Below, in pieces: positions 1-64,000 of a stretch of DNA of 64,000 bases (positions within the stretch are counted from its first letter, which is position 1; every line of letters starts with the position of its first letter). The stretch is taken from assembly GCF_024808875.1 (NCBI RefSeq), contig NZ_JANUCT010000005.1:124001-188000 (forward strand). Direction: 5' to 3'. The translations under genes were made by a program, and so were the position numbers. The notes under the pieces were generated by a model. The model was not told where the DNA came from. It searched no databases and worked only from the letters and a program-made list of their open reading frames with translations. The DNA is from Methylohalomonas lacus. Lineage in GTDB: Bacteria; Pseudomonadota; Gammaproteobacteria; Methylohalomonadales; Methylohalomonadaceae.

Positions 1-563
1 CGACAGTTGGTGACCATTACCGTCTGATCCTGTTGAAAATCGCAGGTGTTGGGGTAATTGATCTTGATGTTTGCATTGGCAACATCGATCTCGTCAACCG
101 TGCCACCACATTCGTCAGCTCTCTGGATAATCACGAAATCGGTGCCACTGATAATGTCCTTGGATGCATCGCCATCAATGTCATTTATGGCGTTCTCTAT
201 AATGGTAGGGAAGGTCGGCGACCATGAACCTCCACCGGTTGCCTCATAACCGAGAATGGCATTTTCACCAGTAGGATCGAACGGCGGCGGATTGTTGGAT
301 ATTGTATTCATATCAATATTGCCGCGGCTCGAGCAGCCGGTGTAGCCAGCCATGCGGACTTCTTTGCTGATCGTGTCAACGATGAATCGGCCGGTTTCCT
401 GCATCCGTGATAGTTCTGATTCCAGCCGATAAGTCTGTTTGTTACTGATGAAAATCTGGATGGCGCCGGCGGTCAACACCAGACCGATGACCAGTGCAAC
501 CATGAGTTCAATCATGGACAGGCCTGATTGCCGTTTTTTTAGTTTGTTATGTGGTTTATTCAT
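1..563 (-). CDS. pilW: PilW-type type IV pilus minor pilin (partial, 3' end outside window)
   Basis: The reading frame starts at the ATG complementary to 561-563 and runs off the left end of the window. The N-terminus is a class III prepilin signal: a short basic leader ending in Gly, then LSMIEL with the conserved Glu at +5 and a hydrophobic helix. After processing by the prepilin peptidase such a protein would enter the pilus as a minor, priming subunit. It is the third gene of a fimT-pilV-pilW run, five bases after the pilV stop, which is the usual minor pilin order in gammaproteobacteria; pilX and pilY1 would be expected beyond the window. The PilW assignment rests on this order and the N-terminus, since the C-terminal part is missing. 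Confidence 0.85.
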   Translation of the reverse strand, partial: MNKPHNKLKKRQSGLSMIELMVALVIGLVLTAGAIQIFISNKQTYRLESELSRMQETGRFIVDTISKEVRMAGYTGCSSRGNIDMNTISNNPPPFDPTGENAILGYEATGGGSWSPTFPTIIENAINDIDGDASKDIISGTDFVIIQRADECGGTVDEIDVANANIKINYPNTCDFQQDQTVMVTNC

Positions 564-568
564 GGCGG

Positions 569-1039
569 TTAAATCTCTGCCTCAAGCTCGAATTCGGCTG
601 TGTCATCGCCTCCTGTTGCTGTGCCACCGGCACGTGACTCGTCCCATTGCACGATAACCAGGCACATTCCTTGGTTATCACAATTGATGGAACCGTCACC
701 GGCCGGCAGAAGTTGGGCAACATGGTTGTTGACCCAGTCCGAGACGTCATTGGCAGCAAGGCTCCCGCTGCCACTGGGGTTGGCGCCCATTTCGACGTTA
801 TAATTGCCCGCTTTGGCTGCATTCTTGTTAGCGCGCATGCGATCCATGATGTCGTAGGCCAGAAACGTGGCCTGGGAACGATGGTAGGCACTGTGGTTGC
901 TTTTCAAAGCAACCGATTGAAGGGCCGCCAGCCCGAGCAATCCTATCGATAGGACAAACAGTGCAATCATGACTTCAAGTAATGAGAATCCTGAGTTGAT
1001 GCTTTTTATGCGATAAATGGATGTGTTTCTTGATTTCAT
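569..1039 (-). CDS. pilV: Type IV pilus modification protein PilV
   Basis: A 156-residue minor pilin. The prepilin motif lies near residue 18, with Gly before FSLLEVMIALFVLSIG, which includes the Glu+5. The PilV-type continuation (LLGLAALQ, then MRANKNAA) follows. PilV is one of the minor pilins that prime pilus assembly in the inner membrane. I place the start at the ATG at 1039 and not the upstream TTG at 1045, because the ATG overlaps the fimT stop as ATGA, the coupling seen at many junctions in this window. The pilW ATG follows the stop after five bases, so the three genes are probably one transcript. Confidence 0.9.
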   Translation of the reverse strand: MKSRNTSIYRIKSINSGFSLLEVMIALFVLSIGLLGLAALQSVALKSNHSAYHRSQATFLAYDIMDRMRANKNAAKAGNYNVEMGANPSGSGSLAANDVSDWVNNHVAQLLPAGDGSINCDNQGMCLVIVQWDESRAGGTATGGDDTAEFELEAEI

Positions 1040-1536
1040 GGGCAATCCCTGTCGTTTTCATCCAGCCAGACATGGCCCGAGGGCTTTACGTTGATGACTC
1101 GTTTATGTTCGCCGGTACACTTATCAGCCAGCAGGGTCAGCGTTGCGCCGGTATCTACCTGGCCGTTTGGCATATAGATTATATTGTTCTCGCTGCTTGT
1201 CAGACTGCTGGATTTAACTTCGTCAAAGGTGCGGGTGATGACGTCTTCACTGTCGGAAAAGTCGCCGTCATTGTTGCCATCTATCCGGACGCGCCAGCCG
1301 GCGGACCAGTCGGTGCCGGCGACTATCGGTTCGACCCTGACATCGACGCCGCGATTGATGGCTTCACTGCGGGCGTAGTGGAGCGCCGTAATGGCAGAAT
1401 TGGCTTGTGCGGTGATTCGATTATTCTTGACCAAGTCGCCAAACATCGGGATACCGGCCACGGCCAGGATTGCCACGATGGCCATCGTGACCAGCAGTTC
1501 AATCAGCGTGAAGCCGTTAGCAGGTTTGTCCGTCAT
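1036..1536 (-). CDS. fimT: GspH/FimT family pseudopilin
   Basis: A 166-residue prepilin-like protein. The N-terminus has NGFTLIELLVTMAIVAIL with cleavage expected after Gly and the Glu at +5. The following stretch (NNRITAQAN, then ALHYARSEAINRG) is the typical GspH/FimT helix. It is probably a minor pilin of the type IV pilus and the first gene of a minus-strand run into pilV and pilW. The ATG at 1536 is preceded by a weak GGGA-type ribosome binding site. A GspH of a type II secretion system is an alternative family label, but the pilV/pilW neighbours favour the pilus. Confidence 0.88.
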   Translation of the reverse strand: MTDKPANGFTLIELLVTMAIVAILAVAGIPMFGDLVKNNRITAQANSAITALHYARSEAINRGVDVRVEPIVAGTDWSAGWRVRIDGNNDGDFSDSEDVITRTFDEVKSSSLTSSENNIIYMPNGQVDTGATLTLLADKCTGEHKRVINVKPSGHVWLDENDRDCP

Positions 1537-1731
1537 CGGTATTGCTCTTGTCCCTTTATATATACCCGTGGATTTTCATGCGTCATAATCACGGCTGAAT
1601 AAGATTACCCAGCCTTGAATTTAGGCAAGCTTGCGGCGAATGTCAGGCCTGTTCAGACCAGCGGTCCTTGCTGGCGGATGGGCGGCGGCAATTGCTCGTT
1701 GATTGGCTTTTGAAGACTTTTGCAGAGACTT
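1537..1731. other. Divergent intergenic region between fimT and thiO
   Basis: About 195 bp between the divergent start codons. It must carry promoters for the minor pilin operon on the minus strand and for thiO on the plus strand. AT-rich patches near 1557-1570 (TATATA-like on the minus strand) could be a -10 element, but I see no convincing -35 partner. No gene is visible. Confidence 0.4.
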
Positions 1732-2829
1732 ATGACGACACCGGACTGCTTGATCGCGGGAGATGGTGCCGCCGGGCTGTTCCTGGCCCGTGAGCTGCTG
1801 GGACGTGGCCTGCAGGTGGTGGTCTGCGGCAAGGCCGTTGCTGGGCCGGCCGCCAGCTGGGCAGCGGGGGGTATCCTATCGCCGCTGGAACCCTGGCTGG
1901 AGCCCGAACCGATTACGCAGCTTGCCCGGCGCAGCCAGCAGCTGTTTCCAGGTCTGGTGGCCGCGCTCAAGCGGGATACGGGCATTGATGCCGAGTACGA
2001 TAGCTGCGGCATGCTGGTACTGGAACCGCTCGATCATGACCGGGTGGATGCATGGCTTGAATACCAGGCGGTTACCCATGAATGGCTGGATAGCGAACGG
2101 CTGACGGCGCTGGAACCGGCTGTCGGACCGTCCCATGCAGGCGGCCTGCTGCTGCCGGACGTTGCCCAGGTTCGCAATCCGCGACTGCTCAAGGCGCTGC
2201 GCCGGGATCTGCAGGCGCGCGGCGTGCATTTTTGCACCGGTGACAACATTCGCCTGGTGCTGACGGACGGGCGCTGTAGCGGCGTGGACGTCGATGGCGA
2301 ACGACTTGTGGCTGGGCGTGTGGTTGTTGCCGCCGGCGCCTGGAGTAGTGAGCTCCTGAGCGACTGTAAGCCCGATCTGGCCGTGACGCCTGTACGCGGG
2401 CAGATGCTGGCCTTTCAGGCCGAGCCCGGGCTCTTGCAGCGGATGGTTCTACAGACACGCGAGTACCTGATTCCCCGACGCGATGGTCTGATCCTGGCCG
2501 GTAGCACGCTCGAGCAGGTCGGTTTCGATAGCGAGACGACCACCGCGGCCGCCAACGGTCTGCGGACCATGGCCGCGCGCCTGGCACCGCAGCTGGCGGA
2601 TCGGGTTCCGATGCACCACTGGTCAGGGTTGCGGCCGGCCACGGCTGATGGCCTGCCCTATATCGGGCGCCATCCTGGTGTTGACGGGCTCTACGTCAAT
2701 TACGGCCACTTCCGCAACGGCATTCTGCTGGCACCGGCTTCGGCCGAGTTGCTGGCGGACATCATGGTGGACGGCACCGACTGCCCGCCGGCGGCGGCCT
2801 TCGCGCCGGATCGGCATATTGCTGAGTGA
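1732..2829 (+). CDS. thiO: Glycine oxidase ThiO (FAD-dependent)
   Basis: A 365-residue D-amino-acid-oxidase-type flavoprotein. The N-terminus has the dinucleotide-binding pattern GDGAAGLFLARELL, and near the C-terminus the family's HWSGLRPATADGLPYIG motif. In thiamine synthesis ThiO oxidises glycine to iminoglycine for the thiazole ring. No thiG or thiS is nearby, so the role rests on family resemblance; a related FAD-dependent amino-acid oxidase is the alternative. An in-frame TTG exists at 1720, but the ATG at 1732 gives the FAD motif its usual N-terminal spacing. Confidence 0.82.
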   Translation: MTTPDCLIAGDGAAGLFLARELLGRGLQVVVCGKAVAGPAASWAAGGILSPLEPWLEPEPITQLARRSQQLFPGLVAALKRDTGIDAEYDSCGMLVLEPLDHDRVDAWLEYQAVTHEWLDSERLTALEPAVGPSHAGGLLLPDVAQVRNPRLLKALRRDLQARGVHFCTGDNIRLVLTDGRCSGVDVDGERLVAGRVVVAAGAWSSELLSDCKPDLAVTPVRGQMLAFQAEPGLLQRMVLQTREYLIPRRDGLILAGSTLEQVGFDSETTTAAANGLRTMAARLAPQLADRVPMHHWSGLRPATADGLPYIGRHPGVDGLYVNYGHFRNGILLAPASAELLADIMVDGTDCPPAAAFAPDRHIAE

Positions 2830-2845
2830 GACTCAGATGCATTCA

Positions 2846-2874
2846 TTGTCTGGGCGTGCCCGTGCTTATATAAT
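2846..2874 (+). promoter_or_regulatory. Sigma-70 promoter giving a probable leaderless mRNA
   Basis: TTGTCT at 2846-2851 and TATAAT at 2869-2874 are separated by exactly 17 bp. The -10 ends only six bases before the ATG at 2881, so transcription would begin at or next to the start codon. Confidence 0.65.
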
Positions 2875-2880
2875 TCAGTC

Positions 2881-3312
2881 ATGGGAATCTCGGACGATCA
2901 GGAAAATTCGCTCACCGAGCTGTTCAAGCAGCACGGCATATTGCCGACCAGCCAGCGACTGCATATAGCCGCCGTATTGCTGGCGACGCACCAGCATCTG
3001 TCGGCCGACCAAGTCCTCGAGCGGGTCAACCAGAGCGGCAGAAAGGTCTCCAAGGCCACGGTTTACAATACGCTCAACCTGTTCGCGGAAAAGGGCCTGG
3101 TGCTGGAGGTGATGGTCGACTCGAGCAAGGTGTTCTACGATTCGAATACCACGCCGCACCATCATTTCTATAACCAGGACACCGGCGACCTGACTGATAT
3201 TCCGGCCTCGGCCGTGGAATTTGCCCGTCTGCCCGATCTGCCAGAGGCCACCCGCAGTGATGGTATAGACGTCATCATCCGGGTGCGTAACGAAGATCGC
3301 AGCAACAGTTGA
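2881..3312 (+). CDS. Fur-family transcriptional regulator, Irr-like
   Basis: A 143-residue Fur-type protein with an N-terminal winged helix (PTSQRLHIAAVLL, then SKATVYNTLNLF, the recognition helix pattern) and a C-terminal dimerisation and metal-binding half. In place of the Fur HHDH motif it has FYDSNTTPHHHFYN followed by LTDIP. That is the arrangement in the iron-response regulator Irr, including its triple histidine. The C-terminal zinc-binding cysteine pairs of classical Fur are absent. The likely role is iron- or heme-responsive transcription control, by family resemblance. The promoter sits so close to the ATG that the message is probably leaderless. The stop codon overlaps the -35 element of the following tRNA-Thr promoter. 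Confidence 0.85.
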   Translation: MGISDDQENSLTELFKQHGILPTSQRLHIAAVLLATHQHLSADQVLERVNQSGRKVSKATVYNTLNLFAEKGLVLEVMVDSSKVFYDSNTTPHHHFYNQDTGDLTDIPASAVEFARLPDLPEATRSDGIDVIIRVRNEDRSNS

Positions 3313-3337
3313 GTCAGCCCGGTCCGTTCTCTATACT
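3309..3337 (+). promoter_or_regulatory. Promoter of tRNA-Thr
   Basis: TTGAGT at 3309-3314 and TATACT at 3332-3337 are spaced by 17 bp, about 20 bp before the mature tRNA. The -35 overlaps the stop codon of the upstream regulator gene. Confidence 0.65.
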
Positions 3338-3356
3338 CGCACCCCTTCATGATTCA

Positions 3357-3432
<76 letters not shown>

Positions 3433-3440
3433 ATTCTGAA

Positions 3441-3465
3441 GGTCCATCATGGTATGGGCCTTTTT
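3441..3465 (+). terminator. Rho-independent terminator after tRNA-Thr
   Basis: The stem GGTCCAT/ATGGGCC (one G-U pair) around a six-base loop is followed by five T residues. Confidence 0.75.
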
Positions 3466-3513
3466 AGTTGTTCGGGAGATGTGTTCGAACTTCCGTCAAA
3501 CAATATGTTCGAC

Positions 3514-3605
3514 AAATTGGCCAACGGCCAATTTGAACGGATGCGCATAGCGCATCCGGCCCGTAGGGTGAGGCACGTCAGTGCCGAATCATCCTCTCTC
3601 CGGCA
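3514..3605 (+). repeat. Array of three palindromes ending in a degenerate copy of the tRNA-Thr 3' end
   Basis: Three consecutive inverted repeats: 3514-3534 (9-bp arms, AAATTGGCC), 3538-3558 (9-bp arms, CGGATGCGC) and 3572-3585 (5-bp arms, GGCAC). They are followed by CGAATC at 3585-3590 and TCTCTCCGGCA at 3595-3605. The latter two also occur in the tRNA at 3412-3417 and 3419-3429, so the tail resembles a decayed tRNA attachment-site duplication. No integrase or other mobile gene is present. Confidence 0.6.
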
Positions 3606-3614
3606 ACCTCTGTT

Positions 3615-6070
3615 TCAAACCTTGTTTGTTATTGTTTCCGTCTGCATCTTGCGAATGAATTTATTGAATTCCTCGATCGGTAGAGGATGGCTGAATAGAT
3701 ACCCCTGATAAACATGACAGCCAATATTTATCAGAGCTTCGCGGGTTTCCCCGGTTTCCACGCCTTCAGCAATTACGGCCAGTTCCAGACTCTGGCCGAG
3801 GGAAATGACCGTGCGCACGATTGCCTCGTCGCTTGGATCGGTCAGTAAGTCGCGGATGAATGATTGATCGATCTTCAGGATATCCAGTGGCAATCGCTTA
3901 AGGTAACTGAGCGATGAATAGCCGGTGCCAAAATCATCCAGGGAGAAACTGATGCCCCTGGACTTTAGGGTGGTCATTTTCGATATGACGCTTTCCATAT
4001 CCTCCACTAGCAGGCTTTCCGTAAGTTCCAGAGTCAGGTTTTCCGGGTTGGCACCTGATTTCGCGAGTGTGCCCAGCACCTGATCAACAAAATCCCTATG
4101 ATGAAACTGGCGAGCGCTGATATTGACTGACAGATTAAGTTCAGCTGTTTCAGGGTGCTGTGCCCAGGCAACCAATTGATTGCAAGCCGTCATCAGTACG
4201 AATTCGCTGAGCGGCAGGATCAGCCCTGTATCCTCGGCCAGAGGTATGAACTCAGTCGGTGAAACCAAGCCTCGCGATGGGTGCTGCCAGCGTAATAACG
4301 CCTCGGCACCCAGCAGCTTACCATCCTTGACTATCTGAGGCTGATAATAGACAAGGAAGTCATTTTGTTTTAGCCCACTACGCAAGTCCGCTTCCAGTGT
4401 TATCCGGTTGGTTATAGCCGCCTGCATATCAGGATCGAAGAAACGTATGGTATTGCGGCCTTCACCTTTTGCCTGGTACATGGCTAGATCAGCTCTTTTT
4501 TGCAATTCATCCATGTTATGTTCCTGGTTGCTGAACAGGGTGATACCGATACTGGGTGTGCATTGGTGCTCGTAGTCAGAGAGTGAATAGCTTTCATTAA
4601 GTGCGGCCAGGATTTTCTCGCCAATAGTTTCTGCCTGGCTGGCAGCTTCCAGGGAGTCACCGCCCAGGTTTTCCAGCATAACCACGAATTCGTCGCCACC
4701 AAGACGGGACAAGCTATCACTTTCCCGGATACATGTTGTTAGCCGTTGGGCCACCTGTTGCAGAAGTAAATCGCCAATATCATGACCAAGCGTGTCATTG
4801 AGGATCTTGAAATTATCCAGGTCGATAAACAGAAGCGCACCATGCTGCCCGTTTCGCGAAGTTGCGTTAATGGCCCGTTGCAGGCGATCCAGCATGAGTT
4901 GTCGATTAGGCAATTGTGTCAATTGATCATAAAAGGCGAGGTACTGGATTTCGTGCTCAGCGGCCTTGCGCTGCGTGATGTCCGTATTGATGGCCAGTAT
5001 TGATTCTGGATAGCCGGCATCATCCTGTATCAATGTCCAGTGTGCCTCGATAATCAACCTTTTGCCGTTCTTGTGGATTGGCTCCAGTTCACCGCGCCAT
5101 TCACCATTTTTCTGTAATTCCTCCATGGCCGTTCTGAACCCTTTGGTATCCTCGTAAAGAAATTCTTCCAGGTGACGTCCGGCAACTTCCTCGGCTGTCC
5201 ATCCGTAGAGGCGTTCAGCGCCCTTGTTCCAGAATGAAACATGATTGTCCATGTCCCGGATTATGATTGCATCGTGGGCCTTGTCCAGTAGTTCGGCCTG
5301 CTGGGTCAGTCTGGCCTGTTGCAGTTTCGATTCGGTAATGTCATTCTTGCCGCCGAGCATGCGTACGGCTTTGCCGTATTCATCACGGATAATGAAACTG
5401 CGATCCCAGACATAGGCATATGAACCATCCTTGCGTCGGAATCGGTATTCGCCTGTCCAGCTTCCGGCACCACTGTCGATGGCATGATGGACTTCAGCCA
5501 GTATTTGATCTTTTTCATCGGGATGAATGCGGCTGGTCCACGAACTGATGTCGGATTCGATTTCCTTGGGGCTGTACCCAAACAGCGTGTGTATACCATC
5601 GTTCCACCACATGACATCAGTTTTCATGTCCCAGTCCCAGACGGCGTCTGCAGTAGCCCGGGCGATATTCCTGAAACGTTCCTCACTTTCGTGCATTATG
5701 CGTTGCGCAGCCTTGCGTTCGGTTATGTCACGAAAATAGACTGCCAGACCTTCTTCTGATGGATAAGCATTGACCTCAAACCAGGTCTCCAGTGGATCAA
5801 AATATTCCTCGAAGCCGACAGTGCACTTCTCAGACATGGCACGGTGATATTCACGATAAAAAATACCGTTTATAGCTTCAGGGAATTCCTCCCATATAAA
5901 CTTCCCCACAAGGTCGTTGCGATCGCGTTGTAAAAGCCGTTCGGCCTGCTGATTAAGGTAGGTAAACCGCCATTCATGATTCAGGATGAAAAAGGCGTCG
6001 GTTATGCTTTCCAGGGTCGACATGAGTCGTTCGGCAAGGCGTCTAGCCTCCTCTTGCGCCAGTTTTTTTT
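3615..6070 (-). CDS. GGDEF-EAL c-di-GMP protein, C-terminal part (three PAS, GGDEF, EAL) after an A9 frameshift
   Basis: Downstream part of one gene, readable from the A9 tract at 6063-6071. Three PAS domains come first (starting LESITDAFF, ARATADAVW and KAHDAIIIRD), each closed by a DIT motif. A GGDEF domain follows with an intact GGDEF and an RESD inhibitory site five residues before it. The EAL domain has EALLRW, the DDFGTGYSS loop and a late AEGVE motif, so both diguanylate cyclase and phosphodiesterase activities look possible. It has no start codon next to the junction; the first internal ATG is at 6023 (802 residues). Removing one A from the tract fuses it to the 6043-6813 frame as a 1065-residue sensor. 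Sequencing error, true mutation or slippage cannot be separated from the sequence. Confidence 0.85.
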
Positions 6071-6813
6071 TCTGTAATGTCCTGGAAAGAGCCCTGAACC
6101 TTGATGACGGTTCCATCGTCGTCATGCACAGGATGCCCGATGGCCCGCACCCAGACCCTCTGGTCATTGGCGGAAATGATCTGCAACTCTTCATCGTAGG
6201 GTATCCCGTCGTTGACACAGGTATCGAATACTGTCCGAATATGATCACGATACTCCGGCGCGTAATAATTGATTCCTTCTTCCAGGCTTGGGGATGTTCC
6301 GGGCGGTTCCTCGTGAATGGCGCAGACTTCATCTGACCAGATAATGCGGTTATCCCGCAAATCGATGGACCAGCCACCCAGGCGTGCGGTCTGTCCGGCG
6401 ATTTGCAACAGAAGTTTATTCTGGCTGGCTTTCTCCTCTGCTTCCACGCGTTCGGTGACATCATGCGCAATGACGATCTCGGCGAGTCGGCCCGCGAAAG
6501 TCAGGGGCTGGGAAATGATCTCGACAAAAATGATCCGGCCGTCAGCAAGCTGGTGTCGCCAGACACCGGCATGGTCCGTGTCCGAGTCTACATTGGTGAT
6601 ATTGGCCAGCAAGGCAGGAATTTCTTCTGGCGGACGTATTTCCTTGATAGTCATTGCCAGAAAGGATTCGCGCGTATAGCCATAATGACTTACGGCGGCA
6701 TTGTTTACGGCCAGAAACCCGAGGCTCTCCAGATCGTAGACCCACATGGGGGAGGGGCTGGATTCGAACAACTGGCGATATGTAGATTCGTTTTGCTGAA
6801 TCTGCTCATACAT
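6043..6813 (-). CDS. Multi-PAS GGDEF-EAL protein, N-terminal part (two PAS domains), frameshifted
   Basis: A 256-residue upstream reading frame with two PAS domains. One starts at about residue 14 (LFESSPSPMWVYD) and the other at about residue 137 (GGWSIDLRDNRIIWSDEV), ending in FQDITEKK. At that point, an A9 tract, the frame turns into a short nonsense tail (TGARGG) and stops, while the expected continuation KLAQEEARR is found one frame over. No membrane segment is visible, so it is probably a cytoplasmic sensor input for the downstream GGDEF-EAL part. The ATG at 6813 is the first start after an in-frame stop at 6841-6843, but its ribosome binding site is poor. If translated alone the product would be a PAS fragment without output domain. 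Confidence 0.8.
   Translation of the reverse strand: MYEQIQQNESTYRQLFESSPSPMWVYDLESLGFLAVNNAAVSHYGYTRESFLAMTIKEIRPPEEIPALLANITNVDSDTDHAGVWRHQLADGRIIFVEIISQPLTFAGRLAEIVIAHDVTERVEAEEKASQNKLLLQIAGQTARLGGWSIDLRDNRIIWSDEVCAIHEEPPGTSPSLEEGINYYAPEYRDHIRTVFDTCVNDGIPYDEELQIISANDQRVWVRAIGHPVHDDDGTVIKVQGSFQDITEKKTGARGG
6063..6071 (-). other. A9 homopolymer at the frameshift site (possible slippery sequence)
   Basis: Nine consecutive A residues on the coding strand. Eight would keep GAA AAA AAA CTG GCG in frame and join the two halves of the PAS-GGDEF-EAL gene; with nine the upstream frame ends six codons later. Such A runs are known sites of polymerase or ribosome slippage and also of sequencing error. 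Confidence 0.7.
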
Positions 6814-7060
6814 TGTCTTATATACCCGTATGTGCAGGAATTACCTTGTAGTACCGACAAGACATTCATCCTGTCTTTTTACCATAGCATCAACTGCCTG
6901 CAGACACACTCAGCAATGCATTCTTTGGCTATTGGTTAATTTTCAGCAAGTTAGGCTGGCTGTAAGTGAGCAGGGCAAGGGGAGTTAGTAACTTGTCGGC
7001 CGGCTTGGTTTGTACCTGCAGGGTCTGAGTGAGCGGGTCCGGGTTTGGTCGGGGATAATA
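6814..7060. other. Intergenic region upstream of the PAS-GGDEF-EAL gene
   Basis: About 250 bp between the start of the GGDEF-EAL gene and the terminator hairpin of the TonB-receptor gene. No ORF with coding character, RNA gene or clear promoter was recognised. It must hold the promoter of the minus-strand GGDEF-EAL gene. Confidence 0.35.
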
Positions 7061-7087
7061 AAGAAGGGCGCCAATGGCGCCCTTCTT
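7061..7087 (-). terminator. Rho-independent terminator after the TonB-dependent receptor gene
   Basis: A perfect 12-bp inverted repeat (AAGAAGGGCGCC and its complement) around three bases, 21 bp after the receptor stop codon on the minus strand, with a T-rich end in that direction. Confidence 0.75.
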
Positions 7088-7108
7088 AGTGTAGCGATGT
7101 GATTCACC

Positions 7109-9469
7109 CTAGAATTGCATCCGCGCGCCTATGTAGGCAGAACGCGGCGCTCCGACGCCGACGAAACGAGCATCTTCGAAGTTGTCGAAGCCGGGCACCT
7201 CGTCGGGTTCGCCCAGTAGACCGAAGCTCTCGTAGTCCTCATCGAAGACGTTGTTGACCAGTGCAAAGACGCTGAACATCTTGTTGATCTGGTATTCACC
7301 CCGCAGATCCACGGTTACGTAGTCGTCCAGCTTGCCAAGCTGGTTGGATTCGTCACCGCGGAGATAGACGCCCGACTTGTACAGCAGATCGGCACCAAGG
7401 CTGAGTTTCGGAGTGACTGCAAAATCACCGCCTACCTTGAAAGTATGCTCTGGAATGCCGGGGATGTGATCGCCAGGCTGCACCTGGATCTTGCCATTGC
7501 TGTCGGCAGCGGGATTGTTGGCGCTATTGGAACTAAACGGATCCTCGTAGGTGGCGCTGACATAGCTGTAGTTCATAAACCAGTTGAGGCGCTCTACTAC
7601 ACCATTGAGGCCGAGCTCCATACCGACGCGCTCGGTGTCACCGACGTTGTTAAAGAAACCCTGGTTGCTGGAAACGCCGCCTGTGGTCTGGAAGATGATG
7701 TCATCCTCGTTGGTGGTGTGGAATGCACCGACCTGCCAGTTCAGTACGTCCATCATGCCGATGTTGCGGAAGCTGCCGCGGAAACCGCCCTCGAAGCTTT
7801 TCGCAACCACCTGTTCCAGCGGCGGATCGGCCAAGAAGCCGTTCGGCAGGCTGCACGGTGCATCCTCGTCGGCGCAGGCCAGCTCCACGGCCGTCGGTGC
7901 GCGTGATGACTCACTGTAGCTCGCATAGGTCGACAGATTGTCGCGAATGGCGTAGGTCAGTCCGATCGCCGGATTGATGCGGTCGAAGTCGTGGTCACCG
8001 TTGAGATCCGGTTCCGCGACGGTGTGACCGGCAGCATCGGTTCCGCCCCGGTCATTGAGCTTGACGTTCGTGTGGTTGTAGCGGGCTGACAGGGTCAAGT
8101 CGAGCTTTTCGGTGAGCGACAGGGTATCGGTTACATACAGCGACCAGCTTTCGACTTCCGAGTTTATGAAGGTGCCTTCCTCCGGCACGAACAGTCCCGA
8201 GCCAATCGTACTGCGCTGGGGTGTCAGGCGTGCGACTTCGCTGCTCGCCATAAAGTCCACCTCGCCGGCATTATAACCGCCGCCAATGATGAGCTGGTTA
8301 TCACGGTTGAACAGGTCGTTGAAAAACGCTGTCTGCAACGAGAAACCATAGTTTTCCTGGTCACGGGTACTGCGGTTCTGGAGGCCGTTGCGCTCGCCGT
8401 TGCCGCCGTCGACGGCGATCTCGTTGCCGTTCTGATCCTCGATCGGATCGGTGGGTTCGTCTTCCTCACACAGGACGGTCGGGTCAGAGTCGCATTCGTC
8501 GTATTCCGAACCGTCACCATTGAATGCGTTGGTGTCATTATCGCGATAGAAGATGTTACCGGATATCTGGGTCACGTCGTTCAGCCAGTGTTCACCTTCC
8601 AGGTCGAGGAAAAACATCTCGTTCTTGGTCTGGTCGGGCGAGGTGAAAATAGCCGAGCGGTCGCGCTGGGCGAGCTCAATCGGAATGGCACCGTTGCCGA
8701 TCAGGTCAGTGTCGGCGTAGTTGAAGTTCAGGTCCAGCGATGTGGTATTGCCATCGCGGTAGCTCAGGGCGGTGAACAGGTTAAGCGAATCCGACGGTGA
8801 GGCGTCGCGCCAGCCTTCCTCGTCAAAATACTGGAAGGTGGTGTAGTAGCCCCAGGTGCCGTTGTTGCCACCGCTTTCCACCGTGGTGACGTAGCGTTCG
8901 TAGGAGCCGCCATAGACTTCCAGGCTATGCCCCGGATGGGTGAAACCATTCTTGGTTTCCAGGGCGATGGCGCCGCCCAGGGTGTTGAGGCCGTACAGCG
9001 GGTTGGCGCCACCGACCAGGTTCATGTTGGCAATCGAGGATTCCGGGATCAGGTCCCAGTTGATCGTGTCGCCAAAGACTTCGTTGACGCGGACGCTGTT
9101 CTGGTAGACCGCCAGGCCCTGCGGCAGGCCGAGCAGGGGAGAGGCGGTGAAGCCGCGGTACTGAATGTCCGGTTGCAGCGGGTTGTTGACCGCGTCGTTG
9201 ACGATGACCCCGGCAAAATTGCGGTTCATGTAGTCCGTGATGTCGAGACTTTTGGTCCGATCCAGATCCTCATCATCGGCGGACTGGACATTGTACGGAA
9301 TCTTGTCCTCGGGCAGGCCAACACCGAGCGTTGGCGTCACGCCGATAACCTCGATGGCTTGCATGGTTTCCGGCTCATCCTGTGCGAGACCTATCGTCGG
9401 TATGCCGCCGGCCGCCAGCGCGAAAACGATCGCACGTGACAGTGGCTTGGGTGTGAACATCTCTCCCAT
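7109..9469 (-). CDS. TonB-dependent outer membrane receptor
   Basis: A 786-residue receptor. It has a signal peptide (about residues 1-29, ending IGLA before QDEPE), an N-terminal plug (DITDYMNRNFAGVIVND, then QYRGFTASPLLG, ending near NTLGGAIALETK) and a long beta-barrel. The barrel ends with AYIGARMQF, whose terminal Phe is the outer-membrane assembly signal. TonB-energised uptake of a siderophore, heme, cobalamin or another large nutrient is the family role; the ligand cannot be read from the sequence. A predicted extracellular loop near residues 325-365 is very acidic with two Cys (YDECDSDPTVLC) and a DQNGNE stretch. The start is the ATG at 9469, behind GAGGGG. No TonB/ExbB or ABC partner lies adjacent. 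Confidence 0.92.
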   Translation of the reverse strand: MGEMFTPKPLSRAIVFALAAGGIPTIGLAQDEPETMQAIEVIGVTPTLGVGLPEDKIPYNVQSADDEDLDRTKSLDITDYMNRNFAGVIVNDAVNNPLQPDIQYRGFTASPLLGLPQGLAVYQNSVRVNEVFGDTINWDLIPESSIANMNLVGGANPLYGLNTLGGAIALETKNGFTHPGHSLEVYGGSYERYVTTVESGGNNGTWGYYTTFQYFDEEGWRDASPSDSLNLFTALSYRDGNTTSLDLNFNYADTDLIGNGAIPIELAQRDRSAIFTSPDQTKNEMFFLDLEGEHWLNDVTQISGNIFYRDNDTNAFNGDGSEYDECDSDPTVLCEEDEPTDPIEDQNGNEIAVDGGNGERNGLQNRSTRDQENYGFSLQTAFFNDLFNRDNQLIIGGGYNAGEVDFMASSEVARLTPQRSTIGSGLFVPEEGTFINSEVESWSLYVTDTLSLTEKLDLTLSARYNHTNVKLNDRGGTDAAGHTVAEPDLNGDHDFDRINPAIGLTYAIRDNLSTYASYSESSRAPTAVELACADEDAPCSLPNGFLADPPLEQVVAKSFEGGFRGSFRNIGMMDVLNWQVGAFHTTNEDDIIFQTTGGVSSNQGFFNNVGDTERVGMELGLNGVVERLNWFMNYSYVSATYEDPFSSNSANNPAADSNGKIQVQPGDHIPGIPEHTFKVGGDFAVTPKLSLGADLLYKSGVYLRGDESNQLGKLDDYVTVDLRGEYQINKMFSVFALVNNVFDEDYESFGLLGEPDEVPGFDNFEDARFVGVGAPRSAYIGARMQF

Positions 9470-9609
9470 TGCTATCCCCTCAGCTGTTTTATTTGTGTAT
9501 AGATGGCCGTTGCGACGACCTTGTTATTAGGCTGCAAGCTACCCTTTTTCAGCGGGATTGCGTAGCCGTCTTGTTTCCCGGTGACAATAGGATACTGGCT
9601 AATAATTGG

Positions 9610-9646
9610 CAGGAAAAATTCCTGTCTATATTCTAGAGTGAATATA
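9610..9646. promoter_or_regulatory. Two adjacent inverted repeats upstream of the TonB-receptor gene
   Basis: CAGGAA-AAA-TTCCTG at 9610-9624 and TATATTC-N6-GAATATA at 9627-9646 are perfect palindromes. They lie between the stop of the 9680 gene and the receptor start, about 140-180 bp upstream. They may be operators, or the first may be a weak terminator of the upstream gene pair. No Fur-box consensus was recognised in them. Confidence 0.4.
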
Positions 9647-9679
9647 CGGCGGACAAAACGTCGCCGCGGCCGGTGGGGG

Positions 9680-10402
9680 CTAGATGTAGTTTTCCAGCTG
9701 GTCGCGCTCGTCAGCCGAAATCCTGGCATTTTTCAGGCGGTTTTCGATCATGGCGCGGCTGATCCCGCATTGTTCGATCAGGCTGACTTTTTCGCCGGGG
9801 GACAGGCTGTCCATGAAAAACATGTTGCTGGGCGGCAGCAGGCCGCTGTCGGCGACAACCTTGACCTCGCTGGCCAGTTCGCGAAAACGGCTGATGGGCT
9901 CGGCCAGCCGGCTCTCGGCAAAGGCTGTATCGGCCAGGCCGGCTGTGTAGATGGTGTGGACCTCCATGCGGTAGCAGATCGTCAGCTGTGGGTCGTCGCT
10001 GTCGGCGATACGCGCCTGGATATTGTCGAGCCGCGGCTTCAGCAATTGCCGCAGGGCAGCAAAGATATCCTCATCCTCGAGGTGCTCGGCGTAGATGTCG
10101 ATGACGTTGTCGATCGACAGCTGTCGGTAGGTGTCGGTACGAAACAACTCGTTATTGCGGTACATCAGCAACTTGTATGATTTGAAGCCGAGTACCGAGT
10201 GGATGTCGGACAGATCGCGGATGTGCCGGTTGAAACCGAGCGCACAGATTAACTGGGTATGATTAAGGCCGAGCTGTTCGGCAACCCTGTTGATGCGAAT
10301 GATGAAATCATCCCTGGGATCGGACTTGATCCTGTAGAACAGGCGGACCAGATCGGTGTCCGTCGCCGTCAGCAGCTCGGTGAAGCCGACCGTCTGCGTC
10401 AT
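9680..10402 (-). CDS. Uncharacterised protein, tandem paralog of the adjacent upstream gene
   Basis: A 240-residue soluble-looking protein with no signal peptide or membrane segment. I do not recognise the family. It aligns along its length with the upstream product (10399-11139). Shared landmarks are LGFNR near residue 56, LxDxxxVLGF, TYRQLSIDNVIDIY, a charged helical stretch (LLKPRLDNIQARI), TIYTAG, FRELASEV and FFMDSLSPGEK. Few aromatic or catalytic-type motifs stand out, and predicted content is mostly helical. The ATG overlaps the upstream stop as ATGA, so the two are translationally coupled and probably act together, perhaps as a heterodimer (inference). Function unknown. Confidence 0.8.
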   Translation of the reverse strand: MTQTVGFTELLTATDTDLVRLFYRIKSDPRDDFIIRINRVAEQLGLNHTQLICALGFNRHIRDLSDIHSVLGFKSYKLLMYRNNELFRTDTYRQLSIDNVIDIYAEHLEDEDIFAALRQLLKPRLDNIQARIADSDDPQLTICYRMEVHTIYTAGLADTAFAESRLAEPISRFRELASEVKVVADSGLLPPSNMFFMDSLSPGEKVSLIEQCGISRAMIENRLKNARISADERDQLENYI

Positions 10403-11139
10403 TCGCCACCTTCCTGGTGTCTGTTCAGCCGCAGGTACTCGCGCAATACGCGGCTCTCCTGGCCGGGAATCGAGCTGTCCTCGAGGCGCATCTCGACCAG
10501 TTCATCGGGAATATCGCCCTGGCTGAGCAGGCGGCGCTTTTCTTCCGGCAGGATGGTGTCCATGAAAAATACCTCGCCAACCGGAATGAGCTTGTATTCC
10601 GTGATCATACTGACCTCGTTTGCCAGGGCGCGGAAGCCATTGTCCATTTGCTGCAGGCGCTCCTTGGCAAAATCGATGGACGCAATGCCGTCGGAGTAGA
10701 TGGCACGAATCTCGGCCTTGTATTTCTCTATGGTCAGCGAGTTGATGGTCGATTCGATGTTTTCCTCGATGGACTGCAGCCGCCGGCGCAACAGGTACTG
10801 CATGCTGTGCAGAATCTCGGCATCGTGCTTGACGACCTCGTAGATGGCGAGAATATTGTCCAGCGTCAGGCGCCGGTATATGTCTTTGGCGAAGTACTCG
10901 TTGCGCCGTTCCTCGATGTCGGCGAAGCGGCGGAAACCGAGGATGTCGACGATTTCGCTGAGTTCGCGGCACTCCCGGTTGAAACCGAGACCGCACATGA
11001 GCTGACCGTTGCTGAGATCCAGGCTTTTGGCAATGGCGGCGGGTGTCTGGTGCTGCTGTTGTGGCTGCGAACGGAAAACGTAGAAGATCCTGAGCAGATC
11101 TTCTGCAGGTGCCCGCAACACATCGTTAAAACTCGCCAC
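10399..11139 (-). CDS. Uncharacterised protein, first of a tandem paralog pair
   Basis: A 246-residue cytoplasmic-looking, mostly helical protein of a family I cannot name. It is clearly homologous to the next gene: LGFNRECRELSEIVDILGF, IYRRLTLDNILAIY, LLRRRLQSIEENI, AIYSDGI, FRALANEV and FFMDTILPEEKRRLL align in order with the 9680-10402 product. Translation starts at a GTG (11139) with GGGGA about seven bases upstream. The pair looks like an ancient duplication, diverged but collinear with no gain of domains. The upstream Sel1-SPOR gene is about 120 bp away and may be separately transcribed. Function unknown; the conserved FFMD-x5-EK element near residue 190 is the best handle for a search. 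Confidence 0.8.
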   Translation of the reverse strand: MASFNDVLRAPAEDLLRIFYVFRSQPQQQHQTPAAIAKSLDLSNGQLMCGLGFNRECRELSEIVDILGFRRFADIEERRNEYFAKDIYRRLTLDNILAIYEVVKHDAEILHSMQYLLRRRLQSIEENIESTINSLTIEKYKAEIRAIYSDGIASIDFAKERLQQMDNGFRALANEVSMITEYKLIPVGEVFFMDTILPEEKRRLLSQGDIPDELVEMRLEDSSIPGQESRVLREYLRLNRHQEGGE

Positions 11140-11262
11140 GCGACAGTCCCCTAGTTTGATACGCTGAAACGGTATTTAGCAGACCATAGTCCATCGCTAT
11201 TGTACACAACACGATGACGGCGCCGTGCCTGTTCGGTATCGCACCTTAAAAGCTCACGCCGC

Positions 11263-12438
11263 TCAGGGCATCAAATCCTGTAATACGCCGAAATTCCGGA
11301 CCCAGGGCTGGCCGCGTTGTACGGATGTTGGCAGTTCGGTGATTGCAGCCTGGGCAGACTCGTAATTACTGTAGGTGCCGTAGATGGCATTGTAGCGGCG
11401 CTGCCCGTCCACTTTGACTTCAATGTAACCGCCACGGTCCGTTAAGGCATGGTCCTGCAGATATTGCTTGGTTGACTGTTCGTCGGTGAGGCTGATCAGC
11501 TGGATAGTAAATTCCCCGGCCGACTGCTCGCGCAGCCAGTCGTCGCGGCGGAACTGGCCGCTGGTCCCGGCCATGTCGGTTGCTTCGCGAATGTCGTCAG
11601 CAGCGGTAGCGGTATCTTCCGGTTCGCTACCGGCGGCACCGCTGGCATCACCGTCCAGGACCGCGAGCCTCTCGACGGCCTTGTCGATATCATTGGCCGC
11701 TGCCTGTTTATACCAGTAACGCGCGCGGTCCATTTCCTTGTCGACGCCGTAACCGTTTTCAAAGAACACGCCGAGGTTGTACTGCGCCTGGGCAATGTCG
11801 TTATCTGCGGCCGCCTCAAACAGCTTGAAGGCGCGCTCGTAGTCCTGCTCGACACCCTGGCTGAAGGCATACATGACGGCCAGGCTGTACTGGGCGTTGG
11901 CATGGTCCTGTGCGGCGGCCTGTTCGAACAGATCGCGGGCCCGTTCACGATCCTGGGCCACGCCCAGGCCGCGGTAGTACATCAGGCCGAGATTGAACTG
12001 GGAATCGGCGAGACCGGCATTAGCGGCCATCTGCCACCAGAGCCTGGCCTGATCGTAGTCGCGTTCGATGCCCTTGCCCTGGAAGTACTTGACGCCGAGG
12101 TCATGCTGGACCACCGGCAGACCCTGGCGCGCCGCCCGCGTATACCAGTCGATGGCGGTCTGCGGGTCGGCTTCGACGCCATGGCCGTAGTCGTACATCA
12201 GGCCCAGAAGAACCTGGGCATCGCTGTCACCCTCGGTGGCCAGCGGCTCCAGGATATTCAGTGCCTTGTCGTATTCCTTGGCCAGGTAAGCCTGCTTGGC
12301 CTCGTTGTAGCCCTGGGCGAGCGCCGGGCTCGCGGTCAATAATGCCAGCCACAGCGCCAGGACAATGGCGGTGGCGCCACGCAACAGAGTTATCCGGGCG
12401 TTCACGGTGTACGTGAGACCGGCGGGTCGGAACGGCAT
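11263..12438 (-). CDS. Sel1-repeat protein with C-terminal SPOR domain
   Basis: A 391-residue exported protein. A hydrophobic segment ending TASPALAQ (about residues 22-42) is the signal peptide. Five Sel1-type TPR repeats follow (about 55-250), with the pattern AQxxLGxMYxxGxGVxxDxxxAxxWxxxAA. After a low-complexity Ala/Asp/Glu linker, a SPOR-like domain occupies about 305-391 (FTIQLISL, then YNAIYGTYSNYESAQAAI). SPOR domains bind septal, denuded peptidoglycan, and Sel1 repeats mediate protein contacts, so an envelope scaffold role at the septum is plausible. The gene starts 15 bp after the mtdA stop on the same strand and may be transcribed with it. Confidence 0.85.
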   Translation of the reverse strand: MPFRPAGLTYTVNARITLLRGATAIVLALWLALLTASPALAQGYNEAKQAYLAKEYDKALNILEPLATEGDSDAQVLLGLMYDYGHGVEADPQTAIDWYTRAARQGLPVVQHDLGVKYFQGKGIERDYDQARLWWQMAANAGLADSQFNLGLMYYRGLGVAQDRERARDLFEQAAAQDHANAQYSLAVMYAFSQGVEQDYERAFKLFEAAADNDIAQAQYNLGVFFENGYGVDKEMDRARYWYKQAAANDIDKAVERLAVLDGDASGAAGSEPEDTATAADDIREATDMAGTSGQFRRDDWLREQSAGEFTIQLISLTDEQSTKQYLQDHALTDRGGYIEVKVDGQRRYNAIYGTYSNYESAQAAITELPTSVQRGQPWVRNFGVLQDLMP

Positions 12439-12453
12439 CGATGCGCTGTCCGG

Positions 12454-13311
12454 TCAGGCCATGGTCTTGGCAAGATCGAAGATGTTTTCGGCGTCGAACA
12501 CCTGGTCGTGTGCCTCGAACAGCTTGTCGATACAGGCGCGGTGCAGTGCCAGCTTCAGCGTACCGAAGCCGATTGCGCCCCACATGATGCGGCCATCGTA
12601 GTCCTTGCCCTTATCCATCATGCCGGTACCGCCGATGCCGAGCGGCGGGGTGGCGTTGGCGTCGGCCATCAGTTCGATGGTCTTGTTGTTGGCCCAGTCG
12701 TCCTCGCCAAGCAGCTCGACGCCAGCCGCACCCGTGGCGAACACGACCTGGGCGTCGGCAATGGCCTTGGCGCGGGCGGCATTGTCCTTGGCCTCGATCG
12801 GCGTAACGTTCACCTCGAAGCGTTCGGCTATAGCCTTGCAGGCCTGATCGGCGCGCTGCTGATCGCGCGAGGTCAGCGACACGTCGGCGCCCTCACGCGC
12901 CAGCAATGCCGCGGCGCGCATGCCGACGGGACCGGTGCCGGCCAGCACCACGGTCTTCTTGCCCTTGACCGCACCGCTGGACATCAGCTTGGCGACGCCG
13001 GCGGCGGCGGTGGTATTGCTGCCGTTGCTGTCCAGCATGACCGACACGCGGAAGTCGGCGAAGAACATCTTCTGTACGGCCTTGAACAGTTCCTGGCCGG
13101 CCGCCATGTCGCTGCCGCCGACAAAGATCGCGGTGAAGCGCTTTTCCTTCGGCGCACGGGTGAAGATCGTGCCCTCGACCAGCGGAGCGACGTTGTCCGG
13201 CGTTACATTGCCATGGCCGATGACGTGATCGGCGCCACCGTCGTAGGCGACGACGCTGTCGAAAACGGCCGGGTGCATGTCGGTGTCGAGCTGGAACAGT
13301 AACTTTTTCAT
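12454..13311 (-). CDS. mtdA: NADP-dependent methylene-tetrahydrofolate/methylene-H4MPT dehydrogenase, MtdA type
   Basis: A 285-residue protein closely following methylotroph MtdA. It has LLFQLDTD at the N-terminus, YDGGADHVIGHGNVTPDNV near residues 24-42, the LDSNGSNTTAAAG substrate region, a Rossmann motif GTGPVGMRAAALL, PPLGIGG and a C-terminal FDAENIFDLAKTMA. Its N-terminal and substrate regions are unlike MtdB. It oxidises methylene- to methenyl-tetrahydrofolate (or the H4MPT form). It diverges from fchA, whose product takes methenyl-H4F to formyl-H4F, so together they can replace FolD. I start it at the ATG at 13311 behind AGGA; an upstream in-frame start at 13428 would add 39 low-quality residues. 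Confidence 0.88.
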   Translation of the reverse strand: MKKLLFQLDTDMHPAVFDSVVAYDGGADHVIGHGNVTPDNVAPLVEGTIFTRAPKEKRFTAIFVGGSDMAAGQELFKAVQKMFFADFRVSVMLDSNGSNTTAAAGVAKLMSSGAVKGKKTVVLAGTGPVGMRAAALLAREGADVSLTSRDQQRADQACKAIAERFEVNVTPIEAKDNAARAKAIADAQVVFATGAAGVELLGEDDWANNKTIELMADANATPPLGIGGTGMMDKGKDYDGRIMWGAIGFGTLKLALHRACIDKLFEAHDQVFDAENIFDLAKTMA

Positions 13312-13567
13312 GGATGTCCTCGATTTATCGGGTTTTTTTAATCGTTTGTCAGCGGCTGTGCGGCGCCGGCCGGCCGGGCCGGTCGGCTGAATGGCGCATA
13401 AGTTAACGCATGCGCACCGATCCGACAACTTGGGCGGGGCCGCGACGAGGGGCCGAAATGCTGTATAATCAATCGCTTTTCTGCAAATCTGCGGCTGTTT
13501 TGCGCCGGCTTGAGTCGCCGGTGGCTGTCGCTATAACCAACACTACCCGAACCGCGCGGAGGAAAGC
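13312..13567. promoter_or_regulatory. Divergent mtdA-fchA intergenic region with a -10 for fchA
   Basis: About 255 bp between divergent starts. TATAAT at 13464-13469 on the plus strand, about 100 bp upstream of fchA, is a good -10, though a matching -35 is not clear. A T-rich run at 13333-13339 lies near the mtdA side. No gene is seen. Confidence 0.45.
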
Positions 13568-14191
13568 ATGATTAAGGACCAACCGATCCAGCAGTTTCTC
13601 GATGAACTGGCCAGCAAGGCCTCGACCCCGGGTGGCGGTAGCGCCGCGGCGATCATGGGTGCCATGGGCGCGGCGCTGGGCAGCATGGTCGGCAACTTCA
13701 CGGTCGGCAAGAAAGGCTACGAGGACGTCGACGCCGAGGTGCGCGAGATACTGGATCAGTGCGAGGCGTTGCGCGATAAGCTGACCGGCATGATCAAGGC
13801 CGACATCGACGTCTTCAACCAGGTCATGGGCGCCTACGGCATGCCCAAGGACACCGATGAGCAAAAGGCCGAGCGCAGCAAGGCCATCCAGGCGGCACTG
13901 AAAGAAGCCACCGACGTACCCCTGGACTGTGCCAAGGCCGCCGCCGAAGTCATCAAGCTGTCCAAGCCGTTGGCCGAGAAGGGCAACAAGAACGTCATCA
14001 GCGACGCCGGCGTCGCCGTTCTGGCTGCCGAGGCCGCATTACGCAGTGCCGCGCTGAACGTCTACATCAACGTCGGCGGCATCAAGGACGAGGACTTCAA
14101 GCAGTCGCGCGAGCAGGAACTCGAGCAGACCCTGTCAGGCACGCGCGAACTGACCGACGAGGTTTATGAAATCGTCAAATCTAGATTGTGA
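13568..14191 (+). CDS. fchA: Methenyltetrahydrofolate cyclohydrolase (formiminotransferase-cyclodeaminase family)
   Basis: A 207-residue protein of the FchA/FTCD cyclodeaminase family. The diagnostic N-terminus is LASKASTPGGGSAAAIMGAMGAALGSMV. A central DIDVFNQVMGAY region and a C-terminal NVYINVGGIKD segment follow. The enzyme interconverts 5,10-methenyl- and 10-formyl-tetrahydrofolate. Divergent pairing with an MtdA-type dehydrogenase gives a complete methylene-to-formyl-H4F module, as in serine-cycle methylotrophs, although no other methylotrophy gene is in the window. The start is firm, with GGAGGAAA six bases before the ATG. It is convergent with nadC. Confidence 0.92.
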   Translation: MIKDQPIQQFLDELASKASTPGGGSAAAIMGAMGAALGSMVGNFTVGKKGYEDVDAEVREILDQCEALRDKLTGMIKADIDVFNQVMGAYGMPKDTDEQKAERSKAIQAALKEATDVPLDCAKAAAEVIKLSKPLAEKGNKNVISDAGVAVLAAEAALRSAALNVYINVGGIKDEDFKQSREQELEQTLSGTRELTDEVYEIVKSRL

Positions 14192-14250
14192 TTGGTGAGT
14201 AGTAATTGGTGAATTTGATAGGGATACCATTCACTGTTCGCCAGTCACCA
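14192..14250. repeat. Short GTGATTGGTGA-type repeat tract between fchA and nadC
   Basis: The 59 bp between the convergent stops contain repeated ATTGGTGA-like words on one strand and inverted copies (CCATTCACT, GTCACCATTAA) on the other. Similar words occur at 20075-20107 and 52393-52401. The tract could act as a bidirectional hairpin. Confidence 0.4.
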
Positions 14251-15087
14251 TTAACCATCCAGTCGCATGGAAAAATCGATTGCGCGGACGTGCTTTGTCA
14301 GTCCGCCGATTGAGATGTAATCGACGCCGGTGGCGGCGATCGTCGCCACCGTCTCTTCATCAACGCTGCCCGAGGCTTCCAGTTCTACCCGGCCGGCATT
14401 CTGTGCCACCGCCGCGCGCAATCCCTGCTCGTTAAAGTTGTCCAGCAGTACCCGCGTCACGCCGGCGCGTGTCGCTTCTTCCAGTTGTTTCAGGCTTTCC
14501 ACCTCGACCTCGATCGGCACCTGTTGCTGGCGTGCCGCTGTCACCGCGGCGCTGATGCTGCCGGCGGCGGCGATGTGGTTTTCCTTGATCAGGATCGCGT
14601 CGAACAGGCCGATGCGGTGGTTGGCGCCGCCGCCGCAGCGTACCGCGTATTTCTGTGCCAGCCGCAATCCCGGCAGGGTCTTGCGGGTATCCAGGATCGT
14701 GGCAGTGCTGCCGGCGACCGCGTCGACATAGTTTCGGGTCACGGTGGCCGTGCCGGACAGCAGCTGGAGAAAATTCAGTGCCGAGCGCTCGCCGGTGAGT
14801 AGCACGCGGGCCGGTCCCTGAAGTTCACACACGCAGCTGTCCAGCGCCATGCGATCGCCGTCGCCAAGATGCCAGTCGATGCGCACGTCCGGGTCGAGTT
14901 GACGGAAGACCTCGCTGAACCACGGCTGGCCGGCGAGCACGGCCGCCTCGCGGCAGATGACCCGGGCATGGCCGGGTTTGTCGGCGGGAATCAGCGCGGC
15001 GGTGCGATCACCGCTACCGACATCCTCGGCCAGCGCCGCGGCGACGTCACGTTGTACGACCGCGGGGTCGGGCCATTGCACGGTCAT
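14251..15087 (-). CDS. nadC: Nicotinate-nucleotide pyrophosphorylase (quinolinate phosphoribosyltransferase)
   Basis: A 278-residue NadC of normal length. It has [14 protein letters not shown] at the N-terminus, [16 protein letters not shown] and [22 protein letters not shown] in the active-site region, then IKENHI, a VEVESL strand and a C-terminal [13 protein letters not shown] phosphate-binding region. It makes nicotinate mononucleotide from quinolinate and PRPP in NAD synthesis. The start codon overlaps the stop of the upstream AGCS transporter by four bases (ATGA), so they are co-translated. nadA and nadB are not in the window. Confidence 0.95.
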
Positions 15088-16442
15088 AGTTCACCTTGTG
15101 CCAGGCGTTCGCGCACCGCGCGGAAGACCAGCGGACTCAGCGCCGCCAGGGCGACCAGGTTCGGTATCGCCATCAGGCCGTTCATGATCTCGGCGATGAT
15201 CCAGACCAGCCCGATCTGGCCGAGCGAGCCGACCAGCAGTAGCGCCAGCCAGGCGTAGCGGTACGGCTGGATGGCGCGCACACCGAACAGGTACTCGGCG
15301 CAGCGCTCGCCGTAATAGCTCCAGGCGAGAATGGTCGTAAAGGCGAAGATCATCAGGCTGAAGGTGACGATCCAGCCGCCGGGGCCGGGCAGGCCGGTCT
15401 CGAAGGCCAGCGCGGTCAGCGGTGCGCCATTCTCGCCACTGGTCCACTGGCCGCTGAGGACGATGGCCAGTGCGGTCATGGTGCAGACCAGCAGGGTGTC
15501 GATGAAAGTGCCGAGCATGGCCAGCAGGCCCTGCTTGAACGGATCGCGGGTGCGCGCGGCGGCGTGGGCAATCGGCGTGCTGCCCATGCCGGCCTCGTTG
15601 GAAAACGCGCCACGGGCGATGCCGTAACGGATCGTTGCCCACACGGCGGCGCCGGCGAAGCCGCCGGTCGCGGCGGTGCCGGTGAACGCATCCGTGAAGA
15701 TCAGTGCCAGCGCGTCCGGAACGGCCTCGAAATTCAGGCCGATGAGTACCAGTGCGCCGAGGATGTAGCCGGCCGCCATGACCGGAACCAGTTTGCCGGC
15801 CACCTCGGCGATACGCTTGATGCCGCCGAGAATCACTGCGGCAGTCAGGATGACCAGTACCACGCCGGTCACCCAGGTCGGTATGCTGAACGTGGAATGC
15901 ATGACGTCGGCGACCGAGTGCGCCTGCACCATGTTACCGATGCCGAAGGCGGCGAAGGTGCCGAGAAAGGCAAACGTGCCGGCCAGCCACAGCCAGCGCT
16001 GGCCGAGGCCGTTCTTGATGTAATACATGGGCCCGCCAACATAGTTGCCGAGCGCATCCTGCTCGCGGTAGCGCACCGCGAGATACCCTTCGCAGAAGCT
16101 GGTGGCCATGCCGACTAGAGCCGTCATCCACATCCAGAACACGGCCCCCGGACCGCCGAGGTAGATGGCGGTGGCGACGCCGGCGATGTTGCCGGTGCCG
16201 ATGGCGCCGGACAATGCCGTCATCAGCGCCTGAAAGGGTGAAATGTCGCCCTCGTCACCGGCACGCGATTCACGCCCCTGCCACAGGTAACGACAGGCCG
16301 CGATGAGCTTGCGCCATGGCATCGCCCGCAGGCCCAGGGTCAGGTAAAGGCCGATGCCGAGCAGCATCAACAGCATCGGCACGCCCCAGATGAAGTTGCT
16401 GAACTGGCCGAGCAGCGTCTCGAGGGTTTCCATGGGAATCAT
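15084..16442 (-). CDS. Alanine/glycine:cation symporter (AGCS family)
   Basis: A 452-residue inner-membrane protein with about ten hydrophobic segments. Family landmarks are visible: [20 protein letters not shown] near residues 71-90, [21 protein letters not shown] and [17 protein letters not shown] in the middle, and [14 protein letters not shown] toward the C-terminus. AGCS proteins take up alanine or glycine with sodium; the exact substrate is unknown here. The ATG at 16442 has AGGA seven bases upstream; the second ATG at 16433 is less well placed. The stop overlaps the nadC start (ATGA), an unusual partner whose logic I cannot explain beyond shared transcription. Confidence 0.92.
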
Positions 16443-16539
16443 CCGCTTATCCTGGGTTCATTGTTTTTATTGATATCGAATAATCGCATTACAGCATAAC
16501 CGCGGCCATTACGTTGAATGCCGGTCATGCCGGTCGGGA

Positions 16540-17697
16540 TCAGGCCGGGGGACTGTCCCAGGCCAGGCGCACACCGGCAAACAGGTGGCGCTTGTCGGCC
16601 TCGTAGTAGTTGCGAAAACTGGGACGCTTGATGACCCGCCGGGTGTAACGGCTGCCGCCCCGCAAAACGAAGTGTGCATTGTCAAAGTAGGGCAGCGAGT
16701 AGCCGTCATAGGGATACGCCTGGAAGCCGGGGTAGGGATAGAAGGCGTTCGCACACCATTCCCATACCTGGCCGCGACCTTGCAGCAGGCCACTGCGCGT
16801 CGCGGCTTCCCACTCGTGCTCGTGTGGCAGGCGGGCACCGGCCCAGGCGGCCACCGCCGCGGCCTCGTGGTAATTGATGCCGACGACCGGCGCGCCCGGG
16901 CGCAGGCGCTCTGCCCCGGCCGGGCTGACCTGGAAATAATGGCCCGGGTCGTCACAACGCCAGTAGCCGGGTCGTGCGACCGCGGCAGTCTGCAGCCAGT
17001 GCCAGCCGGCGTCGGACCAGAGTTCACGCCGTTCATAGCCGCCATCCTCCATGAAACCGAAAAACTCGGCGTTCGACAGCGGCCGGTGTGCCAGCCGGCA
17101 GCCGGCAAGCGTGATCGTATGGCGTGAATGCTCGTTGTCGTACGGGCGGCCGGGCGCAGTCTGGCCAACGGCGTAGTCACCGCCCGCGAGCGTGACCGCG
17201 TCGCGGGCGTTGGGCCGGCGTACGGGCAACGGCCGCACCGGTACAGCACTGGCCTGTTGCAGCTGGCGCTGGGCGCGCGCATAGCACAGCGTCTCGTAGT
17301 GCTGGGCGTAGTGCTGAATGAGGAAATCGTGCAGGTAGCCGCCCCTGAGCAGCGGATGCCGGCGCGGGTTGTGCTGCAACTGCTGCAGGCGCCGGCTATT
17401 CTCGCGTTGCTCGCGGCCGGCCCAGTCGATCAGGTCGTGAAAATCGGGCAGTTGCTGGCCACGCGCCGGCTTGTAGGAGAACTCCGGCACGTACAGGTCA
17501 CGGTTGGCGGCGGCCAGCGGCTGTGCCTCAATGACCTCGCGGATCCAGTAGTTTTCGGTGAATACGCAGTGGCCCAGGTGCCAGCCGCTGGGGCTCAGGT
17601 CGGGATGAAACTGGTGGCTGTAGTGGTCGGTGCCTTCATCGGTTACGAGATCCAGCACCAGCCGCTGGTAGCGTGCCAGCCGTTCCAGACTGCTCAT
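16540..17697 (-). CDS. egtB: Ergothioneine biosynthesis protein EgtB (sulfoxide synthase)
   Basis: A 385-residue protein with an N-terminal DinB-like domain and a C-terminal formylglycine-generating-enzyme (SUMF) domain. The iron ligands are recognisable: WHLGH in the first helix region (SPSGWHLGHCVFTENYW) and the HYAQHYE helix near residue 120. The SUMF part shows LSNAEFFGFMEDGGY, VVGINYHEAAAVAAWAGARLP, EHEWEAATR, VWEWCAN, FVLRGGSR and FRNYYEADKRHLFAGVRLA. EgtB joins a thiol donor to trimethylhistidine with oxygen. The ATG overlaps the egtC stop (ATGA), which fixes the start at 17697. EgtD, the histidine methyltransferase, is not in the window. A relative such as SenA or OvoA is less likely because EgtC is adjacent. 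Confidence 0.88.
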   Translation of the reverse strand: MSSLERLARYQRLVLDLVTDEGTDHYSHQFHPDLSPSGWHLGHCVFTENYWIREVIEAQPLAAANRDLYVPEFSYKPARGQQLPDFHDLIDWAGREQRENSRRLQQLQHNPRRHPLLRGGYLHDFLIQHYAQHYETLCYARAQRQLQQASAVPVRPLPVRRPNARDAVTLAGGDYAVGQTAPGRPYDNEHSRHTITLAGCRLAHRPLSNAEFFGFMEDGGYERRELWSDAGWHWLQTAAVARPGYWRCDDPGHYFQVSPAGAERLRPGAPVVGINYHEAAAVAAWAGARLPHEHEWEAATRSGLLQGRGQVWEWCANAFYPYPGFQAYPYDGYSLPYFDNAHFVLRGGSRYTRRVIKRPSFRNYYEADKRHLFAGVRLAWDSPPA

Positions 17698-18464
17698 GCG
17701 CTGGCGGCAAGCGGCTGTCCGGGACTGAAGCGGTGTACCCGGCCGGCCGTCAGCGTCTGCCAGTAGCGCGGTTCGGTCAGGCGCTCCGAGGCAATCAGCC
17801 AGCCGCCGGCATAGTCCGGGTCGCTGTCGCTGACGTACATGGTCGGCGGTGCGCAGCCGATGCCGTGGCGCACCGCGTAGAGGCTGTCGCCGTCGCTCAT
17901 GACGATGCCGAGCAGCGCCTGGCGGCCGGCGAGCAGATCCTCGAGTTCGTCCAGCGCGGTACTCAGGGCACGGCCCAGGTCGGGCGTGTGGCGCAGGTGC
18001 TGGCGTACCAGCGCAAACAGGTACTCGGAGTCTGTGGTGCCCTGCAGGCTGGCGCTCAGGTCGGCCTGCAGGTGCTCGTGGAAGCGCGTCCGCAGGCCGC
18101 TGTTGAAGTCCTGCAGGAAACCGTTGTGCAGGTACATCAGCGGGCCGGCGCGGAATGGCTGGGTGTTGGCCAGGTTGACCGACTGGCCGGGGGTGGCGCT
18201 GCGCACGTTGGCCAGCCACAGCCGCGCTGACAGGCTGTCGGCCAGATCCGGCAGGTTGCCGTCGGACCAGATCGGCAGCGTGTGCGTGTAGATGCGCGGC
18301 CGCTGCTCGTCGTCGTACCAGCCGAAGCCGTAACCGTCGGCGTTCAGCACAGCACTGACCATCTCCGCCGGCGCGTAGGCCTGTTTATACAGGCTGTGCG
18401 GCGGTGCCAGCAGCAGCTGGCGCAGTGACAGCGGGGGGCCGGCGTAGGCCGCCAGTCGACACAT
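17694..18464 (-). CDS. egtC: Ergothioneine biosynthesis protein EgtC (class II glutamine amidotransferase)
   Basis: A 256-residue N-terminal-nucleophile amidohydrolase. It begins MCRLAAYAG, with Cys2 as the expected nucleophile after Met removal. NADGYGFGWYD, LANVRSATPG, NTQPF, YLHNGFLQDF and TDSEYLFALV follow, all class II glutaminase landmarks. In the EgtB pathway EgtC removes glutamate from the gamma-glutamyl-cysteinyl sulfoxide intermediate. It is the first gene of an egtC-egtB pair with a 4-bp overlap and diverges from ampD. A stand-alone YafJ-type amidotransferase would be the alternative without the egtB context. Confidence 0.87.
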   Translation of the reverse strand: MCRLAAYAGPPLSLRQLLLAPPHSLYKQAYAPAEMVSAVLNADGYGFGWYDDEQRPRIYTHTLPIWSDGNLPDLADSLSARLWLANVRSATPGQSVNLANTQPFRAGPLMYLHNGFLQDFNSGLRTRFHEHLQADLSASLQGTTDSEYLFALVRQHLRHTPDLGRALSTALDELEDLLAGRQALLGIVMSDGDSLYAVRHGIGCAPPTMYVSDSDPDYAGGWLIASERLTEPRYWQTLTAGRVHRFSPGQPLAASA

Positions 18465-18548
18465 AATCCCTTCAATCCAGTGTGGTAACCGGTGCTAAAC
18501 CGGTGGGGGTGGCTTTCAACTACCCAAAGCTTAGCCTAGCATGGACGC

Positions 18549-19136
18549 ATGAGCGGCCAAACCCCGGCACCCGTAACTGATACAACGCCTGAACTGGACG
18601 GTGCAACCGGCTGGTTCGCGGGCGTGCGCCAGCTGCCGTCACCGAACTGCGACGCGCGTCCGCCGGAGGCAAGCATCGACCTGCTGGTCATTCACGGCAT
18701 CAGCCTGCCGCCGGGCGAATTCGGCGGCGACGGCATCGACCGGCTGTTTACCAATACGCTGGACCCGTCAGCGCACCCTTATTACCGCGAAATCGCCGGG
18801 CTGCGGGTGTCATCGCATCTGCTTGTCGATCGCAGTGGCGCGGTCACCCAGTACGTGTCGGTGAACGATCGCGCCTGGCATGCCGGCGCGTCCTGTTTTC
18901 TGGGTCGGGAACGCTGCAATGACTTTGCCGTCGGCATCGAGCTCGAGGGCACCGATGATGTGGCCTACACGGCGGCGCAGTACCGCGCGCTGGCACAGCT
19001 GACGCGGGCGTTACAGCGCCATTATCCGGCGCTTGCGGGCAGTCACATCGTCGGCCACAGTGATATCGCGCCGGGCCGCAAGACCGATCCGGGCCCGGCT
19101 TTTGACTGGACATACTACCGGCAACTCATTGAATAA
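18549..19136 (+). CDS. ampD: 1,6-anhydro-N-acetylmuramyl-L-alanine amidase AmpD
   Basis: A 195-residue cytoplasmic amidase of peptidoglycan recycling. The zinc ligands and catalytic regions are visible: LVIHGISLPPGEFGG, RAWHAGASCFLGRERCNDFAVGIELEG and the C-terminal HSDIAPGRKTDPGPAFDW. There is no signal peptide, as expected for cytosolic AmpD; the N-terminus is slightly longer than usual. AmpD cleaves the peptide from anhydro-muropeptides, lowering the AmpR inducer level in organisms with an AmpC beta-lactamase. ampE follows after 12 bp, the conserved order. Confidence 0.95.
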   Translation: MSGQTPAPVTDTTPELDGATGWFAGVRQLPSPNCDARPPEASIDLLVIHGISLPPGEFGGDGIDRLFTNTLDPSAHPYYREIAGLRVSSHLLVDRSGAVTQYVSVNDRAWHAGASCFLGRERCNDFAVGIELEGTDDVAYTAAQYRALAQLTRALQRHYPALAGSHIVGHSDIAPGRKTDPGPAFDWTYYRQLIE

Positions 19137-19148
19137 CGGAGCATTCGC

Positions 19149-20066
19149 ATGACCCTGATCGCCATCTTGCTGGTACTTGCCATTGAGCGTTTTGTTGGTG
19201 CCGTCGACCACCTGCGGCACTTCGGCTGGTTCCGGACCTACTCGCGCTGGTGTGAAAATCGCCTGTCGACCCGTTCGCTCTGGCAGGGGCCGTTCGGTGT
19301 CATTGTCATCCTATTGCCGCCGTTGCTGCTGCTCGCTGTCATCATCCAGGCGTTGCATAGCGTTACGCCGGTGCTCGACTTCCTGCTCGCATGCGCTGTG
19401 CTGCTCTACTGCCTCGGTCCGGCGGACCTAGGCCACCAGGTCAGCCGCTACACCGAGGCGCTGGAAGCCGGCGATCGCAATGCCGCGGCCGAGGCCCATG
19501 CCGCTTTCATCAATCACCACTGGCACCCTTACGGCCCGCTCGGCGGCACGCTGGCCAGTCTGCTGGAGCAGGCCAACGTGCGATTGTTCGCGGTGCTGTT
19601 CTGGTTCGCCGTACTCGGTCCCGTGGGTGCGCTGCTGTATCGCCTGACCGCCGAGCTGTATCGCCACTACCATGAAGTGCATGGCGGTTTCGCCAACAGC
19701 ATTCGCGATCTGTATAACCTGCTCAACTGGCCGACCACGCGGCTGTCGGCACTGGGTTTTGCCCTGGCCGGCAACCTGGTCGATGCAATCGAGGGCTGGC
19801 GCCGGGCTGAGGCGCGCAGCCTGGCGGTCAACGAAGACGTGTTGATCGAGTCGGGCCTGAACGCGCTGCAGTTTCCGCAGGTTTACGACACCGACGCTGA
19901 CGACACCGGCAGCGAGAACGTTGCTGCTGGTAGTACGACGGCAGGCGAGCCGCACAGCGAGGACATCATCAGCTGGATCGAGATGGCGCGCGGACTTGAA
20001 AACCGTACGCTGATCGTCTGGCTCAGCGTGCTGGCGGTCATGACGATCGCCGGCGTCGTCAGCTGA
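19149..20066 (+). CDS. ampE: Regulatory signalling modulator protein AmpE
   Basis: A 305-residue inner-membrane protein of the AmpE family. It has an N-terminal hydrophobic start (TLIAILLVLAIERF), several further membrane segments (about residues 50-75, 80-95, 145-165 and the C-terminal 285-303) and a central NHHWHPYGP segment. It follows ampD closely, probably on the same transcript. It is a membrane component linked to muropeptide and beta-lactamase signalling, but its mechanism is not established. After it come about 240 bp of repeats before lpxH on the other strand. Confidence 0.92.
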   Translation: MTLIAILLVLAIERFVGAVDHLRHFGWFRTYSRWCENRLSTRSLWQGPFGVIVILLPPLLLLAVIIQALHSVTPVLDFLLACAVLLYCLGPADLGHQVSRYTEALEAGDRNAAAEAHAAFINHHWHPYGPLGGTLASLLEQANVRLFAVLFWFAVLGPVGALLYRLTAELYRHYHEVHGGFANSIRDLYNLLNWPTTRLSALGFALAGNLVDAIEGWRRAEARSLAVNEDVLIESGLNALQFPQVYDTDADDTGSENVAAGSTTAGEPHSEDIISWIEMARGLENRTLIVWLSVLAVMTIAGVVS

Positions 20067-20074
20067 TGGGCCTG

Positions 20075-20195
20075 GTTGATTGGTGACTGGTGATTCGTGA
20101 TTGGTAGGTCCGACTCCCGTGGGAGCGCATCAATCCACAGCGCGCAGTACACCTTGTTCCTTCCCCCTAGACGGGGGAAGGTTAGGATGGGGGGT
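20075..20195. repeat. Intergenic repeats: GTGATTGGT tract, solo REP-like element and a CCTTCCCC palindrome
   Basis: Three units in a row. 20075-20107 is a tandem of GATTGGTGA-like words. 20105-20136 (GTCCGACTCCCGTGGGAGC core) matches the left part of the element at 52401-52480. 20159-20182 is a palindrome CTTCCCCC-N4-CGGGGGAAG followed by GGTTAGGATGGGG, a form common among bacterial dispersed repeats. No coding function is apparent. Confidence 0.65.
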
Positions 20196-20216
20196 GGATG
20201 CTAACTTATTAATTGG

Positions 20217-20297
20217 TAGGAGCGGCGACCCCGCCGCGAAGACAAGATTCAGATACTGTAACTGGCCTCCTGTTCGGCCCGGGGTCGGGCCTCCTAC
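20217..20297. repeat. REP doublet (REPIN-like), copy A
   Basis: TAGGAGCGGCGACCCCGCCG begins the element. After a 30-bp spacer an inverted relative (GGCCCGGGGTCGGGCCTCCTA) closes it, so the whole can fold back. A close second copy lies at 52301-52386, with the ends conserved and the spacer diverged. It lies between ampE and lpxH, the usual extragenic location. Confidence 0.75.
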
Positions 20298-20305
20298 AGG
20301 CCGCT

Positions 20306-21037
20306 TCAGTCCAGCAGTTCCCGCACCCGCACCAGCCGTTCGCCCTGGTCGTCGCTGACCAGCACGCTGTCCTGCTCGTACCAGTCGCCGATAACGATGC
20401 GGCGTGCCGGCTGACCGTCGAGATCGAAGTCATGCACCGCCGGCCGATGTGTATGGCCGTGTATCAATAATGAAACGCCGTGCTCGCGCAGCGTCGCTTC
20501 AACCGTGCTTTGCTCGACGTCCGTAATCGTATTTGCCTTCTGGCGCGTGGTGCGCCGCGTCAGGTTGCGAAAGCCATGCGCGATGCCGACGCGCAGAAAC
20601 CGCGGTATGGCGAGAAAGCCCTTCTGGAACGCCGGATGGTGCACCAGCCGGCGGTAGCGCTGGTAACCGGTGTCCTGCGTGCAAAGCAGGTCGCCGTGCA
20701 TGATCAGCACCCGGCGATCGTTCAGTTCAATCACGCTCGGGTCCGGTAACAGGGTGGCGCCGGTTTCGCGGCAGAAACGCTCGCCCATGAGAAAGTCGCG
20801 GTTACCGCGCATGACGAACAGCCGCCCCCCGGCATCGGTGAACCGGCGCATGATTGCGATGAGCCAGGGGTGCGGCGCTGTCGCGTCGTCGTCGCCGGCC
20901 CAGACTTCGATCAGATCGCCGAGAATATACAGCGCCTGCGCCTCCAGCGCCGGCCCGCTCATGAAACGGCGGAACAGATCCAGCTGGTCCGGGCGTTCGT
21001 CGCTGAGGTGCAGATCGGAGACGAACAGTGTGCGCAT
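20306..21037 (-). CDS. lpxH: UDP-2,3-diacylglucosamine diphosphatase LpxH
   Basis: A 243-residue calcineurin-like phosphoesterase with the full metal-binding set: SDLHLS at the N-terminus, GDLIEVWAGDDD, GNRDFLMG, MHGDLLCT and HGHTHRP. It is a peripheral inner-membrane enzyme that cleaves UDP-diacylglucosamine to lipid X in lipid A synthesis. ppiB lies immediately upstream on the same strand (stop at 21047), so they probably form one operon, the common arrangement with cysS divergent. Its length is typical. Confidence 0.95.
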   Translation of the reverse strand: MRTLFVSDLHLSDERPDQLDLFRRFMSGPALEAQALYILGDLIEVWAGDDDATAPHPWLIAIMRRFTDAGGRLFVMRGNRDFLMGERFCRETGATLLPDPSVIELNDRRVLIMHGDLLCTQDTGYQRYRRLVHHPAFQKGFLAIPRFLRVGIAHGFRNLTRRTTRQKANTITDVEQSTVEATLREHGVSLLIHGHTHRPAVHDFDLDGQPARRIVIGDWYEQDSVLVSDDQGERLVRVRELLD

Positions 21038-21046
21038 GATCGGCGG

Positions 21047-21547
21047 CTAGCTGTCCAGGATCTCCGCCTGGCGGATTTCTATCGGTTCGACCGGCACGTC
21101 GGCATGGCCGCCCTTACGGGTCGTTTTGGTCGACTCGATGTCGCGCACCACGTCCATGCCTGCGCTGACCTCGCCAAATACGCAGTAACCCCAGCCATCG
21201 GCGGTCTCGGCCTTGAAATCGAGAAACAGGTTGTCGTTGGTATTGATGAAGAACTGCGCACTGGCGGAGTGTGGATCCGATGTCCGTGCCATGCTGACCT
21301 GGCCGGTCAGGTTATTGAGGCCGTTGTTCGCCTCGTTGCGGATCGGGCCGCCGCCGGGCCGGCTGCGCATGTCGGCATCCATGCCGCCGGTCTGGATCAT
21401 GAAACCCTTGATGACGCGGTGAAAAATGGTGCCGTCGTAGTGGCCCGAACGGACATGGTCGAGAAAGTTTGCGACCGTCTGCGGCGCCTGTTCGTCGTGC
21501 AGGTTGATAACGATGTCGCCGCGGCTGGTGGTCAGCTTGACTTGCAT
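21047..21547 (-). CDS. ppiB: Cyclophilin-type peptidyl-prolyl cis-trans isomerase PpiB
   Basis: A 166-residue cytoplasmic cyclophilin with no signal peptide. The active-site motif IFHRVIKGFMIQTGG, the SASAQFFIN stretch and the WGYCVFGEV region are all present. It catalyses proline isomerisation during folding. It is first in a ppiB-lpxH pair and divergent from cysS, with 152 bp between the starts; promoters for both directions must be there. Confidence 0.95.
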   Translation of the reverse strand: MQVKLTTSRGDIVINLHDEQAPQTVANFLDHVRSGHYDGTIFHRVIKGFMIQTGGMDADMRSRPGGGPIRNEANNGLNNLTGQVSMARTSDPHSASAQFFINTNDNLFLDFKAETADGWGYCVFGEVSAGMDVVRDIESTKTTRKGGHADVPVEPIEIRQAEILDS

Positions 21548-21699
21548 GGCAGTCTGCCTGAAAAGGAATGAGTCGCGATTATTGCACAGGGGGCCTGTCG
21601 ACAGCCACGGACGCCGGCCGGCTTTTGAGTCGATCCCGCAATTCGGCTAACATGCGCGCCTTGGCCGCAGCCGAATCCCGTACTCCCAAGAAGAACCCG

Positions 21700-23079
21700 A
21701 TGCTCCAGATCTACAACAGCCTGACCCGCAAGAAGTCCGCCTTCGAACCCCTGACGCCCGGACAGGTCAACATGTACGTCTGTGGCATGACCGTGTATGA
21801 CTACTGCCACCTCGGCCATGCCCGCGTCATGCTGGTGTTCGACATGGTCGCGCGCTACCTGCGCTACAGTGGTTATGACGTCAACTACGTGCGCAACATC
21901 ACCGATATCGACGACAAGATCATCACGCGTGCGCGCGAAAACGGCGAGACCATCGGTGAGCTGACCGCGCGCTTTGTCGCGGCAATGCACGAGGATGCCG
22001 ATGCACTCGGCGTCGAGCGTCCGGATCAGGAACCGGCCGCTACCGCGCACATCGATGACATTACCAAAATGATCGAGCAGCTTATCGCGCGCGGCCATGC
22101 CTATGTCGCCGATAATGGCGACGTCTATTACGACATCACCAGTTTCGAGGACTACGGCCGGCTGTCGGGCAAGCATCTTGATGAACTGCGCGCCGGCGCC
22201 CGTGTCGAGGTGCAGGAATCGAAACAGGATCCGCTGGATTTCGTGCTCTGGAAGGCGGCCAAGCCGGACGAGCCGAGCTGGGCGTCACCCTGGGGACCGG
22301 GCCGGCCCGGCTGGCATATCGAGTGTTCGGCCATGTCGACCCATTGCCTCGGGGATTATTTCGATATTCATGGTGGCGGCATGGACCTGCAGTTTCCGCA
22401 CCATGAAAACGAGATCGCGCAGTCGGTCGGCGCCACCGGCCAGCCGTTCGTCAAGACCTGGATGCACAACGGTTTTGTCCGTGTTGACGACGAGAAGATG
22501 TCGAAATCGCTGGGCAACTTTTTCACTGTGCGCGACGTGCTGAAACAGTACCGGCCGGAGATCGTGCGTTTCTTCATTCTGGCCAGTCACTATCGCAGCC
22601 CACTGAACTACTCTGGCGAAAATCTCGAACACGCGAAGGCCTCGTTGACGCGACTGTACACGGCGCTGCGTCACGCCGACGCCAGCGGCGGCGAGATCCT
22701 GGATGACGAGGTCGAGCGTTTCCGTGCCGCCATGGATGACGATTTCAACACCCCTGACGCGCTGGCGGTGTTTTTCGACCTGGCCGGGCGTATCAACCGG
22801 GCAAGCGGTCAGGAACAGGCCGACCTGGCGGCTACCCTGAAGCATCTCGGTGCTGTGCTGGGGCTGTGCCAGAGCGAGCCGGAGGCGTTTCTCCAGGGTA
22901 CGCCGCAGCGCGCCGACGATGCGCTCGACAGCGCCGCCATCGAGGCGCTGATCCAGCAACGCAGCGAGGCACGCCAGCGCAAGGATTTTGCCGAGTCCGA
23001 TCGCATCCGCGACGAATTGGCGGCCCAAGGCATTCAGCTGGAGGACACCGCCAGCGGCACAACCTGGCGCCGGGGCTAG
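21700..23079 (+). CDS. cysS: Cysteinyl-tRNA synthetase
   Basis: A 459-residue class I synthetase. It has the HIGH-equivalent HLGHAR near residue 37, the zinc ligand region (CGMTVYD, then HIECSAMS and the HHENE motif) and KMSKSLGN near residue 270. The C-terminal helical and tRNA-binding portion is complete ([17 protein letters not shown]). The ATG at 21700 gives the normal MLQIYNSL start; the frame extends upstream to 21568 without conserved sequence. A tRNA operon follows, the arrangement common in gammaproteobacteria. Confidence 0.96.
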
Positions 23080-23114
23080 TCGCGTATGGCTAAGTTGTTC
23101 TAAAGCCATTAAAA

Positions 23115-23143
23115 TTGACGCTTACGCGGCCGGCGCGTATTAT
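23115..23143 (+). promoter_or_regulatory. Promoter of the tRNA-Pro/Arg/His/Lys cluster
   Basis: TTGACG at 23115-23120 and TATTAT at 23138-23143 with 17-bp spacing. A C-rich discriminator (CCCGCCCTCCCGCGC) follows, as in stringently controlled stable-RNA promoters. Confidence 0.75.
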
Positions 23144-23227
23144 CCCGCCCTCCCGCGCAATCGGCTGTTCGAGTAGAATATCGGTTGTGGTGACTGGAAG
23201 ATGATTCGAAAATGAATCAAAGATTTA

Positions 23228-23304
23228 CGGGGCATAGCGCAGGCTGGTAGCGCACCTGCTTTGGGAGCAGGGGGTCGGGGGTTCAAATCCCTCTGCCCCG
23301 ACCA
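23228..23304 (+). tRNA. tRNA-Pro (anticodon UGG)
   Basis: A 77-nt cloverleaf. The acceptor CGGGGCA pairs with TGCCCCG. The anticodon stem CCTGC/GCAGG encloses TTTGGGA, anticodon TGG. The T-loop is TTCAAAT and CCA is encoded. It is the first gene of a four-tRNA run. Confidence 0.97.
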
Positions 23305-23389
23305 GAAGTGAAGTAATTAAAGGCTGATAAGCCAGTAAGTTGAGTTTACGATATGCGCCTGTAGCTCATCCGGATAGAGCATCGGCCTT

Positions 23390-23689
23390 TAAGCGAGTGA
23401 CTGGTATGTCAGTTGCTCATTGCAGGAGCCCCTGCAGGGAAATTGAACCTGTCGGGTGGACTACACCGTAACGGGGAAACCTTAGCAGCCAGTCAAACAG
23501 GCTGGGCTGATGGCAATCCCGTGGAAACCTGCAACAATGAAGTACGGCGGGGTTCCGTAGAGACTATACGTGTAGCGCCTGAGATGGCGAAGAGATAGTC
23601 CAGACCACAAACTGACGCCGTAGGTGTCATCCCCGCGAAAGCGGGGATCCAGTCGGTATAGTCAGGCTGTGAAAACAGTAGTTGGTAAG
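23390..23689 (+). ncRNA. Group I self-splicing intron in tRNA-Arg(UCU), 300 nt
   Basis: The core elements occur in order. A 9-bp hairpin, GAGTGACTG paired with CAGTTGCTC, lies at the 5' end. The P-like GGGGAAACCTTAGC starts near 23474 and the Q-like GGCAATCCCGTGG near 23511. The R element GTAGAGACTATACG is at 23557-23570 and the S element GAAGAGATAGTCC at 23589-23601. P7 forms from GACTAT (23562-23567) and ATAGTC (23595-23600). The pattern follows the small bacterial tRNA introns of Azoarcus and cyanobacterial tRNA-Leu. No homing endonuclease is encoded. A strong GAAA-capped hairpin at 23629-23648 lies in the P9 region and carries a sequence typical of dispersed genomic repeats. Confidence 0.92.
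23629..23648. repeat. Dispersed palindrome inside the group I intron
   Basis: ATCCCCGC-GAAA-GCGGGGAT, flanked by TGTC and CCAGTC. The extended sequence matches from memory the widespread proteobacterial repeat whose antisense translation reads DWIPAFAGMT, and that translation is present on the minus strand here. The loop is a GNRA tetraloop, so it may serve as a P9-type hairpin. Confidence 0.65.
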
Positions 23690-23753
23690 CTAAGCCGAGG
23701 GTAGCAGGTTCGAGTCCTGCCAGGCGCACCAAATCAGGCAGTACAGATTTTAT

Positions 23754-23830
23754 GGTGGGAGTAGCTCAGCTGGTAGAGCTCCGGATTGTGGCTCCGGTGG
23801 TCGTGGGTTCAAGTCCCATCTCTCACCCCA
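23754..23830 (+). tRNA. tRNA-His (anticodon GUG)
   Basis: A 77-nt cloverleaf including the His-specific G-1 at 23754, which faces C73. The acceptor GTGGGAG pairs with CTCTCAC with one G-U pair. The anticodon loop TTGTGGC has anticodon GTG, and CCA is encoded. Confidence 0.97.
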
Positions 23831-23845
23831 AACTTGATGGCAACC

Positions 23846-23876
23846 AATGCAGGGCGTGAGCCCTGCATTGTTGTTT
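23846..23876 (+). terminator. Terminator-like hairpin after tRNA-His
   Basis: A perfect 10-bp stem AATGCAGGGC/GCCCTGCATT with a GTGA loop, followed by GTTGTTT. tRNA-Lys comes 50 bp later, so this may be partial termination or a processing hairpin. Confidence 0.6.
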
Positions 23877-23925
23877 GCTGATGTATCAACAGCGGGCGCA
23901 ATGTCCGCGAATGGCAAAAAATGAA

Positions 23926-24001
23926 GGGCCGTTAGCTCAATTGGTAGAGCAGGGGACTCTTAATCCCAAGGTTGGAGGTTCGATTCCTCCACGGCCCACC
24001 A
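23926..24001 (+). tRNA. tRNA-Lys (anticodon CUU)
   Basis: A 76-nt cloverleaf. The acceptor GGGCCGT pairs with ACGGCCC. The anticodon loop CTCTTAA has anticodon CTT, and the stem has one terminal mismatch. The T-arm is GGAGG/CCTCC with TTCGATT, and CCA is encoded. Confidence 0.96.
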
Positions 24002-24006
24002 AACTG

Positions 24007-24042
24007 AAAAAAGCCGTTCAGGTTGCCCTGAACGGCTTTTTT
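24007..24042 (+). terminator. Rho-independent terminator of the tRNA cluster
   Basis: A 16-bp stem (AAAAAAGCCGTTCAGG and its complement) around TTGC, ending in a T run. It also works in reverse and lies 21 bp after the stop of the convergent fapF-like gene, so it is probably shared. Confidence 0.9.
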
Positions 24043-24062
24043 TGTTTACCGATATTATACGG

Positions 24063-25364
24063 CTAGAATTGCATGGGGACGCGGAAGGTTATGGCGATAT
24101 CGGATGCATCGTTGGTGAGGCCGAGGCCTATGTTGCTGACGATGGATGTCGAGTTGTTGAGCGCGTAAGTGGCGCCGAAATTCATGACGCCGACATTGGC
24201 ATCGCTACCGATGATCCTCTGACTGACGCCATTCTGCGTCACCTCGGATTTCATGCTGTACTGGTGGCTGTATGACAGCGACAGGCTGAAGCGCTCATTC
24301 AAGGCAAAGGCCGTGCCGAAACCGAAACGTATGGCGTCGCCCAGCTTTACGTCGCCCGGCTGGTTGCCACTGGTCGCGTTGATGTCGTCAAAACTTTCCT
24401 CGATGTTGTAGGTATAGCCGGCATTGGCGAACACGATAGCCGGGTCAATGGTCTTGAGCACGGATACGCCGCCGGTCACACCCCAGACGCCGTTGCCCGT
24501 AGGCAGTTCGGAGGGGAACGTGACATTGTTATTGACGGGATCTACCTGGGTAGGGATACCAAAGGGGTCGGAGCCTGTCGGCGCACGAAAACCGATATTG
24601 ACGACCACATCCGGCGTGGTCTGGGTTTCCCGGAACAGGCGGTAGTACAGTGCGGCACTAATGTCGCCGAGACCGGTTTCATCAACACTCACTTCACTGC
24701 TTTGCGTTGTCGAGCCGCCGACACCGATCGACTGATAGGTTGATTCACGATAGATAAATGGGGCGTTGACCTCTGCCTCAAGGCGGTCCGAAAAGCCATA
24801 ACGAGCATTCATGTCCAGGGTCATTATATGACTTTCAACCGTATCCACGTTGATCTGGCCGAGGAAAATGGCATCCAGTGCCAGGAAGCCGCTGAGTGCC
24901 AGCTGACTGCGATCGGAATAGGAGTAGGTGAAGCCGGGTTCCAGGGTGAGTCGCTGATTGAACAAGGTGTGCTCTTCGCGCAGGACGTCGCGGACACTCT
25001 GGCTCGGGCCGGCCTCTTTGACCACTTCCTCCTCGCCCTGGGCCGGGGCGCTCTCCGTGCTGGCTGGTGGCGGACTGTTGTCTGTCTGCGATGTGCCCCT
25101 GCCGGCCAATCTTTCCAGCTCGCTATCGGGTACTGATTTTTTGCTGATTCGATTGGTTCCGGCTTTAGCGTCGGTGTTCTCAATCTTTTCGAGACGTTGA
25201 CTGATTATTGAAATGACTTTTTGCTGCTTTTCAGCTTGCTCCTTCAAAGCTTCCACCTGTGCCCGCAGGCGTTCAACCTCATCTATATCCTCGGCCAGAA
25301 CGGCAGCGCCCCGGCTGCTCAATAGCGTGGCCAACGCCATGGTATAAACAGTCGTTCTTTTCAT
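24063..25364 (-). CDS. fapF: FapF-like outer membrane beta-barrel for amyloid export
   Basis: About 433 residues. It has a signal peptide (to about residue 24, AVLAED), then a short coiled coil with heptad spacing (VERLRAQVEALKEQAEKQQKVI), a Pro/Ser/Glu-rich linker, and a barrel of alternating amphipathic strands ending ITFRVPMQF with a terminal Phe. This architecture (coiled coil, linker, barrel) is that of FapF, the trimeric pore that secretes Fap amyloid subunits. It is the last gene of the fap-like run. I start at the ATG at 25364, behind GGGGGC; the frame extends to 25397. A generic outer-membrane transporter is the alternative if the locus context is ignored. Confidence 0.78.
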   Translation of the reverse strand: MKRTTVYTMALATLLSSRGAAVLAEDIDEVERLRAQVEALKEQAEKQQKVISIISQRLEKIENTDAKAGTNRISKKSVPDSELERLAGRGTSQTDNSPPPASTESAPAQGEEEVVKEAGPSQSVRDVLREEHTLFNQRLTLEPGFTYSYSDRSQLALSGFLALDAIFLGQINVDTVESHIMTLDMNARYGFSDRLEAEVNAPFIYRESTYQSIGVGGSTTQSSEVSVDETGLGDISAALYYRLFRETQTTPDVVVNIGFRAPTGSDPFGIPTQVDPVNNNVTFPSELPTGNGVWGVTGGVSVLKTIDPAIVFANAGYTYNIEESFDDINATSGNQPGDVKLGDAIRFGFGTAFALNERFSLSLSYSHQYSMKSEVTQNGVSQRIIGSDANVGVMNFGATYALNNSTSIVSNIGLGLTNDASDIAITFRVPMQF

Positions 25365-25548
25365 TTTTAATGCCCCCAGGTGGTTCCCATATTGCAATTT
25401 TTATTAAGCCGCTGTCTGTAACCGGACCACACGATTACCTGCCACTGCCGGCCTTTTGAATGGGAACGCGGATGGGCAAATGCACCATCCGTGTTCGCGG
25501 TTTTTGCTCTCTATAACTTATAGCAGAGACGCTTGATAAAATCCTGAA

Positions 25549-26346
25549 TTAGAGGCGATTCAGGCCCCGGGCGGTCTCGATGGCACGGCGCATCTGGCCG
25601 TCCATGCCTGCACTGGCCTGACGATCTATACCCAGCTGCAGGCGCGTAACATTGCGTATCTGTTGTAAATTGCTGTTTAGCTGAACGGACTGGTGCAGCC
25701 CCTGGCGCGAGAGTATCTGCTGGTTGATACGCCCCTGTCCCGGCACATCAATGCTGACACCGAGGCCGCCATTGCCACTGCTGACCGATAATCTGGCACC
25801 GGACAGTGTGGTCAAGTTGGACATGCCATTGCCTGTATTGCCGGGCAGCGCATTGCCACGGCTGCGGCTGTCGATTTCAATAAAGAAATCATTGCTGGCG
25901 GAATTGTGGTCGCCGCCGGCCTGAATGGTTTGGACGACGCCGCTCGCATTTTCCGTGCCCTGATTCTGAACCTGGTTGTTGCCGAAATTCTGCTGTGACG
26001 GAGTGTTGCCGTCACCGTTTGCCGCGGTTATGTGTGGCTCGAACCTTACGTTCGGTACCTTGCCGCTCATGTCGGCATACATGATGGCGCCCGCCTGGAG
26101 CGACTCACCGGCTGCGGTGCGCCACTCGCTGGTCATCTGGATGCCAAAGTAAAGGATTTTATTGCCGTCAATAAAACGGCCCCGCATACCACTCAGTTCA
26201 CCGTCAGTCAGTTCGCGTGCATTGCTGAAAGCGGAAGTATCAGGCCAGGCTGCCTGGGCTGCCGGCGCTGTCGTTCCGACTGTTATGCACAGTAGAGCAC
26301 TGGCCTGAACGATAAACCAGTGACGCCTTACAAATCGAGTGTTCAT
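25549..26346 (-). CDS. Secreted Fap-locus protein at the fapE position
   Basis: A 265-residue secreted protein with a signal peptide (to about residue 32, AAQAAW). Next comes LTDGELSGMRGRFIDGNKILYFGIQM, then an Asn/Gln/Gly-rich middle (QQNFGNNQVQNQG) and a C-terminal helix-rich part (RRAIETARGLNRL). Its place between the fapD-like protease and the fapF-like barrel is that of fapE, but I cannot confirm the family by sequence. The LTDGELSGMRGRF element recurs as LNDDQLGQVRGLF in the first gene of the locus. It resembles leader motifs recognised by C39 peptidases, and a C39-type protein is encoded next door. GAGGGA precedes the ATG. Confidence 0.7.
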   Translation of the reverse strand: MNTRFVRRHWFIVQASALLCITVGTTAPAAQAAWPDTSAFSNARELTDGELSGMRGRFIDGNKILYFGIQMTSEWRTAAGESLQAGAIMYADMSGKVPNVRFEPHITAANGDGNTPSQQNFGNNQVQNQGTENASGVVQTIQAGGDHNSASNDFFIEIDSRSRGNALPGNTGNGMSNLTTLSGARLSVSSGNGGLGVSIDVPGQGRINQQILSRQGLHQSVQLNSNLQQIRNVTRLQLGIDRQASAGMDGQMRRAIETARGLNRL

Positions 26347-26379
26347 CTCTCTAGTCCCTCAAAAAGGCTATCGATATAA

Positions 26380-27108
26380 TCAAAATAAATCGGCATGTAT
26401 GAAGCCGAAATCCAGTAATCTATGCTTGGGCACCGGCGCAAACACGTCGGTTAGTTTGCGTGCCGTCAGTGGCTGCCGGGGCTTGAGCAAAACGGTATTT
26501 TCATTGAATCCCTCGCCAACTATGGCGAAAATGATGTTATTCCAAGAAGCGACAAATTCATCACGCTCCATGATGCGGTTGCCCAGTGCAGGGTCGCCGA
26601 CATAGACACGATCGCCACTGGTCTTTTTCATGATGACGAAATGCTTGTAGCCATTCAGGTCCAGTAGCACGATAACCGGGATGGATACATCATCGAGCGT
26701 TTCAGTTTCAACCTGGTAACCGCGGCCACGCAGCCCCAGTGATTCGACATAGTTCTTCAGGTCCAGCAGGGAAAAACCCCTGGCCTTGACAACTTCCGGG
26801 TCGGCGACATCCAGCATGCCGTCGAGCACATCAAGCTCGGTAATGCCTTCCTGGCCGTAGGCATACCTGAGGATGGTTGCGACGGATGCGGCACCACAGG
26901 AGAAATCGGTTTGCTGTTCAACGAGATTTTCGTAGCGACGTTCGCGGATGGATTGCACATTCTTGGTGATCATGGTGCCGGGTATGGCATTGCCGAACTT
27001 GATCCCGGCGGCCTGGCTTGTCTCTGGTATGCTGACAAGCAGGGTCGTAGCTAGCATCACTGCGCCAACCATGCCGCTGATAATATTCCTGTCATTTACT
27101 GACAACAT
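26380..27108 (-). CDS. fapD: FapD-like C39 family cysteine peptidase
   Basis: About 242 residues. After an N-terminal hydrophobic export segment (SGMVGAVMLATTLLV) comes a peptidase C39 domain. The catalytic Cys is in QQTDFSCGAASVATILRYAYG, the His in GYKHFVIMKK and the Asp in YVGDPALGNR. FapD proteases process or assist the export of Fap subunits. Unlike bacteriocin exporters there is no ABC transporter fused or adjacent. The ATG at 27108 gives a compact signal peptide; in-frame ATGs at 27159 and 27213 would extend it. It lies between the fapC-like and fapE-position genes, as in Pseudomonas. Confidence 0.85.
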   Translation of the reverse strand: MLSVNDRNIISGMVGAVMLATTLLVSIPETSQAAGIKFGNAIPGTMITKNVQSIRERRYENLVEQQTDFSCGAASVATILRYAYGQEGITELDVLDGMLDVADPEVVKARGFSLLDLKNYVESLGLRGRGYQVETETLDDVSIPVIVLLDLNGYKHFVIMKKTSGDRVYVGDPALGNRIMERDEFVASWNNIIFAIVGEGFNENTVLLKPRQPLTARKLTDVFAPVPKHRLLDFGFIHADLF

Positions 27109-27246
27109 GCGCTTCTGTCCATGGTCGTCGACTGCTTCCCTGCCAATGTACCGGCCCATCCCTGGAGAAAAATCCCGGTCCGCTTGTGGCGGACCGGGAA
27201 CTTGTATCAGCATTTATATATTATGCTGGTCTTTGTAATGGTGCTT

Positions 27247-28449
27247 TTATAATTCACCACCACCATTACCACCACCATTGCCACCGCCATTACCACCAGT
27301 CGCGGCTGCAATCGACAGCGAGTTGCGCTGCAGATTGTTGCTGCCGGCAGCGACGTTCACGCCGATGTTGCCGCTGGCACCGCGCAGAGCATTGCCACCG
27401 AAGGTAGCATTGTTCTGGTGATAGACGATGACGTCTTCAAAGGTCTTGCCATAACCCGAGGCGGCACCCTTGAGCACGATGATGCCGGCTTCCCTGAAGC
27501 CGAATTCACCACTTTCTTCACCAGCAAAGCGGCCATTTTCCTGATCGGCATCGAAGTCAAGGTGACCAACTTGCTGACAGTTTGAACAGGGATGATTCAG
27601 GGTGTCCGGGTCACTGGGGTTGTTGCTCATCCAGATTTCCGGATAGACGTTATTGGTCTGTTCCCATTCACCCGAATAGGTGCCACCACCACCACCGGCG
27701 TAGCCGCCGACCATGACCAGGTTTTCACGATAGACAAAGCCCTTCTCCAGCGTGACCACCTTGCCGGTATTATCGGTGTAGTTATCAAAGCTCTGCTGAA
27801 CGCCGGCTGTGGTCGCATCCGCCGAACCGCTGGCGGTATTAACCGAAGCTGCCAGTGAATTCTGCTGGGCATTGGCGACACCTGCGGCAATGTTCACACC
27901 GATATTGCCAGTGGCGTTTTGCAGGGCGTTGCCACCGAGCGTGGCGTTGTTGGTAGCGCCCTGGTTGTCGACCTTGTTGTTGGAAGCAGACTGGGCCGAG
28001 AACGCCGCTGACTGGGCAAACACGGTGGCCGCGTCAGAAGCGGACAGGGCCGCATCGTTGGCCTGCTTGTTGTCGTCACCAGCAGTAACGTTGACACCGA
28101 TGTTGCCAGAAGCGCCACGCAGGGCGTCGCCGTTCAAACGGGCATTGTTCTCGCTGAGCTTGTTGTCAACGTCGACATCGTCGGTCAGCTGCTTGCTGTC
28201 AACGGTGGCGCCGCTGTAGTTGCCCGGGTCGACTTCGGCGTCGATCTTGACGTCGATGTACTTGTCGGTATCGGCGTTATGCTCGAGGTCTACCTCGATA
28301 TCGTTCTCAAACTCGGAATCGATTTCGCTGTCGGTCTCGAAGTGGTTACCACCACCGTTCGGATAACCGCCGTTGCCTGCCAGCACGAGCGGCGAAGCTA
28401 CCAGGGCAGCAATCGCCAGCGCCAGCGGAGTCAATTTAAAGGTTTTCAT
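27247..28449 (-). CDS. fapC: FapC-like functional amyloid subunit
   Basis: A 400-residue secreted protein with a signal peptide (to about residue 24, LVLAGN). An acidic Asp/Glu-rich segment follows (38-100), then three imperfect amyloid repeats at about 101-135, 167-200 and 346-381, each built on NA-x-GxxAL-xxA-GNIGVNxxAG-xxxxQ-N. Linkers separate them; the second (about 145 residues) has a CxxC (CSNC, 288-291), a feature also known in Pseudomonas FapC. The C-terminus is Gly-rich (GGNGGGNGGG). Such repeats stack as the fibre core of biofilm amyloid. The start has a perfect AGGAGA site. The Gly-rich tail and acidic head are unusual and may affect secretion or assembly. Confidence 0.87.
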   Translation of the reverse strand: MKTFKLTPLALAIAALVASPLVLAGNGGYPNGGGNHFETDSEIDSEFENDIEVDLEHNADTDKYIDVKIDAEVDPGNYSGATVDSKQLTDDVDVDNKLSENNARLNGDALRGASGNIGVNVTAGDDNKQANDAALSASDAATVFAQSAAFSAQSASNNKVDNQGATNNATLGGNALQNATGNIGVNIAAGVANAQQNSLAASVNTASGSADATTAGVQQSFDNYTDNTGKVVTLEKGFVYRENLVMVGGYAGGGGGTYSGEWEQTNNVYPEIWMSNNPSDPDTLNHPCSNCQQVGHLDFDADQENGRFAGEESGEFGFREAGIIVLKGAASGYGKTFEDVIVYHQNNATFGGNALRGASGNIGVNVAAGSNNLQRNSLSIAAATGGNGGGNGGGNGGGEL

Positions 28450-28508
28450 GGTGTATCTCCTGACTTATTAGTTTGTGCTATATTATTACTGGCTATCCCA
28501 TCGCCCCG

Positions 28509-29198
28509 TTACGGCCCCATTTGGAGGCTGAAACTGTTGCGAGTGGCATTGCCTGTACCCGCTGACTGGTTGACCTGGATAATTCCCCGGGCACCACTGA
28601 ACGTCGAGCTCTCTATCTCGATTTGACGCTGTGGTGTCCCGGAATCCGGGTCGCCGGTCAGTATTTGCTGATTGGACAGTACCTGACCCAGACTCATGTC
28701 GGTCAGACTGCTGCCTTTTATGCCCAGAGCCATACCCATCGTATTGCTCTGTACATTCGTTTGCCCCGCCGCCTGGTTGACCGTGATCCATCCCACGGCA
28801 TTGCTGAAGGCCCTGTCGCCAATGCGTACAGATGCCTTGTCCGGCGCGAAGCCACTATTCAGTAAAGCCCGCTGCACTATAAGGTTGGTTATATGCGCGT
28901 ATTCACCCAGCGCCATGGTGCCGGCGTTGTTCTGCAGGTTGTTGTCCCCGGCCGCCATGTTGACGTTGATCGCCCCGGTCACGCCGCTGAGCGCGTTGCC
29001 ATTCAGAATGGTTCTGGCTGAATAAAACGAATTTGCGGGGGAGAGTTCCTGTGCCAGTGCGGGAGCCGCTGTTAGCAGACTGACGGCCAAGGCCGTTATC
29101 ATTTTTTGCAGACAGCCTGAGCTGGACCATGCAAGCCACTGGTTTGCTATTGATTGACTGGTGGTTGATTGCAGATTCATGGTTTTCTGTCTTGTCAT
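28509..29198 (-). CDS. fapB: FapB-like amyloid subunit (probable nucleator)
   Basis: A 229-residue secreted protein with an export signal ending TAAPALAQ. Three repeats of the Fap type follow: GNALSGVTGAINVNMAAGDN, DRAFSNAVGWITVNQAAGQT and STFSGARGIIQVNQSAGTGN. Each has the Gly-Ile-Asn-Val core followed by Ala-Gly and Asn/Gln. It precedes the larger fapC-like gene on the same strand by 59 bp, as fapB does in Pseudomonas, where FapB is the minor or nucleating component. The start at 29198 lies one base before the stop of the upstream gene. It has no clear Shine-Dalgarno, so translational coupling is likely; ATGs at 29180 and 29102 are alternatives. Confidence 0.8.
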   Translation of the reverse strand: MTRQKTMNLQSTTSQSIANQWLAWSSSGCLQKMITALAVSLLTAAPALAQELSPANSFYSARTILNGNALSGVTGAINVNMAAGDNNLQNNAGTMALGEYAHITNLIVQRALLNSGFAPDKASVRIGDRAFSNAVGWITVNQAAGQTNVQSNTMGMALGIKGSSLTDMSLGQVLSNQQILTGDPDSGTPQRQIEIESSTFSGARGIIQVNQSAGTGNATRNSFSLQMGP

Positions 29199-29199
29199 T

Positions 29200-29751
29200 T
29201 TATTGTTGGTTTATGGCGCCCAGCGACTGCTTGAGCGTATCCGAGAAGCCGGACATGACGCCGCCGATGCTGCCGCCCCTGCCGCTTTCTGCATTGAGGA
29301 TGCCCATGAGCCGACCGCTGCTGCTGTTTGCCTGGGAATGGCTGCCACCATTACGGTTTAGGTTATGGCCCTGTTCCATGCCGAGTGCCTGATGCAGCTG
29401 TCGGGCCGGCGCGGGTGTGCTGTGCACACCTGCTGCCTGGCTGTCCGACAGTGCAATTCCCATCATGCCATCCAGTTGATTATTGACCTGGTTGTTGACT
29501 CCGTTGCTGAGTTCGCCAGTACGACGCAGATTGATCTTGGTGGTGATCGGGCCATTGTCACGGTCAACCCGGTTCATGGGTGCCGGCTCGACTCGGCGTA
29601 TCACAACCACTTCACCGGGATTGACGCCGGGTCTGAGGTTGGGGGAGCTGTCCTGAGCTTGGAGCACAGGTGAGGCGGCGGCGAACAGCAGCATCAGAAA
29701 GATTGCCTGGGACAGAATGATTACTCTGTGTGTTTTGATGGTCATTGTCAT
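29200..29751 (-). CDS. Small secreted Fap-locus protein, fapA position
   Basis: A 183-residue protein with a signal peptide (MLLFAAASPVLQAQD) and an Asn/Gln/Ser/Gly-rich, low-complexity mature part. Landmarks are NPGEVVVIRRVEP, GVNNQVNNQLDGMMG and the C-terminal GVMSGFSDTLKQSLGAINQ. In Pseudomonas the gene before fapB is fapA, a small periplasmic chaperone that governs subunit composition. Position and composition suggest the same here, but sequence identity to FapA is not something I can verify. The ATG overlaps the stop of the preceding gene (ATGA) and the stop is one base before the fapB-like start, so it belongs to the operon. Confidence 0.7.
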   Translation of the reverse strand: MTMTIKTHRVIILSQAIFLMLLFAAASPVLQAQDSSPNLRPGVNPGEVVVIRRVEPAPMNRVDRDNGPITTKINLRRTGELSNGVNNQVNNQLDGMMGIALSDSQAAGVHSTPAPARQLHQALGMEQGHNLNRNGGSHSQANSSSGRLMGILNAESGRGGSIGGVMSGFSDTLKQSLGAINQQ

Positions 29752-30152
29752 TGGCCCATCTTGAGGCGGTTGTTCTGGCTGTTGTTATGACCATTGCTTT
29801 GCATGACGGAAGTACGATTGCCACTGGAGCTGGTTTCGTCCCAGAGAATGACGCCGGTTTCATTACCGTTACTCGCTTGTATCAGCATGGGTTCGGTAAA
29901 CAGACCGCGAACCTGGCCCAGCTGGTCGTCGTTTAAGGGCGTGTGGCCGCTGATATTTCCTGTCGTCGTGACACTAAAGCCGGCGTAGGCGTAATGTACG
30001 CCCGCAGGAGCCGGTCTATCTGCCAATTGTTCAGCAGCAACCGGCGAGGTGGCACTAAGCAGAGCGAATGAGAGCGCCATAAGCAGCGATAAGGGGCGCT
30101 GCCAGGGGGTATGGCAACTAACGCGTGCTTGATTGTTTTGGAGTCTATTCAC
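29748..30152 (-). CDS. First gene of the Fap-like operon, small secreted protein of unknown function
   Basis: A 134-residue protein with a signal peptide (SLLMALSFALLSATSPVAAE) and a short mature part. It contains LNDDQLGQVRGLFTEPMLIQ, similar to the LTDGELSGMRGRFIDG element of the fapE-position protein, and an Asn-rich tail (SNGHNNSQNNRLKMG). I do not recognise a family. The GTG at 30152 is preferred because AGGAAG lies six bases before it; the frame could also open at the GTG at 30167. It is the promoter-proximal gene behind a sigma-54 promoter and overlaps the next gene by ATGA. It has no equivalent in the standard fapABCDEF set that I know of. Confidence 0.7.
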   Translation of the reverse strand: MNRLQNNQARVSCHTPWQRPLSLLMALSFALLSATSPVAAEQLADRPAPAGVHYAYAGFSVTTTGNISGHTPLNDDQLGQVRGLFTEPMLIQASNGNETGVILWDETSSSGNRTSVMQSNGHNNSQNNRLKMGQ

Positions 30153-30189
30153 CGTCCGCTTCCTCACCGGTTGCTGATGTGAATAGACA

Positions 30190-30207
30190 TAGCAATCGCT
30201 ATGCCAA
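30190..30207 (-). promoter_or_regulatory. Sigma-54 (-24/-12) promoter of the Fap-like operon
   Basis: On the minus strand the site reads TTGGCATAGCGATTGCTA, with the required ten bases between the GG and GC elements. The expected start near 30180 leaves a leader of roughly 28 nt before the GTG at 30152. The gene upstream encodes a sigma-54 activator. Confidence 0.75.
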
Positions 30208-30387
30208 TAGGTATGTGGCTGTTTTTGTTAGGAAAGGGTTTTTACCGCTTGATGACGACTGTAAAGCTATCGATACGGGCTGTAGGCCCCATCAACCTTT
30301 ATCAGACTGAATGGGCCTGTTTGCCGCTGTTATGGAAGTGATACAGGAATGATACAGTTTGCTGGCATGCTGCTGATTGTCGGTCGG
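30208..30387 (-). promoter_or_regulatory. Region upstream of the Fap-like operon, probable enhancer region
   Basis: The 180 bp between the regulator stop and the -24/-12 promoter hold no gene. Repeated TGATACAG/GATACAGG words near 30340-30360 and an interrupted GGGC/GCCC pair near 30279-30290 are the only structure noted. An upstream activator site for the VpsR-like protein would be expected here. Confidence 0.4.
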
Positions 30388-31743
30388 TCAATGCTTGCCG
30401 GCGTGGGGGATGTGATGCTTTTCCAGTAACCGGTACAGGGTGACTCGTGAGATGCCGAGTTCCTGGGCCGCGCGTGAGACGTTATTCTGATTGCGCATCA
30501 AGGCAGTATGGATGGTGTTCTTTTCCACCTTGTCACGTGCCTGTTCCAGCGTAACTACGACGCGTTTGGATTTGCGACGCTCCAGGCCGAGATCGGCAGG
30601 CCGTATCAAACGGCTGTCACACATCACCATGGCCCGCCGCATGCGGTTGATCAGCTCGCGCACGTTACCTGGCCAGTCGTACTGGTGCATGATGGTTAGG
30701 GCCTGTTCGCTGATGCCAGTCAGGCGGCTGCTTTTCTCGCAACGGAACTTGTGGAAGAAGAAATTGGCCAGGACTTCGATGTCTTCCTGACGCTCGCGCA
30801 AGGGCGGTGTTTTTATAGTCAGGACATTGAGGCGATGATACAGGTCCTCACGGAAACGTTTTTCGGCCACGGCCGTTTCCAGATCGACGTGCGTGGCAGC
30901 CAGCACACGCACGTCCACGGGAATCTCCTGGCTGCTGCCGACGCGCTGGATACAATGGCGTTCCAGAAAACGCAGCAGGTTGACCTGCAGGTCGAGTGGC
31001 AAATCGCCAATCTCGTCGAGGAAGATGGTGCCACCGGCGGTCGCTTCAAAATGTCCGGCCTTGCGTTGATTGGCGCCGGTAAAGGCGCCTTTTTCATGAC
31101 CGAACAGCTCGGATTGAACCAGGTTGGCCGGTATGGCGGCGCAGTTGACGGCGTTGAACGGTCCCTGGGCGCGTTTTGAACGTTCATGAATCGCGCGTGC
31201 CGTCAGTTCCTTGCCTGTGCCTGATTCGCCGGTTATCAGAACCGGGGCGTCTACGGCCGCGATCTTGCGGATATCTGCAAACAGTTGCCGCATGATGGCG
31301 GTACTGCCGACCATTTCGTATTCATTATCGGCCTGCTCATTCTGGCCGCATTCGGAGAATGATAAACGTGCCATGGCCCTGGCATGATCGAGTACACTAT
31401 CCAGCCTGGCCGCGTCCCCAGGTATTGTGTGATAGGCGAAGAACAGGCTGTGGATCAGTTGCTGGACATTGCAGTTGCCAAGCGCCGGCGTATCAACGAG
31501 GGCGATCCACTCGGTTTGTTTGCCGTCGACAAGCTCATCCAGCTCGGTCTTGGCGGGCAGGTGTTTGGGATTGAGGTGCGCCAGGCCAACTTCACAGGGC
31601 TGCTTGTCCAAATAGAGCCCGGCCTGATCCCAGTCGCTGGCGTGCTGTACGGTCCAGCCACACGTGCGCATGTCATTGGCAATCTGCTGCAGTTCACCCT
31701 GCTTATTATCGCCGACGAACAGCAACGGCTTATGTGCATCCAT
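30388..31743 (-). CDS. VpsR-like sigma-54-dependent response regulator
   Basis: About 451 residues. A degenerate receiver-like N-domain (about 1-130, LLFVGDNKQGELQQ, then the FFAYHTIPGD segment typical of the VpsR group) lacks the usual acidic pocket. The AAA+ domain follows with GESGTGKE (Walker A), GAFTGA (sigma-54 contact loop) and GGTIFLDEIGDL (Walker B). The C-terminal Fis-type helix-turn-helix is NNVSRAAQELGISRVTLYRLLEKH. VpsR proteins activate biofilm genes, and V. cholerae VpsR does so with c-di-GMP. It lies directly upstream of the Fap-like operon with its -24/-12 promoter, its probable target. The ATG at 31743 has GGAAGGA upstream; the frame extends to 31809. Confidence 0.88.
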   Translation of the reverse strand: MDAHKPLLFVGDNKQGELQQIANDMRTCGWTVQHASDWDQAGLYLDKQPCEVGLAHLNPKHLPAKTELDELVDGKQTEWIALVDTPALGNCNVQQLIHSLFFAYHTIPGDAARLDSVLDHARAMARLSFSECGQNEQADNEYEMVGSTAIMRQLFADIRKIAAVDAPVLITGESGTGKELTARAIHERSKRAQGPFNAVNCAAIPANLVQSELFGHEKGAFTGANQRKAGHFEATAGGTIFLDEIGDLPLDLQVNLLRFLERHCIQRVGSSQEIPVDVRVLAATHVDLETAVAEKRFREDLYHRLNVLTIKTPPLRERQEDIEVLANFFFHKFRCEKSSRLTGISEQALTIMHQYDWPGNVRELINRMRRAMVMCDSRLIRPADLGLERRKSKRVVVTLEQARDKVEKNTIHTALMRNQNNVSRAAQELGISRVTLYRLLEKHHIPHAGKH

Positions 31744-32250
31744 TGCTTTATTCCTTCCTGTGCTACAGGCATAAGGACTCTTAGCGTGGACCAGTGTGGG
31801 TACTGGCAACTCCGGGCGGGCATATTGTTATGGTTATACGGGAAGAAAGTATTGCCCTCGACCGGGTGCTCTGGACATATGCCTCCCCGGCATACGTCAC
31901 CCCACTGATCAGGTAACTACAGTTAATAGCAGAGGGGGGTGGCTATTGCAAATGACAGTTGTTTTAAATTAGACCATGTAATTTTAATCGATTGCCGGAC
32001 GCTTGATTTAAATCAACAAATGACTCTAATCTGTATTCTCAAGATTAAATGTCTCAAGCTTTGATATATAAGGAAAACAGATAACGGCCCGGATTGGTTG
32101 TCAAGAGAGACTTAACAGGCTGCCCTGGTCGGGGCAGCCGGGATAATAATTAAGTCTGTAAACCGGTGTGTTGATAAACTGGTTCATGACTGGCCACGAC
32201 GGCCGGCGGGAAACGGCAGGATGCTCCACCTGCTCAGGGGGCAGGGCGGC
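31744..32250. other. Divergent intergenic region between the VpsR-like gene and the REC-cyclase gene
   Basis: About 507 bp without a convincing gene. The part 31920-32080 is clearly AT-richer than its surroundings. A strong hairpin, GGCTGCCC with its complement around six bases, lies at 32118-32139 on the cyclase side. Promoters for both genes must be here, but I could not pick out a reliable -35/-10 or -24/-12. Confidence 0.5.
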
Positions 32251-33273
32251 ATGCAAAATGATAATTACACGATTCTGGTAGCGGACGACGATCGCACGAC
32301 CCGTAACGTGCTGGCGAGTCTGCTGGAAAACGACGGTTTCAATGTCGAGCTCGCCGACCGTGGCGAGAAGTGCCTGTTCCTGGCCCTGGAAAAGGACATT
32401 GATGCGTTCCTGGTCGATATCCGCATGCCCGGGCTGGGCGGGCTGGAACTGTGCCGCAAGCTGCGCGCACACGATCGCTATCGCATTACACCGATTATCT
32501 TCATCACCGCGCTGGAAGAAGAGGAAATGCTGGCCGCGGTGTTCGATGCCGGAGCAACGGATTTTATTGCCAAGCCAATCAATCCCGTTGTACTCAAGGC
32601 CCGCCTGCAGGGACATATCCAGAAGGTTGAATACTACCTGGAAATGGAACGTGTCCGGCGTTACCTCAATCGCTACGTATCGCCACGGACCCAGCGTATG
32701 GTGGAAGCCTATGCCACCACGGATGAATTACCGGTGCCGGAGCGGCGCGAAGTCTGCATCATGTTTTCCGATGTCCGCGGTTTCACGGCCCTGAGCCGCA
32801 GGACCGAACCCGAGGTGTTGTTCAACTCGCTGAATCGCTTGCTGGCCATGCAGGTCGATATGGTTTACCACTATGGCGGTTACATCGACAAGTTTTCCGG
32901 CGATGGCATCATGGCGATTTTTGACGGTGACCATAAGGCTCATAGCGCCTGTCGCTGTGCTCTGGAAATCCTGCACCAGGCATCCGGCATGCAGGGTGTC
33001 GCCGACCAGCCGAGTCTGCCGGTGGCTATTGGCATTGACATGGGCCCGGTACTGATCGGGAATATCGGCTCGCAGGAACATCTGGACTATTCGGCCGTGG
33101 GGCAGTCCGTTAACCTGGCTTCCAGATTGTGCAGCAATGCCGAATCCATGACCATCGAGGTGTCCGGATCGGTGGTGGCGGAAACTGCCGATGAATCATT
33201 CCGCTTCAGTGCGCCGGTGTCGGTGAACATCCGCGGTATCAGTGAACCTGTCTCGATTTACCGGCTCCAATAG
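32251..33273 (+). CDS. Response regulator with class III adenylate cyclase output
   Basis: A 340-residue two-domain protein. The N-terminal REC domain (about 5-120) has the acidic pair in VADDD, the phospho-acceptor Asp in FLVDIRMPG, Thr in FITA and Lys in AKPI. After a helical linker (YYLEMERVRRYLNRYVSPRTQ) comes a class III cyclase (about 175-340). It has both metal Asp residues (MFSDVRGFT; KFSGDGIMAIF), an adenine-specifying Lys-Asp pair (DKFSGDG; LDYSAVGQSVNLASRL) and the transition-state Asn/Arg. It should make cAMP when phosphorylated. No histidine kinase is adjacent. The start is the ATG at 32251; an upstream in-frame ATG at 32221 adds ten residues. It diverges from the VpsR-like regulator. 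Confidence 0.9.
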   Translation: MQNDNYTILVADDDRTTRNVLASLLENDGFNVELADRGEKCLFLALEKDIDAFLVDIRMPGLGGLELCRKLRAHDRYRITPIIFITALEEEEMLAAVFDAGATDFIAKPINPVVLKARLQGHIQKVEYYLEMERVRRYLNRYVSPRTQRMVEAYATTDELPVPERREVCIMFSDVRGFTALSRRTEPEVLFNSLNRLLAMQVDMVYHYGGYIDKFSGDGIMAIFDGDHKAHSACRCALEILHQASGMQGVADQPSLPVAIGIDMGPVLIGNIGSQEHLDYSAVGQSVNLASRLCSNAESMTIEVSGSVVAETADESFRFSAPVSVNIRGISEPVSIYRLQ

Positions 33274-33340
33274 GCTGGTAGGCCCGGTGTGCCTGTAGGC
33301 TGTATAAGTGATTTGCTAACCAGATGAATCGGTTGTGCCA

Positions 33341-33634
33341 ATGGATGTACTACGCGCTTTATTAATGTCAGTCGTGGTGGCGTCGTCGCCGCTCGCCCTG
33401 TCTGACGAGCCGGCCACCAGCAAGCAGGACGGCAACGATCGGGCGGGCGTGCCCTCCGGCACGCTGTTGATGCCCGGACAGGACAGCGCCAGTGGCCGGC
33501 AGACGCAGTCCGAGTCGCGGCGCAAGTGCATGCGGGTGTGCCGTGAATGGGGCGAGGATTGCATCATCGATTCGAAACAGGGCACGCGCAAGTGCCGCCG
33601 CAGCTGCAAGCAGTTCGGAATGGAGTGCTTCTAG
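33341..33634 (+). CDS. Small secreted Cys-rich protein of unknown function
   Basis: About 97 residues with a hydrophobic N-terminus (LRALLMSVVVASSPLALS), a polar linker and a basic C-terminal module with six Cys spaced C-x3-C-x6-C-x10-C-x3-C-x7-C, ending ECF. I do not recognise a family. The Cys pattern in an exported protein suggests disulfides or metal binding. A thioredoxin-fold exported protein is encoded convergently just downstream. No good Shine-Dalgarno precedes the ATG at 33341, and an in-frame TTG exists at 33335, so the gene is plausible rather than certain. Confidence 0.5.
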   Translation: MDVLRALLMSVVVASSPLALSDEPATSKQDGNDRAGVPSGTLLMPGQDSASGRQTQSESRRKCMRVCREWGEDCIIDSKQGTRKCRRSCKQFGMECF

Positions 33635-33647
33635 ATCGCTTGCCGTG

Positions 33648-34145
33648 CTAGCGGCTGGCGGACTCGGTCCCCTCGTCCTCTGCCGATGGGTAGCCGGCCG
33701 CGTCGAGCTTGTCACTGAGCATCGGCCGGTTGTAGCCGGCGACCATTTCCTCGCCGACCGTTACCACCGGTACTGACAGTTCGCCGCTGATCGACAGCAA
33801 CTCTTCCTGCAGCTCGGCGTCGTCGGAGACATTCTTTTCGCTGTAGGGCGTACCGCGGTTATCCAGGTAGTTGCTTACCGCGTCGCAGGCCTCGCACGTG
33901 GGCACCCGGTAGAGGACAACGGGGCGCTCCGCCTTCAGGGTTTCGAGGTCAGGTGCGGTGTCTTTGGGTCCGGTATAGTAGCTTTTCTTCTCGACCTGGG
34001 TCGTGCCCGGCGGACAGCTGGCCTCGAAGGTACGATTGCCGTCGGCATCCTCGCACTGAACAATGGTCGCCGCGACGGCCGGGCCGGTGACGGCGAGCAG
34101 GCAGAGACAGGACAATAGCGCGCGTGTCTGGTCCATGGCATACAC
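33648..34145 (-). CDS. Exported glutaredoxin-like protein with DUF4124-type N-terminus
   Basis: A 165-residue protein with a signal peptide (LLSCLCLLAVTGPAVAAT). A short DUF4124-like segment follows (VQCEDADGNRTFEASCPPGT, two Cys), then a glutaredoxin fold. The glutaredoxin part has VVLYRVPTCEACDAVSNYL (CxxC active site) and SVPVVTVGEEMVAGYNR (cis-Pro loop and Gly turn). It probably acts in the periplasm in thiol-disulfide exchange; its partner is unknown. It is convergent with the small Cys-rich gene, which could be a substrate (inference). The start is the ATG at 34145 or the ATG at 34136. Confidence 0.8.
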   Translation of the reverse strand: MYAMDQTRALLSCLCLLAVTGPAVAATIVQCEDADGNRTFEASCPPGTTQVEKKSYYTGPKDTAPDLETLKAERPVVLYRVPTCEACDAVSNYLDNRGTPYSEKNVSDDAELQEELLSISGELSVPVVTVGEEMVAGYNRPMLSDKLDAAGYPSAEDEGTESASR

Positions 34146-34233
34146 CCTTCTTTCAATAAATGCCTAATGGCGTCAGTATACACCGGCAATCAAGCTACGC
34201 ACCGGGTCAACGGCATTTTCGTGTGCCGGAGGG

Positions 34234-34261
34234 TTACAAAGCCGGAGCCCACCTTTATAAT
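34234..34261 (+). promoter_or_regulatory. Promoter upstream of tRNA-Leu
   Basis: TTACAA at 34234-34239 and TATAAT at 34256-34261 with 16-bp spacing, about 110 bp before the tRNA. Confidence 0.5.
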
Positions 34262-34369
34262 TCGTCTGCAGCTTTGGTCGCCTGCTGCGCTCTGTCACGG
34301 TATACCCCAGCGACAGGTGTCAGCCACGCGGCGCCGTGACAGGCGCTGCCCGCACAAGACAGTACAAGC

Positions 34370-34454
<85 letters not shown>

Positions 34455-34491
34455 ATCGCGTATTTATCACTTAAGTTATTGTTTTTAAATA

Positions 34492-34497
34492 TATAAT
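34492..34497 (+). promoter_or_regulatory. Likely -10 element of tig
   Basis: TATAAT in an AT-rich stretch, 22 bp upstream of the tig ATG. A matching -35 is weak (TTAAGT at 34471 with 15-bp spacing), so this is tentative. Confidence 0.4.
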
Positions 34498-34519
34498 TCA
34501 TTAGGTCTGAGGACAGATC

Positions 34520-35833
34520 ATGCAAGTTTCCGTAGAAGAACTGGGATCGCTGGAACGCCGCCTGCGCGTCGAGATCCCTGAAGATAGAATTGCCGGCGAG
34601 GTTGAAAACCGCCTGAAAAACCTGTCGCGCACCACCCGGATTGACGGTTTCCGGCCGGGCAAGGTGCCGTTGAAACTGGTCCAGAAGCGCTATGGCCAGC
34701 AGGTTCGCGCCGAGGTCATCGGCGAGACCATGCGCCAGACTTTCTATGAGGCGGTGACCGAAAAACAGCTCAACCCGGCGGGTCAGCCGAAAATCGAGCC
34801 GCAGGAAACGGAACAGGGCTTCACCTACACCGCGACGTTCGAGGTCTACCCGGAGGTCAAGCCGGTGGCCCCGGATCAGCTCAAGGTCGAGCAGCCGGTG
34901 TGCGAGGTCAATGAGACTGACGTTGACCAGATGATCGAGACCCTGCGCCAGCAGCAGAAGCAGCTGGAAGCCGTCGAGCGCGCCGCCGCCGAGGGCGACA
35001 CGGTCAAGGTCGACTTCACCGGCCGCGTCGACGGCGAGGTGTTCGAGGGCGGCCAGGGTACGGATTTCGATGTCGAGATCGGCGCCAACCGCCTGATTCC
35101 GGGCTTCGAGGAGGGGCTGGTGGGCGCCCAGGCTGGCGACACCCGTAACCTCAGCCTGAAATTCCCGGACGATTACGGCAAGGCGGAGCTGGCCGGCAAG
35201 CCGGTCGAGTTCGAGATCACGGTCAAGCAGGTCCAGGAAGCCCGGCTGCCGGAGCTCAATGACGAATTCTTCCAGGCGTTCGGCGTTACCGAAGGCGGCA
35301 TGGAGGCATTTCGTGCCGAGGTGCGCCGGAATATGGAGCGCGAGGCCGAGCAGACCGTACGCAACCGTACCAAGGAATCGGTCATGGATGCGCTCTATCA
35401 GGCCAACAGCGTCGAGCTGCCGGCGGCGCTGGTCGAGGCCGAGCAAGATCGCCTGCTGGAGCAGACCAAGAACAACATGCGCCAGTACGGCATCGGCGAC
35501 GAGCAGCTGGAGGCCATGGGCATGGACAAGTCCAATTACCTGGAACAGGCGCAAAAGCGCGTGGCGTTGCAGCTGCTGGTGCGCGAAATGGTCAGCGAGC
35601 AGGGCATCAAGGCCGAGACCAGTGAAATGCGCGAACTGATTGAAAAGAACGCCTCCGGCTACGAAAGCCCGGAAGAGGTGGTCAACTGGTACTTCGCCGA
35701 TCAGCAGCGTCTTGGCGAGGTCGAGGCCCTGGTCATCGAGGACAAGCTGATTGACTGGCTGCTGTCGCAGGCCCAGGTCAGCGAGACGCCGTATACGTTT
35801 GACGCTCTGATGAATAAAGGGCAGACTGAGTAA
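34520..35833 (+). CDS. tig: Trigger factor (ribosome-associated chaperone, peptidyl-prolyl isomerase)
   Basis: A 437-residue trigger factor of normal length. The ribosome-binding domain shows IDGFRPGKVPLKLV near residue 50, containing the FRxGKxP signature. The FKBP-type domain (about 150-240) has DTVKVDFTGRVDGEVFEGG and IPGFEEGLVGAQAGD. A long helical C-terminal cradle follows. It binds nascent chains at the ribosome exit tunnel. It is the first of tig-clpP-clpX-lon, and GAGGACAG precedes the ATG. The large minus-strand frame inside it is a shadow. Confidence 0.97.
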   Translation: MQVSVEELGSLERRLRVEIPEDRIAGEVENRLKNLSRTTRIDGFRPGKVPLKLVQKRYGQQVRAEVIGETMRQTFYEAVTEKQLNPAGQPKIEPQETEQGFTYTATFEVYPEVKPVAPDQLKVEQPVCEVNETDVDQMIETLRQQQKQLEAVERAAAEGDTVKVDFTGRVDGEVFEGGQGTDFDVEIGANRLIPGFEEGLVGAQAGDTRNLSLKFPDDYGKAELAGKPVEFEITVKQVQEARLPELNDEFFQAFGVTEGGMEAFRAEVRRNMEREAEQTVRNRTKESVMDALYQANSVELPAALVEAEQDRLLEQTKNNMRQYGIGDEQLEAMGMDKSNYLEQAQKRVALQLLVREMVSEQGIKAETSEMRELIEKNASGYESPEEVVNWYFADQQRLGEVEALVIEDKLIDWLLSQAQVSETPYTFDALMNKGQTE

Positions 35834-35870
35834 TCGCCGTGATACTATTTTCTACTGTTGATTCAAATAC

Positions 35871-36503
35871 ATGAGTGCACCTAATACGCAAGCTTTAAAT
35901 CTCGTGCCGATGGTCGTCGAGCAGTCCGCTCGCGGCGAACGTGCCTATGACATCTATTCCCGGCTGCTCAAGGAGCGGGTGGTGTTTCTGGTCGGCCCGG
36001 TCGAGGACCAGGTTGCCAACCTGATCATCGCCCAGTTGCTGTTCCTGGAATCGGAGAACCCGGACAAGGATATACATCTGTATATCAACTCACCCGGCGG
36101 TTCGGTGAGCGCGGGACTCGGCATTTACGACACCATGCAGTTCATCAAGCCCGATATCAGCACCATGTGCGTCGGTCAGGCGGCGAGCATGGGATCGCTG
36201 CTGCTGGCGGCCGGCGCCCCGGGCAAGCGTTTCTGCCTGCCGCACTCGCGCATCATGATCCACCAGCCGCTGGGCGGTTTCCAGGGCCAGGCGACGGATA
36301 TCGATATTCACGCGCGCGAAATTCTCAAGGCGCGTGAACAACTGAACCAGATATTGTCCAAACATACGGGACAGTCCGTGGAACAGGTCCAGCAGGATAC
36401 CGAGCGCGATCGCTTTATGGGCGGCGACGAAGCGGTGACCTACGGCCTCATCGACGACGTCCTGAGCGAACGCAAACCGGTGCCCGATGTTGCCAGTACG
36501 TGA
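35871..36503 (+). CDS. clpP: ATP-dependent Clp protease proteolytic subunit
   Basis: A 210-residue serine protease. The catalytic Ser is in [11 protein letters not shown], the His in [10 protein letters not shown], and the Asp is in the RDRFMGG region. [15 protein letters not shown] marks the oxyanion strand. It forms the tetradecameric chamber that works with ClpX, encoded 58 bp downstream, and ClpA. The N-terminal [18 protein letters not shown] corresponds to the short propeptide. The gene is intact and in the conserved place after tig. Confidence 0.97.
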
Positions 36504-36561
36504 CCGGCTTAGTAAGGTGAGCGTCAGTATTTCATTCAATGTTGACTCGAAGGTGTTGTAA

Positions 36562-37845
36562 ATGAGTGACAGCAATCAGGGCAAGAACGGCGGTGACAGC
36601 GATCGGCTGTTGTACTGCTCGTTTTGCGGCAAGAGCCAACATGAAGTCCGCAAGCTGATAGCGGGCCCGTCGGTCTTCATCTGTGATGAATGTGTCGAAC
36701 TGTGTAACGACATCATTCGCGAGGAGATCGAGGAAAAGTCCATGCCCGGGTCGCGCAGCAGCCTGCCGACACCGCATGAGATCAAGGAAGTACTGGATGA
36801 GTACGTCATCGGCCAGGAGCAGGCGAAGAAGATCCTGTCGGTCGCGGTGTACAACCACTACAAGCGCATGGACAAGACGCAGCACAAGTCCGACGTCGAA
36901 ATTACCAAGAGCAACGTGCTGCTCATCGGCCCGACCGGTAGCGGCAAGACGCTGCTGGCCGAGACACTGGCGCGCGTTCTGAATGTGCCGTTCACCATCG
37001 CCGATGCCACGACACTGACCGAGGCCGGTTATGTCGGCGAGGACGTTGAGAACATCATCCAGAAGCTGCTGCAAAAGTGCGACTACGACGTCGACAAGGC
37101 GCAGCAGGGCATTGTCTACATCGATGAAATTGACAAGATTTCACGCAAGTCGGACAACCCGTCGATTACCCGCGATGTGTCCGGCGAGGGTGTGCAGCAG
37201 GCGCTGCTGAAGCTGATCGAGGGCACCGTCGCTTCGGTGCCGCCGCAGGGTGGCCGTAAGCATCCGCAGCAGGAATTCCTGCAGGTGAACACGGACAATA
37301 TTCTGTTCATCTGCGGCGGCGCGTTTTCCGGTCTCGACAAGCTCATCCGTGAGCGTTCGGAGAAGGGCGGTATCGGCTTCTCGGCCGAGGTCAAGGGCCA
37401 GCATGACAAGAAGAGCGCTACCGAAATACTGCACTCGGTCGAGCCCGAAGATCTGGTCAAGTACGGTCTGATCCCGGAATTTGTCGGCCGCATGCCGGTG
37501 GCGGCGACGCTGGACGAGCTGAACGAGGATCAGCTCATTACTATCCTGCTGGAGCCGAAGAACGCCATCGTCAAGCAGTACCAGAGCCTGTTCGAAATGG
37601 AAGGCTGTGAGATCGAGTTCCGCGAGGACGCCCTGCGCGCCGTCGCCCGCAAGGCCATGGACCGCAAGACCGGTGCCCGTGGTTTGCGCTCGATCCTTGA
37701 AAACGTGCTACTCGACACCATGTATGAATTACCGTCGATGGAAAACGTCACCAAGGTGGTCATCGACGAGGCCGTCATCAAGGGCGAGTCCAAGCCGCTC
37801 ATTATCTATGAGGGTTCCGACATGCCCAAGGTGGCTTCCGACTGA
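36562..37845 (+). CDS. clpX: ATP-dependent Clp protease ATP-binding subunit ClpX
   Basis: A 427-residue AAA+ unfoldase. The N-terminal zinc domain has two CxxC pairs (YCSFCGK and ICDECVELC). Walker A is [10 protein letters not shown], Walker B is [11 protein letters not shown], the pore loop region is [10 protein letters not shown], and sensor 2 is GARGLRS. It unfolds tagged substrates and feeds them to ClpP. It follows clpP and precedes lon. The length is standard and nothing is missing. Confidence 0.97.
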
Positions 37846-37997
37846 GAACCAGAGCCGGCGGAGACACTGGCCGGCGCGATGCTGTGGTATATTGAATACG
37901 ACAGATGGCCGGTTTTTCAGCCACATCCATCTTTACATACGGCCGGTAATGACACCGACCGTGTCCCCGACCGCTGTCCCAGCGGAGGTATTATCCC
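37846..37997 (+). promoter_or_regulatory. clpX-lon intergenic region
   Basis: About 150 bp. A GCCGG/CCGGC interrupted repeat at 37855-37881 and an AT-rich patch (TGTGGTATATTGAATA) near 37882 may be a terminator and promoter, but I see no clear sigma-32 consensus. GGAGG before the TTG start of lon is distinct. Confidence 0.4.
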
Positions 37998-40433
37998 TTG
38001 ACTGAAGAGCAGAACCAAACCGAAATCCAAGTGCCGGAAAACGCATTTCCGGTGTTGCCATTGCGTGATGTCGTGGTTTATCCGCACATGGTCATCCCGT
38101 TGTTCGTCGGCCGCGAGAAGTCGATCAAGGCGCTGGACGCCGCCATGGCGGGCAACAAGCAGATATTCCTGGTCGCGCAAAAGAGCGCCGCCGAGGACGA
38201 TCCAAGCGCTGATTCCCTTTACCAGATCGGTACGCTGTCAAACATACTGCAGCTGCTGAAGCTGCCGGACGGCACCATCAAGGTGCTGGTCGAGGGCGGC
38301 AGTCGCGCGCAGGTCACCCAGCTGAACGACGATGACGGCTGTTTTACCGCCGAGGTCCAGGAGCTCGAATCGCCCGAGTACGACGAGCGCGAACTCGAGG
38401 TGTTGGGCCGGTCGGCAACCAGCCAGTTCGACCAGTACGTCAAACTGAACAAGAAGGTGCCGCCGGAAGTCATGTCGTCGCTGTCGAGCATCGATGACCC
38501 GGGCCGGCTGGCCGATACCATTGCCGCGCACATGGCGGTTAAGCTGGAAGAAAAGCAGAACATTCTCGAAATTGTCGACCTGCGCGAGCGCTTCGAGCAC
38601 ATCATTGGCCTGATGGAAGCCGAGATCGACCTGTTGCAGGTCGAAAAGCGCATCCGCGGTCGCGTCAAGACGCAGATGGAGAAGAGTCAGCGCGAGTACT
38701 ATCTGAATGAGCAGATGAAGGCGATTCAGAAAGAACTCGGTGAGATGGAAGATGCGCCGAACGAGATCGAGGAGCTGACCAACAAGATTGAAAAGGCCGG
38801 CATGACCAAGGAGGCCAAGGAAAAGGCGCAGTCCGAGCTGAACAAACTGAAGATGATGTCACCGATGTCGGCCGAGGCCACGGTGGTGCGCAATTACATC
38901 GACTGGCTGGTCAGCGTGCCGTGGAAGAAGCGCAACAAAATCTCGCGTGATGTTGTTAAGGCCGAGCAGGTGCTGAACGAGGATCACTACGGTCTGGAAA
39001 AGGTCAAGGAGCGCATTCTCGAGTACCTCGCTGTACAGCAGCGCGTCAAGAGCATGAAGGGGCCGATCCTGTGCCTGGTGGGCCCGCCCGGTGTCGGCAA
39101 GACCTCGCTGGGCAAGTCCATTGCCCGTGCGACCAATCGTGAATTCATCCGCATGTCGCTCGGCGGCGTGCGTGACGAGGCCGAGATCCGCGGTCACCGT
39201 CGTACCTATATCGGTTCCATGCCGGGCAAGATCATCCAGTCGATGGCCAAAACCGGCAAGAAGAACCCGCTGTTCCTGCTCGACGAGATCGACAAGATGG
39301 CCATGGACTTCCGTGGCGACCCGGCATCGGCGTTGCTGGAAGTGCTGGATCCGGAGCAGAACTCGACCTTTGCCGATCACTACCTTGAGGTCGAATACGA
39401 TCTGTCCGAGGTCATGTTCATGACCACGGCCAACAGCACGAACATTCCGCCGGCATTGCTGGACCGGATGGAAGTGATTCGTCTGTCCGGTTACACCGAG
39501 GATGAAAAGGTCAATATCGCCCGCAAGTACCTGTTACCGAAACAAATCGAGCGCAACGGCCTGAAACCCGAGGAAATCCTGATGGGGGACCCGGCCATCC
39601 GCGACATCATTCGCCATTACACGCGCGAGGCCGGGGTACGTAACCTGGAACGTGAGGTTGCCAACATCTGCCGCAAGGTCGTCAAGCAGCTGTTGCTTAA
39701 GCCGCAGCAGAAGAAGATGCAGGTCACACCGAAGAAAGTCGAAAAGCTCATCGGAGTGCAGCGTTATCGTTTCGGCCGTGCCGAGGAGGAGGATCGCATC
39801 GGTCAGGTGACCGGACTGGCCTGGACCGAGGTCGGCGGCGATCTGCTGTCGATTGAAGCGGCCATCGTGCCGGGCAAGGGCAAGGCCAACCATACCGGTC
39901 AGCTTGGCGATGTCATGAAGGAATCAATTCAGGCAGCGATGACGGTAGTGCGCAGCCGCAGCCGGGTCCTGGGTATCAAGCCGGATTTCTACCAGGAAAA
40001 CGATTTTCATATCCATGTGCCGGAAGGCGCGACGCCGAAAGACGGCCCCAGCGCCGGTGTCGCGATGTGCACGGCCGTTGTCTCGGCCCTGACCGGCATT
40101 CCGGTGCGCGCCGACGTCGCCATGACCGGTGAAATCACCCTGCGTGGTGAAGTATTGCCGATCGGAGGTCTCAAGGAGAAACTGCTGGCCGCGCTGCGTG
40201 GCGGCATTCAGGTGGTATTGATTCCGCAGGAAAACGAGCGCGAACTGGCGGAAATTCCAAAGAATATCAAGAAGAATCTTGATATTCGTCCGGTCCGCTG
40301 GATTGACGAGGTCCTGACGGTTGCCCTGCCGCGTATGCCGGAACCGTTGCCGGAACAGGATCAGGCGGTAGAACTGGTCAAGCAGGATGACAAGGACGCC
40401 GACAAGGACACGGACCATCTGCGTACGCATTAA
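37998..40433 (+). CDS. lon: ATP-dependent protease Lon
   Basis: An 811-residue LonA. The N-terminal substrate-binding LAN domain starts [16 protein letters not shown] coiled helical region ([20 protein letters not shown]) follows, then AAA+ with [13 protein letters not shown] and LFLLDEIDK. The C-terminal protease has the catalytic Ser in [11 protein letters not shown] and Lys in [14 protein letters not shown]. It degrades misfolded and regulatory proteins. The start is a TTG at 37998, fixed by GGAGG nine bases before it and by the Lon N-terminus. The Asp/Lys-rich C-terminal tail is slightly extended. Confidence 0.96.
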
Positions 40434-40500
40434 CCGTACCAGTTTTATTCGTTTGCCGGTTTAGTGATGTTAATTGTTTGGCAGCGGGTTCTGGCGCTTC

Positions 40501-40529
40501 TTGACGGCGATAGGGGTGCTTGGTATAAA
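40501..40529 (+). promoter_or_regulatory. Promoter of hupB
   Basis: TTGACG at 40501-40506 and TATAAA at 40524-40529 with 17-bp spacing, about 115 bp upstream of the hupB ATG. Confidence 0.75.
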
Positions 40530-40643
40530 ACTCCGCTCGGCGTTAATAAGTCTTAGCGCCAGTCCGGGTATATCGACTTCAAGCGAATAATTTCATGATC
40601 AGCACTTCTCATGTGCTGGTCCTATTTCCAAGGGGAATAACGA

Positions 40644-40916
40644 ATGAATAAATCAGAACTGATTGACGCCGTAGCGGAGGCGGCTGATATTTCAAAAGCA
40701 TCAGCTGCGCGGGCATTGGACGGGGCCCTTGATGCCATCACCGACTCGCTGAAAAAGGGCGACAGCGTGACCTTGGTGGGTTTTGGTACCTTCTCCGTGC
40801 GTGAGCGTGCCGCCCGTACCGGTCGCAATCCGCAGACCGGCGCCGAGATCAAGATCAAGGCTTCGAAAGTTCCAGGATTTAAGCCTGGAAAAGCGCTCAA
40901 AGATGCCATAAACTAG
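40644..40916 (+). CDS. hupB: DNA-binding protein HU-beta
   Basis: A 90-residue histone-like protein covering the whole HU family length. [21 protein letters not shown] is the dimerisation start, [21 protein letters not shown] the DNA-binding arm with its Pro tip, and [14 protein letters not shown] the end. It bends and compacts DNA as a dimer. It is in the conserved place after lon, with AGGGG before the ATG. The stop is only 15 bp before tRNA-Val with no terminator between, so the tRNAs may be processed from the same transcript. Confidence 0.97.
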
Positions 40917-40931
40917 CGCGCTTTTCCGGAC

Positions 40932-41007
40932 GGGTGCTTAGCTCAGCCGGGAGAGCGTCGCCCTTACAAGGCGAAGGTCGGGGGTTCGATCCCCTCAGCA
41001 CCCACCA
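40932..41007 (+). tRNA. tRNA-Val (anticodon UAC)
   Basis: A 76-nt cloverleaf. The acceptor GGGTGCT pairs with AGCACCC. The anticodon stem TCGCC/GGCGA encloses CTTACAA, anticodon TAC. The T-loop is TTCGATC and CCA is encoded. Confidence 0.97.
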
Positions 41008-41029
41008 AAGAGACAATCAGGTTATATAC

Positions 41030-41106
41030 GGAGCGGTAGTTCAGCTGGTTAGAATGCCGGCCTGTCACGCCGGAGGTCGCGGGTTCGAGTCCCGTCCGCT
41101 CCGCCA
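41030..41106 (+). tRNA. tRNA-Asp (anticodon GUC)
   Basis: A 77-nt cloverleaf. The acceptor GGAGCGG pairs with CCGCTCC. The anticodon stem GCCGG.. / ..CCGGA encloses the anticodon GTC (CCTGTCACG context). The discriminator is G and CCA is encoded. Confidence 0.96.
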
Positions 41107-41115
41107 TTAAGCACC

Positions 41116-41147
41116 ACGGGCGTCCCATGCGGACGCCCGTTTTTGTT
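41116..41147 (+). terminator. Rho-independent terminator after tRNA-Asp
   Basis: A perfect 10-bp stem ACGGGCGTCC/GGACGCCCGT around CATGC, followed by TTTTG. It closes the hupB-tRNA-Val-tRNA-Asp unit. Confidence 0.88.
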
Positions 41148-41327
41148 TGTGGCCCGTATTCCCGTTCCGTGTCTACTGTCGGGGAGGCATTACGGCGAAC
41201 AACACGGTAAAATGCCCCGTGCTCATGGCGCTGCACCAGCGCGGCCGGGTTTCCATAAAGCCCGCTCGCGGCCGGGACTATGGTTCAATCAATAAAGCTA
41301 ACTAATTAATTATCAGAGACAGTCGAT

Positions 41328-43241
41328 ATGCTGCTGAAAATCCAAGACGTTGTTTCCGGCTGGATAGCTGGCGTTATTGTAGGACTAATCATTATCGTTT
41401 TTGCCTTTTTTGGCATTCATTACTACATGGAACCGGGCGGTAGCCAGAACGTGGCCCGGGTCGGTGATCGACCAATTACCATCGCCGAGTATCAGCGCGC
41501 CTACCAGAACTATCGTCAGCAGGTCCAACAGGCACTGGGTCAGTCGGCCAATTCCCTGAACAACGAAATGCTGCGCCAGGAAGCATTGAATCAGTTGATA
41601 GAGACACAAGTGCTCAAGCAGCTGACCCGTGACGCCGGCATGCGCGTCAGCGATGCCGATGTGGTTGCCGGTATTCGCGCTATCGACGCGTTTCATGATG
41701 ACGATGGCGGTTTCAGCCAGAGACGTTACCAGCAGGCGCTGTCACGTATTGGCATGAGCGCTTCCGGGTTTGAACAGCAGATGCGCGAGGAAGTCCTGTT
41801 GCAGCAACTGCGCAATTCGATCATCGACACCGCATTCGTTACCGATGCGGATGTTACCCGGCTGGCCAAGATCGAGGCCCAGACGCGTGATATTCGTTAC
41901 GTCACCATCGCCGCGCAGCCGCTTTATGACAGCATTGAGGTCAGCGATGACGACATCCAGACCTATTATGACGAGAATATCGATGATTACCGTGAGCCGG
42001 CTAGGGTCCGTATTGCCTATATCGATCTAACCCTCGAAAGCCTGATGGACGATGTCGAAGTTAGCGAGGACGATCTGCGCGCCTATTTTGAAAGCAATGC
42101 GGAGTCGTATTCCGTTGACGAGGCACGCAAACTGACGCAGATGTACATCAAACTGGACAAGGATGCGGAAGAAGAGGCTGTCGAGACTGCCCGCGAGTCA
42201 ATGGAATTCATCCAGGAGAAACTCGATGCCGGCATGACCATGGAAGAGGTGGCCGAGGACTATGAAGATCAGTTGGGCAACGACTTCGAACAGATTTCTC
42301 TCGGTTTCACGCCACGCGGCGTGATGGCACCGGAGCTCGACGAGCTGGTCTTCGACATGGACAAGGGCGAGATCAGCGACATTATCCGCTCCGATGTCGG
42401 CATGCACATCGTCCGGGTTGACGATGCCAAGGGCGGCGAGCGCAGCGATTTCGGCAGTGTGCGTGACGAGGTCGAGGAAGACTATCGCCGCGAACAGGCC
42501 GAACAATTGTTTTTCGAACAGGCCGATCGCCTGGCAACGCTGGCCTACGAGAACCCGCGTTCCCTGGAGCCGGCCGCCGATGCGTTGAATGCTGATATTC
42601 AGACCAGTGACTGGTTCAGCGAGGGCGGTGGTGAAGGCATCGCCGCCGAACCCGAGGTGGCGATGGCCAGCTTCTCCAACGACGTGCTCGAACGCGGACT
42701 GAATAGCGAGGCACTGGAACTGGGCAATTCACGCATGCTGGTACTGCGGGTTGCCGAGCATGAGCCGGCCCAGCCGCTGCCGCTGGACAGCGTGCGGGAC
42801 GAAATTGTTGACGATATCAAGTACGAGCGCGCCCGCCAGCAGGCGATCGAAAAGGGCGAGGCCATACTGCAGGCACTGCAGGCGGGCGAGTCGCCGGAAG
42901 CGGTGGCGACTGAGCACGATATCGACTGGCAGCAGGCGCAGGCAGCCACGCGTGACGACCCGAATGTCAGCCGGTCGGTGCTGCGGACCGCCTTCGGCAT
43001 CCCGGCACCGGAAGACGACGCGGCCCGCTACGACGGCAGTTCGCTGGGCAGCGGCGACTACATCGTCGTGGGTGTCAGTGATGTGCAGGTACCGAGCGTC
43101 GATACGCTGACCGCCGAGCAGCGTGACGAACTGCGCGAGCAGCTGCGGCAGGCGACCGCGCGGAACAGCTGGCAGAATCTGGTCGAGGACGCCAAGTCGC
43201 GGACCGAGATATCGGTCAACCGCGACAACGTGGATATCTGA
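41328..43241 (+). CDS. ppiD: Periplasmic chaperone and peptidyl-prolyl isomerase PpiD
   Basis: A 637-residue single-pass membrane protein. The N-terminal anchor (GWIAGVIVGLIIIVFAFFGIHYY, about residues 11-33) is followed by a SurA-N-like chaperone region (about 40-200) and a parvulin-type domain around 265-365 (SLGFTPRGVMAPELDELVF, then GMHIVRVDD). A long helical C-terminal part closes it. It helps outer-membrane proteins leave the Sec translocon. The highly acidic composition (many Asp/Glu, few Lys) could fit a halotolerant organism, which is inference. It is in the conserved position after hupB and the tRNAs. Confidence 0.93.
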   Translation: MLLKIQDVVSGWIAGVIVGLIIIVFAFFGIHYYMEPGGSQNVARVGDRPITIAEYQRAYQNYRQQVQQALGQSANSLNNEMLRQEALNQLIETQVLKQLTRDAGMRVSDADVVAGIRAIDAFHDDDGGFSQRRYQQALSRIGMSASGFEQQMREEVLLQQLRNSIIDTAFVTDADVTRLAKIEAQTRDIRYVTIAAQPLYDSIEVSDDDIQTYYDENIDDYREPARVRIAYIDLTLESLMDDVEVSEDDLRAYFESNAESYSVDEARKLTQMYIKLDKDAEEEAVETARESMEFIQEKLDAGMTMEEVAEDYEDQLGNDFEQISLGFTPRGVMAPELDELVFDMDKGEISDIIRSDVGMHIVRVDDAKGGERSDFGSVRDEVEEDYRREQAEQLFFEQADRLATLAYENPRSLEPAADALNADIQTSDWFSEGGGEGIAAEPEVAMASFSNDVLERGLNSEALELGNSRMLVLRVAEHEPAQPLPLDSVRDEIVDDIKYERARQQAIEKGEAILQALQAGESPEAVATEHDIDWQQAQAATRDDPNVSRSVLRTAFGIPAPEDDAARYDGSSLGSGDYIVVGVSDVQVPSVDTLTAEQRDELREQLRQATARNSWQNLVEDAKSRTEISVNRDNVDI

Positions 43242-43247
43242 GTCGCC

Positions 43248-44498
43248 TCAGGCGTTGGGCTGCGGCGCGGCAGGCGCCGCAGCAGCGTCGTTGGCACCGA
43301 TGTACTGGCCGATGACGGCGGCGCCGACGCTATCGCCCCAGACGTTGACCAGCGTTCGCAGCCTGTCCAGGAACCAGTCCACCGCCAGCAGCAGGCCGAT
43401 ACCCTCCAGCGGCAGGTTGACGGCGGTCAATACGATGATCATCGTCACCAGCCCGGCCTGGGGAATGCCGGCCGCACCAATCGCGGCCAGGGTCGCGGTA
43501 ATGAACACCAGCGTCTGTTCGGCCAGACCCAGCTCGATGCCATAGGCCTGGGCAATGAACATGACCGCCACAGCCTCATACAGCGCCGTGCCGTCCATGT
43601 TCACGGTTGCCCCCAGCGGCAGCACAAAGCGTACCGCGCGATCATCCACGCCGGCCTCACGGGCACACTCCATCGTCACCGGCAGGGTGCCGGAGGACGT
43701 CCCGGTACCGAAAGCGGTCACCAGCGCCCGGCCCTGGGCGCGGACGTAGCTGAAGCCGCGCCGCGCCAGCGCCTGGCCGACGGCGGTCAGCAGCAGGAAA
43801 TGCAGGAACAGGCCGCCAATGACCGTGGCGACGTACCAGCCCACCGCCTGGACCTCGGCCAGGAACGCCGCGCCGCCGCCGGCCTCGGCGAAGCGCCCGG
43901 CGATGAGCGCAAAGATGCCGACCGGGGCCGCCACCATGATCCACATCACCAGCTTCATCATCGCCTCGTTGAGGCCGTCGAAGAAGGCGAGCGTAGTGCG
44001 GCCGTGCTCGCCGACGGTCGTTAGTGCGGCACCCAGCAGCAGGCTGAAGACAATGATCGGCAACAGCTGGGTATCGGCGGCGGCGGCGACCAGGTTGGGG
44101 CTGATCAGCGAGCGGACGATGTCGCTGAAACCGGTCGTTTCCTTGTCGGCGAAGCCCTCCGGCACGCCGCCGGCCAGCGTGTCGATGCCGCTGCCGGGCT
44201 GGACCAGGTTGACCAGGACGAGTCCCAGCAGCACTGCACTGGCAGTCGTCAGCAAGTAGTACAGCAGGGTCAGGCCGCCGATGCGGCCGAGCCGGCGCAC
44301 ATCGCCGAGCGAGCCGATGCCGCTGATGACTGCCGCCACGATCAGCGGCACGATGACCATCTTCAGCGCGTCAAGGAACAGATCGCCAAGCCAGGCTACC
44401 GGTGCCATGGCTTCGCCAAACCACCAGCCGCAGACAAGACCGGCGGCCGCACCGACAAGAATGGCCCAGAGCAGGGTTTGCTGACGGAATTGCGGCAT
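43248..44498 (-). CDS. Dicarboxylate/amino acid:cation symporter (DAACS family)
   Basis: A 416-residue inner-membrane transporter of the GltP/DctA family with eight hydrophobic segments and two re-entrant hairpins. Family motifs are visible: LFLDALKMVIVPLIVAAVISG near residue 50, FGTGTSSGTLPVTMECA (the Ser-rich hairpin), LPLGATVNMDGTALYEAV, and AIGAAGIPQAG near the C-terminus. It takes up dicarboxylates, glutamate or aspartate with protons or sodium; the exact substrate is unknown. The ATG at 44498 starts the normal N-terminus; the frame extends upstream to 44624 without family similarity. It lies downstream of fabI on the same strand, 47 bp away. Confidence 0.93.
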   Translation of the reverse strand: MPQFRQQTLLWAILVGAAAGLVCGWWFGEAMAPVAWLGDLFLDALKMVIVPLIVAAVISGIGSLGDVRRLGRIGGLTLLYYLLTTASAVLLGLVLVNLVQPGSGIDTLAGGVPEGFADKETTGFSDIVRSLISPNLVAAAADTQLLPIIVFSLLLGAALTTVGEHGRTTLAFFDGLNEAMMKLVMWIMVAAPVGIFALIAGRFAEAGGGAAFLAEVQAVGWYVATVIGGLFLHFLLLTAVGQALARRGFSYVRAQGRALVTAFGTGTSSGTLPVTMECAREAGVDDRAVRFVLPLGATVNMDGTALYEAVAVMFIAQAYGIELGLAEQTLVFITATLAAIGAAGIPQAGLVTMIIVLTAVNLPLEGIGLLLAVDWFLDRLRTLVNVWGDSVGAAVIGQYIGANDAAAAPAAPQPNA

Positions 44499-44545
44499 GC
44501 AGTGCGTCCTCGAGGAAGCCGGTGGGGTGGCCGTTGCGGCGGGGC

Positions 44546-45322
44546 CTAGAGGCTCGCCGTGGTACTGAAGCCGCAGTCGACGTAGGTGATCTCGGCAGTA
44601 ATGGCACTGGCCAGATCGGAGCACAGGAATGCGCCGACATTACCGACCTCGTCGATGGTGACGTTGCGGCGCAGTGGTGCGGCCTGTTCGACGTGGTCGA
44701 GAATCTCGCGGAAACCGCTGATGCCAGCCGCCGCGAGGGTGCGGATGGGGCCGGCCGAGATGGCATTGACGCGGATGTTTTCCGGCCCGAGGCTGGCGGC
44801 CATGTAGCGTACATTGGCCTCGAGACTGGCCTTGGCCACCCCCATGAGGTTGTAATTGGCGATCGAACGCATTGCGCCGAGGTAGCTCAGCGTCAGTAAT
44901 GCGGCATTGCGGCCCTGCATCATGTCGCGGGCAGCGGCGCCGAGTGCCGCGAAGCTGTACGAGCTGATATCGTGAGCGCTGCTGAAGGCCTCGCGGTTGA
45001 TGTTTTTCAGATAGTCGCCCTGTAACTGATCGCGCGGCGCGAAGGCGATGGCATGGACCAGGATGTCGAGGCCGTCCCAGCGCTGGCCGAGGTGCGTGAA
45101 AACATCATTGATCTGGGCGTCGTCGGCGACGTCCAGGGGCAGGACGATGTCCGAGTCGAGCTCTGCCGCCAGTGCCGTGACGCGCTCCTTGAGACGCTCG
45201 TTCTGGTAGGTGAAGGCGAGCTCTGCGCCCTCGCGGCGCATGGCCTGGGCGATGCCCCAGGCGATGGAACGGTTGCTGGCGACGCCGGTGATCAGCGCGC
45301 GCTTGCCTTGTAGTAATGCCAT
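44546..45322 (-). CDS. fabI: Enoyl-[acyl-carrier-protein] reductase (NADH)
   Basis: A 258-residue short-chain dehydrogenase of the FabI type. It has the NAD motif [16 protein letters not shown], a [12 protein letters not shown] region, the catalytic [22 protein letters not shown] with the Tyr-x6-Lys spacing of FabI, and the [12 protein letters not shown] loop that covers the substrate. It completes each elongation cycle of fatty acid synthesis and is the triclosan target. The ATG at 45322 has AGGA upstream. The C-terminus is complete. Confidence 0.96.
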
Positions 45323-45678
45323 AGTCGCTATCCTTGATTGTGTTGCTGGTTCCCGGGAATGAAATGCCCGTCGCCGTGTCTATGTTATGGGTGCCAGTAT
45401 ACAGGCTGTGGCATGCCGCGTGACTTTCATGCAGCAGGTGGATGACTGGACCTTTAAGCCTGTGTTTATAATGCCAGTGTCAGAGCAGGCGGCAACCGGG
45501 TTTGTAGTGATTTATGAGTCGGGCACCGCTGCTGGCCGCACGGTGCTGGATCAGAGGGTGTCGATAGCCGCTGACAGAAACCGTGCCCGATACCGGCTGA
45601 AGCCTTATGTTTGACCACGACAAAGCCTGAACCGCAAGAATAATAACGCAACCTCGAAGCCAGCGCCCAGCCACAGCC
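45323..45678. promoter_or_regulatory. Divergent region between fabI and the ABC importer operon
   Basis: About 355 bp. On the plus strand TATAAT at 45467-45472 preceded by TGTGT is a good -10 for the importer operon, about 200 bp upstream of its start. On the minus strand TGTATACT near 45397-45404 is a candidate -10 for fabI. A 75-codon frame at 45387-45614 shows no ribosome binding site or family character and is not called. Confidence 0.45.
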
Positions 45679-47829
45679 ATGCCTAGCGGTCTGAAAATCC
45701 TGTTGACGCTGCTCACGCTCGGGCTCGGGGCCTGTGAGCAGGCGCCGTGGAATAATCCGTACCCGGCGTCGGAATCGGGTCAACCGGTCTACTACGACAT
45801 GTTCAGTGAGCGGCCGAAGCACCTTGACCCGGTATCCGCCTACAGCGCTGACGAATACAAGTTCATCGGCCAGATCTACGAACCGCCACTGCAGTACCAT
45901 TTTCTCAAGCGCCCATATGAGCTGACGACCCTGACCGCCGAGTCGGTGCCGGAGCCCATGCTGTTCGACGCCGATGACGAGCGCCTGCCGGCGGATGCCC
46001 CCGCCGATGCGGTGGATTACAGTGTTTACCGGGTATCGATCAAACCGGGTATCGAGTATCAGCCGCATCCGGCCTTCGCCCGCGACGCCGACGGCAACTA
46101 TCGCTATCATGCGCTGGAAAAGTCGGAGCTTGAAGGTATTCGCGAGCTGTCCGATTTCGAGCATCACGGCACACGCGAACTGACAGCGGCCGATTACGTA
46201 TACCAGATCAAGCGCATGGTGCACCCGCGGCGCTACTCGCCCATTGCCGGCGTGATGTCCAAGCATATCGTCGGTCTGCCGGATCTGAAGGAGGAACTCA
46301 AGAGCGCGCCGATGGACCTGAACGGTTACATCGACCTGCGCAATCACGATCTCGAGGGCGTCCAGGTCATCGATCGCTATACCTACGAGATCCGGGTCAA
46401 CGGCAAGTACCCGCAGTTCAATTACTGGCTGGCGATGCCGTTTTTTGCCCCCATGCCGTGGGAAGCCGAACGCTTCTACAATCAAACCGGCATGAATCAG
46501 CGCAATATCGTGCTCGACTGGTATCCGATCGGCACGGGCGCGTTCATGCTCACGGAAAACAATCCCAATCTGCGCATGGTGATGGAGCGCAATCCCAATT
46601 ATTGGGGTGAAAAATACCCGACCGAGGGCATGCCCGGCGATCGCGAGGCCGGTCTACTGGATGACGCCGGCAAGACCATGCCGTTCATCGACAAGGCGGT
46701 CTACAGCCTGGAGAACGAGAGCATTCCGGCGTGGAACAAGTTCCTGCAGGGCTACTATGACGTCTCGGCCATCAGTTCCGACAGCTTCGATCAGGCAGTC
46801 AACTTTAATGCCCAGGGCAATGCCGAGCTGACCCCGCAAATGAAGCGCAAGGGGATCAACCTGCTCAAGGCAGTCACGACCTCGAGCTATTACCTGGGTT
46901 TCAACATGCTCGATTCCGTGGTCGGCGGCGATAGCGAGCAGGCGCGGCTGTTGCGCCGGGCGATTTCCATTGCCATCGACTACGAGGAATTCATCAGCAT
47001 CTTCCAGAACGGGCGCGGCATCGCCGCGCAGGGCCCGTTGCCGCCCGGCATTTTCGGTCACCGCGAAGGCAAGGCCGGCATCAATCCCTATGTCTATGAC
47101 TGGGAAGAGGGCGAACCGGAACGCAAGTCGATACGCGAGGCGCGGGAGCTGCTGGCCGAAGCCGGTTATCCGAACGGCCGTAATCGGGAATCCGGTGAAC
47201 CGCTGACACTATACTTTGATACGCTCGATCGCGGCCCCGATTCCAAGGCAATCCACAACTGGTACATCAAGCAGCTCGACAAGCTCGGTATCCGCCTGGT
47301 GGTCCGCAGCACGGATTACAACCGTTTCCGCGAGAAAATGCGCAAGGGCAATGCGCAGATGTATTTCTGGGGCTGGAATGCCGACTACCCGGACCCGGAA
47401 AACTTTCTGTTCCTGCTTTACGGCCCCAATGGCAAGGTACTCCATGGCGGCGAGAATTCCTCGAACTACGATAACAGCGAGTTTGATCGCCTGTTCGAGC
47501 AGATGCGCAATATGGACAACGACGACGAGCGCCAGGCCATCATCGACAAGATGGTTGAAATTGCCCGTCGCGATGCACCCTGGCTGTGGGGTTTCCATCC
47601 GGTTGCCTACACCCTGCATCACCAGTGGTACAGCAATGCCAAACCCAACCTGATGGCCAACAATACGCTGAAATACAAGCGCATCGACGCACAACAGCGC
47701 GAGCGGCTGCGGGCCGAGTGGAATGAGCCCGTGGTCTGGCCGGTGTTGACGGTCATCGGTCTGCTGGTGCTGGCAATACTGCCGGCGATCCGGGTTTATC
47801 GTAAACGCGAGAAGGAAGCCGCGCTATGA
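45679..47829 (+). CDS. ABC transporter substrate-binding protein (family 5), lipoprotein with C-terminal membrane segment
   Basis: A 716-residue peptide/nickel-type binding protein. It starts with a lipoprotein signal (LLTLGLGAC, Cys19) and has the family 5 body: YPIGTGAFMLTENN, RNPNYWGEKYP, LLRRAISIAIDYEEFI, LLAEAGYPNGRN and the DYPDPENFLFLLYG region near the C-terminus. Unusually, the C-terminus ends in a hydrophobic helix plus basic tail (VVWPVLTVIGLLVLAILPAI, then RVYRKREKE). The protein may be fixed at both ends in the inner membrane or carry a lipid anchor plus a helix. It overlaps the permease gene by ATGA and is the first gene of a five-gene importer operon. No clear Shine-Dalgarno precedes the ATG. 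Confidence 0.9.
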   Translation: MPSGLKILLTLLTLGLGACEQAPWNNPYPASESGQPVYYDMFSERPKHLDPVSAYSADEYKFIGQIYEPPLQYHFLKRPYELTTLTAESVPEPMLFDADDERLPADAPADAVDYSVYRVSIKPGIEYQPHPAFARDADGNYRYHALEKSELEGIRELSDFEHHGTRELTAADYVYQIKRMVHPRRYSPIAGVMSKHIVGLPDLKEELKSAPMDLNGYIDLRNHDLEGVQVIDRYTYEIRVNGKYPQFNYWLAMPFFAPMPWEAERFYNQTGMNQRNIVLDWYPIGTGAFMLTENNPNLRMVMERNPNYWGEKYPTEGMPGDREAGLLDDAGKTMPFIDKAVYSLENESIPAWNKFLQGYYDVSAISSDSFDQAVNFNAQGNAELTPQMKRKGINLLKAVTTSSYYLGFNMLDSVVGGDSEQARLLRRAISIAIDYEEFISIFQNGRGIAAQGPLPPGIFGHREGKAGINPYVYDWEEGEPERKSIREARELLAEAGYPNGRNRESGEPLTLYFDTLDRGPDSKAIHNWYIKQLDKLGIRLVVRSTDYNRFREKMRKGNAQMYFWGWNADYPDPENFLFLLYGPNGKVLHGGENSSNYDNSEFDRLFEQMRNMDNDDERQAIIDKMVEIARRDAPWLWGFHPVAYTLHHQWYSNAKPNLMANNTLKYKRIDAQQRERLRAEWNEPVVWPVLTVIGLLVLAILPAIRVYRKREKEAAL

Positions 47830-48803
47830 TTGCCTATATTATCCGCCGTTTACTGTATGCCATCCCGATCCTGATTGGCGTCAATATTCTCACCTTCGCA
47901 CTGTTTTTCGTGGTCAATACGCCGGACGACATGGCGCGCATGCACCTGGGCGACAAGCGGGTGACCGAGGAAGCGATCGAGAAGTGGAAAGCGAATCTCG
48001 GCTATGACAAACCACTGTTCTGGAATGCCGAGAAGGACGGTGCGGGGCAATTTACCGATACGATCTTCTATACCAAGTCGATACGGCTGTTCGTGTTCGA
48101 TTTCGGCCTGTCGGATAATGGTCGCAACATTGCCCACGATATCAGTCAGCGTATGTGGCCCAGCCTGGCGATCGCCGTGCCCTCATTGCTGGTCGGTCTG
48201 TTGCTGAATATTACCTTCGCCCTGACCATGGTCTTTTTCCGCGCGACTTATATCGACACCGCGGGGGTGGTGTTGTGCGTCATTCTTATGTCGATCTCGA
48301 GTCTTTTCTACATCATCGGCGGCCAGTTCCTGATCGGAAAAATGCTCAACCTGGTGCCAATCTCGGGGTACGATACCGGTCTTGAAGCGATCAAGTTCCT
48401 GATCCTGCCGGTGGCGATCAGCATCATTTACAGCATCGGTTCCGGCTCTCGCTGGTATCGCACGATCTTTCTCGAGGAGTCGGGCAAGGAATACGTGCGT
48501 ACTGCACGTGCCAAGGGCCTCAGCGAGAAAGTTGTCATGGGTCGGCACGTACTGCGTAACGCCCTGATACCCATCCTGACCGGTATCGTCGTGCTGCTGC
48601 CGCTGCTGTTCATGGGCAGTCTCATCATCGAGTCGTTTTTCGGCATTCCCGGCCTTGGCAGTTACACCATCGATGCCATCAATCAACAGGATTTCGCCAT
48701 TGTTCGTTCAATGGTGTTCCTGGGGTCGGTGCTTTACATCATCGGTCTATTGTTGACCGATATTTCCTACACCCTGGTCGATCCGCGCGTGCGGCTGAAT
48801 TGA
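47826..48803 (+). CDS. ABC transporter permease (DppB/OppB/YejB type)
   Basis: A 325-residue inner-membrane permease. The N-terminal signature is MIAYIIRRLLYAIPILIGVNILTF, then a soluble loop and five further membrane segments. The EAA-type motif is visible in YVRTARAKGLSEKVVMGRHVLRNALIPILTG. It forms the translocation pore with the next gene product. It overlaps the binding-protein gene by ATGA, and the next permease follows after 7 bp. Its substrate is probably oligopeptides, by family. Confidence 0.93.
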   Translation: MIAYIIRRLLYAIPILIGVNILTFALFFVVNTPDDMARMHLGDKRVTEEAIEKWKANLGYDKPLFWNAEKDGAGQFTDTIFYTKSIRLFVFDFGLSDNGRNIAHDISQRMWPSLAIAVPSLLVGLLLNITFALTMVFFRATYIDTAGVVLCVILMSISSLFYIIGGQFLIGKMLNLVPISGYDTGLEAIKFLILPVAISIIYSIGSGSRWYRTIFLEESGKEYVRTARAKGLSEKVVMGRHVLRNALIPILTGIVVLLPLLFMGSLIIESFFGIPGLGSYTIDAINQQDFAIVRSMVFLGSVLYIIGLLLTDISYTLVDPRVRLN

Positions 48804-48810
48804 GGACGCG

Positions 48811-50223
48811 ATGAACCTGGTATTGCTGTGGACCGACATGCTGGTATTCCTGCTGGTGCTGGCCATCATCAGTTTCGTGCTGGTGGCCCGCCGCCGGGAA
48901 CATATGCGTGCGCCCTGGCGGCAGGTGGCGCGCAGTCGCATGGGTATGGCAGCGGCCGTTATTCTGGTGGTCTATGTGGCCATCGGTCTGCTCGACTCGA
49001 TTCATTTCCATCCGCGCGACCACGATGCCAGTGCCGATCAGCCGCGCTATTCCGCGGATGTGATCAGCGTTTTCGACTGGATCATGGACCCGGTGCGCAG
49101 CAAGGTCGAGAAAACCTACTCGGCACCATTTGCCACGCATCTCTATGCCAAGGAAACCGTGCGTCTGCCGGATGGTACCCAGGATCGCATCTATCCGCGA
49201 CTCGAACACGGCGGTGCGCACTTGAGTGACCCGGAAACGCAGCGGCTGACGGATATCGCCACGCGCGCGGGAATGGGACTGATATATGCGCTTGTTATCT
49301 GGCTGCTGGCGGTCGCTGTGCTGGTGGGTTGGCAGAGTCGGGGTCTGCAACAGCCGTTCCGCCGGCGGCTGGCCGATATCTTCAAGCGCCGCACCCCGGT
49401 GCCGTGGGATGTGATCATCTATACCGGCGCCGTGGTCATTGTGTTCATCAGTCTGGCGACGCAGCTGGCGCCGCACTATCATATATTCGGCACTGATAAG
49501 GTCGGTGCCGACGTGTTCTACCAGACCCTGAAGAGCATTCGTACCGGTCTCATGATTGGTACGTTGACGACACTGATCATGCTGCCGTTTGCCCTCTTTC
49601 TCGGCCTGGCTGCCGGCTACTTCCGCGGCTGGGTCGATGATGTGGTGCAGTACACCTATACGACGCTGGTTTCGATCCCCGGCGTGTTGCTGATCGCTGC
49701 GGCGATCCTGTTGCTGCAGGTCTACATGAGCAATAATCCCGAACAGTTCAGCACCCCCGAGAACCGTGCCGACCTGCGCCTGCTGTTTCTGTGCCTGATC
49801 CTCGGCATTACCAGCTGGACCAGCCTGTGCCGGTTGCTGCGCGGAGAAACGCTGAAACTGCGTGATATCGAATACGTGCAGGCGGCACAGGCGTTTGGGG
49901 TCTCGCACATGACCATTCTGACACGGCATATACTGCCCAACGTCATGCACATCGTATTGATTACCGTGGTGCTGGACTTCAGCGCGCTGGTGCTTGCCGA
50001 GGCGGTGCTGTCCTACATCAACATCGGCGTTGACCCGAGCATGAACAGCTGGGGCAATATGATCAACAGCGCACGCCTGGAAATGGCACGCGACCCGGTG
50101 GTCTGGTGGTCGCTGGCGGCAGCGTTCATATTCATGCTCGGTCTGGTACTGCCGGCGAACCTGTTTTCCGATGCGGTGCGCGATGCCTTCGATCCGCGCA
50201 TGCGCAAACTCCAGAACAATTGA
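48811..50223 (+). CDS. ABC transporter permease (DppC/OppC/YejE type) with long N-terminal extension
   Basis: A 470-residue permease, much longer than the usual 280-340. The first 200 residues hold three extra hydrophobic segments (LLWTDMLVFLLVLAIISFVL, AAAVILVVYVAIGLL, MGLIYALVIWLLAVAVLVG) and a polar periplasmic part. The C-terminal 270 residues are the standard transport domain with the EAA motif in YVQAAQAFGVSHMTILTRHILPNVMHIV and WWSLAAAFIFMLGLVLPANLFSDAVRDAFDPR. It pairs with the DppB-like gene. GAGGACGCG precedes the ATG. Confidence 0.9.
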   Translation: MNLVLLWTDMLVFLLVLAIISFVLVARRREHMRAPWRQVARSRMGMAAAVILVVYVAIGLLDSIHFHPRDHDASADQPRYSADVISVFDWIMDPVRSKVEKTYSAPFATHLYAKETVRLPDGTQDRIYPRLEHGGAHLSDPETQRLTDIATRAGMGLIYALVIWLLAVAVLVGWQSRGLQQPFRRRLADIFKRRTPVPWDVIIYTGAVVIVFISLATQLAPHYHIFGTDKVGADVFYQTLKSIRTGLMIGTLTTLIMLPFALFLGLAAGYFRGWVDDVVQYTYTTLVSIPGVLLIAAAILLLQVYMSNNPEQFSTPENRADLRLLFLCLILGITSWTSLCRLLRGETLKLRDIEYVQAAQAFGVSHMTILTRHILPNVMHIVLITVVLDFSALVLAEAVLSYINIGVDPSMNSWGNMINSARLEMARDPVVWWSLAAAFIFMLGLVLPANLFSDAVRDAFDPRMRKLQNN

Positions 50224-50227
50224 ACTT

Positions 50228-50659
50228 ATGGCTACGTACAGTAACAACATGAAACAGGACCTGCCCAGTGATCGTGAAGCGGTGCTGCGGGTCGCCGCCA
50301 TGCCCAAGGAAAGTAATACCGGTGGTTCTATCTTTGGCGGCTGGTTGATGGGGCAGGTGGATATTGCCGCCGGAATTATCGCTATCCAGCGCGCCGCCGG
50401 ACGTGTCGCTACCGTGGCGGTTAACAATTTTCATTTCCGTGAGGCAGTATTGGCCGGTGATCTGGTTAGTTGTTACGCGGAAGTCATCGAAGTGGGCCGC
50501 ACCTCCATGACCATTCATGTCGACGTTTACAGCCAGCGCCACCTGGGCGCACCCGGGGCGGCGGTACTGCATGTCGCCGACGCCGAGCTGACTTACGTGG
50601 CACTGGACGATGAACGTCGGCCGCGAACCGTGCCCGAGGAATCCGTTGATGAGCCATAA
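50228..50659 (+). CDS. Acyl-CoA thioesterase (YciA-like hotdog fold)
   Basis: A 143-residue single hotdog domain. It has LRVAAMPKESNTGGSIFGGWLMGQVDIAAG at the N-terminus, containing the family N-x-x-GxIFGGWLMxxxD motif with the catalytic Asp, and VNNFHFREAVLAGDLVSCYAEV. The enzyme cleaves acyl-CoA thioesters; YciA prefers short to medium chains. It lies inside the importer operon, four bases after the permease gene and overlapping the ATPase gene by 11 bp, an unexpected position. A link between the imported substrate and CoA thioesters is possible but unproven. The frame extends upstream to 50171; the ATG at 50228 fits the family N-terminus. Confidence 0.88.
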   Translation: MATYSNNMKQDLPSDREAVLRVAAMPKESNTGGSIFGGWLMGQVDIAAGIIAIQRAAGRVATVAVNNFHFREAVLAGDLVSCYAEVIEVGRTSMTIHVDVYSQRHLGAPGAAVLHVADAELTYVALDDERRPRTVPEESVDEP

Positions 50660-52286
50660 ACTACTCGAAGTTCGCAATCTTCAGACCTTCTTCGGTGACG
50701 ACGACAATCTCACCCGCGCCGTCGATGATGTCAGTTTCGGCATCGACCGCGATGAAACGCTGGCCCTGCTGGGTGAATCCGGCAGCGGCAAGTCGATTAC
50801 CGCGCACACGATCATGCGTCTGTTACCACCGGCCGCCCGGGTGGCTGGCGGCGAGGTTATACTCGATGGTCAGAATCTGTTGAAATTGCCGGAACGGCGC
50901 ATGCGTGATATCCGTGGCGGGCGTATCGCGATGATCTTTCAGGAACCACAGAGCTCACTCAACCCGGTGCTGACGGCGGGCCAGCAGATTGGCGAAACGC
51001 TCGCCCGCCACCAGCAGTTGCACGGCAGCGCGCAGCGTCGGCGCACACTGGAACTGCTGGACGAGGTCGGTATTCCCGAGGCCCGCAGCCGCATCGACGA
51101 CTACCCGCACCAGTTTTCCGGTGGCATGAAGCAGCGCATCATGATCGCCATGGCGCTGGCCGGCCGTCCGGATCTGCTCATCGCCGACGAGCCGACCACG
51201 GCGCTGGATGTCACCATTCAGGCACGTATCCTCGATCTGCTCAAGTCGTTACAACGCGAAACGCACATGGGCATCCTGTTCATTACCCATGATATCGGTG
51301 TCGCCGCCCAGGTCGCCGATCACGTTGCGGTCATGCGCCACGGTTGCATTGTCGAGTCCAATCCGCGCGAGGCGTTCTTCGCCCGACCGCGTCATCCCTA
51401 TACGCACGAACTGTTCGATGCCCTGCCGAGTCGCGAGCGGCGCCAGCGTGAGGCCAATGATACCCGTCCGGATGTTGCAAGTGCGCCGTTGCTGGAGGTA
51501 CGCGATCTGAAAGTCCATTTTCCGATCCGCAAGGGTGTATTCAAGCGCGTGGTCGGTCACGTGCGTGCTGTCGATGGCGTCTCCATCAGGATTCACTCGG
51601 GCGAGACCGTGGCTATGGTCGGCGAGTCCGGCTCCGGCAAGACCACGCTGGGCAAGGGCATATTGCAATTGTTGAAGCCGACCGATGGCGCCGTGCTGTT
51701 CGATGGTGATGAACTGACCCGGCTGCGTGGTGATGCCCTGCGCCGCCGGCGTGCCGATATCCAGGTGGTTTTCCAGGATCCCTACGCATCGATGAATCCG
51801 CGCATGCTGGTGGGGGACATCATCGAGGAGGGCATGCTGGCGCAGCGCGTCGGCGGTGATCGCCACGAGCGTCAGGCACGTATCGAACAGCTGCTGCAGC
51901 AGGTCGGTCTGCAGGCACAGCACAAGAATCGTTACCCGCATGAGTTCTCTGGCGGCCAGCGCCAGCGTATCTGCATCGCGCGAGCACTGGCCGTTGATCC
52001 GAAACTCATCATCTGCGACGAACCGACCAGTGCGCTCGATGTGTCCGTGCAGGCGCAGATTCTGGATCTGCTCAAGGATTTGCAGGCGCGACTGGGTCTG
52101 GCCTATCTATTCATCACCCACAATATCGCCGTGGTCGAGTATCTGGCGCACTATGTGGCCGTGATGTACGAGGGTCGCGTCGTCGAGCAGGGCAAGGTCG
52201 ACGATGTGCTGCTACAGCCGCAACACGAATACACCCGCAAGCTGCTCAGTGCCGTACCACGGCCGCCGGAACGGGAGGCGAGCTAA
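50649..52286 (+). CDS. ABC transporter ATP-binding protein, two fused ATPase domains (YejF/DppD-DppF type)
   Basis: A 545-residue protein with two complete ABC domains. Domain 1 (about 1-265) has [28 protein letters not shown] and [14 protein letters not shown]. Domain 2 (about 275-540) has [30 protein letters not shown] and [13 protein letters not shown]. Each has an oligopeptide-type C-terminal extension ([25 protein letters not shown]). It energises the two permeases. The ATG at 50649 overlaps the thioesterase gene, so the order is binding protein, permease, permease, thioesterase, ATPase, as in yejABEF with an extra gene. Its stop is followed by REP-type repeats. Confidence 0.93.
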
Positions 52287-52300
52287 ACAGGGTTAATTGG

Positions 52301-52386
52301 CAGGAGCGGCGACCCCGCCGCGAAGAAAAGGTTCGAATATTACGCCATAACCGGTTTCCTGTTCGGCCCGGGGTCGGGCCTCCTAC
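52301..52386. repeat. REP doublet (REPIN-like), copy B
   Basis: CAGGAGCGGCGACCCCGCCG opens it and GGCCCGGGGTCGGGCCTCCTA closes it, with a spacer of similar length to copy A at 20217-20297. The ends are nearly identical between copies while the spacers differ, so the ends are the conserved unit. It lies just after the ATPase stop codon. Confidence 0.75.
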
Positions 52387-52400
52387 GGAGCGGTGATTGG

Positions 52401-52480
52401 TAAGGCCCGACTCCTGTGGGAGCAGATTGCAATCCGCGAACCATTTGGCGCATGTTTCGCCGACTGAGGTCGGCTCCTAC
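52401..52480. repeat. Second REP doublet of a related type
   Basis: GGCCCGACTCCTGTGGGAGC and, in inverse orientation, GCCGACTGAGGTCGGCTCCTAC bound about 40 bp. The left half resembles the solo element at 20105-20136. It is directly beside copy B, so this gap holds two REPIN-like units. Confidence 0.7.
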
Positions 52481-52542
52481 AAGAGGCTGGTTATCGGTGG
52501 TTGTCAATCCAGGGACCCGTTGGCTGAATACCGGTCATCCTC

Positions 52543-53937
52543 TCACTCAACATGCCGGATGGTCTGCGGCTGCAGCATGAAGGTCGCGTAAGTCAGCTGT
52601 TTGAATACCCGATCCAACAGGATGAAGCCCAGCAACGTCACCAGCAAAAGCGACACCGCATAGCCATAGCCATAATAGAATGGTCCCAGTTGTTGACTGA
52701 GCAGGGTCAGGCCCGTATTTGCAAGCAAGAACGCTAAACACAGGCCGAGTGCCTCTTTCAGCCTGTCGAGATAGAACAGCACATTCAGAATTCCCAGAAA
52801 CAGGACCTGAATGCCGACGGCAACCAGATCGATATTGAACAGCGGCAGATACAGCATGGAAAAGCCCAGCCAGTCCATGATGCTTGGTCCCAGCAGGATC
52901 AGCGCGACGACCGTGATGCCCTGTATTTTTAGAATGTCGTAGATGCCCTGGCGGACCGCCTCGATCATGGCATCCAGTTGTTCCTGGATGGTATTCAACG
53001 CACCGCCATCGCGAATCGAGGAATAATACGCGTCATAGCGTTCGACAAAATCGGTTTCCAGACGAATCAGAAATACCGCCATACCGGGCACGATGGACAG
53101 GTAAGCCAGAAAGATGGGCAAGTCGTAAATCGGTGAGGAACGCAATGGTCCTATAACCGGCTCCGAGGTATAGGGGTTGAACCAGAAAATCAGTTTATCC
53201 GCCCAGATACCCAGATTGTAGAACAATCCCACGAACAGCAGTGAACGATGGGTCAGATTCCGATGGCGAATATCCAGGGCAATGAACCGGTCTGCAGGAT
53301 AATCCCGGAGCACCAGGTATAAAAGAATCGATAGCAGCAGTCCCTGCCCCATAACGAAGCCGCCCAGCAACCCTTGTAGACCATAATCATTGAGCAGCAA
53401 ACCGGCAGCCAGCGTCGCCCCATAGCCGAAAACAAAAGCCCATAGAACCTGGCGATAGGCTTTCATGCCGACCACAAAAATCACGACACACCAGATGTTG
53501 CACAGCAGGACAAAGCCCGTCATCATTTCCAGACGGTACAACAGCGGCTCGCCCTGAAACAGAAATCCGATAATGGCAATGCCGATCACGCCAGCCAGTA
53601 TGTTGATGAACGACAGCAGCCCGATCAGGTTCGGCATGATGCGATGGCGCTCATGGGCAAACAGGCGATCGGCTACAAAGCGGGTGAACAGGATTTGGAA
53701 CGGGCCGGTGATTATCAGGGAAGCAGCCACCAGGTAGGTTACCGATACCAGGAACTGGTTGACCTGCAGAGCATGCTCGGCATAGACCAGACTCATCACG
53801 CCAAGTGCCATGACCGCCAGAATTGACAGCACCCAGGGACCGGAACTGATCAGTCCGGCGTAGCCATAGGCGCGCAGCAGGCCTGTATAACTTTCCTCGC
53901 GCAGCAGTTTGCGCAGCTCAAACCCGATACCGGCCAT
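52543..53937 (-). CDS. pelG: Pel exopolysaccharide inner-membrane transporter PelG
   Basis: A 464-residue polytopic membrane protein of the PelG family with about twelve hydrophobic segments. It has the typical MAGIGFELRKLL start, FQILFTRFVADRLFAHE, LLFVGLFYNLGIWADKLIFWF, VPGMAVFLIRLETDFVERYDAYY and a C-terminal FMLQPQTIRHVE. Together with PelD, PelE and PelF it exports the Pel chain across the inner membrane. It is the last gene of the operon. The ATG overlaps the pelF stop by one base (TGATG). Confidence 0.95.
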   Translation of the reverse strand: MAGIGFELRKLLREESYTGLLRAYGYAGLISSGPWVLSILAVMALGVMSLVYAEHALQVNQFLVSVTYLVAASLIITGPFQILFTRFVADRLFAHERHRIMPNLIGLLSFINILAGVIGIAIIGFLFQGEPLLYRLEMMTGFVLLCNIWCVVIFVVGMKAYRQVLWAFVFGYGATLAAGLLLNDYGLQGLLGGFVMGQGLLLSILLYLVLRDYPADRFIALDIRHRNLTHRSLLFVGLFYNLGIWADKLIFWFNPYTSEPVIGPLRSSPIYDLPIFLAYLSIVPGMAVFLIRLETDFVERYDAYYSSIRDGGALNTIQEQLDAMIEAVRQGIYDILKIQGITVVALILLGPSIMDWLGFSMLYLPLFNIDLVAVGIQVLFLGILNVLFYLDRLKEALGLCLAFLLANTGLTLLSQQLGPFYYGYGYAVSLLLVTLLGFILLDRVFKQLTYATFMLQPQTIRHVE

Positions 53938-55517
53938 CAGTTTTTCTCCCTGTCAGCATCGGCTTGCATGGTGTCTTCATACAGCCGCCTGTAACGATCG
54001 AACATCAGTTCCTGGGTGTATTCTGCATCCACGCGCCGGATGCCGGCATCATGGGCCCGCTGCCAGTCCTCGCTGTCGCGCAATAGCTTGAGCACGGCAT
54101 TGGCCATGCTTTCTGGATTTGCAATCGGTACGATATAGCCGCAGGCCTGGTCCGGTCGCGGATCCATGGTTTCAACGGCTTGCGGTTCATGTCTGGATCC
54201 GTTGCTGCCGTATAGCAATTCCCGGCAGGCGCCGACGTCGGTGGCTACCACGGGGACGCCGGCCGCCATGGCTTCCAGTACAACAAGCGGCTGCGCTTCA
54301 CTGATCGAACTCAACACCAGCACACTGATACGCCCAAGAATCTCCTCGGTCTTCTGAAAGCCCAAAAAATGGATTCTGTCTTCAAGCCCAAGCCGCTTGA
54401 CCAGCGCCTTGCATTCCTCGTCGTATTCCGGATCTTCATCCTCGGGACCGGCTATGAGCACCTCTGCCTCAGGCATGCGAGTGCAGACCGTGTGCATGCT
54501 GCGGATCAGCGTCTTGAGATCCTTGATCGGAGTGATACGGCCGAGAAAACCGATGACCGGCGGTCTGGCATCGGCATCGCGTTCACGCAGGTGACTGAAT
54601 TTCTGCACATCGATGCCGTTGTGAATCACCTGGGTACGCTCGGCATAGGCCCCGTCCTGAATCTGTTGCAGGCGGTTATTCTCGTAAAGTGTAGTCACGG
54701 AATCGGCGGCCACGTAGCAAAGTCTGCCCAGCCCTTCGAAGAATCGCTGCCACATGTGACGGACATAATCGACTTCATGCTGGAGCAGTTCACCCAGGTT
54801 GGCCTGGGGTGTCTTGATCCATTCAACCTCCGTTAACTCGATACGGCGTTCCTTGGTATAGATACCATGCTCGGTCAGCAGGAACGGAATGTCGTGCAAC
54901 TGCCGGGCCAGCGCACCGATAAAGCCGGTATAGCCGGTGGAGATGGAATGCAGGCAGCGTGTTGGCGGCAAATGCTTGGCAATATCCGCCAGTAGAAACA
55001 GTGGCGCATGAATATTACGCACGTTCCAGAAATAGTCGATGAAGGAAGGATTGGTGCAGTAACGCTGATAATAATCAACGATCTGATCCCAGGCCTGCTG
55101 GCTGTAGAGAAAATCTTCCTCGCTCAGACCACCGGGCTGTTCCAGGAGCGACGCGATGCTTTGCAGGCAGTGTTCACCACTATATTCAGTCGGCGACTTG
55201 AAATACTGATGCAGTTCATCGTTAGCCTGGAAAGCTGCCGGACAGCCCTGTCTTGGCGCCGGCTTGGTCGCGGCCTTGCCTGCCAACAGATAATGCAGTT
55301 CAAGATGTACTAGATTCGGCGGCAGTTCATAGCGCAATCCCTGGTACTCGTCCTCGGCACCGCCGACAAAAATGGCGGCGAAGCGCAACGATGGCAAGCC
55401 GGTTATTAGCTGATGCACCCAGCTTGCCACACCACCGCGAATCAGTGGATAGCTGCCCTCAAGCAGCAGGGTCACGTCAGCAGGCTGATCATCGGGATTG
55501 AGTCGAGGTAGATTCAT
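53937..55517 (-). CDS. pelF: Pel polysaccharide glycosyltransferase PelF
   Basis: A 526-residue GT4-type glycosyltransferase (GT-B fold). The N-terminal domain has LLLEGSYPLIRGGVASWVHQLI, the PelF signature with GGVASW. The C-terminal domain shows FLGRITPIKDLKTLIRSM, AGPEDEDPEYDEECKAL, FLGFQKTEEILGRI and SSISEAQPLVVLEAMAAGVPVVATDVGACRELL with the donor-binding E-x7-E. It polymerises the cationic GalNAc/GlcNAc-type Pel chain. The ATG overlaps the pelE stop (ATGA) and the stop touches pelG. Confidence 0.95.
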   Translation of the reverse strand: MNLPRLNPDDQPADVTLLLEGSYPLIRGGVASWVHQLITGLPSLRFAAIFVGGAEDEYQGLRYELPPNLVHLELHYLLAGKAATKPAPRQGCPAAFQANDELHQYFKSPTEYSGEHCLQSIASLLEQPGGLSEEDFLYSQQAWDQIVDYYQRYCTNPSFIDYFWNVRNIHAPLFLLADIAKHLPPTRCLHSISTGYTGFIGALARQLHDIPFLLTEHGIYTKERRIELTEVEWIKTPQANLGELLQHEVDYVRHMWQRFFEGLGRLCYVAADSVTTLYENNRLQQIQDGAYAERTQVIHNGIDVQKFSHLRERDADARPPVIGFLGRITPIKDLKTLIRSMHTVCTRMPEAEVLIAGPEDEDPEYDEECKALVKRLGLEDRIHFLGFQKTEEILGRISVLVLSSISEAQPLVVLEAMAAGVPVVATDVGACRELLYGSNGSRHEPQAVETMDPRPDQACGYIVPIANPESMANAVLKLLRDSEDWQRAHDAGIRRVDAEYTQELMFDRYRRLYEDTMQADADREKN

Positions 55518-56518
55518 GTCCAGTAAGCCACCACCGGGGCCAGTGTTGGATTGTTACGGGCCTGTTCACTCAATGAGTCCAGGTCACTGGGAATATCCCT
55601 GTAGTTTCCCCGGCGAAAGGACAGTTCCGCCTGGTAAGGCGCAAGATGATCCTGGTCAAGTCCCAGTTTGCCGGCTTCAACGATCGCCTGCTGGGCTTTT
55701 TCAAACTCGCCCAGGCTGGTGCTGATCCGGGTGAGCATAAGCCAGCGTCCCGAGTTCGGCACCAGTGCCAGCGCCTGCTCCAGATGCGACATGGCCTTGT
55801 GCATGAAAAAATCGGTCAGTGTCGAACGTGCCAGGTCCAGATAATTGTACTCCCAGTAAAGCCGCGCCAGCATTTCCTGCGCCCGATCATCCGCCCGATT
55901 ATGTTCGACCTTTTTTTCCAGATCGTTGACTTGTTCTTCGAGCTGTTTTTCGTATTTGCTGATCATGGCAAAGGCCTGTAGCCGGACTTCTTCGGCAGGA
56001 TCCGCCATGGCAGCCCGTAGAATTGGCACCGCCTGACGGCGGTTGAGATACTGACAGGAACTGATGACCTCCTGGCGATAGTCGGGATCCTTGATGTTTA
56101 AGAGACTGGACATCAAGCCATCGCGCATGAACATGGTATCGGTATGGATATTCAGCGTCCGCATCGCCAGGTCTGGTATTCGGCGCTCTTCCCAGATTTT
56201 CGGTAACGGCTCCCGGGTCGTCCAGAGCCCCGGTAACAATGACAGGGTGATAATTAGCACGCCCAGCAACGGAATGAATAAGGCCATGCTGAATAAATAG
56301 ATCATGCCGGCGTCGCTACCCTGCCGATACCGCTGCGGCACGAGTCGGGCCCCGGCCGCGGTCGCCAGCAATGCGGCCAGCAGATGCAGCCAGAACGGCT
56401 GCCAGGCTACGGCGTTAGCCACGGCAATCAGATGCAGCAGATCGACCAGAGCCAGACACTCAAGCCCGACGCCCACCAGAAGCAGGATGACGCTAATTAT
56501 ATAGCGCAGCATTTTCAT
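55514..56518 (-). CDS. pelE: Pel biosynthesis protein PelE
   Basis: A 334-residue protein. Two N-terminal membrane segments (YIISVILLLVGVGLECLALVDLL and FSMALFIPLLGVLIITLSLL) are followed by a helical, TPR-like soluble region (AMSHLEQALALVPNSGRWLML, then FEKAQQAIVEAGKLG). This is the PelE layout; PelE partners PelD and PelG in the synthase complex. The ATG at 56518 is chosen; ATGs at 56533 and 56512 are alternatives. All of them overlap the end of pelD by 20-41 bp, so translation is coupled. Confidence 0.88.
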   Translation of the reverse strand: MKMLRYIISVILLLVGVGLECLALVDLLHLIAVANAVAWQPFWLHLLAALLATAAGARLVPQRYRQGSDAGMIYLFSMALFIPLLGVLIITLSLLPGLWTTREPLPKIWEERRIPDLAMRTLNIHTDTMFMRDGLMSSLLNIKDPDYRQEVISSCQYLNRRQAVPILRAAMADPAEEVRLQAFAMISKYEKQLEEQVNDLEKKVEHNRADDRAQEMLARLYWEYNYLDLARSTLTDFFMHKAMSHLEQALALVPNSGRWLMLTRISTSLGEFEKAQQAIVEAGKLGLDQDHLAPYQAELSFRRGNYRDIPSDLDSLSEQARNNPTLAPVVAYWT

Positions 56519-57854
56519 CCCGGATCTCGTCAATCAGCGCCTTGGCGTCCAGCTTGCCGTCTATCAGCTTATGCTGGAAGGTGATGCCATAGTCAGCGGG
56601 CTCGATACCCAACTGCTCGCGTAGCATCTGGCTAATGCGGTTCTCGTAAGGCCCGGCGGCGGCGCTGCCTGTCAGTGGCATCAGAATCGCCAGCGTTTTG
56701 TGATAGCCATTGTCACTATCGAATACGGCCGGATAGTCAAGGCCACGCAACTGACCCAGCAACAGGTCAATAATGGACCGGGACATATCAGCTTCTCCCG
56801 TGTTCGGAACGTGCACACGCATCAGCAGGGATTCCAGTTTGTAACGACGCTTGTAAAGCGACCATGTCTTGATTCGTTCAATGAATGCTGCATCCGAGTC
56901 ACTCGCCCAGACACTGGCCTTGTTCTTGGCTTCGCGAATCAGATCGCCCAGGTTGGCACCCAGAATGGCCAGTAAATCGAGCATGTTATGATGGAACATG
57001 ATGAATGGCACATCTGTCACCACGGCAATGGCCCAGACGCGTTCATTCACATCAATCAGCGGAACGGCGGCCAGCACATCCGAGCCGCTCAGTTCCAGTT
57101 CCTCGATCAGGGCCTCCTTGAGACTGATCATGCAGCGTTTATTGAGACATTCCCTGACCATCGGGTGATTTGTCACATCGAAGGCCGGTTCACCGCCGAT
57201 ATTCGCTATGGCCGGCGTCACGATCCGGCCTGTCTCATCCACCGAATATAACGCCGCCTGCTGAATCTTGGTATGCCAGGCGAGGAAGCTCAGCAGCTCA
57301 TCGCCGGAAAATGCCAGCATGGAATGCTCTTCCGCCGCCGGATTGAATCGCTGATTCAGATGCAGCAAGGCATCGCGCAGGTTATACGGATTCGCCGCAA
57401 TCCGCTCGGCGAGCTGGTCGTGCGAGGTGCGCAGCAGGTGGTAGTTTCTGACAAACTCGTTCAGGCGCGTGGACTGCTGGTGGTTGATGACCTCCACCTG
57501 TTTCAATCGTCGATGCCAGACATCCGTGAATTCGCCCGTTACCATTGCCAGCAGAATCAGACCGACGATGTATTGCAGCGAGATAGTCAGCCCACCGATG
57601 CCCATGTTGTCAGCCGACAGCGCCAGCAGTGCCAGCAGCAATGCGCTGCTGAAGGCAAGCGCGAAACCGTAACGCAGACCGACGAGCAGGGGGCCTGCAA
57701 TCAGCCAGGCGAAAGGTTCATCCAGGAAAAACGGATCGTCGGGCTTCATGAACCAACCGAGTGCAGGTACCGCCAGGGTGAGCAACAGGGTTTCAAGCAC
57801 ACGGATCCAGAGCGCCGGTGGCTGATATTGCGTGTCTTCTATACGCGTGGCCAT
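56493..57854 (-). CDS. pelD: c-di-GMP receptor PelD
   Basis: A 453-residue membrane protein. About four N-terminal hydrophobic segments (residues 18-120) are followed by a coiled linker, a GAF domain (about 180-320, MLAFSGDELLSFLAWHTKI, then LAAVPLIDVNERVWAIAVV) and a degenerate GGDEF domain. There is no GGDEF active-site motif, but RGLD (in QLRGLDYPAVF) is at the position of the RxxD inhibitory site through which PelD binds c-di-GMP. The retained site suggests Pel export here is c-di-GMP-gated. It lies between pelC and pelE, and its 3' end overlaps pelE. Confidence 0.93.
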   Translation of the reverse strand: MATRIEDTQYQPPALWIRVLETLLLTLAVPALGWFMKPDDPFFLDEPFAWLIAGPLLVGLRYGFALAFSSALLLALLALSADNMGIGGLTISLQYIVGLILLAMVTGEFTDVWHRRLKQVEVINHQQSTRLNEFVRNYHLLRTSHDQLAERIAANPYNLRDALLHLNQRFNPAAEEHSMLAFSGDELLSFLAWHTKIQQAALYSVDETGRIVTPAIANIGGEPAFDVTNHPMVRECLNKRCMISLKEALIEELELSGSDVLAAVPLIDVNERVWAIAVVTDVPFIMFHHNMLDLLAILGANLGDLIREAKNKASVWASDSDAAFIERIKTWSLYKRRYKLESLLMRVHVPNTGEADMSRSIIDLLLGQLRGLDYPAVFDSDNGYHKTLAILMPLTGSAAAGPYENRISQMLREQLGIEPADYGITFQHKLIDGKLDAKALIDEIRDENAALYN

Positions 57855-57871
57855 AGCTGTCTACCTGTTGA

Positions 57872-58387
57872 TCATTGCAGTGGCAGCGTGGCGATCAGGT
57901 CTACCAGCAATTCCTGAGCCGTACCGGCCAGCGTGTCAAAGCCCCAGCCGGATTCAGCGCCCGAAGCGCTCCAGACCACCCGGCCGCTGGCGATTTCGAT
58001 GACCTCGACCGTCAGGCCGACAGCCGGTTCGCCATCCAGGCCGCTCTTGTACTGCCATTCCTTGACCGAGCCACGGACGCCATACTGAAAGTCGCTGTTC
58101 CGGGCCCATTCCATGGCATGGCTCAGTCGCCGTTCGTCGTTGAGTTCGGGCAGCCCTTCATCATCGCGCTGCGGATAGGTCTCCAGACTGTTGATGCCCT
58201 GCTTGCGCAGCAGCGTCGCCAGTATCGACTCGGCCCGCTGCCCCGCCATGGGTGCTTCTGCATAGTTCACCATGGGTAACAGCGCCCAGCGTGCATCGGC
58301 CTGCAGCGGTTGCGTCTCGTAGACGTCACTGACTGCACAGCCACCCAGTAACAGCAGTATTAATAAAACTGACTTGAAAGGTTTCAT
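57872..58387 (-). CDS. pelC: Outer membrane lipoprotein PelC
   Basis: A 171-residue lipoprotein with signal SVLLILLLLGGC (lipobox LGGC). A compact alpha/beta domain follows (RWALLPMVNYAEAPMAGQRAE, then FQYGVRGSVKEWQYKSGLDGEPAVGLTVEVIE). PelC forms a dodecameric ring under the outer membrane that funnels the polymer to the PelB barrel. GGGAGGAAA precedes the ATG. A 52-bp gap separates it from pelB, and 17 bp from pelD. Confidence 0.92.
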   Translation of the reverse strand: MKPFKSVLLILLLLGGCAVSDVYETQPLQADARWALLPMVNYAEAPMAGQRAESILATLLRKQGINSLETYPQRDDEGLPELNDERRLSHAMEWARNSDFQYGVRGSVKEWQYKSGLDGEPAVGLTVEVIEIASGRVVWSASGAESGWGFDTLAGTAQELLVDLIATLPLQ

Positions 58388-58439
58388 GGTTTCCTCCCTT
58401 TCCTAAAATGAAACAACGTTAAATAAGAAACTGTTCACA

Positions 58440-61400
58440 TCACCGTCCAAAGAAGTACTGATATTTCAGCATGACGCCGTAACTGCTCGAGGCAGCTGCC
58501 GTGCCGCTCTGGCTGTAACTGGCCTCCAGGCTCAGTTCATCGCTGCCGATTACGCTGACGCCCACAGCGCCGCTGGCGCTGGCACCGAAACTCGAATCCG
58601 GCGAGACGTAACCGGCATCCAGATTCAATTGAAAACGCGGTGATGCCACCAGCGGATAATCGCTACCGGGCAGTCCGCGACTGAAACTGATGCCGGCACC
58701 GATGAAACTGTATTCATCCGGTACCACATCACCGCCGACACTGCCGGCGGGCAATCGCCGCGCCACGTCATCCGGCAGCGAGCCGACCGGTGAATTCTGT
58801 TGTGTGGTGGCCAGCACGCGCGTGGTCAACTGATAGGTGGGGCCCGTCATCAGCGCGCGCGAGGCCACGGCTTCGAGCTGGTAACCGTCGCCCAGGTGGT
58901 TTGCGTCCTCGCGCGTGTTGTAGCTGTTGTAAGCCGCATTGATGCTCAGAGTGTCGCGTGCAGTCGGCGACCAGTCGAAGCCGATGCCCAATCGATCGCG
59001 GGTGCCGAGCGCGCGCAATTCGCCGGTCTCGATTGCCTCGTCACGCAGGCTGGCAAACGCGTCGATGCCAAGCCGGCGCGTCAGCTGCCAGCGCTGACTG
59101 AGCCCCAGGCTGAGCGTGTCGGCGTCACTGGCCTCGCTGTAGCGCAGCCGCAGGCCGGTCTGGCCGCGCCGCTGTCGCCATTGCACCTGTGTGCCGATAT
59201 AGGCCGGCTGATCGAGGCCGGTAAGATCAGCATCCAGTGCCGAATCATCGAACTGCACGGCCCCGCCCTCGAACGTGAACGTCCAGGATTCAGTGCTGCG
59301 TGTTAGCCAGGCGCGCTCAGTTAACAGATCAAGATCGCCCAGCGCGCCCATTTCCAGCTCCACGCCCGTGTTCTGCGGCATCTCGCGGTAAAGTTCGGCG
59401 GCCTGACGCTTCAGGTTCCGATGACTCGCGCGGGTCAGCGCGTCATCGCCGATATGATCGAGCGCGAGCCGCTGCGCTGACCCGTTATGATCGAGCCGCC
59501 GCAGGGCCGTGACCCTGTCGTTGACATCGAGTGCCCCGCGCTCGGCGTCGGCGACCAGAATTGCCTGGATGGCTGCTTCATCGTTGGCCTGCAAAGCCAG
59601 CGACAGCTGTTGCCAGAGTTCAGTGTCCAGCCGCTGCAGCTGCGCGCGCTGATGCCAGTAGCGGGCGTAGGCCGGCATTGCCTGATCCAGGTACCAGGTC
59701 AACAGCAGACCGGTATCGGCCGCCGCGGTATCTCCAGTTCTGCCATCACCGGCCGCCGGTTCGGTCAGCATGCGCACGAGCAAAGCCCGCCGGGTCGCCA
59801 CCGGAAACAGTGACGTTGCCGGTATCAGGCGGGCCATCAGCGTCGACTGCGTGGTCTCATTCGCCTCCATGGACCAGAATTGCTGGCGCAGCAGGGCAAC
59901 GGCATGGCGACGCATGCGCAGTGCGCTGTCGTGGCGACCCAGCCACTCGAGACTATCGGCATAGTCCAGTAGCAGCATTGCGTTCTGCGGATTCGCTTTG
60001 ACGGCCCGCTGATACCACGGCAGCGCCAGGCGCGGTTTCTCGAGGGCGGTGTAAGCCACCGCGTAAGCCGGCCACAGTTCAGCACTCTGCCGCGCCGTCC
60101 CGGCCCAGCGTTCCAGCGCCTGCTCGAGTTCGGCGTAACGCCGACTGTCAGCGAGCAGGTAAATCATGGCCGCCTGCAGGCCGCTATCGTGCGGACGAAT
60201 GGCCAGCGCCTTGCGGTAGGCGTCATGGGCCTTGTCCAGCTGCCCCTGGCTGTAAAGATATTCGCCGTAGAGTTGCCAGTAATTGCTGTTGTCCGCCAGT
60301 GCCTCCGGATGTTTCGCCGCCAGTCGAAACAGTTCGGCTACCGCTTCGGTTTGTTGTGCCTGACTCGCCGCAGTCAGCGCCGTGACGATAATCTCGGGAT
60401 CCCGGTGACGCTGCCAGCCGGTCCGCGTGGCGATCATGGCCTCCTGCGTGGCACCCGTGGCGAACGCGGTCTGAATCAGCCGCAGATAACCGGTGACATC
60501 CAGCTCGCCGTTTTCGTGCAGTTGCCAGTAAGCGTCGCGAACACGCGCCATATCAGCCGCCTGCCAGGCCAGCTGGCCATACAGCTGCCAGAACTCTGTA
60601 GCGTCAGCTGGCGGCGTGGCGTTTAGCGACGCCATGACTGCCTGCGCCTTGTTGGGCTGCCACAGGCGAACATGCAGGCGTGCCCGCGCCAGTGTCTCGG
60701 TGACATCGCGGTCATACTCACTGGCGTAGCGCGTCCAGGTATTCAACGCGGCGTCGAGTTCGCCCCGCGCCTCGTGCAGCCAGGCCAGCTTGTGCCAGAA
60801 ACGTTCCGGCATGCGTCCGGCGGTCGACCAGCGCTGCAGGTAATCGATAGACTGCTCCGGCCGGCCCATATGATCCAGTATCTCGATCATCGTCCAGCGT
60901 TGTTCGGTATCCAGGCCATAGTGGCGATAACCGCGTTCGAGCGCTGCCAGTACGGCGGCATCGTCATTGAGCATTCGCGCCAGGCGAATTACCTCCTGGT
61001 CGTGTGCGGGGTTTACCTCGCTACGCGCCACAAACTGCCATTGCGTCAGCGCGCGCTGGTGGTTCCCTACCCATTCCTCAACCAGGGCCAGCTGTTTGCG
61101 CACACCGGTATCATCCGGGTAGGCATCACGCAGACGCCGCAGGCTACCGGCCGCCCGCTCAAGGTGATTGGTGGCCAGTTCTATCTCGATGCGCCGCTCC
61201 AGGGCTGCACGACTGTCCGGCTGCAGCGCTGAAAAACGCGCCGACCACTGCAGCATTTCCGGCACGGCATTATGGGCACGGGCGATCTCGATACCCTTAT
61301 CCAGCAATACCAGTGTATCCGGATAGCGCGCCAGCAAGTCGCGCGCCCATGATAGCGCGACCGATTCGTCGACCTGTCGTTGTACCGTCAGGCTCCGCTC

Positions 61401-62060
61401 GGCGGCTTCAACGGCCGCCGCCCGGTCGGGTGCCTGTTCGTGCACCCGGCGCAGGGCTTCGGCGGCGCGTCGGTTGTCACCGGCCGCTAGCCACCATCTG
61501 GCAGCCTTCTGCCAGGCGCTGTAACGCTGGTCCGGGCTGACCGCTGCCAGGCGCTCGTAAATCGCTGCGGCCCGGTCCGGCCGTTCTACCGCCAGCCAGT
61601 CAACGGCCAGGGTTTCGAGCTGTTCGGCACTCAGGTCATCCAGCGGCAGGGCCTTGCTATAACGTTCCATCAACAGGCGCCCGGCATCATGTTCGAGCGT
61701 ATCCGCCGGCACACTGTTGAAAATCTGGACTGCCAGCCGGAATCTGAGCCAGGCGATCTCGGGGCTAGCCTGCTCGATACGCTCAAGCAGTGCCAGTGCC
61801 TCGGCGAAACGTGCTGCGGCGCGGTATTCCCGCGCCAGTCCGAGTATCAGTTCCGGATCGTCCGGCGTCGCCCGCAACAGGTTTTCCTTGTAACTGATCG
61901 AAACGCTGTCGGACCCCGCGCTTTCCGGTGTTTCACGGATAATCTGGTGGTGCAGCGGAAAGAGCACATAGAGCACCAGTGCGAGTATGGCAACAAGTCC
62001 CACTAATGCCAGTGGGTTGATGAGGGTGGCCGGCCGACGGGATGCCGTTGGTTCAGCCAC
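58440..62060 (-). CDS. pelB: Pel export porin PelB (TPR scaffold and beta-barrel)
   Basis: A 1206-residue protein in the usual size range of PelB. An N-terminal membrane anchor (LINPLALVGLVAILALVLYVLF, about 14-35) is followed by about 800 residues of TPR helices (for example ALALLERIEQASPEIAWLRF) and a C-terminal outer-membrane barrel (about 890-1206) ending KYQYFFGR. It bridges the periplasm, binding PelA and PelC, and lets Pel leave the cell. Translation starts at a GTG (62060) inside the end of pelA, eight bases overlapping, so the two are coupled. Confidence 0.94.
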   Translation of the reverse strand: MAEPTASRRPATLINPLALVGLVAILALVLYVLFPLHHQIIRETPESAGSDSVSISYKENLLRATPDDPELILGLAREYRAAARFAEALALLERIEQASPEIAWLRFRLAVQIFNSVPADTLEHDAGRLLMERYSKALPLDDLSAEQLETLAVDWLAVERPDRAAAIYERLAAVSPDQRYSAWQKAARWWLAAGDNRRAAEALRRVHEQAPDRAAAVEAAERSLTVQRQVDESVALSWARDLLARYPDTLVLLDKGIEIARAHNAVPEMLQWSARFSALQPDSRAALERRIEIELATNHLERAAGSLRRLRDAYPDDTGVRKQLALVEEWVGNHQRALTQWQFVARSEVNPAHDQEVIRLARMLNDDAAVLAALERGYRHYGLDTEQRWTMIEILDHMGRPEQSIDYLQRWSTAGRMPERFWHKLAWLHEARGELDAALNTWTRYASEYDRDVTETLARARLHVRLWQPNKAQAVMASLNATPPADATEFWQLYGQLAWQAADMARVRDAYWQLHENGELDVTGYLRLIQTAFATGATQEAMIATRTGWQRHRDPEIIVTALTAASQAQQTEAVAELFRLAAKHPEALADNSNYWQLYGEYLYSQGQLDKAHDAYRKALAIRPHDSGLQAAMIYLLADSRRYAELEQALERWAGTARQSAELWPAYAVAYTALEKPRLALPWYQRAVKANPQNAMLLLDYADSLEWLGRHDSALRMRRHAVALLRQQFWSMEANETTQSTLMARLIPATSLFPVATRRALLVRMLTEPAAGDGRTGDTAAADTGLLLTWYLDQAMPAYARYWHQRAQLQRLDTELWQQLSLALQANDEAAIQAILVADAERGALDVNDRVTALRRLDHNGSAQRLALDHIGDDALTRASHRNLKRQAAELYREMPQNTGVELEMGALGDLDLLTERAWLTRSTESWTFTFEGGAVQFDDSALDADLTGLDQPAYIGTQVQWRQRRGQTGLRLRYSEASDADTLSLGLSQRWQLTRRLGIDAFASLRDEAIETGELRALGTRDRLGIGFDWSPTARDTLSINAAYNSYNTREDANHLGDGYQLEAVASRALMTGPTYQLTTRVLATTQQNSPVGSLPDDVARRLPAGSVGGDVVPDEYSFIGAGISFSRGLPGSDYPLVASPRFQLNLDAGYVSPDSSFGASASGAVGVSVIGSDELSLEASYSQSGTAAASSSYGVMLKYQYFFGR

Positions 62061-64000
62061 AGTGCATCTCGATCAATCCGGAATCCGGTGTTTTATATGC
62101 CAGGATCAGGTGATCGCCGCGCCGCTGTTGCCGGGCCTTGTCAGCATCGACACGGCAGCCATCGACACCGCCGAGTTCCACTTCCAGCGGCACGACTTCG
62201 GACTGCAGCCGGACTTCAATACGCTTGCCATCTTGCTGCCACTTCACGATGCGGCCGTTGGCGCGGACCAGATGCGGTTTGTCCGTTGGCTGCGACTGCA
62301 ATACCAGCCTGACCCTCGGCTCGCCGGTAAGCGCCACGTAACGGCCCTGCTCCAGATCACGAACACCGGCCACACCCTGCGACCGCTGCAAGTCCGGCCA
62401 GCCCAGCGATGCGGGCAGCCGCAGTGTGCGATTCGCCTCGGCGCCGGTTATCTGCCAGCTCTCGTCCAGCAGGCGCCGGGCGATACCCAGGTGATACCAG
62501 TTCTGGGCGGCACGACTGTAGGTACTGACATAGACCGGCAGGATCTCTTGTTCCAACGCGTAACCGTATACCTCATGCAGGGCCGAAAGCAGGGCCGGGG
62601 AACCCGCCGAATAGAAGTGGTAATAGATGTTGATGGGTTTCAGCCGGCGTGGCTGGTTGGTGATCTGGTAGGTTTCGATGACACGCCGGTAACCCCACAA
62701 TGGCGCAGTCATGTCATTGGTATAAACGTTCTCGTTAATCTGCGGCGCATAGACCTGCAGGTACTCGCCCTGTGGCCGCAACATCGGCGAGACGGCGGTG
62801 AGTGAGGGATTGTCGTTGGTCGCCGAGGTATTACCGCCGTTGAGATTCAGCAGCCCCTCGCGTTCGGCGATGGCCAGTGCTTCGGCCGAAGGCTGGGCGT
62901 CGCCGGTCCACAGCACGACACGGGTTTTCTTGTCTACCGGCGCCAGTTGCTCGTTGATGTACTGCGTCGAGCCGGCGATTTCCTTTTCCAGCGAATAGTG
63001 ATAACCCGGTATCGGCAGGTTGTAATTGAATCCGGCCGATGTCTGGCCCTCACCGGACACGACGCCTTGCTCCAGGCTGTGCCATTCGAACGGATGACTG
63101 AAGGTGTGCGTCGCGATCTCGACCCATGACAGCTGAAAGATCTTTCGGGCAATCGCCTCGACGGTCTGGCTTTGCTCGGGATACAGACCTTCAGGCCCGG
63201 TTTCGCCCTGGATAATCGACACCGTCGTCGGCACGCGGTAACGCTCGAGAATGCGGTCCAGGATGACCTGGCCGTTGTAGGGCGTGCCGGGCAAATCCGC
63301 CTGGCTTACCATACCGTCGCCGTCGATATGCGTGATGAGGTAACGCGAACCGTTTTCAGTGGTGGCGTCGGCCACGGGCATATCCGGCAACTGCAGCGCC
63401 GTGCGCAGGAACCGGAAGGGATCCAGCAACCAGCGCTCCTGACCCGGCATACCCTGTTCTATCAGCCAACCATAGGAAGCAAGCCCGCCCCAGTCGCCGC
63501 TCAGCACGGGCGTGTATTCGGTGCCCGCTGCATCACGCATGACGACATGCGCCTCGACATCATCGCGGGTGATGTTGACGCCGGTCGGTTCAACAATGTT
63601 CGATGCCGGCATGCCCTCGAAACCGACCATGTCATCATGTCGCACGATTGAGGCAGGACCGGTCTTGAGTGGTGGCGTCGGTTCGATGCTCATGGCTTGT
63701 GCCAACTCACCGGTTAGACTGATGCCCGGATCGCCGAACAGCGCCACCGGTACTCCGTTATCCATCTGCCGTAACAGCCACTCGCGGTAGCGCCCGGCAT
63801 CGGCAATTTCTTCGTTGAACCACGAGACAATACCGGCGTAGCGGCCGGCCAGCGTGTCGCTCGGCAACGGACCGCCGACGTCCACGTATTCCGCGCCGTA
63901 ACCGAGATATTCCAGCGGCGCGGCGAGGTACAGATGGCCACTACTGTTGGCGAGATCGCCGTTTTCGAGCTCGGCGGCGTTGTACATTACCAGTACCCGG
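62053..64000 (-). CDS. pelA: PelA, Pel deacetylase/hydrolase (partial, 5' end outside window)
   Basis: At least 648 residues; the frame remains open to the window edge (RVLVMYNAAELENGD), so the true start and the N-terminal glycoside-hydrolase domain lie beyond 64000. The visible part includes the polysaccharide deacetylase domain with the metal and catalytic motifs ITHIDGDGMVSQ and EIATHTFSHPFEW and the late YYHFYSAGSPALLSALHEVYGYA region. A C-terminal beta-sandwich follows. PelA deacetylates and trims Pel in the periplasm before export through PelB. It is the first gene of the operon, and its stop overlaps the GTG of pelB. Confidence 0.95.
   Translation of the reverse strand, partial: RVLVMYNAAELENGDLANSSGHLYLAAPLEYLGYGAEYVDVGGPLPSDTLAGRYAGIVSWFNEEIADAGRYREWLLRQMDNGVPVALFGDPGISLTGELAQAMSIEPTPPLKTGPASIVRHDDMVGFEGMPASNIVEPTGVNITRDDVEAHVVMRDAAGTEYTPVLSGDWGGLASYGWLIEQGMPGQERWLLDPFRFLRTALQLPDMPVADATTENGSRYLITHIDGDGMVSQADLPGTPYNGQVILDRILERYRVPTTVSIIQGETGPEGLYPEQSQTVEAIARKIFQLSWVEIATHTFSHPFEWHSLEQGVVSGEGQTSAGFNYNLPIPGYHYSLEKEIAGSTQYINEQLAPVDKKTRVVLWTGDAQPSAEALAIAEREGLLNLNGGNTSATNDNPSLTAVSPMLRPQGEYLQVYAPQINENVYTNDMTAPLWGYRRVIETYQITNQPRRLKPINIYYHFYSAGSPALLSALHEVYGYALEQEILPVYVSTYSRAAQNWYHLGIARRLLDESWQITGAEANRTLRLPASLGWPDLQRSQGVAGVRDLEQGRYVALTGEPRVRLVLQSQPTDKPHLVRANGRIVKWQQDGKRIEVRLQSEVVPLEVELGGVDGCRVDADKARQQRRGDHLILAYKTPDSGLIEMHCG

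Follow-up and report, generated by a model that had tools for sequence, protein, structure and literature searches.

Our analysis showed that the tRNA-Arg(UCU) gene of Methylohalomonas lacus is interrupted by a 300-nt insert, which lies between U34 and C35, inside the anticodon. The best full explanation, to which we give a probability of about 95%, is that the tRNA-Arg(UCU) gene is functional and has an ORF-less group I intron at this point, and that this intron is spliced out. Coordinates refer to the window, that is, the whole 64-kb stretch of DNA that was analysed.

The interrupted tRNA-Arg(UCU) gene

The two exons (Table 1) join to a 77-nt tRNA-Arg(UCU) in which 7 of 7 acceptor pairs form. 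When introns were allowed, ARAGORN called tRNA-Arg(tct) with 77 bases and an intron of 300 ('gcctt-Intron-ctaag'), and the exons thus agree independently. Without the intron option, ARAGORN missed the gene at 23355–23731. A first-pass annotation of this DNA had described the exons, the 300-nt insert, the split between U34 and C35 and the tRNA-Arg(UCU) host, and had predicted that most tRNA finders would miss the gene or call it a fragment. The gene structure was borne out, and tRNA finders run in default mode do miss the gene. The U that it placed at the end of the 5′ exon and the G at the end of the insert are both seen in the sequence.

Elsewhere in the window, a run of adjacent reading frames was observed on the minus strand at 25549–30167. 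Several of them contain repeated 'GNxLxGxxGxIxVNxAAG..N' motifs; the run also encodes a C39-peptidase-like protein, at 26380–27213.

Table 1. Features of the M. lacus tRNA-Arg(UCU) locus and its neighbours, in window coordinates.
Feature	Position	Strand	Evidence
Putative promoter of sigma-70-like type, TTGACG-17-TATTAT, ahead of the tRNA cluster	23115–23143	+	match to consensus
tRNA-Pro(UGG), upstream neighbour	23228–23304	+	
5′ exon of tRNA-Arg(UCU), positions 1–34, last base U34	23355–23389	+	exon joining, ARAGORN
CUU of the 5′ exon, P1 partner of guide GAG; U23389 in the splice-site G-U wobble	23387–23389	+	sequence; guide conservation
Group I intron, 300 nt, no notable ORF in any frame	23390–23689	+	alignment, covariation, ARAGORN, covariance model
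Peripheral 9-bp hairpin in P1 loop, GAGUGACUG/CAGUUGCUC	23395–23418	+	fold and relatives
AG, proposed P10 partner of 3′-exon C35-U36	23424–23425	+	AG in 70/93 introns
Internal guide sequence GAG (P1)	23426–23428	+	conservation in relatives
P2, 23431–23438 with 23448–23455	23431–23455	+	8/8 pairs with two-sided changes across relatives
P3 5′ strand, partner 23570–23575	23461–23466	+	two-sided changes in 5/6 pairs
P4 23471–23476/23517–23522; P5 23480–23481/23512–23513; P5a 23486–23488/23507–23509	23471–23522	+	alignment and covariation
P6/P6a, 23523–23525/23554–23556; 23528–23529/23550–23551	23523–23556	+	alignment and covariation
P7 5′ strand (R element), partner 23596–23600	23562–23566	+	99.2% of cells paired; first-pair G-C invariant, 26/26
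P3 3′ strand	23570–23575	+	covariation
P8 (CGCC/GGCG)	23576–23589	+	100% of cells paired; two-sided changes in 2/4 pairs
P7 3′ strand (S element)	23596–23600	+	covariation
Enlarged P9, closing helix CUGAC/GUCAG	23612–23665	+	fold
Palindrome AUCCCCGCGAAAGCGGGGAU, 20 bp, within P9; dispersed-repeat type, numerous in other genomes	23629–23648	+	
Terminal hairpin CUGUGAAAACAG ahead of the 3′ splice site	23667–23678	+	fold and relatives
Omega G, terminal G of the intron	23689	+	sequence
3′ exon of tRNA-Arg(UCU), C35 to encoded CCA	23690–23731	+	exon joining, ARAGORN
tRNA-His(GUG), downstream neighbour	23755–23830	+	
Putative terminator-like hairpin 3′ of tRNA-His	23845–23870	+	match to consensus

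Fold of the insert and its recognition by covariance models

Rfam model RF00028, which had been proposed as a check in the first-pass annotation, gave no match to the M. lacus Arg intron at any of three settings, even at E<10 on short stretches, and therefore the structure itself was tested. We aligned 26 introns that occupy this tRNA position and could place P2, P3, P4, P5, P5a, P6, P7 and P8 (42 pairs). Pairing holds in 97.3% of the 1,092 base-pair cells, and 24 of the 42 pairs show two-sided changes. The covariation score was 0.391; shuffles gave 0.131, and a control in which the partners were slid by 1–3 columns gave about 0.05. Both pseudoknot helices, P3 and P7, covary. Folded alone, the insert was 4.2 standard deviations more stable than its shuffles. 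P2 of the M. lacus intron has a single mismatch (U23433/C23453). P7, earlier described as a 6-bp helix, consists of five canonical pairs (GACUA/UAGUC), since the outer A/C does not pair. An extension of P3 by GUA/UAC (23468–23470 with 23567–23569) was counted in the covariation test; because it showed no covariation and up to five exceptions, it was treated as J3/4 and J7/3 and omitted from the covariance model described below.

Judged by anatomy, the compact core, the short P5, the lack of P5abc and P7.1/P7.2 and the tRNA host would be compatible with the IC3 type, but J3/4 (CGUA in M. lacus, mostly UGUA), J7/3 (UAC) and the P6 sequence are all unlike those of the Leu-type introns seen. The group I assignment made in the first-pass annotation is supported by P2–P8 with the P3/P7 pseudoknot, by covariation and by homology, and the insert is a genuine and almost certainly active group I intron.

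The guide GGAG[C/T] was found near the 5′ end of all 93 introns scanned, and the two bases before GAG were AG in 70 of them, UG in 16, GG in 6 and CG in 1. GAG at 23395 was considered as the guide and rejected, as the relatives show a conserved GGAGCC at 23425. U34 and the terminal G in the relatives give no independent support, because these relatives were found by patterns and filters that already demanded U34 before the intron and a G at its end. The hairpin in the P1 loop is also common among the relatives, and P9 is far shorter in the nearest of them than in M. lacus. The palindrome within P9 is absent from all the other introns in the set of 93. Our search of the M. lacus genome located one further near-copy (C17:18908–18927), while two intron-free relatives (G054 and G022) each have a dozen or more copies of this type of repeat. 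It seems that a small dispersed repeat landed in a tolerant P9 loop, or that the intron arrived from a repeat-rich genome.

A covariance model, R1, was built from 16 relatives with the M. lacus Arg intron left out. Its score for this intron was 146.9 bits, with E 6e-34 over 133 kb; RF00028-recognised introns (L132, L200, L214, L075 and L081) scored 44–84 bits. At its gathering threshold, RF00028 recognised tRNA-Arg introns from Enterovibrio (L132), Aeromonas (L200) and one viral contig (L214), but matched none of 10 close relatives of the M. lacus intron. We therefore regard its miss as a blind spot of the model; the subfamily to which the M. lacus Arg intron belongs is beyond its reach. The chances seem about even that this is an unrecognised group I subfamily, unseen by Rfam and dedicated to the tRNA-Arg(UCU) anticodon, across several bacterial phyla and large phages. 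If so, genomes that carry it wrongly appear to lack tRNA-Arg(UCU). Since RF00028 and default tRNA searches both miss the subfamily, some of the 'missing' bacterial tRNA-Arg(UCU) genes are likely to be intron-bearing.

Introns at the tRNA-Arg site in bacteria and phages

In 84,980 species genomes we looked for the 5′ half of a tRNA-Arg in which CUU is followed by anything but C. At least 70 species loci join across an insert of 204–782 nt to a tRNA that ARAGORN calls tRNA-Arg(tct), and 22 viral contigs do likewise. Titles among the matches listed include Gammaproteobacteria, Bacteroidota, Bacilli, Hydrogenimonas, Omnitrophota and Pyrinomonadaceae. When the class was sampled evenly, a match turned up in 14 of 370 genomes, and all the places checked proved to be real introns. 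The first-pass annotation had considered a UCU host uncommon, which these counts at the exact site do not support. The M. lacus Arg intron joins a known kind, and the same site is occupied in many bacteria and some phages. Similar introns were not found in plasmid records.

A core-sequence search that was blind to the host tRNA found 20 places in 18 of 377 genomes of the same class. The exons join to tRNA-Arg(UCU) at 18 of these places, including L356, which ARAGORN calls tRNA-Ser, yet its 3′ exon is that of tRNA-Arg(UCU). The other two, L358 and L359, come from one genus (genomes G388 and G316); their cores are of the same subfamily and their 3′ exons are truncated or missing, as if the gene were decaying. 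In genome G222 the intron-bearing tRNA-Arg(UCU) was observed on two contigs (L303 and L308), and both copies have the same intron. A related group I intron in tRNA-Arg(UCU) of genome G032 (L072, 283–606) lies two bases further on, between U36 and A37.

Viral contigs with group I introns in tRNA-Arg(UCU) include L214, L217, L236, L241, L249, L262, L286 and others; some of these genes lie inside large tRNA arrays and one is beside a tilS-like gene. A 484-kb uncultured phage (LR756508.1, L339) has two interrupted tRNA-like genes, at 1360–1640 and from about 1770, with introns that belong to the same family and that model R1 scores at 111 and 97 bits; the first gene resembles tRNA-Asn(GUU) split after U33. 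According to a 2014 review, the phage introns then known were all within protein-coding genes (PMC3984707).

Interrupted tRNA-Arg-TCT genes have already been reported in giant sulfur bacteria, in passages of a paper which state, citing MacGregor et al. 2013a, that interrupted tRNAs are present in Ca. Thiomargarita nelsonii Bud S10 and Ca. Maribeggiatoa BOGUAY and were missed by annotation (PMC4853749). The authors of tRNAscan-SE 2.0 omitted such genes from their bacterial training set, and they traced the apparent lack of fMet or Ile2 genes in 36 genomes to group I introns (PMC8450103).

AGA decoding, origin and predicted splicing of the intron

The M. lacus assembly comprises 2.76 Mb in 38 contigs, is 98.97% complete and is not closed. 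The search for a second tRNA-Arg(UCU), also suggested in the first-pass annotation, found none among the 41 whole tRNAs of this assembly, in which the other tRNA-Arg genes are (CCU), (CCG) and (ACG). BLAST of the assembly with the whole locus returned only the locus itself and a tRNA-Met fragment. In the window, 37 AGA codons are spread over 20 of the 44 large ORFs. As the assembly has no other UCU gene, AGA decoding and growth probably depend on splicing, although a second UCU gene is possible in the unassembled part. An essential decoding function would then rest on an RNA catalyst, because the anticodon itself is split.

It is very improbable that the tRNA is dead, an inactivated intron having broken the gene and AGA being read otherwise. 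Such decay would be in keeping with the repeat-like palindrome in P9, the missing RF00028 match and the truncated copies in the two relatives of one genus, but the exons, the core helices, both guide pairings and the terminal G are all intact in M. lacus, and the relatives vary under constraint. Besides, AGA codons are in use with no other UCU gene seen, and by standard rules tRNA-Arg(CCU) is unable to read them.

The tRNA-Leu(UAA) gene of M. lacus is interrupted too (G000:C4:145891–146340; L081, roughly 380–840): U34 is followed by a group I intron some 358 nt long, and no intact tRNA-Leu(UAA) is listed among the whole tRNAs. RF00028 gives this intron 41 bits, which is under the cut-off. UU precedes its GAG, matching the AA 3′ of its splice site. 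We built a tree from 88 trimmed introns; its deep nodes are weakly supported. In it, the M. lacus Arg intron groups with gammaproteobacterial tRNA-Arg introns. A different clade (0.99 support) holds the M. lacus Leu intron; its other members are further Leu introns, viral introns and the introns that Enterovibrio and Aeromonas have at the Arg site. Since these last sit in the Leu clade, the tRNA-Arg site has received introns at least twice, from two lineages or more. Aligned over their full length with MAFFT, the Arg and Leu introns gave no usable result. A Leu-intron pattern matched 48 genomes of the class, mostly by chance, and three introns were confirmed; because the pattern is noisy, we claim no frequency for Leu introns.

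Slighter still is the chance that the Arg intron was recently copied from the organism's own tRNA-Leu(UAA) intron, by reverse splicing into a second host that likewise presents CUU ahead of the splice site. The Leu intron is present in M. lacus, both guides are GAG, and the grouping of the Enterovibrio and Aeromonas introns suggests that such moves occur; the tree contradicts a copy in M. lacus, where the Arg intron lies deep within the tRNA-Arg introns. As the two introns fall in separate clades, the Arg intron is, on this tree, not a fresh copy of the Leu intron. The presence of two tRNA introns with separate origins and matching guides in one genome, and of a twice-colonised Arg site, offers a way to study host choice.

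Interrupted tRNA genes of archaea and eukaryotes are spliced by proteins (PMC4033280), but splicing of the tRNA-endonuclease type, or another kind of element such as a group II intron or an insertion sequence, can be dismissed here in view of the 34/35 position, the 300-nt length, the complete covarying group I core, and the lack of any group II match, transposase or other ORF in the insert.

As a group I intron, the insert would act as follows. The pre-tRNA is probably part of a tRNA-Pro-Arg-His transcript. Its intron would fold into P1–P9 with the P3/P7 pseudoknot, and the guide GAG would position the exon CUU in P1. A guanosine bound at P7 would attack 3′ of U34, and the freed 3′ OH of U34 would attack past the terminal G, with AG holding C35-U36 in P10. 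Ligation of the exons would restore the UCU anticodon.

Longer relatives carry a PD-(D/E)XK endonuclease ORF in the P6 loop (PF11645, E 1e-38 and 6e-35), and viral versions carry a gene for an HNH enzyme (PF13392). No endonuclease gene was found in the M. lacus Arg intron. The M. lacus Arg intron belongs to a site-specific lineage that probably spread among tRNA-Arg(UCU) genes, at least partly by homing; the endonuclease gene would have been lost later.

Comparison with known systems

The pair of interrupted tRNA genes in M. lacus is also found together in one genome in Thiomargarita nelsonii Bud S10 and Ca. Maribeggiatoa BOGUAY, and the introns are apparently of the same class; the passages concerned give no insertion position within the anticodon, and the paper says that its authors did not establish secondary structure or intron type (PMC4853749).

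The tRNA-Leu(UAA) introns of cyanobacteria, plastids, other bacteria and M. lacus itself resemble the Arg intron in their site after U34, their GAG guide and their homologous core, and model R1 finds the Leu intron copies of M. lacus and of genome G045. They differ in that UU before the guide serves AA, whereas in the Arg intron AG serves CU, and also in P6 sequence, in J3/4 and J7/3, in their separate clade and in a sub-threshold RF00028 score.

The introns of Azoarcus tRNA-Ile(CAU) and Agrobacterium tRNA-Arg(CCU) are, like the M. lacus Arg intron, small, ORF-less and proteobacterial, with a U at the exon end; they are of the IC3 type, to which the M. lacus intron may also belong. Compared from description, they sit in other tRNAs, after U36 and not U34. 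The PF11645 endonucleases of the long relatives of the M. lacus Arg intron are presumably of the I-Ssp6803I type. The I-Ssp6803I homing intron resides in tRNA-fMet of Synechocystis; introns of that type thus differ from the M. lacus Arg intron in their host tRNA and in carrying an endonuclease gene.
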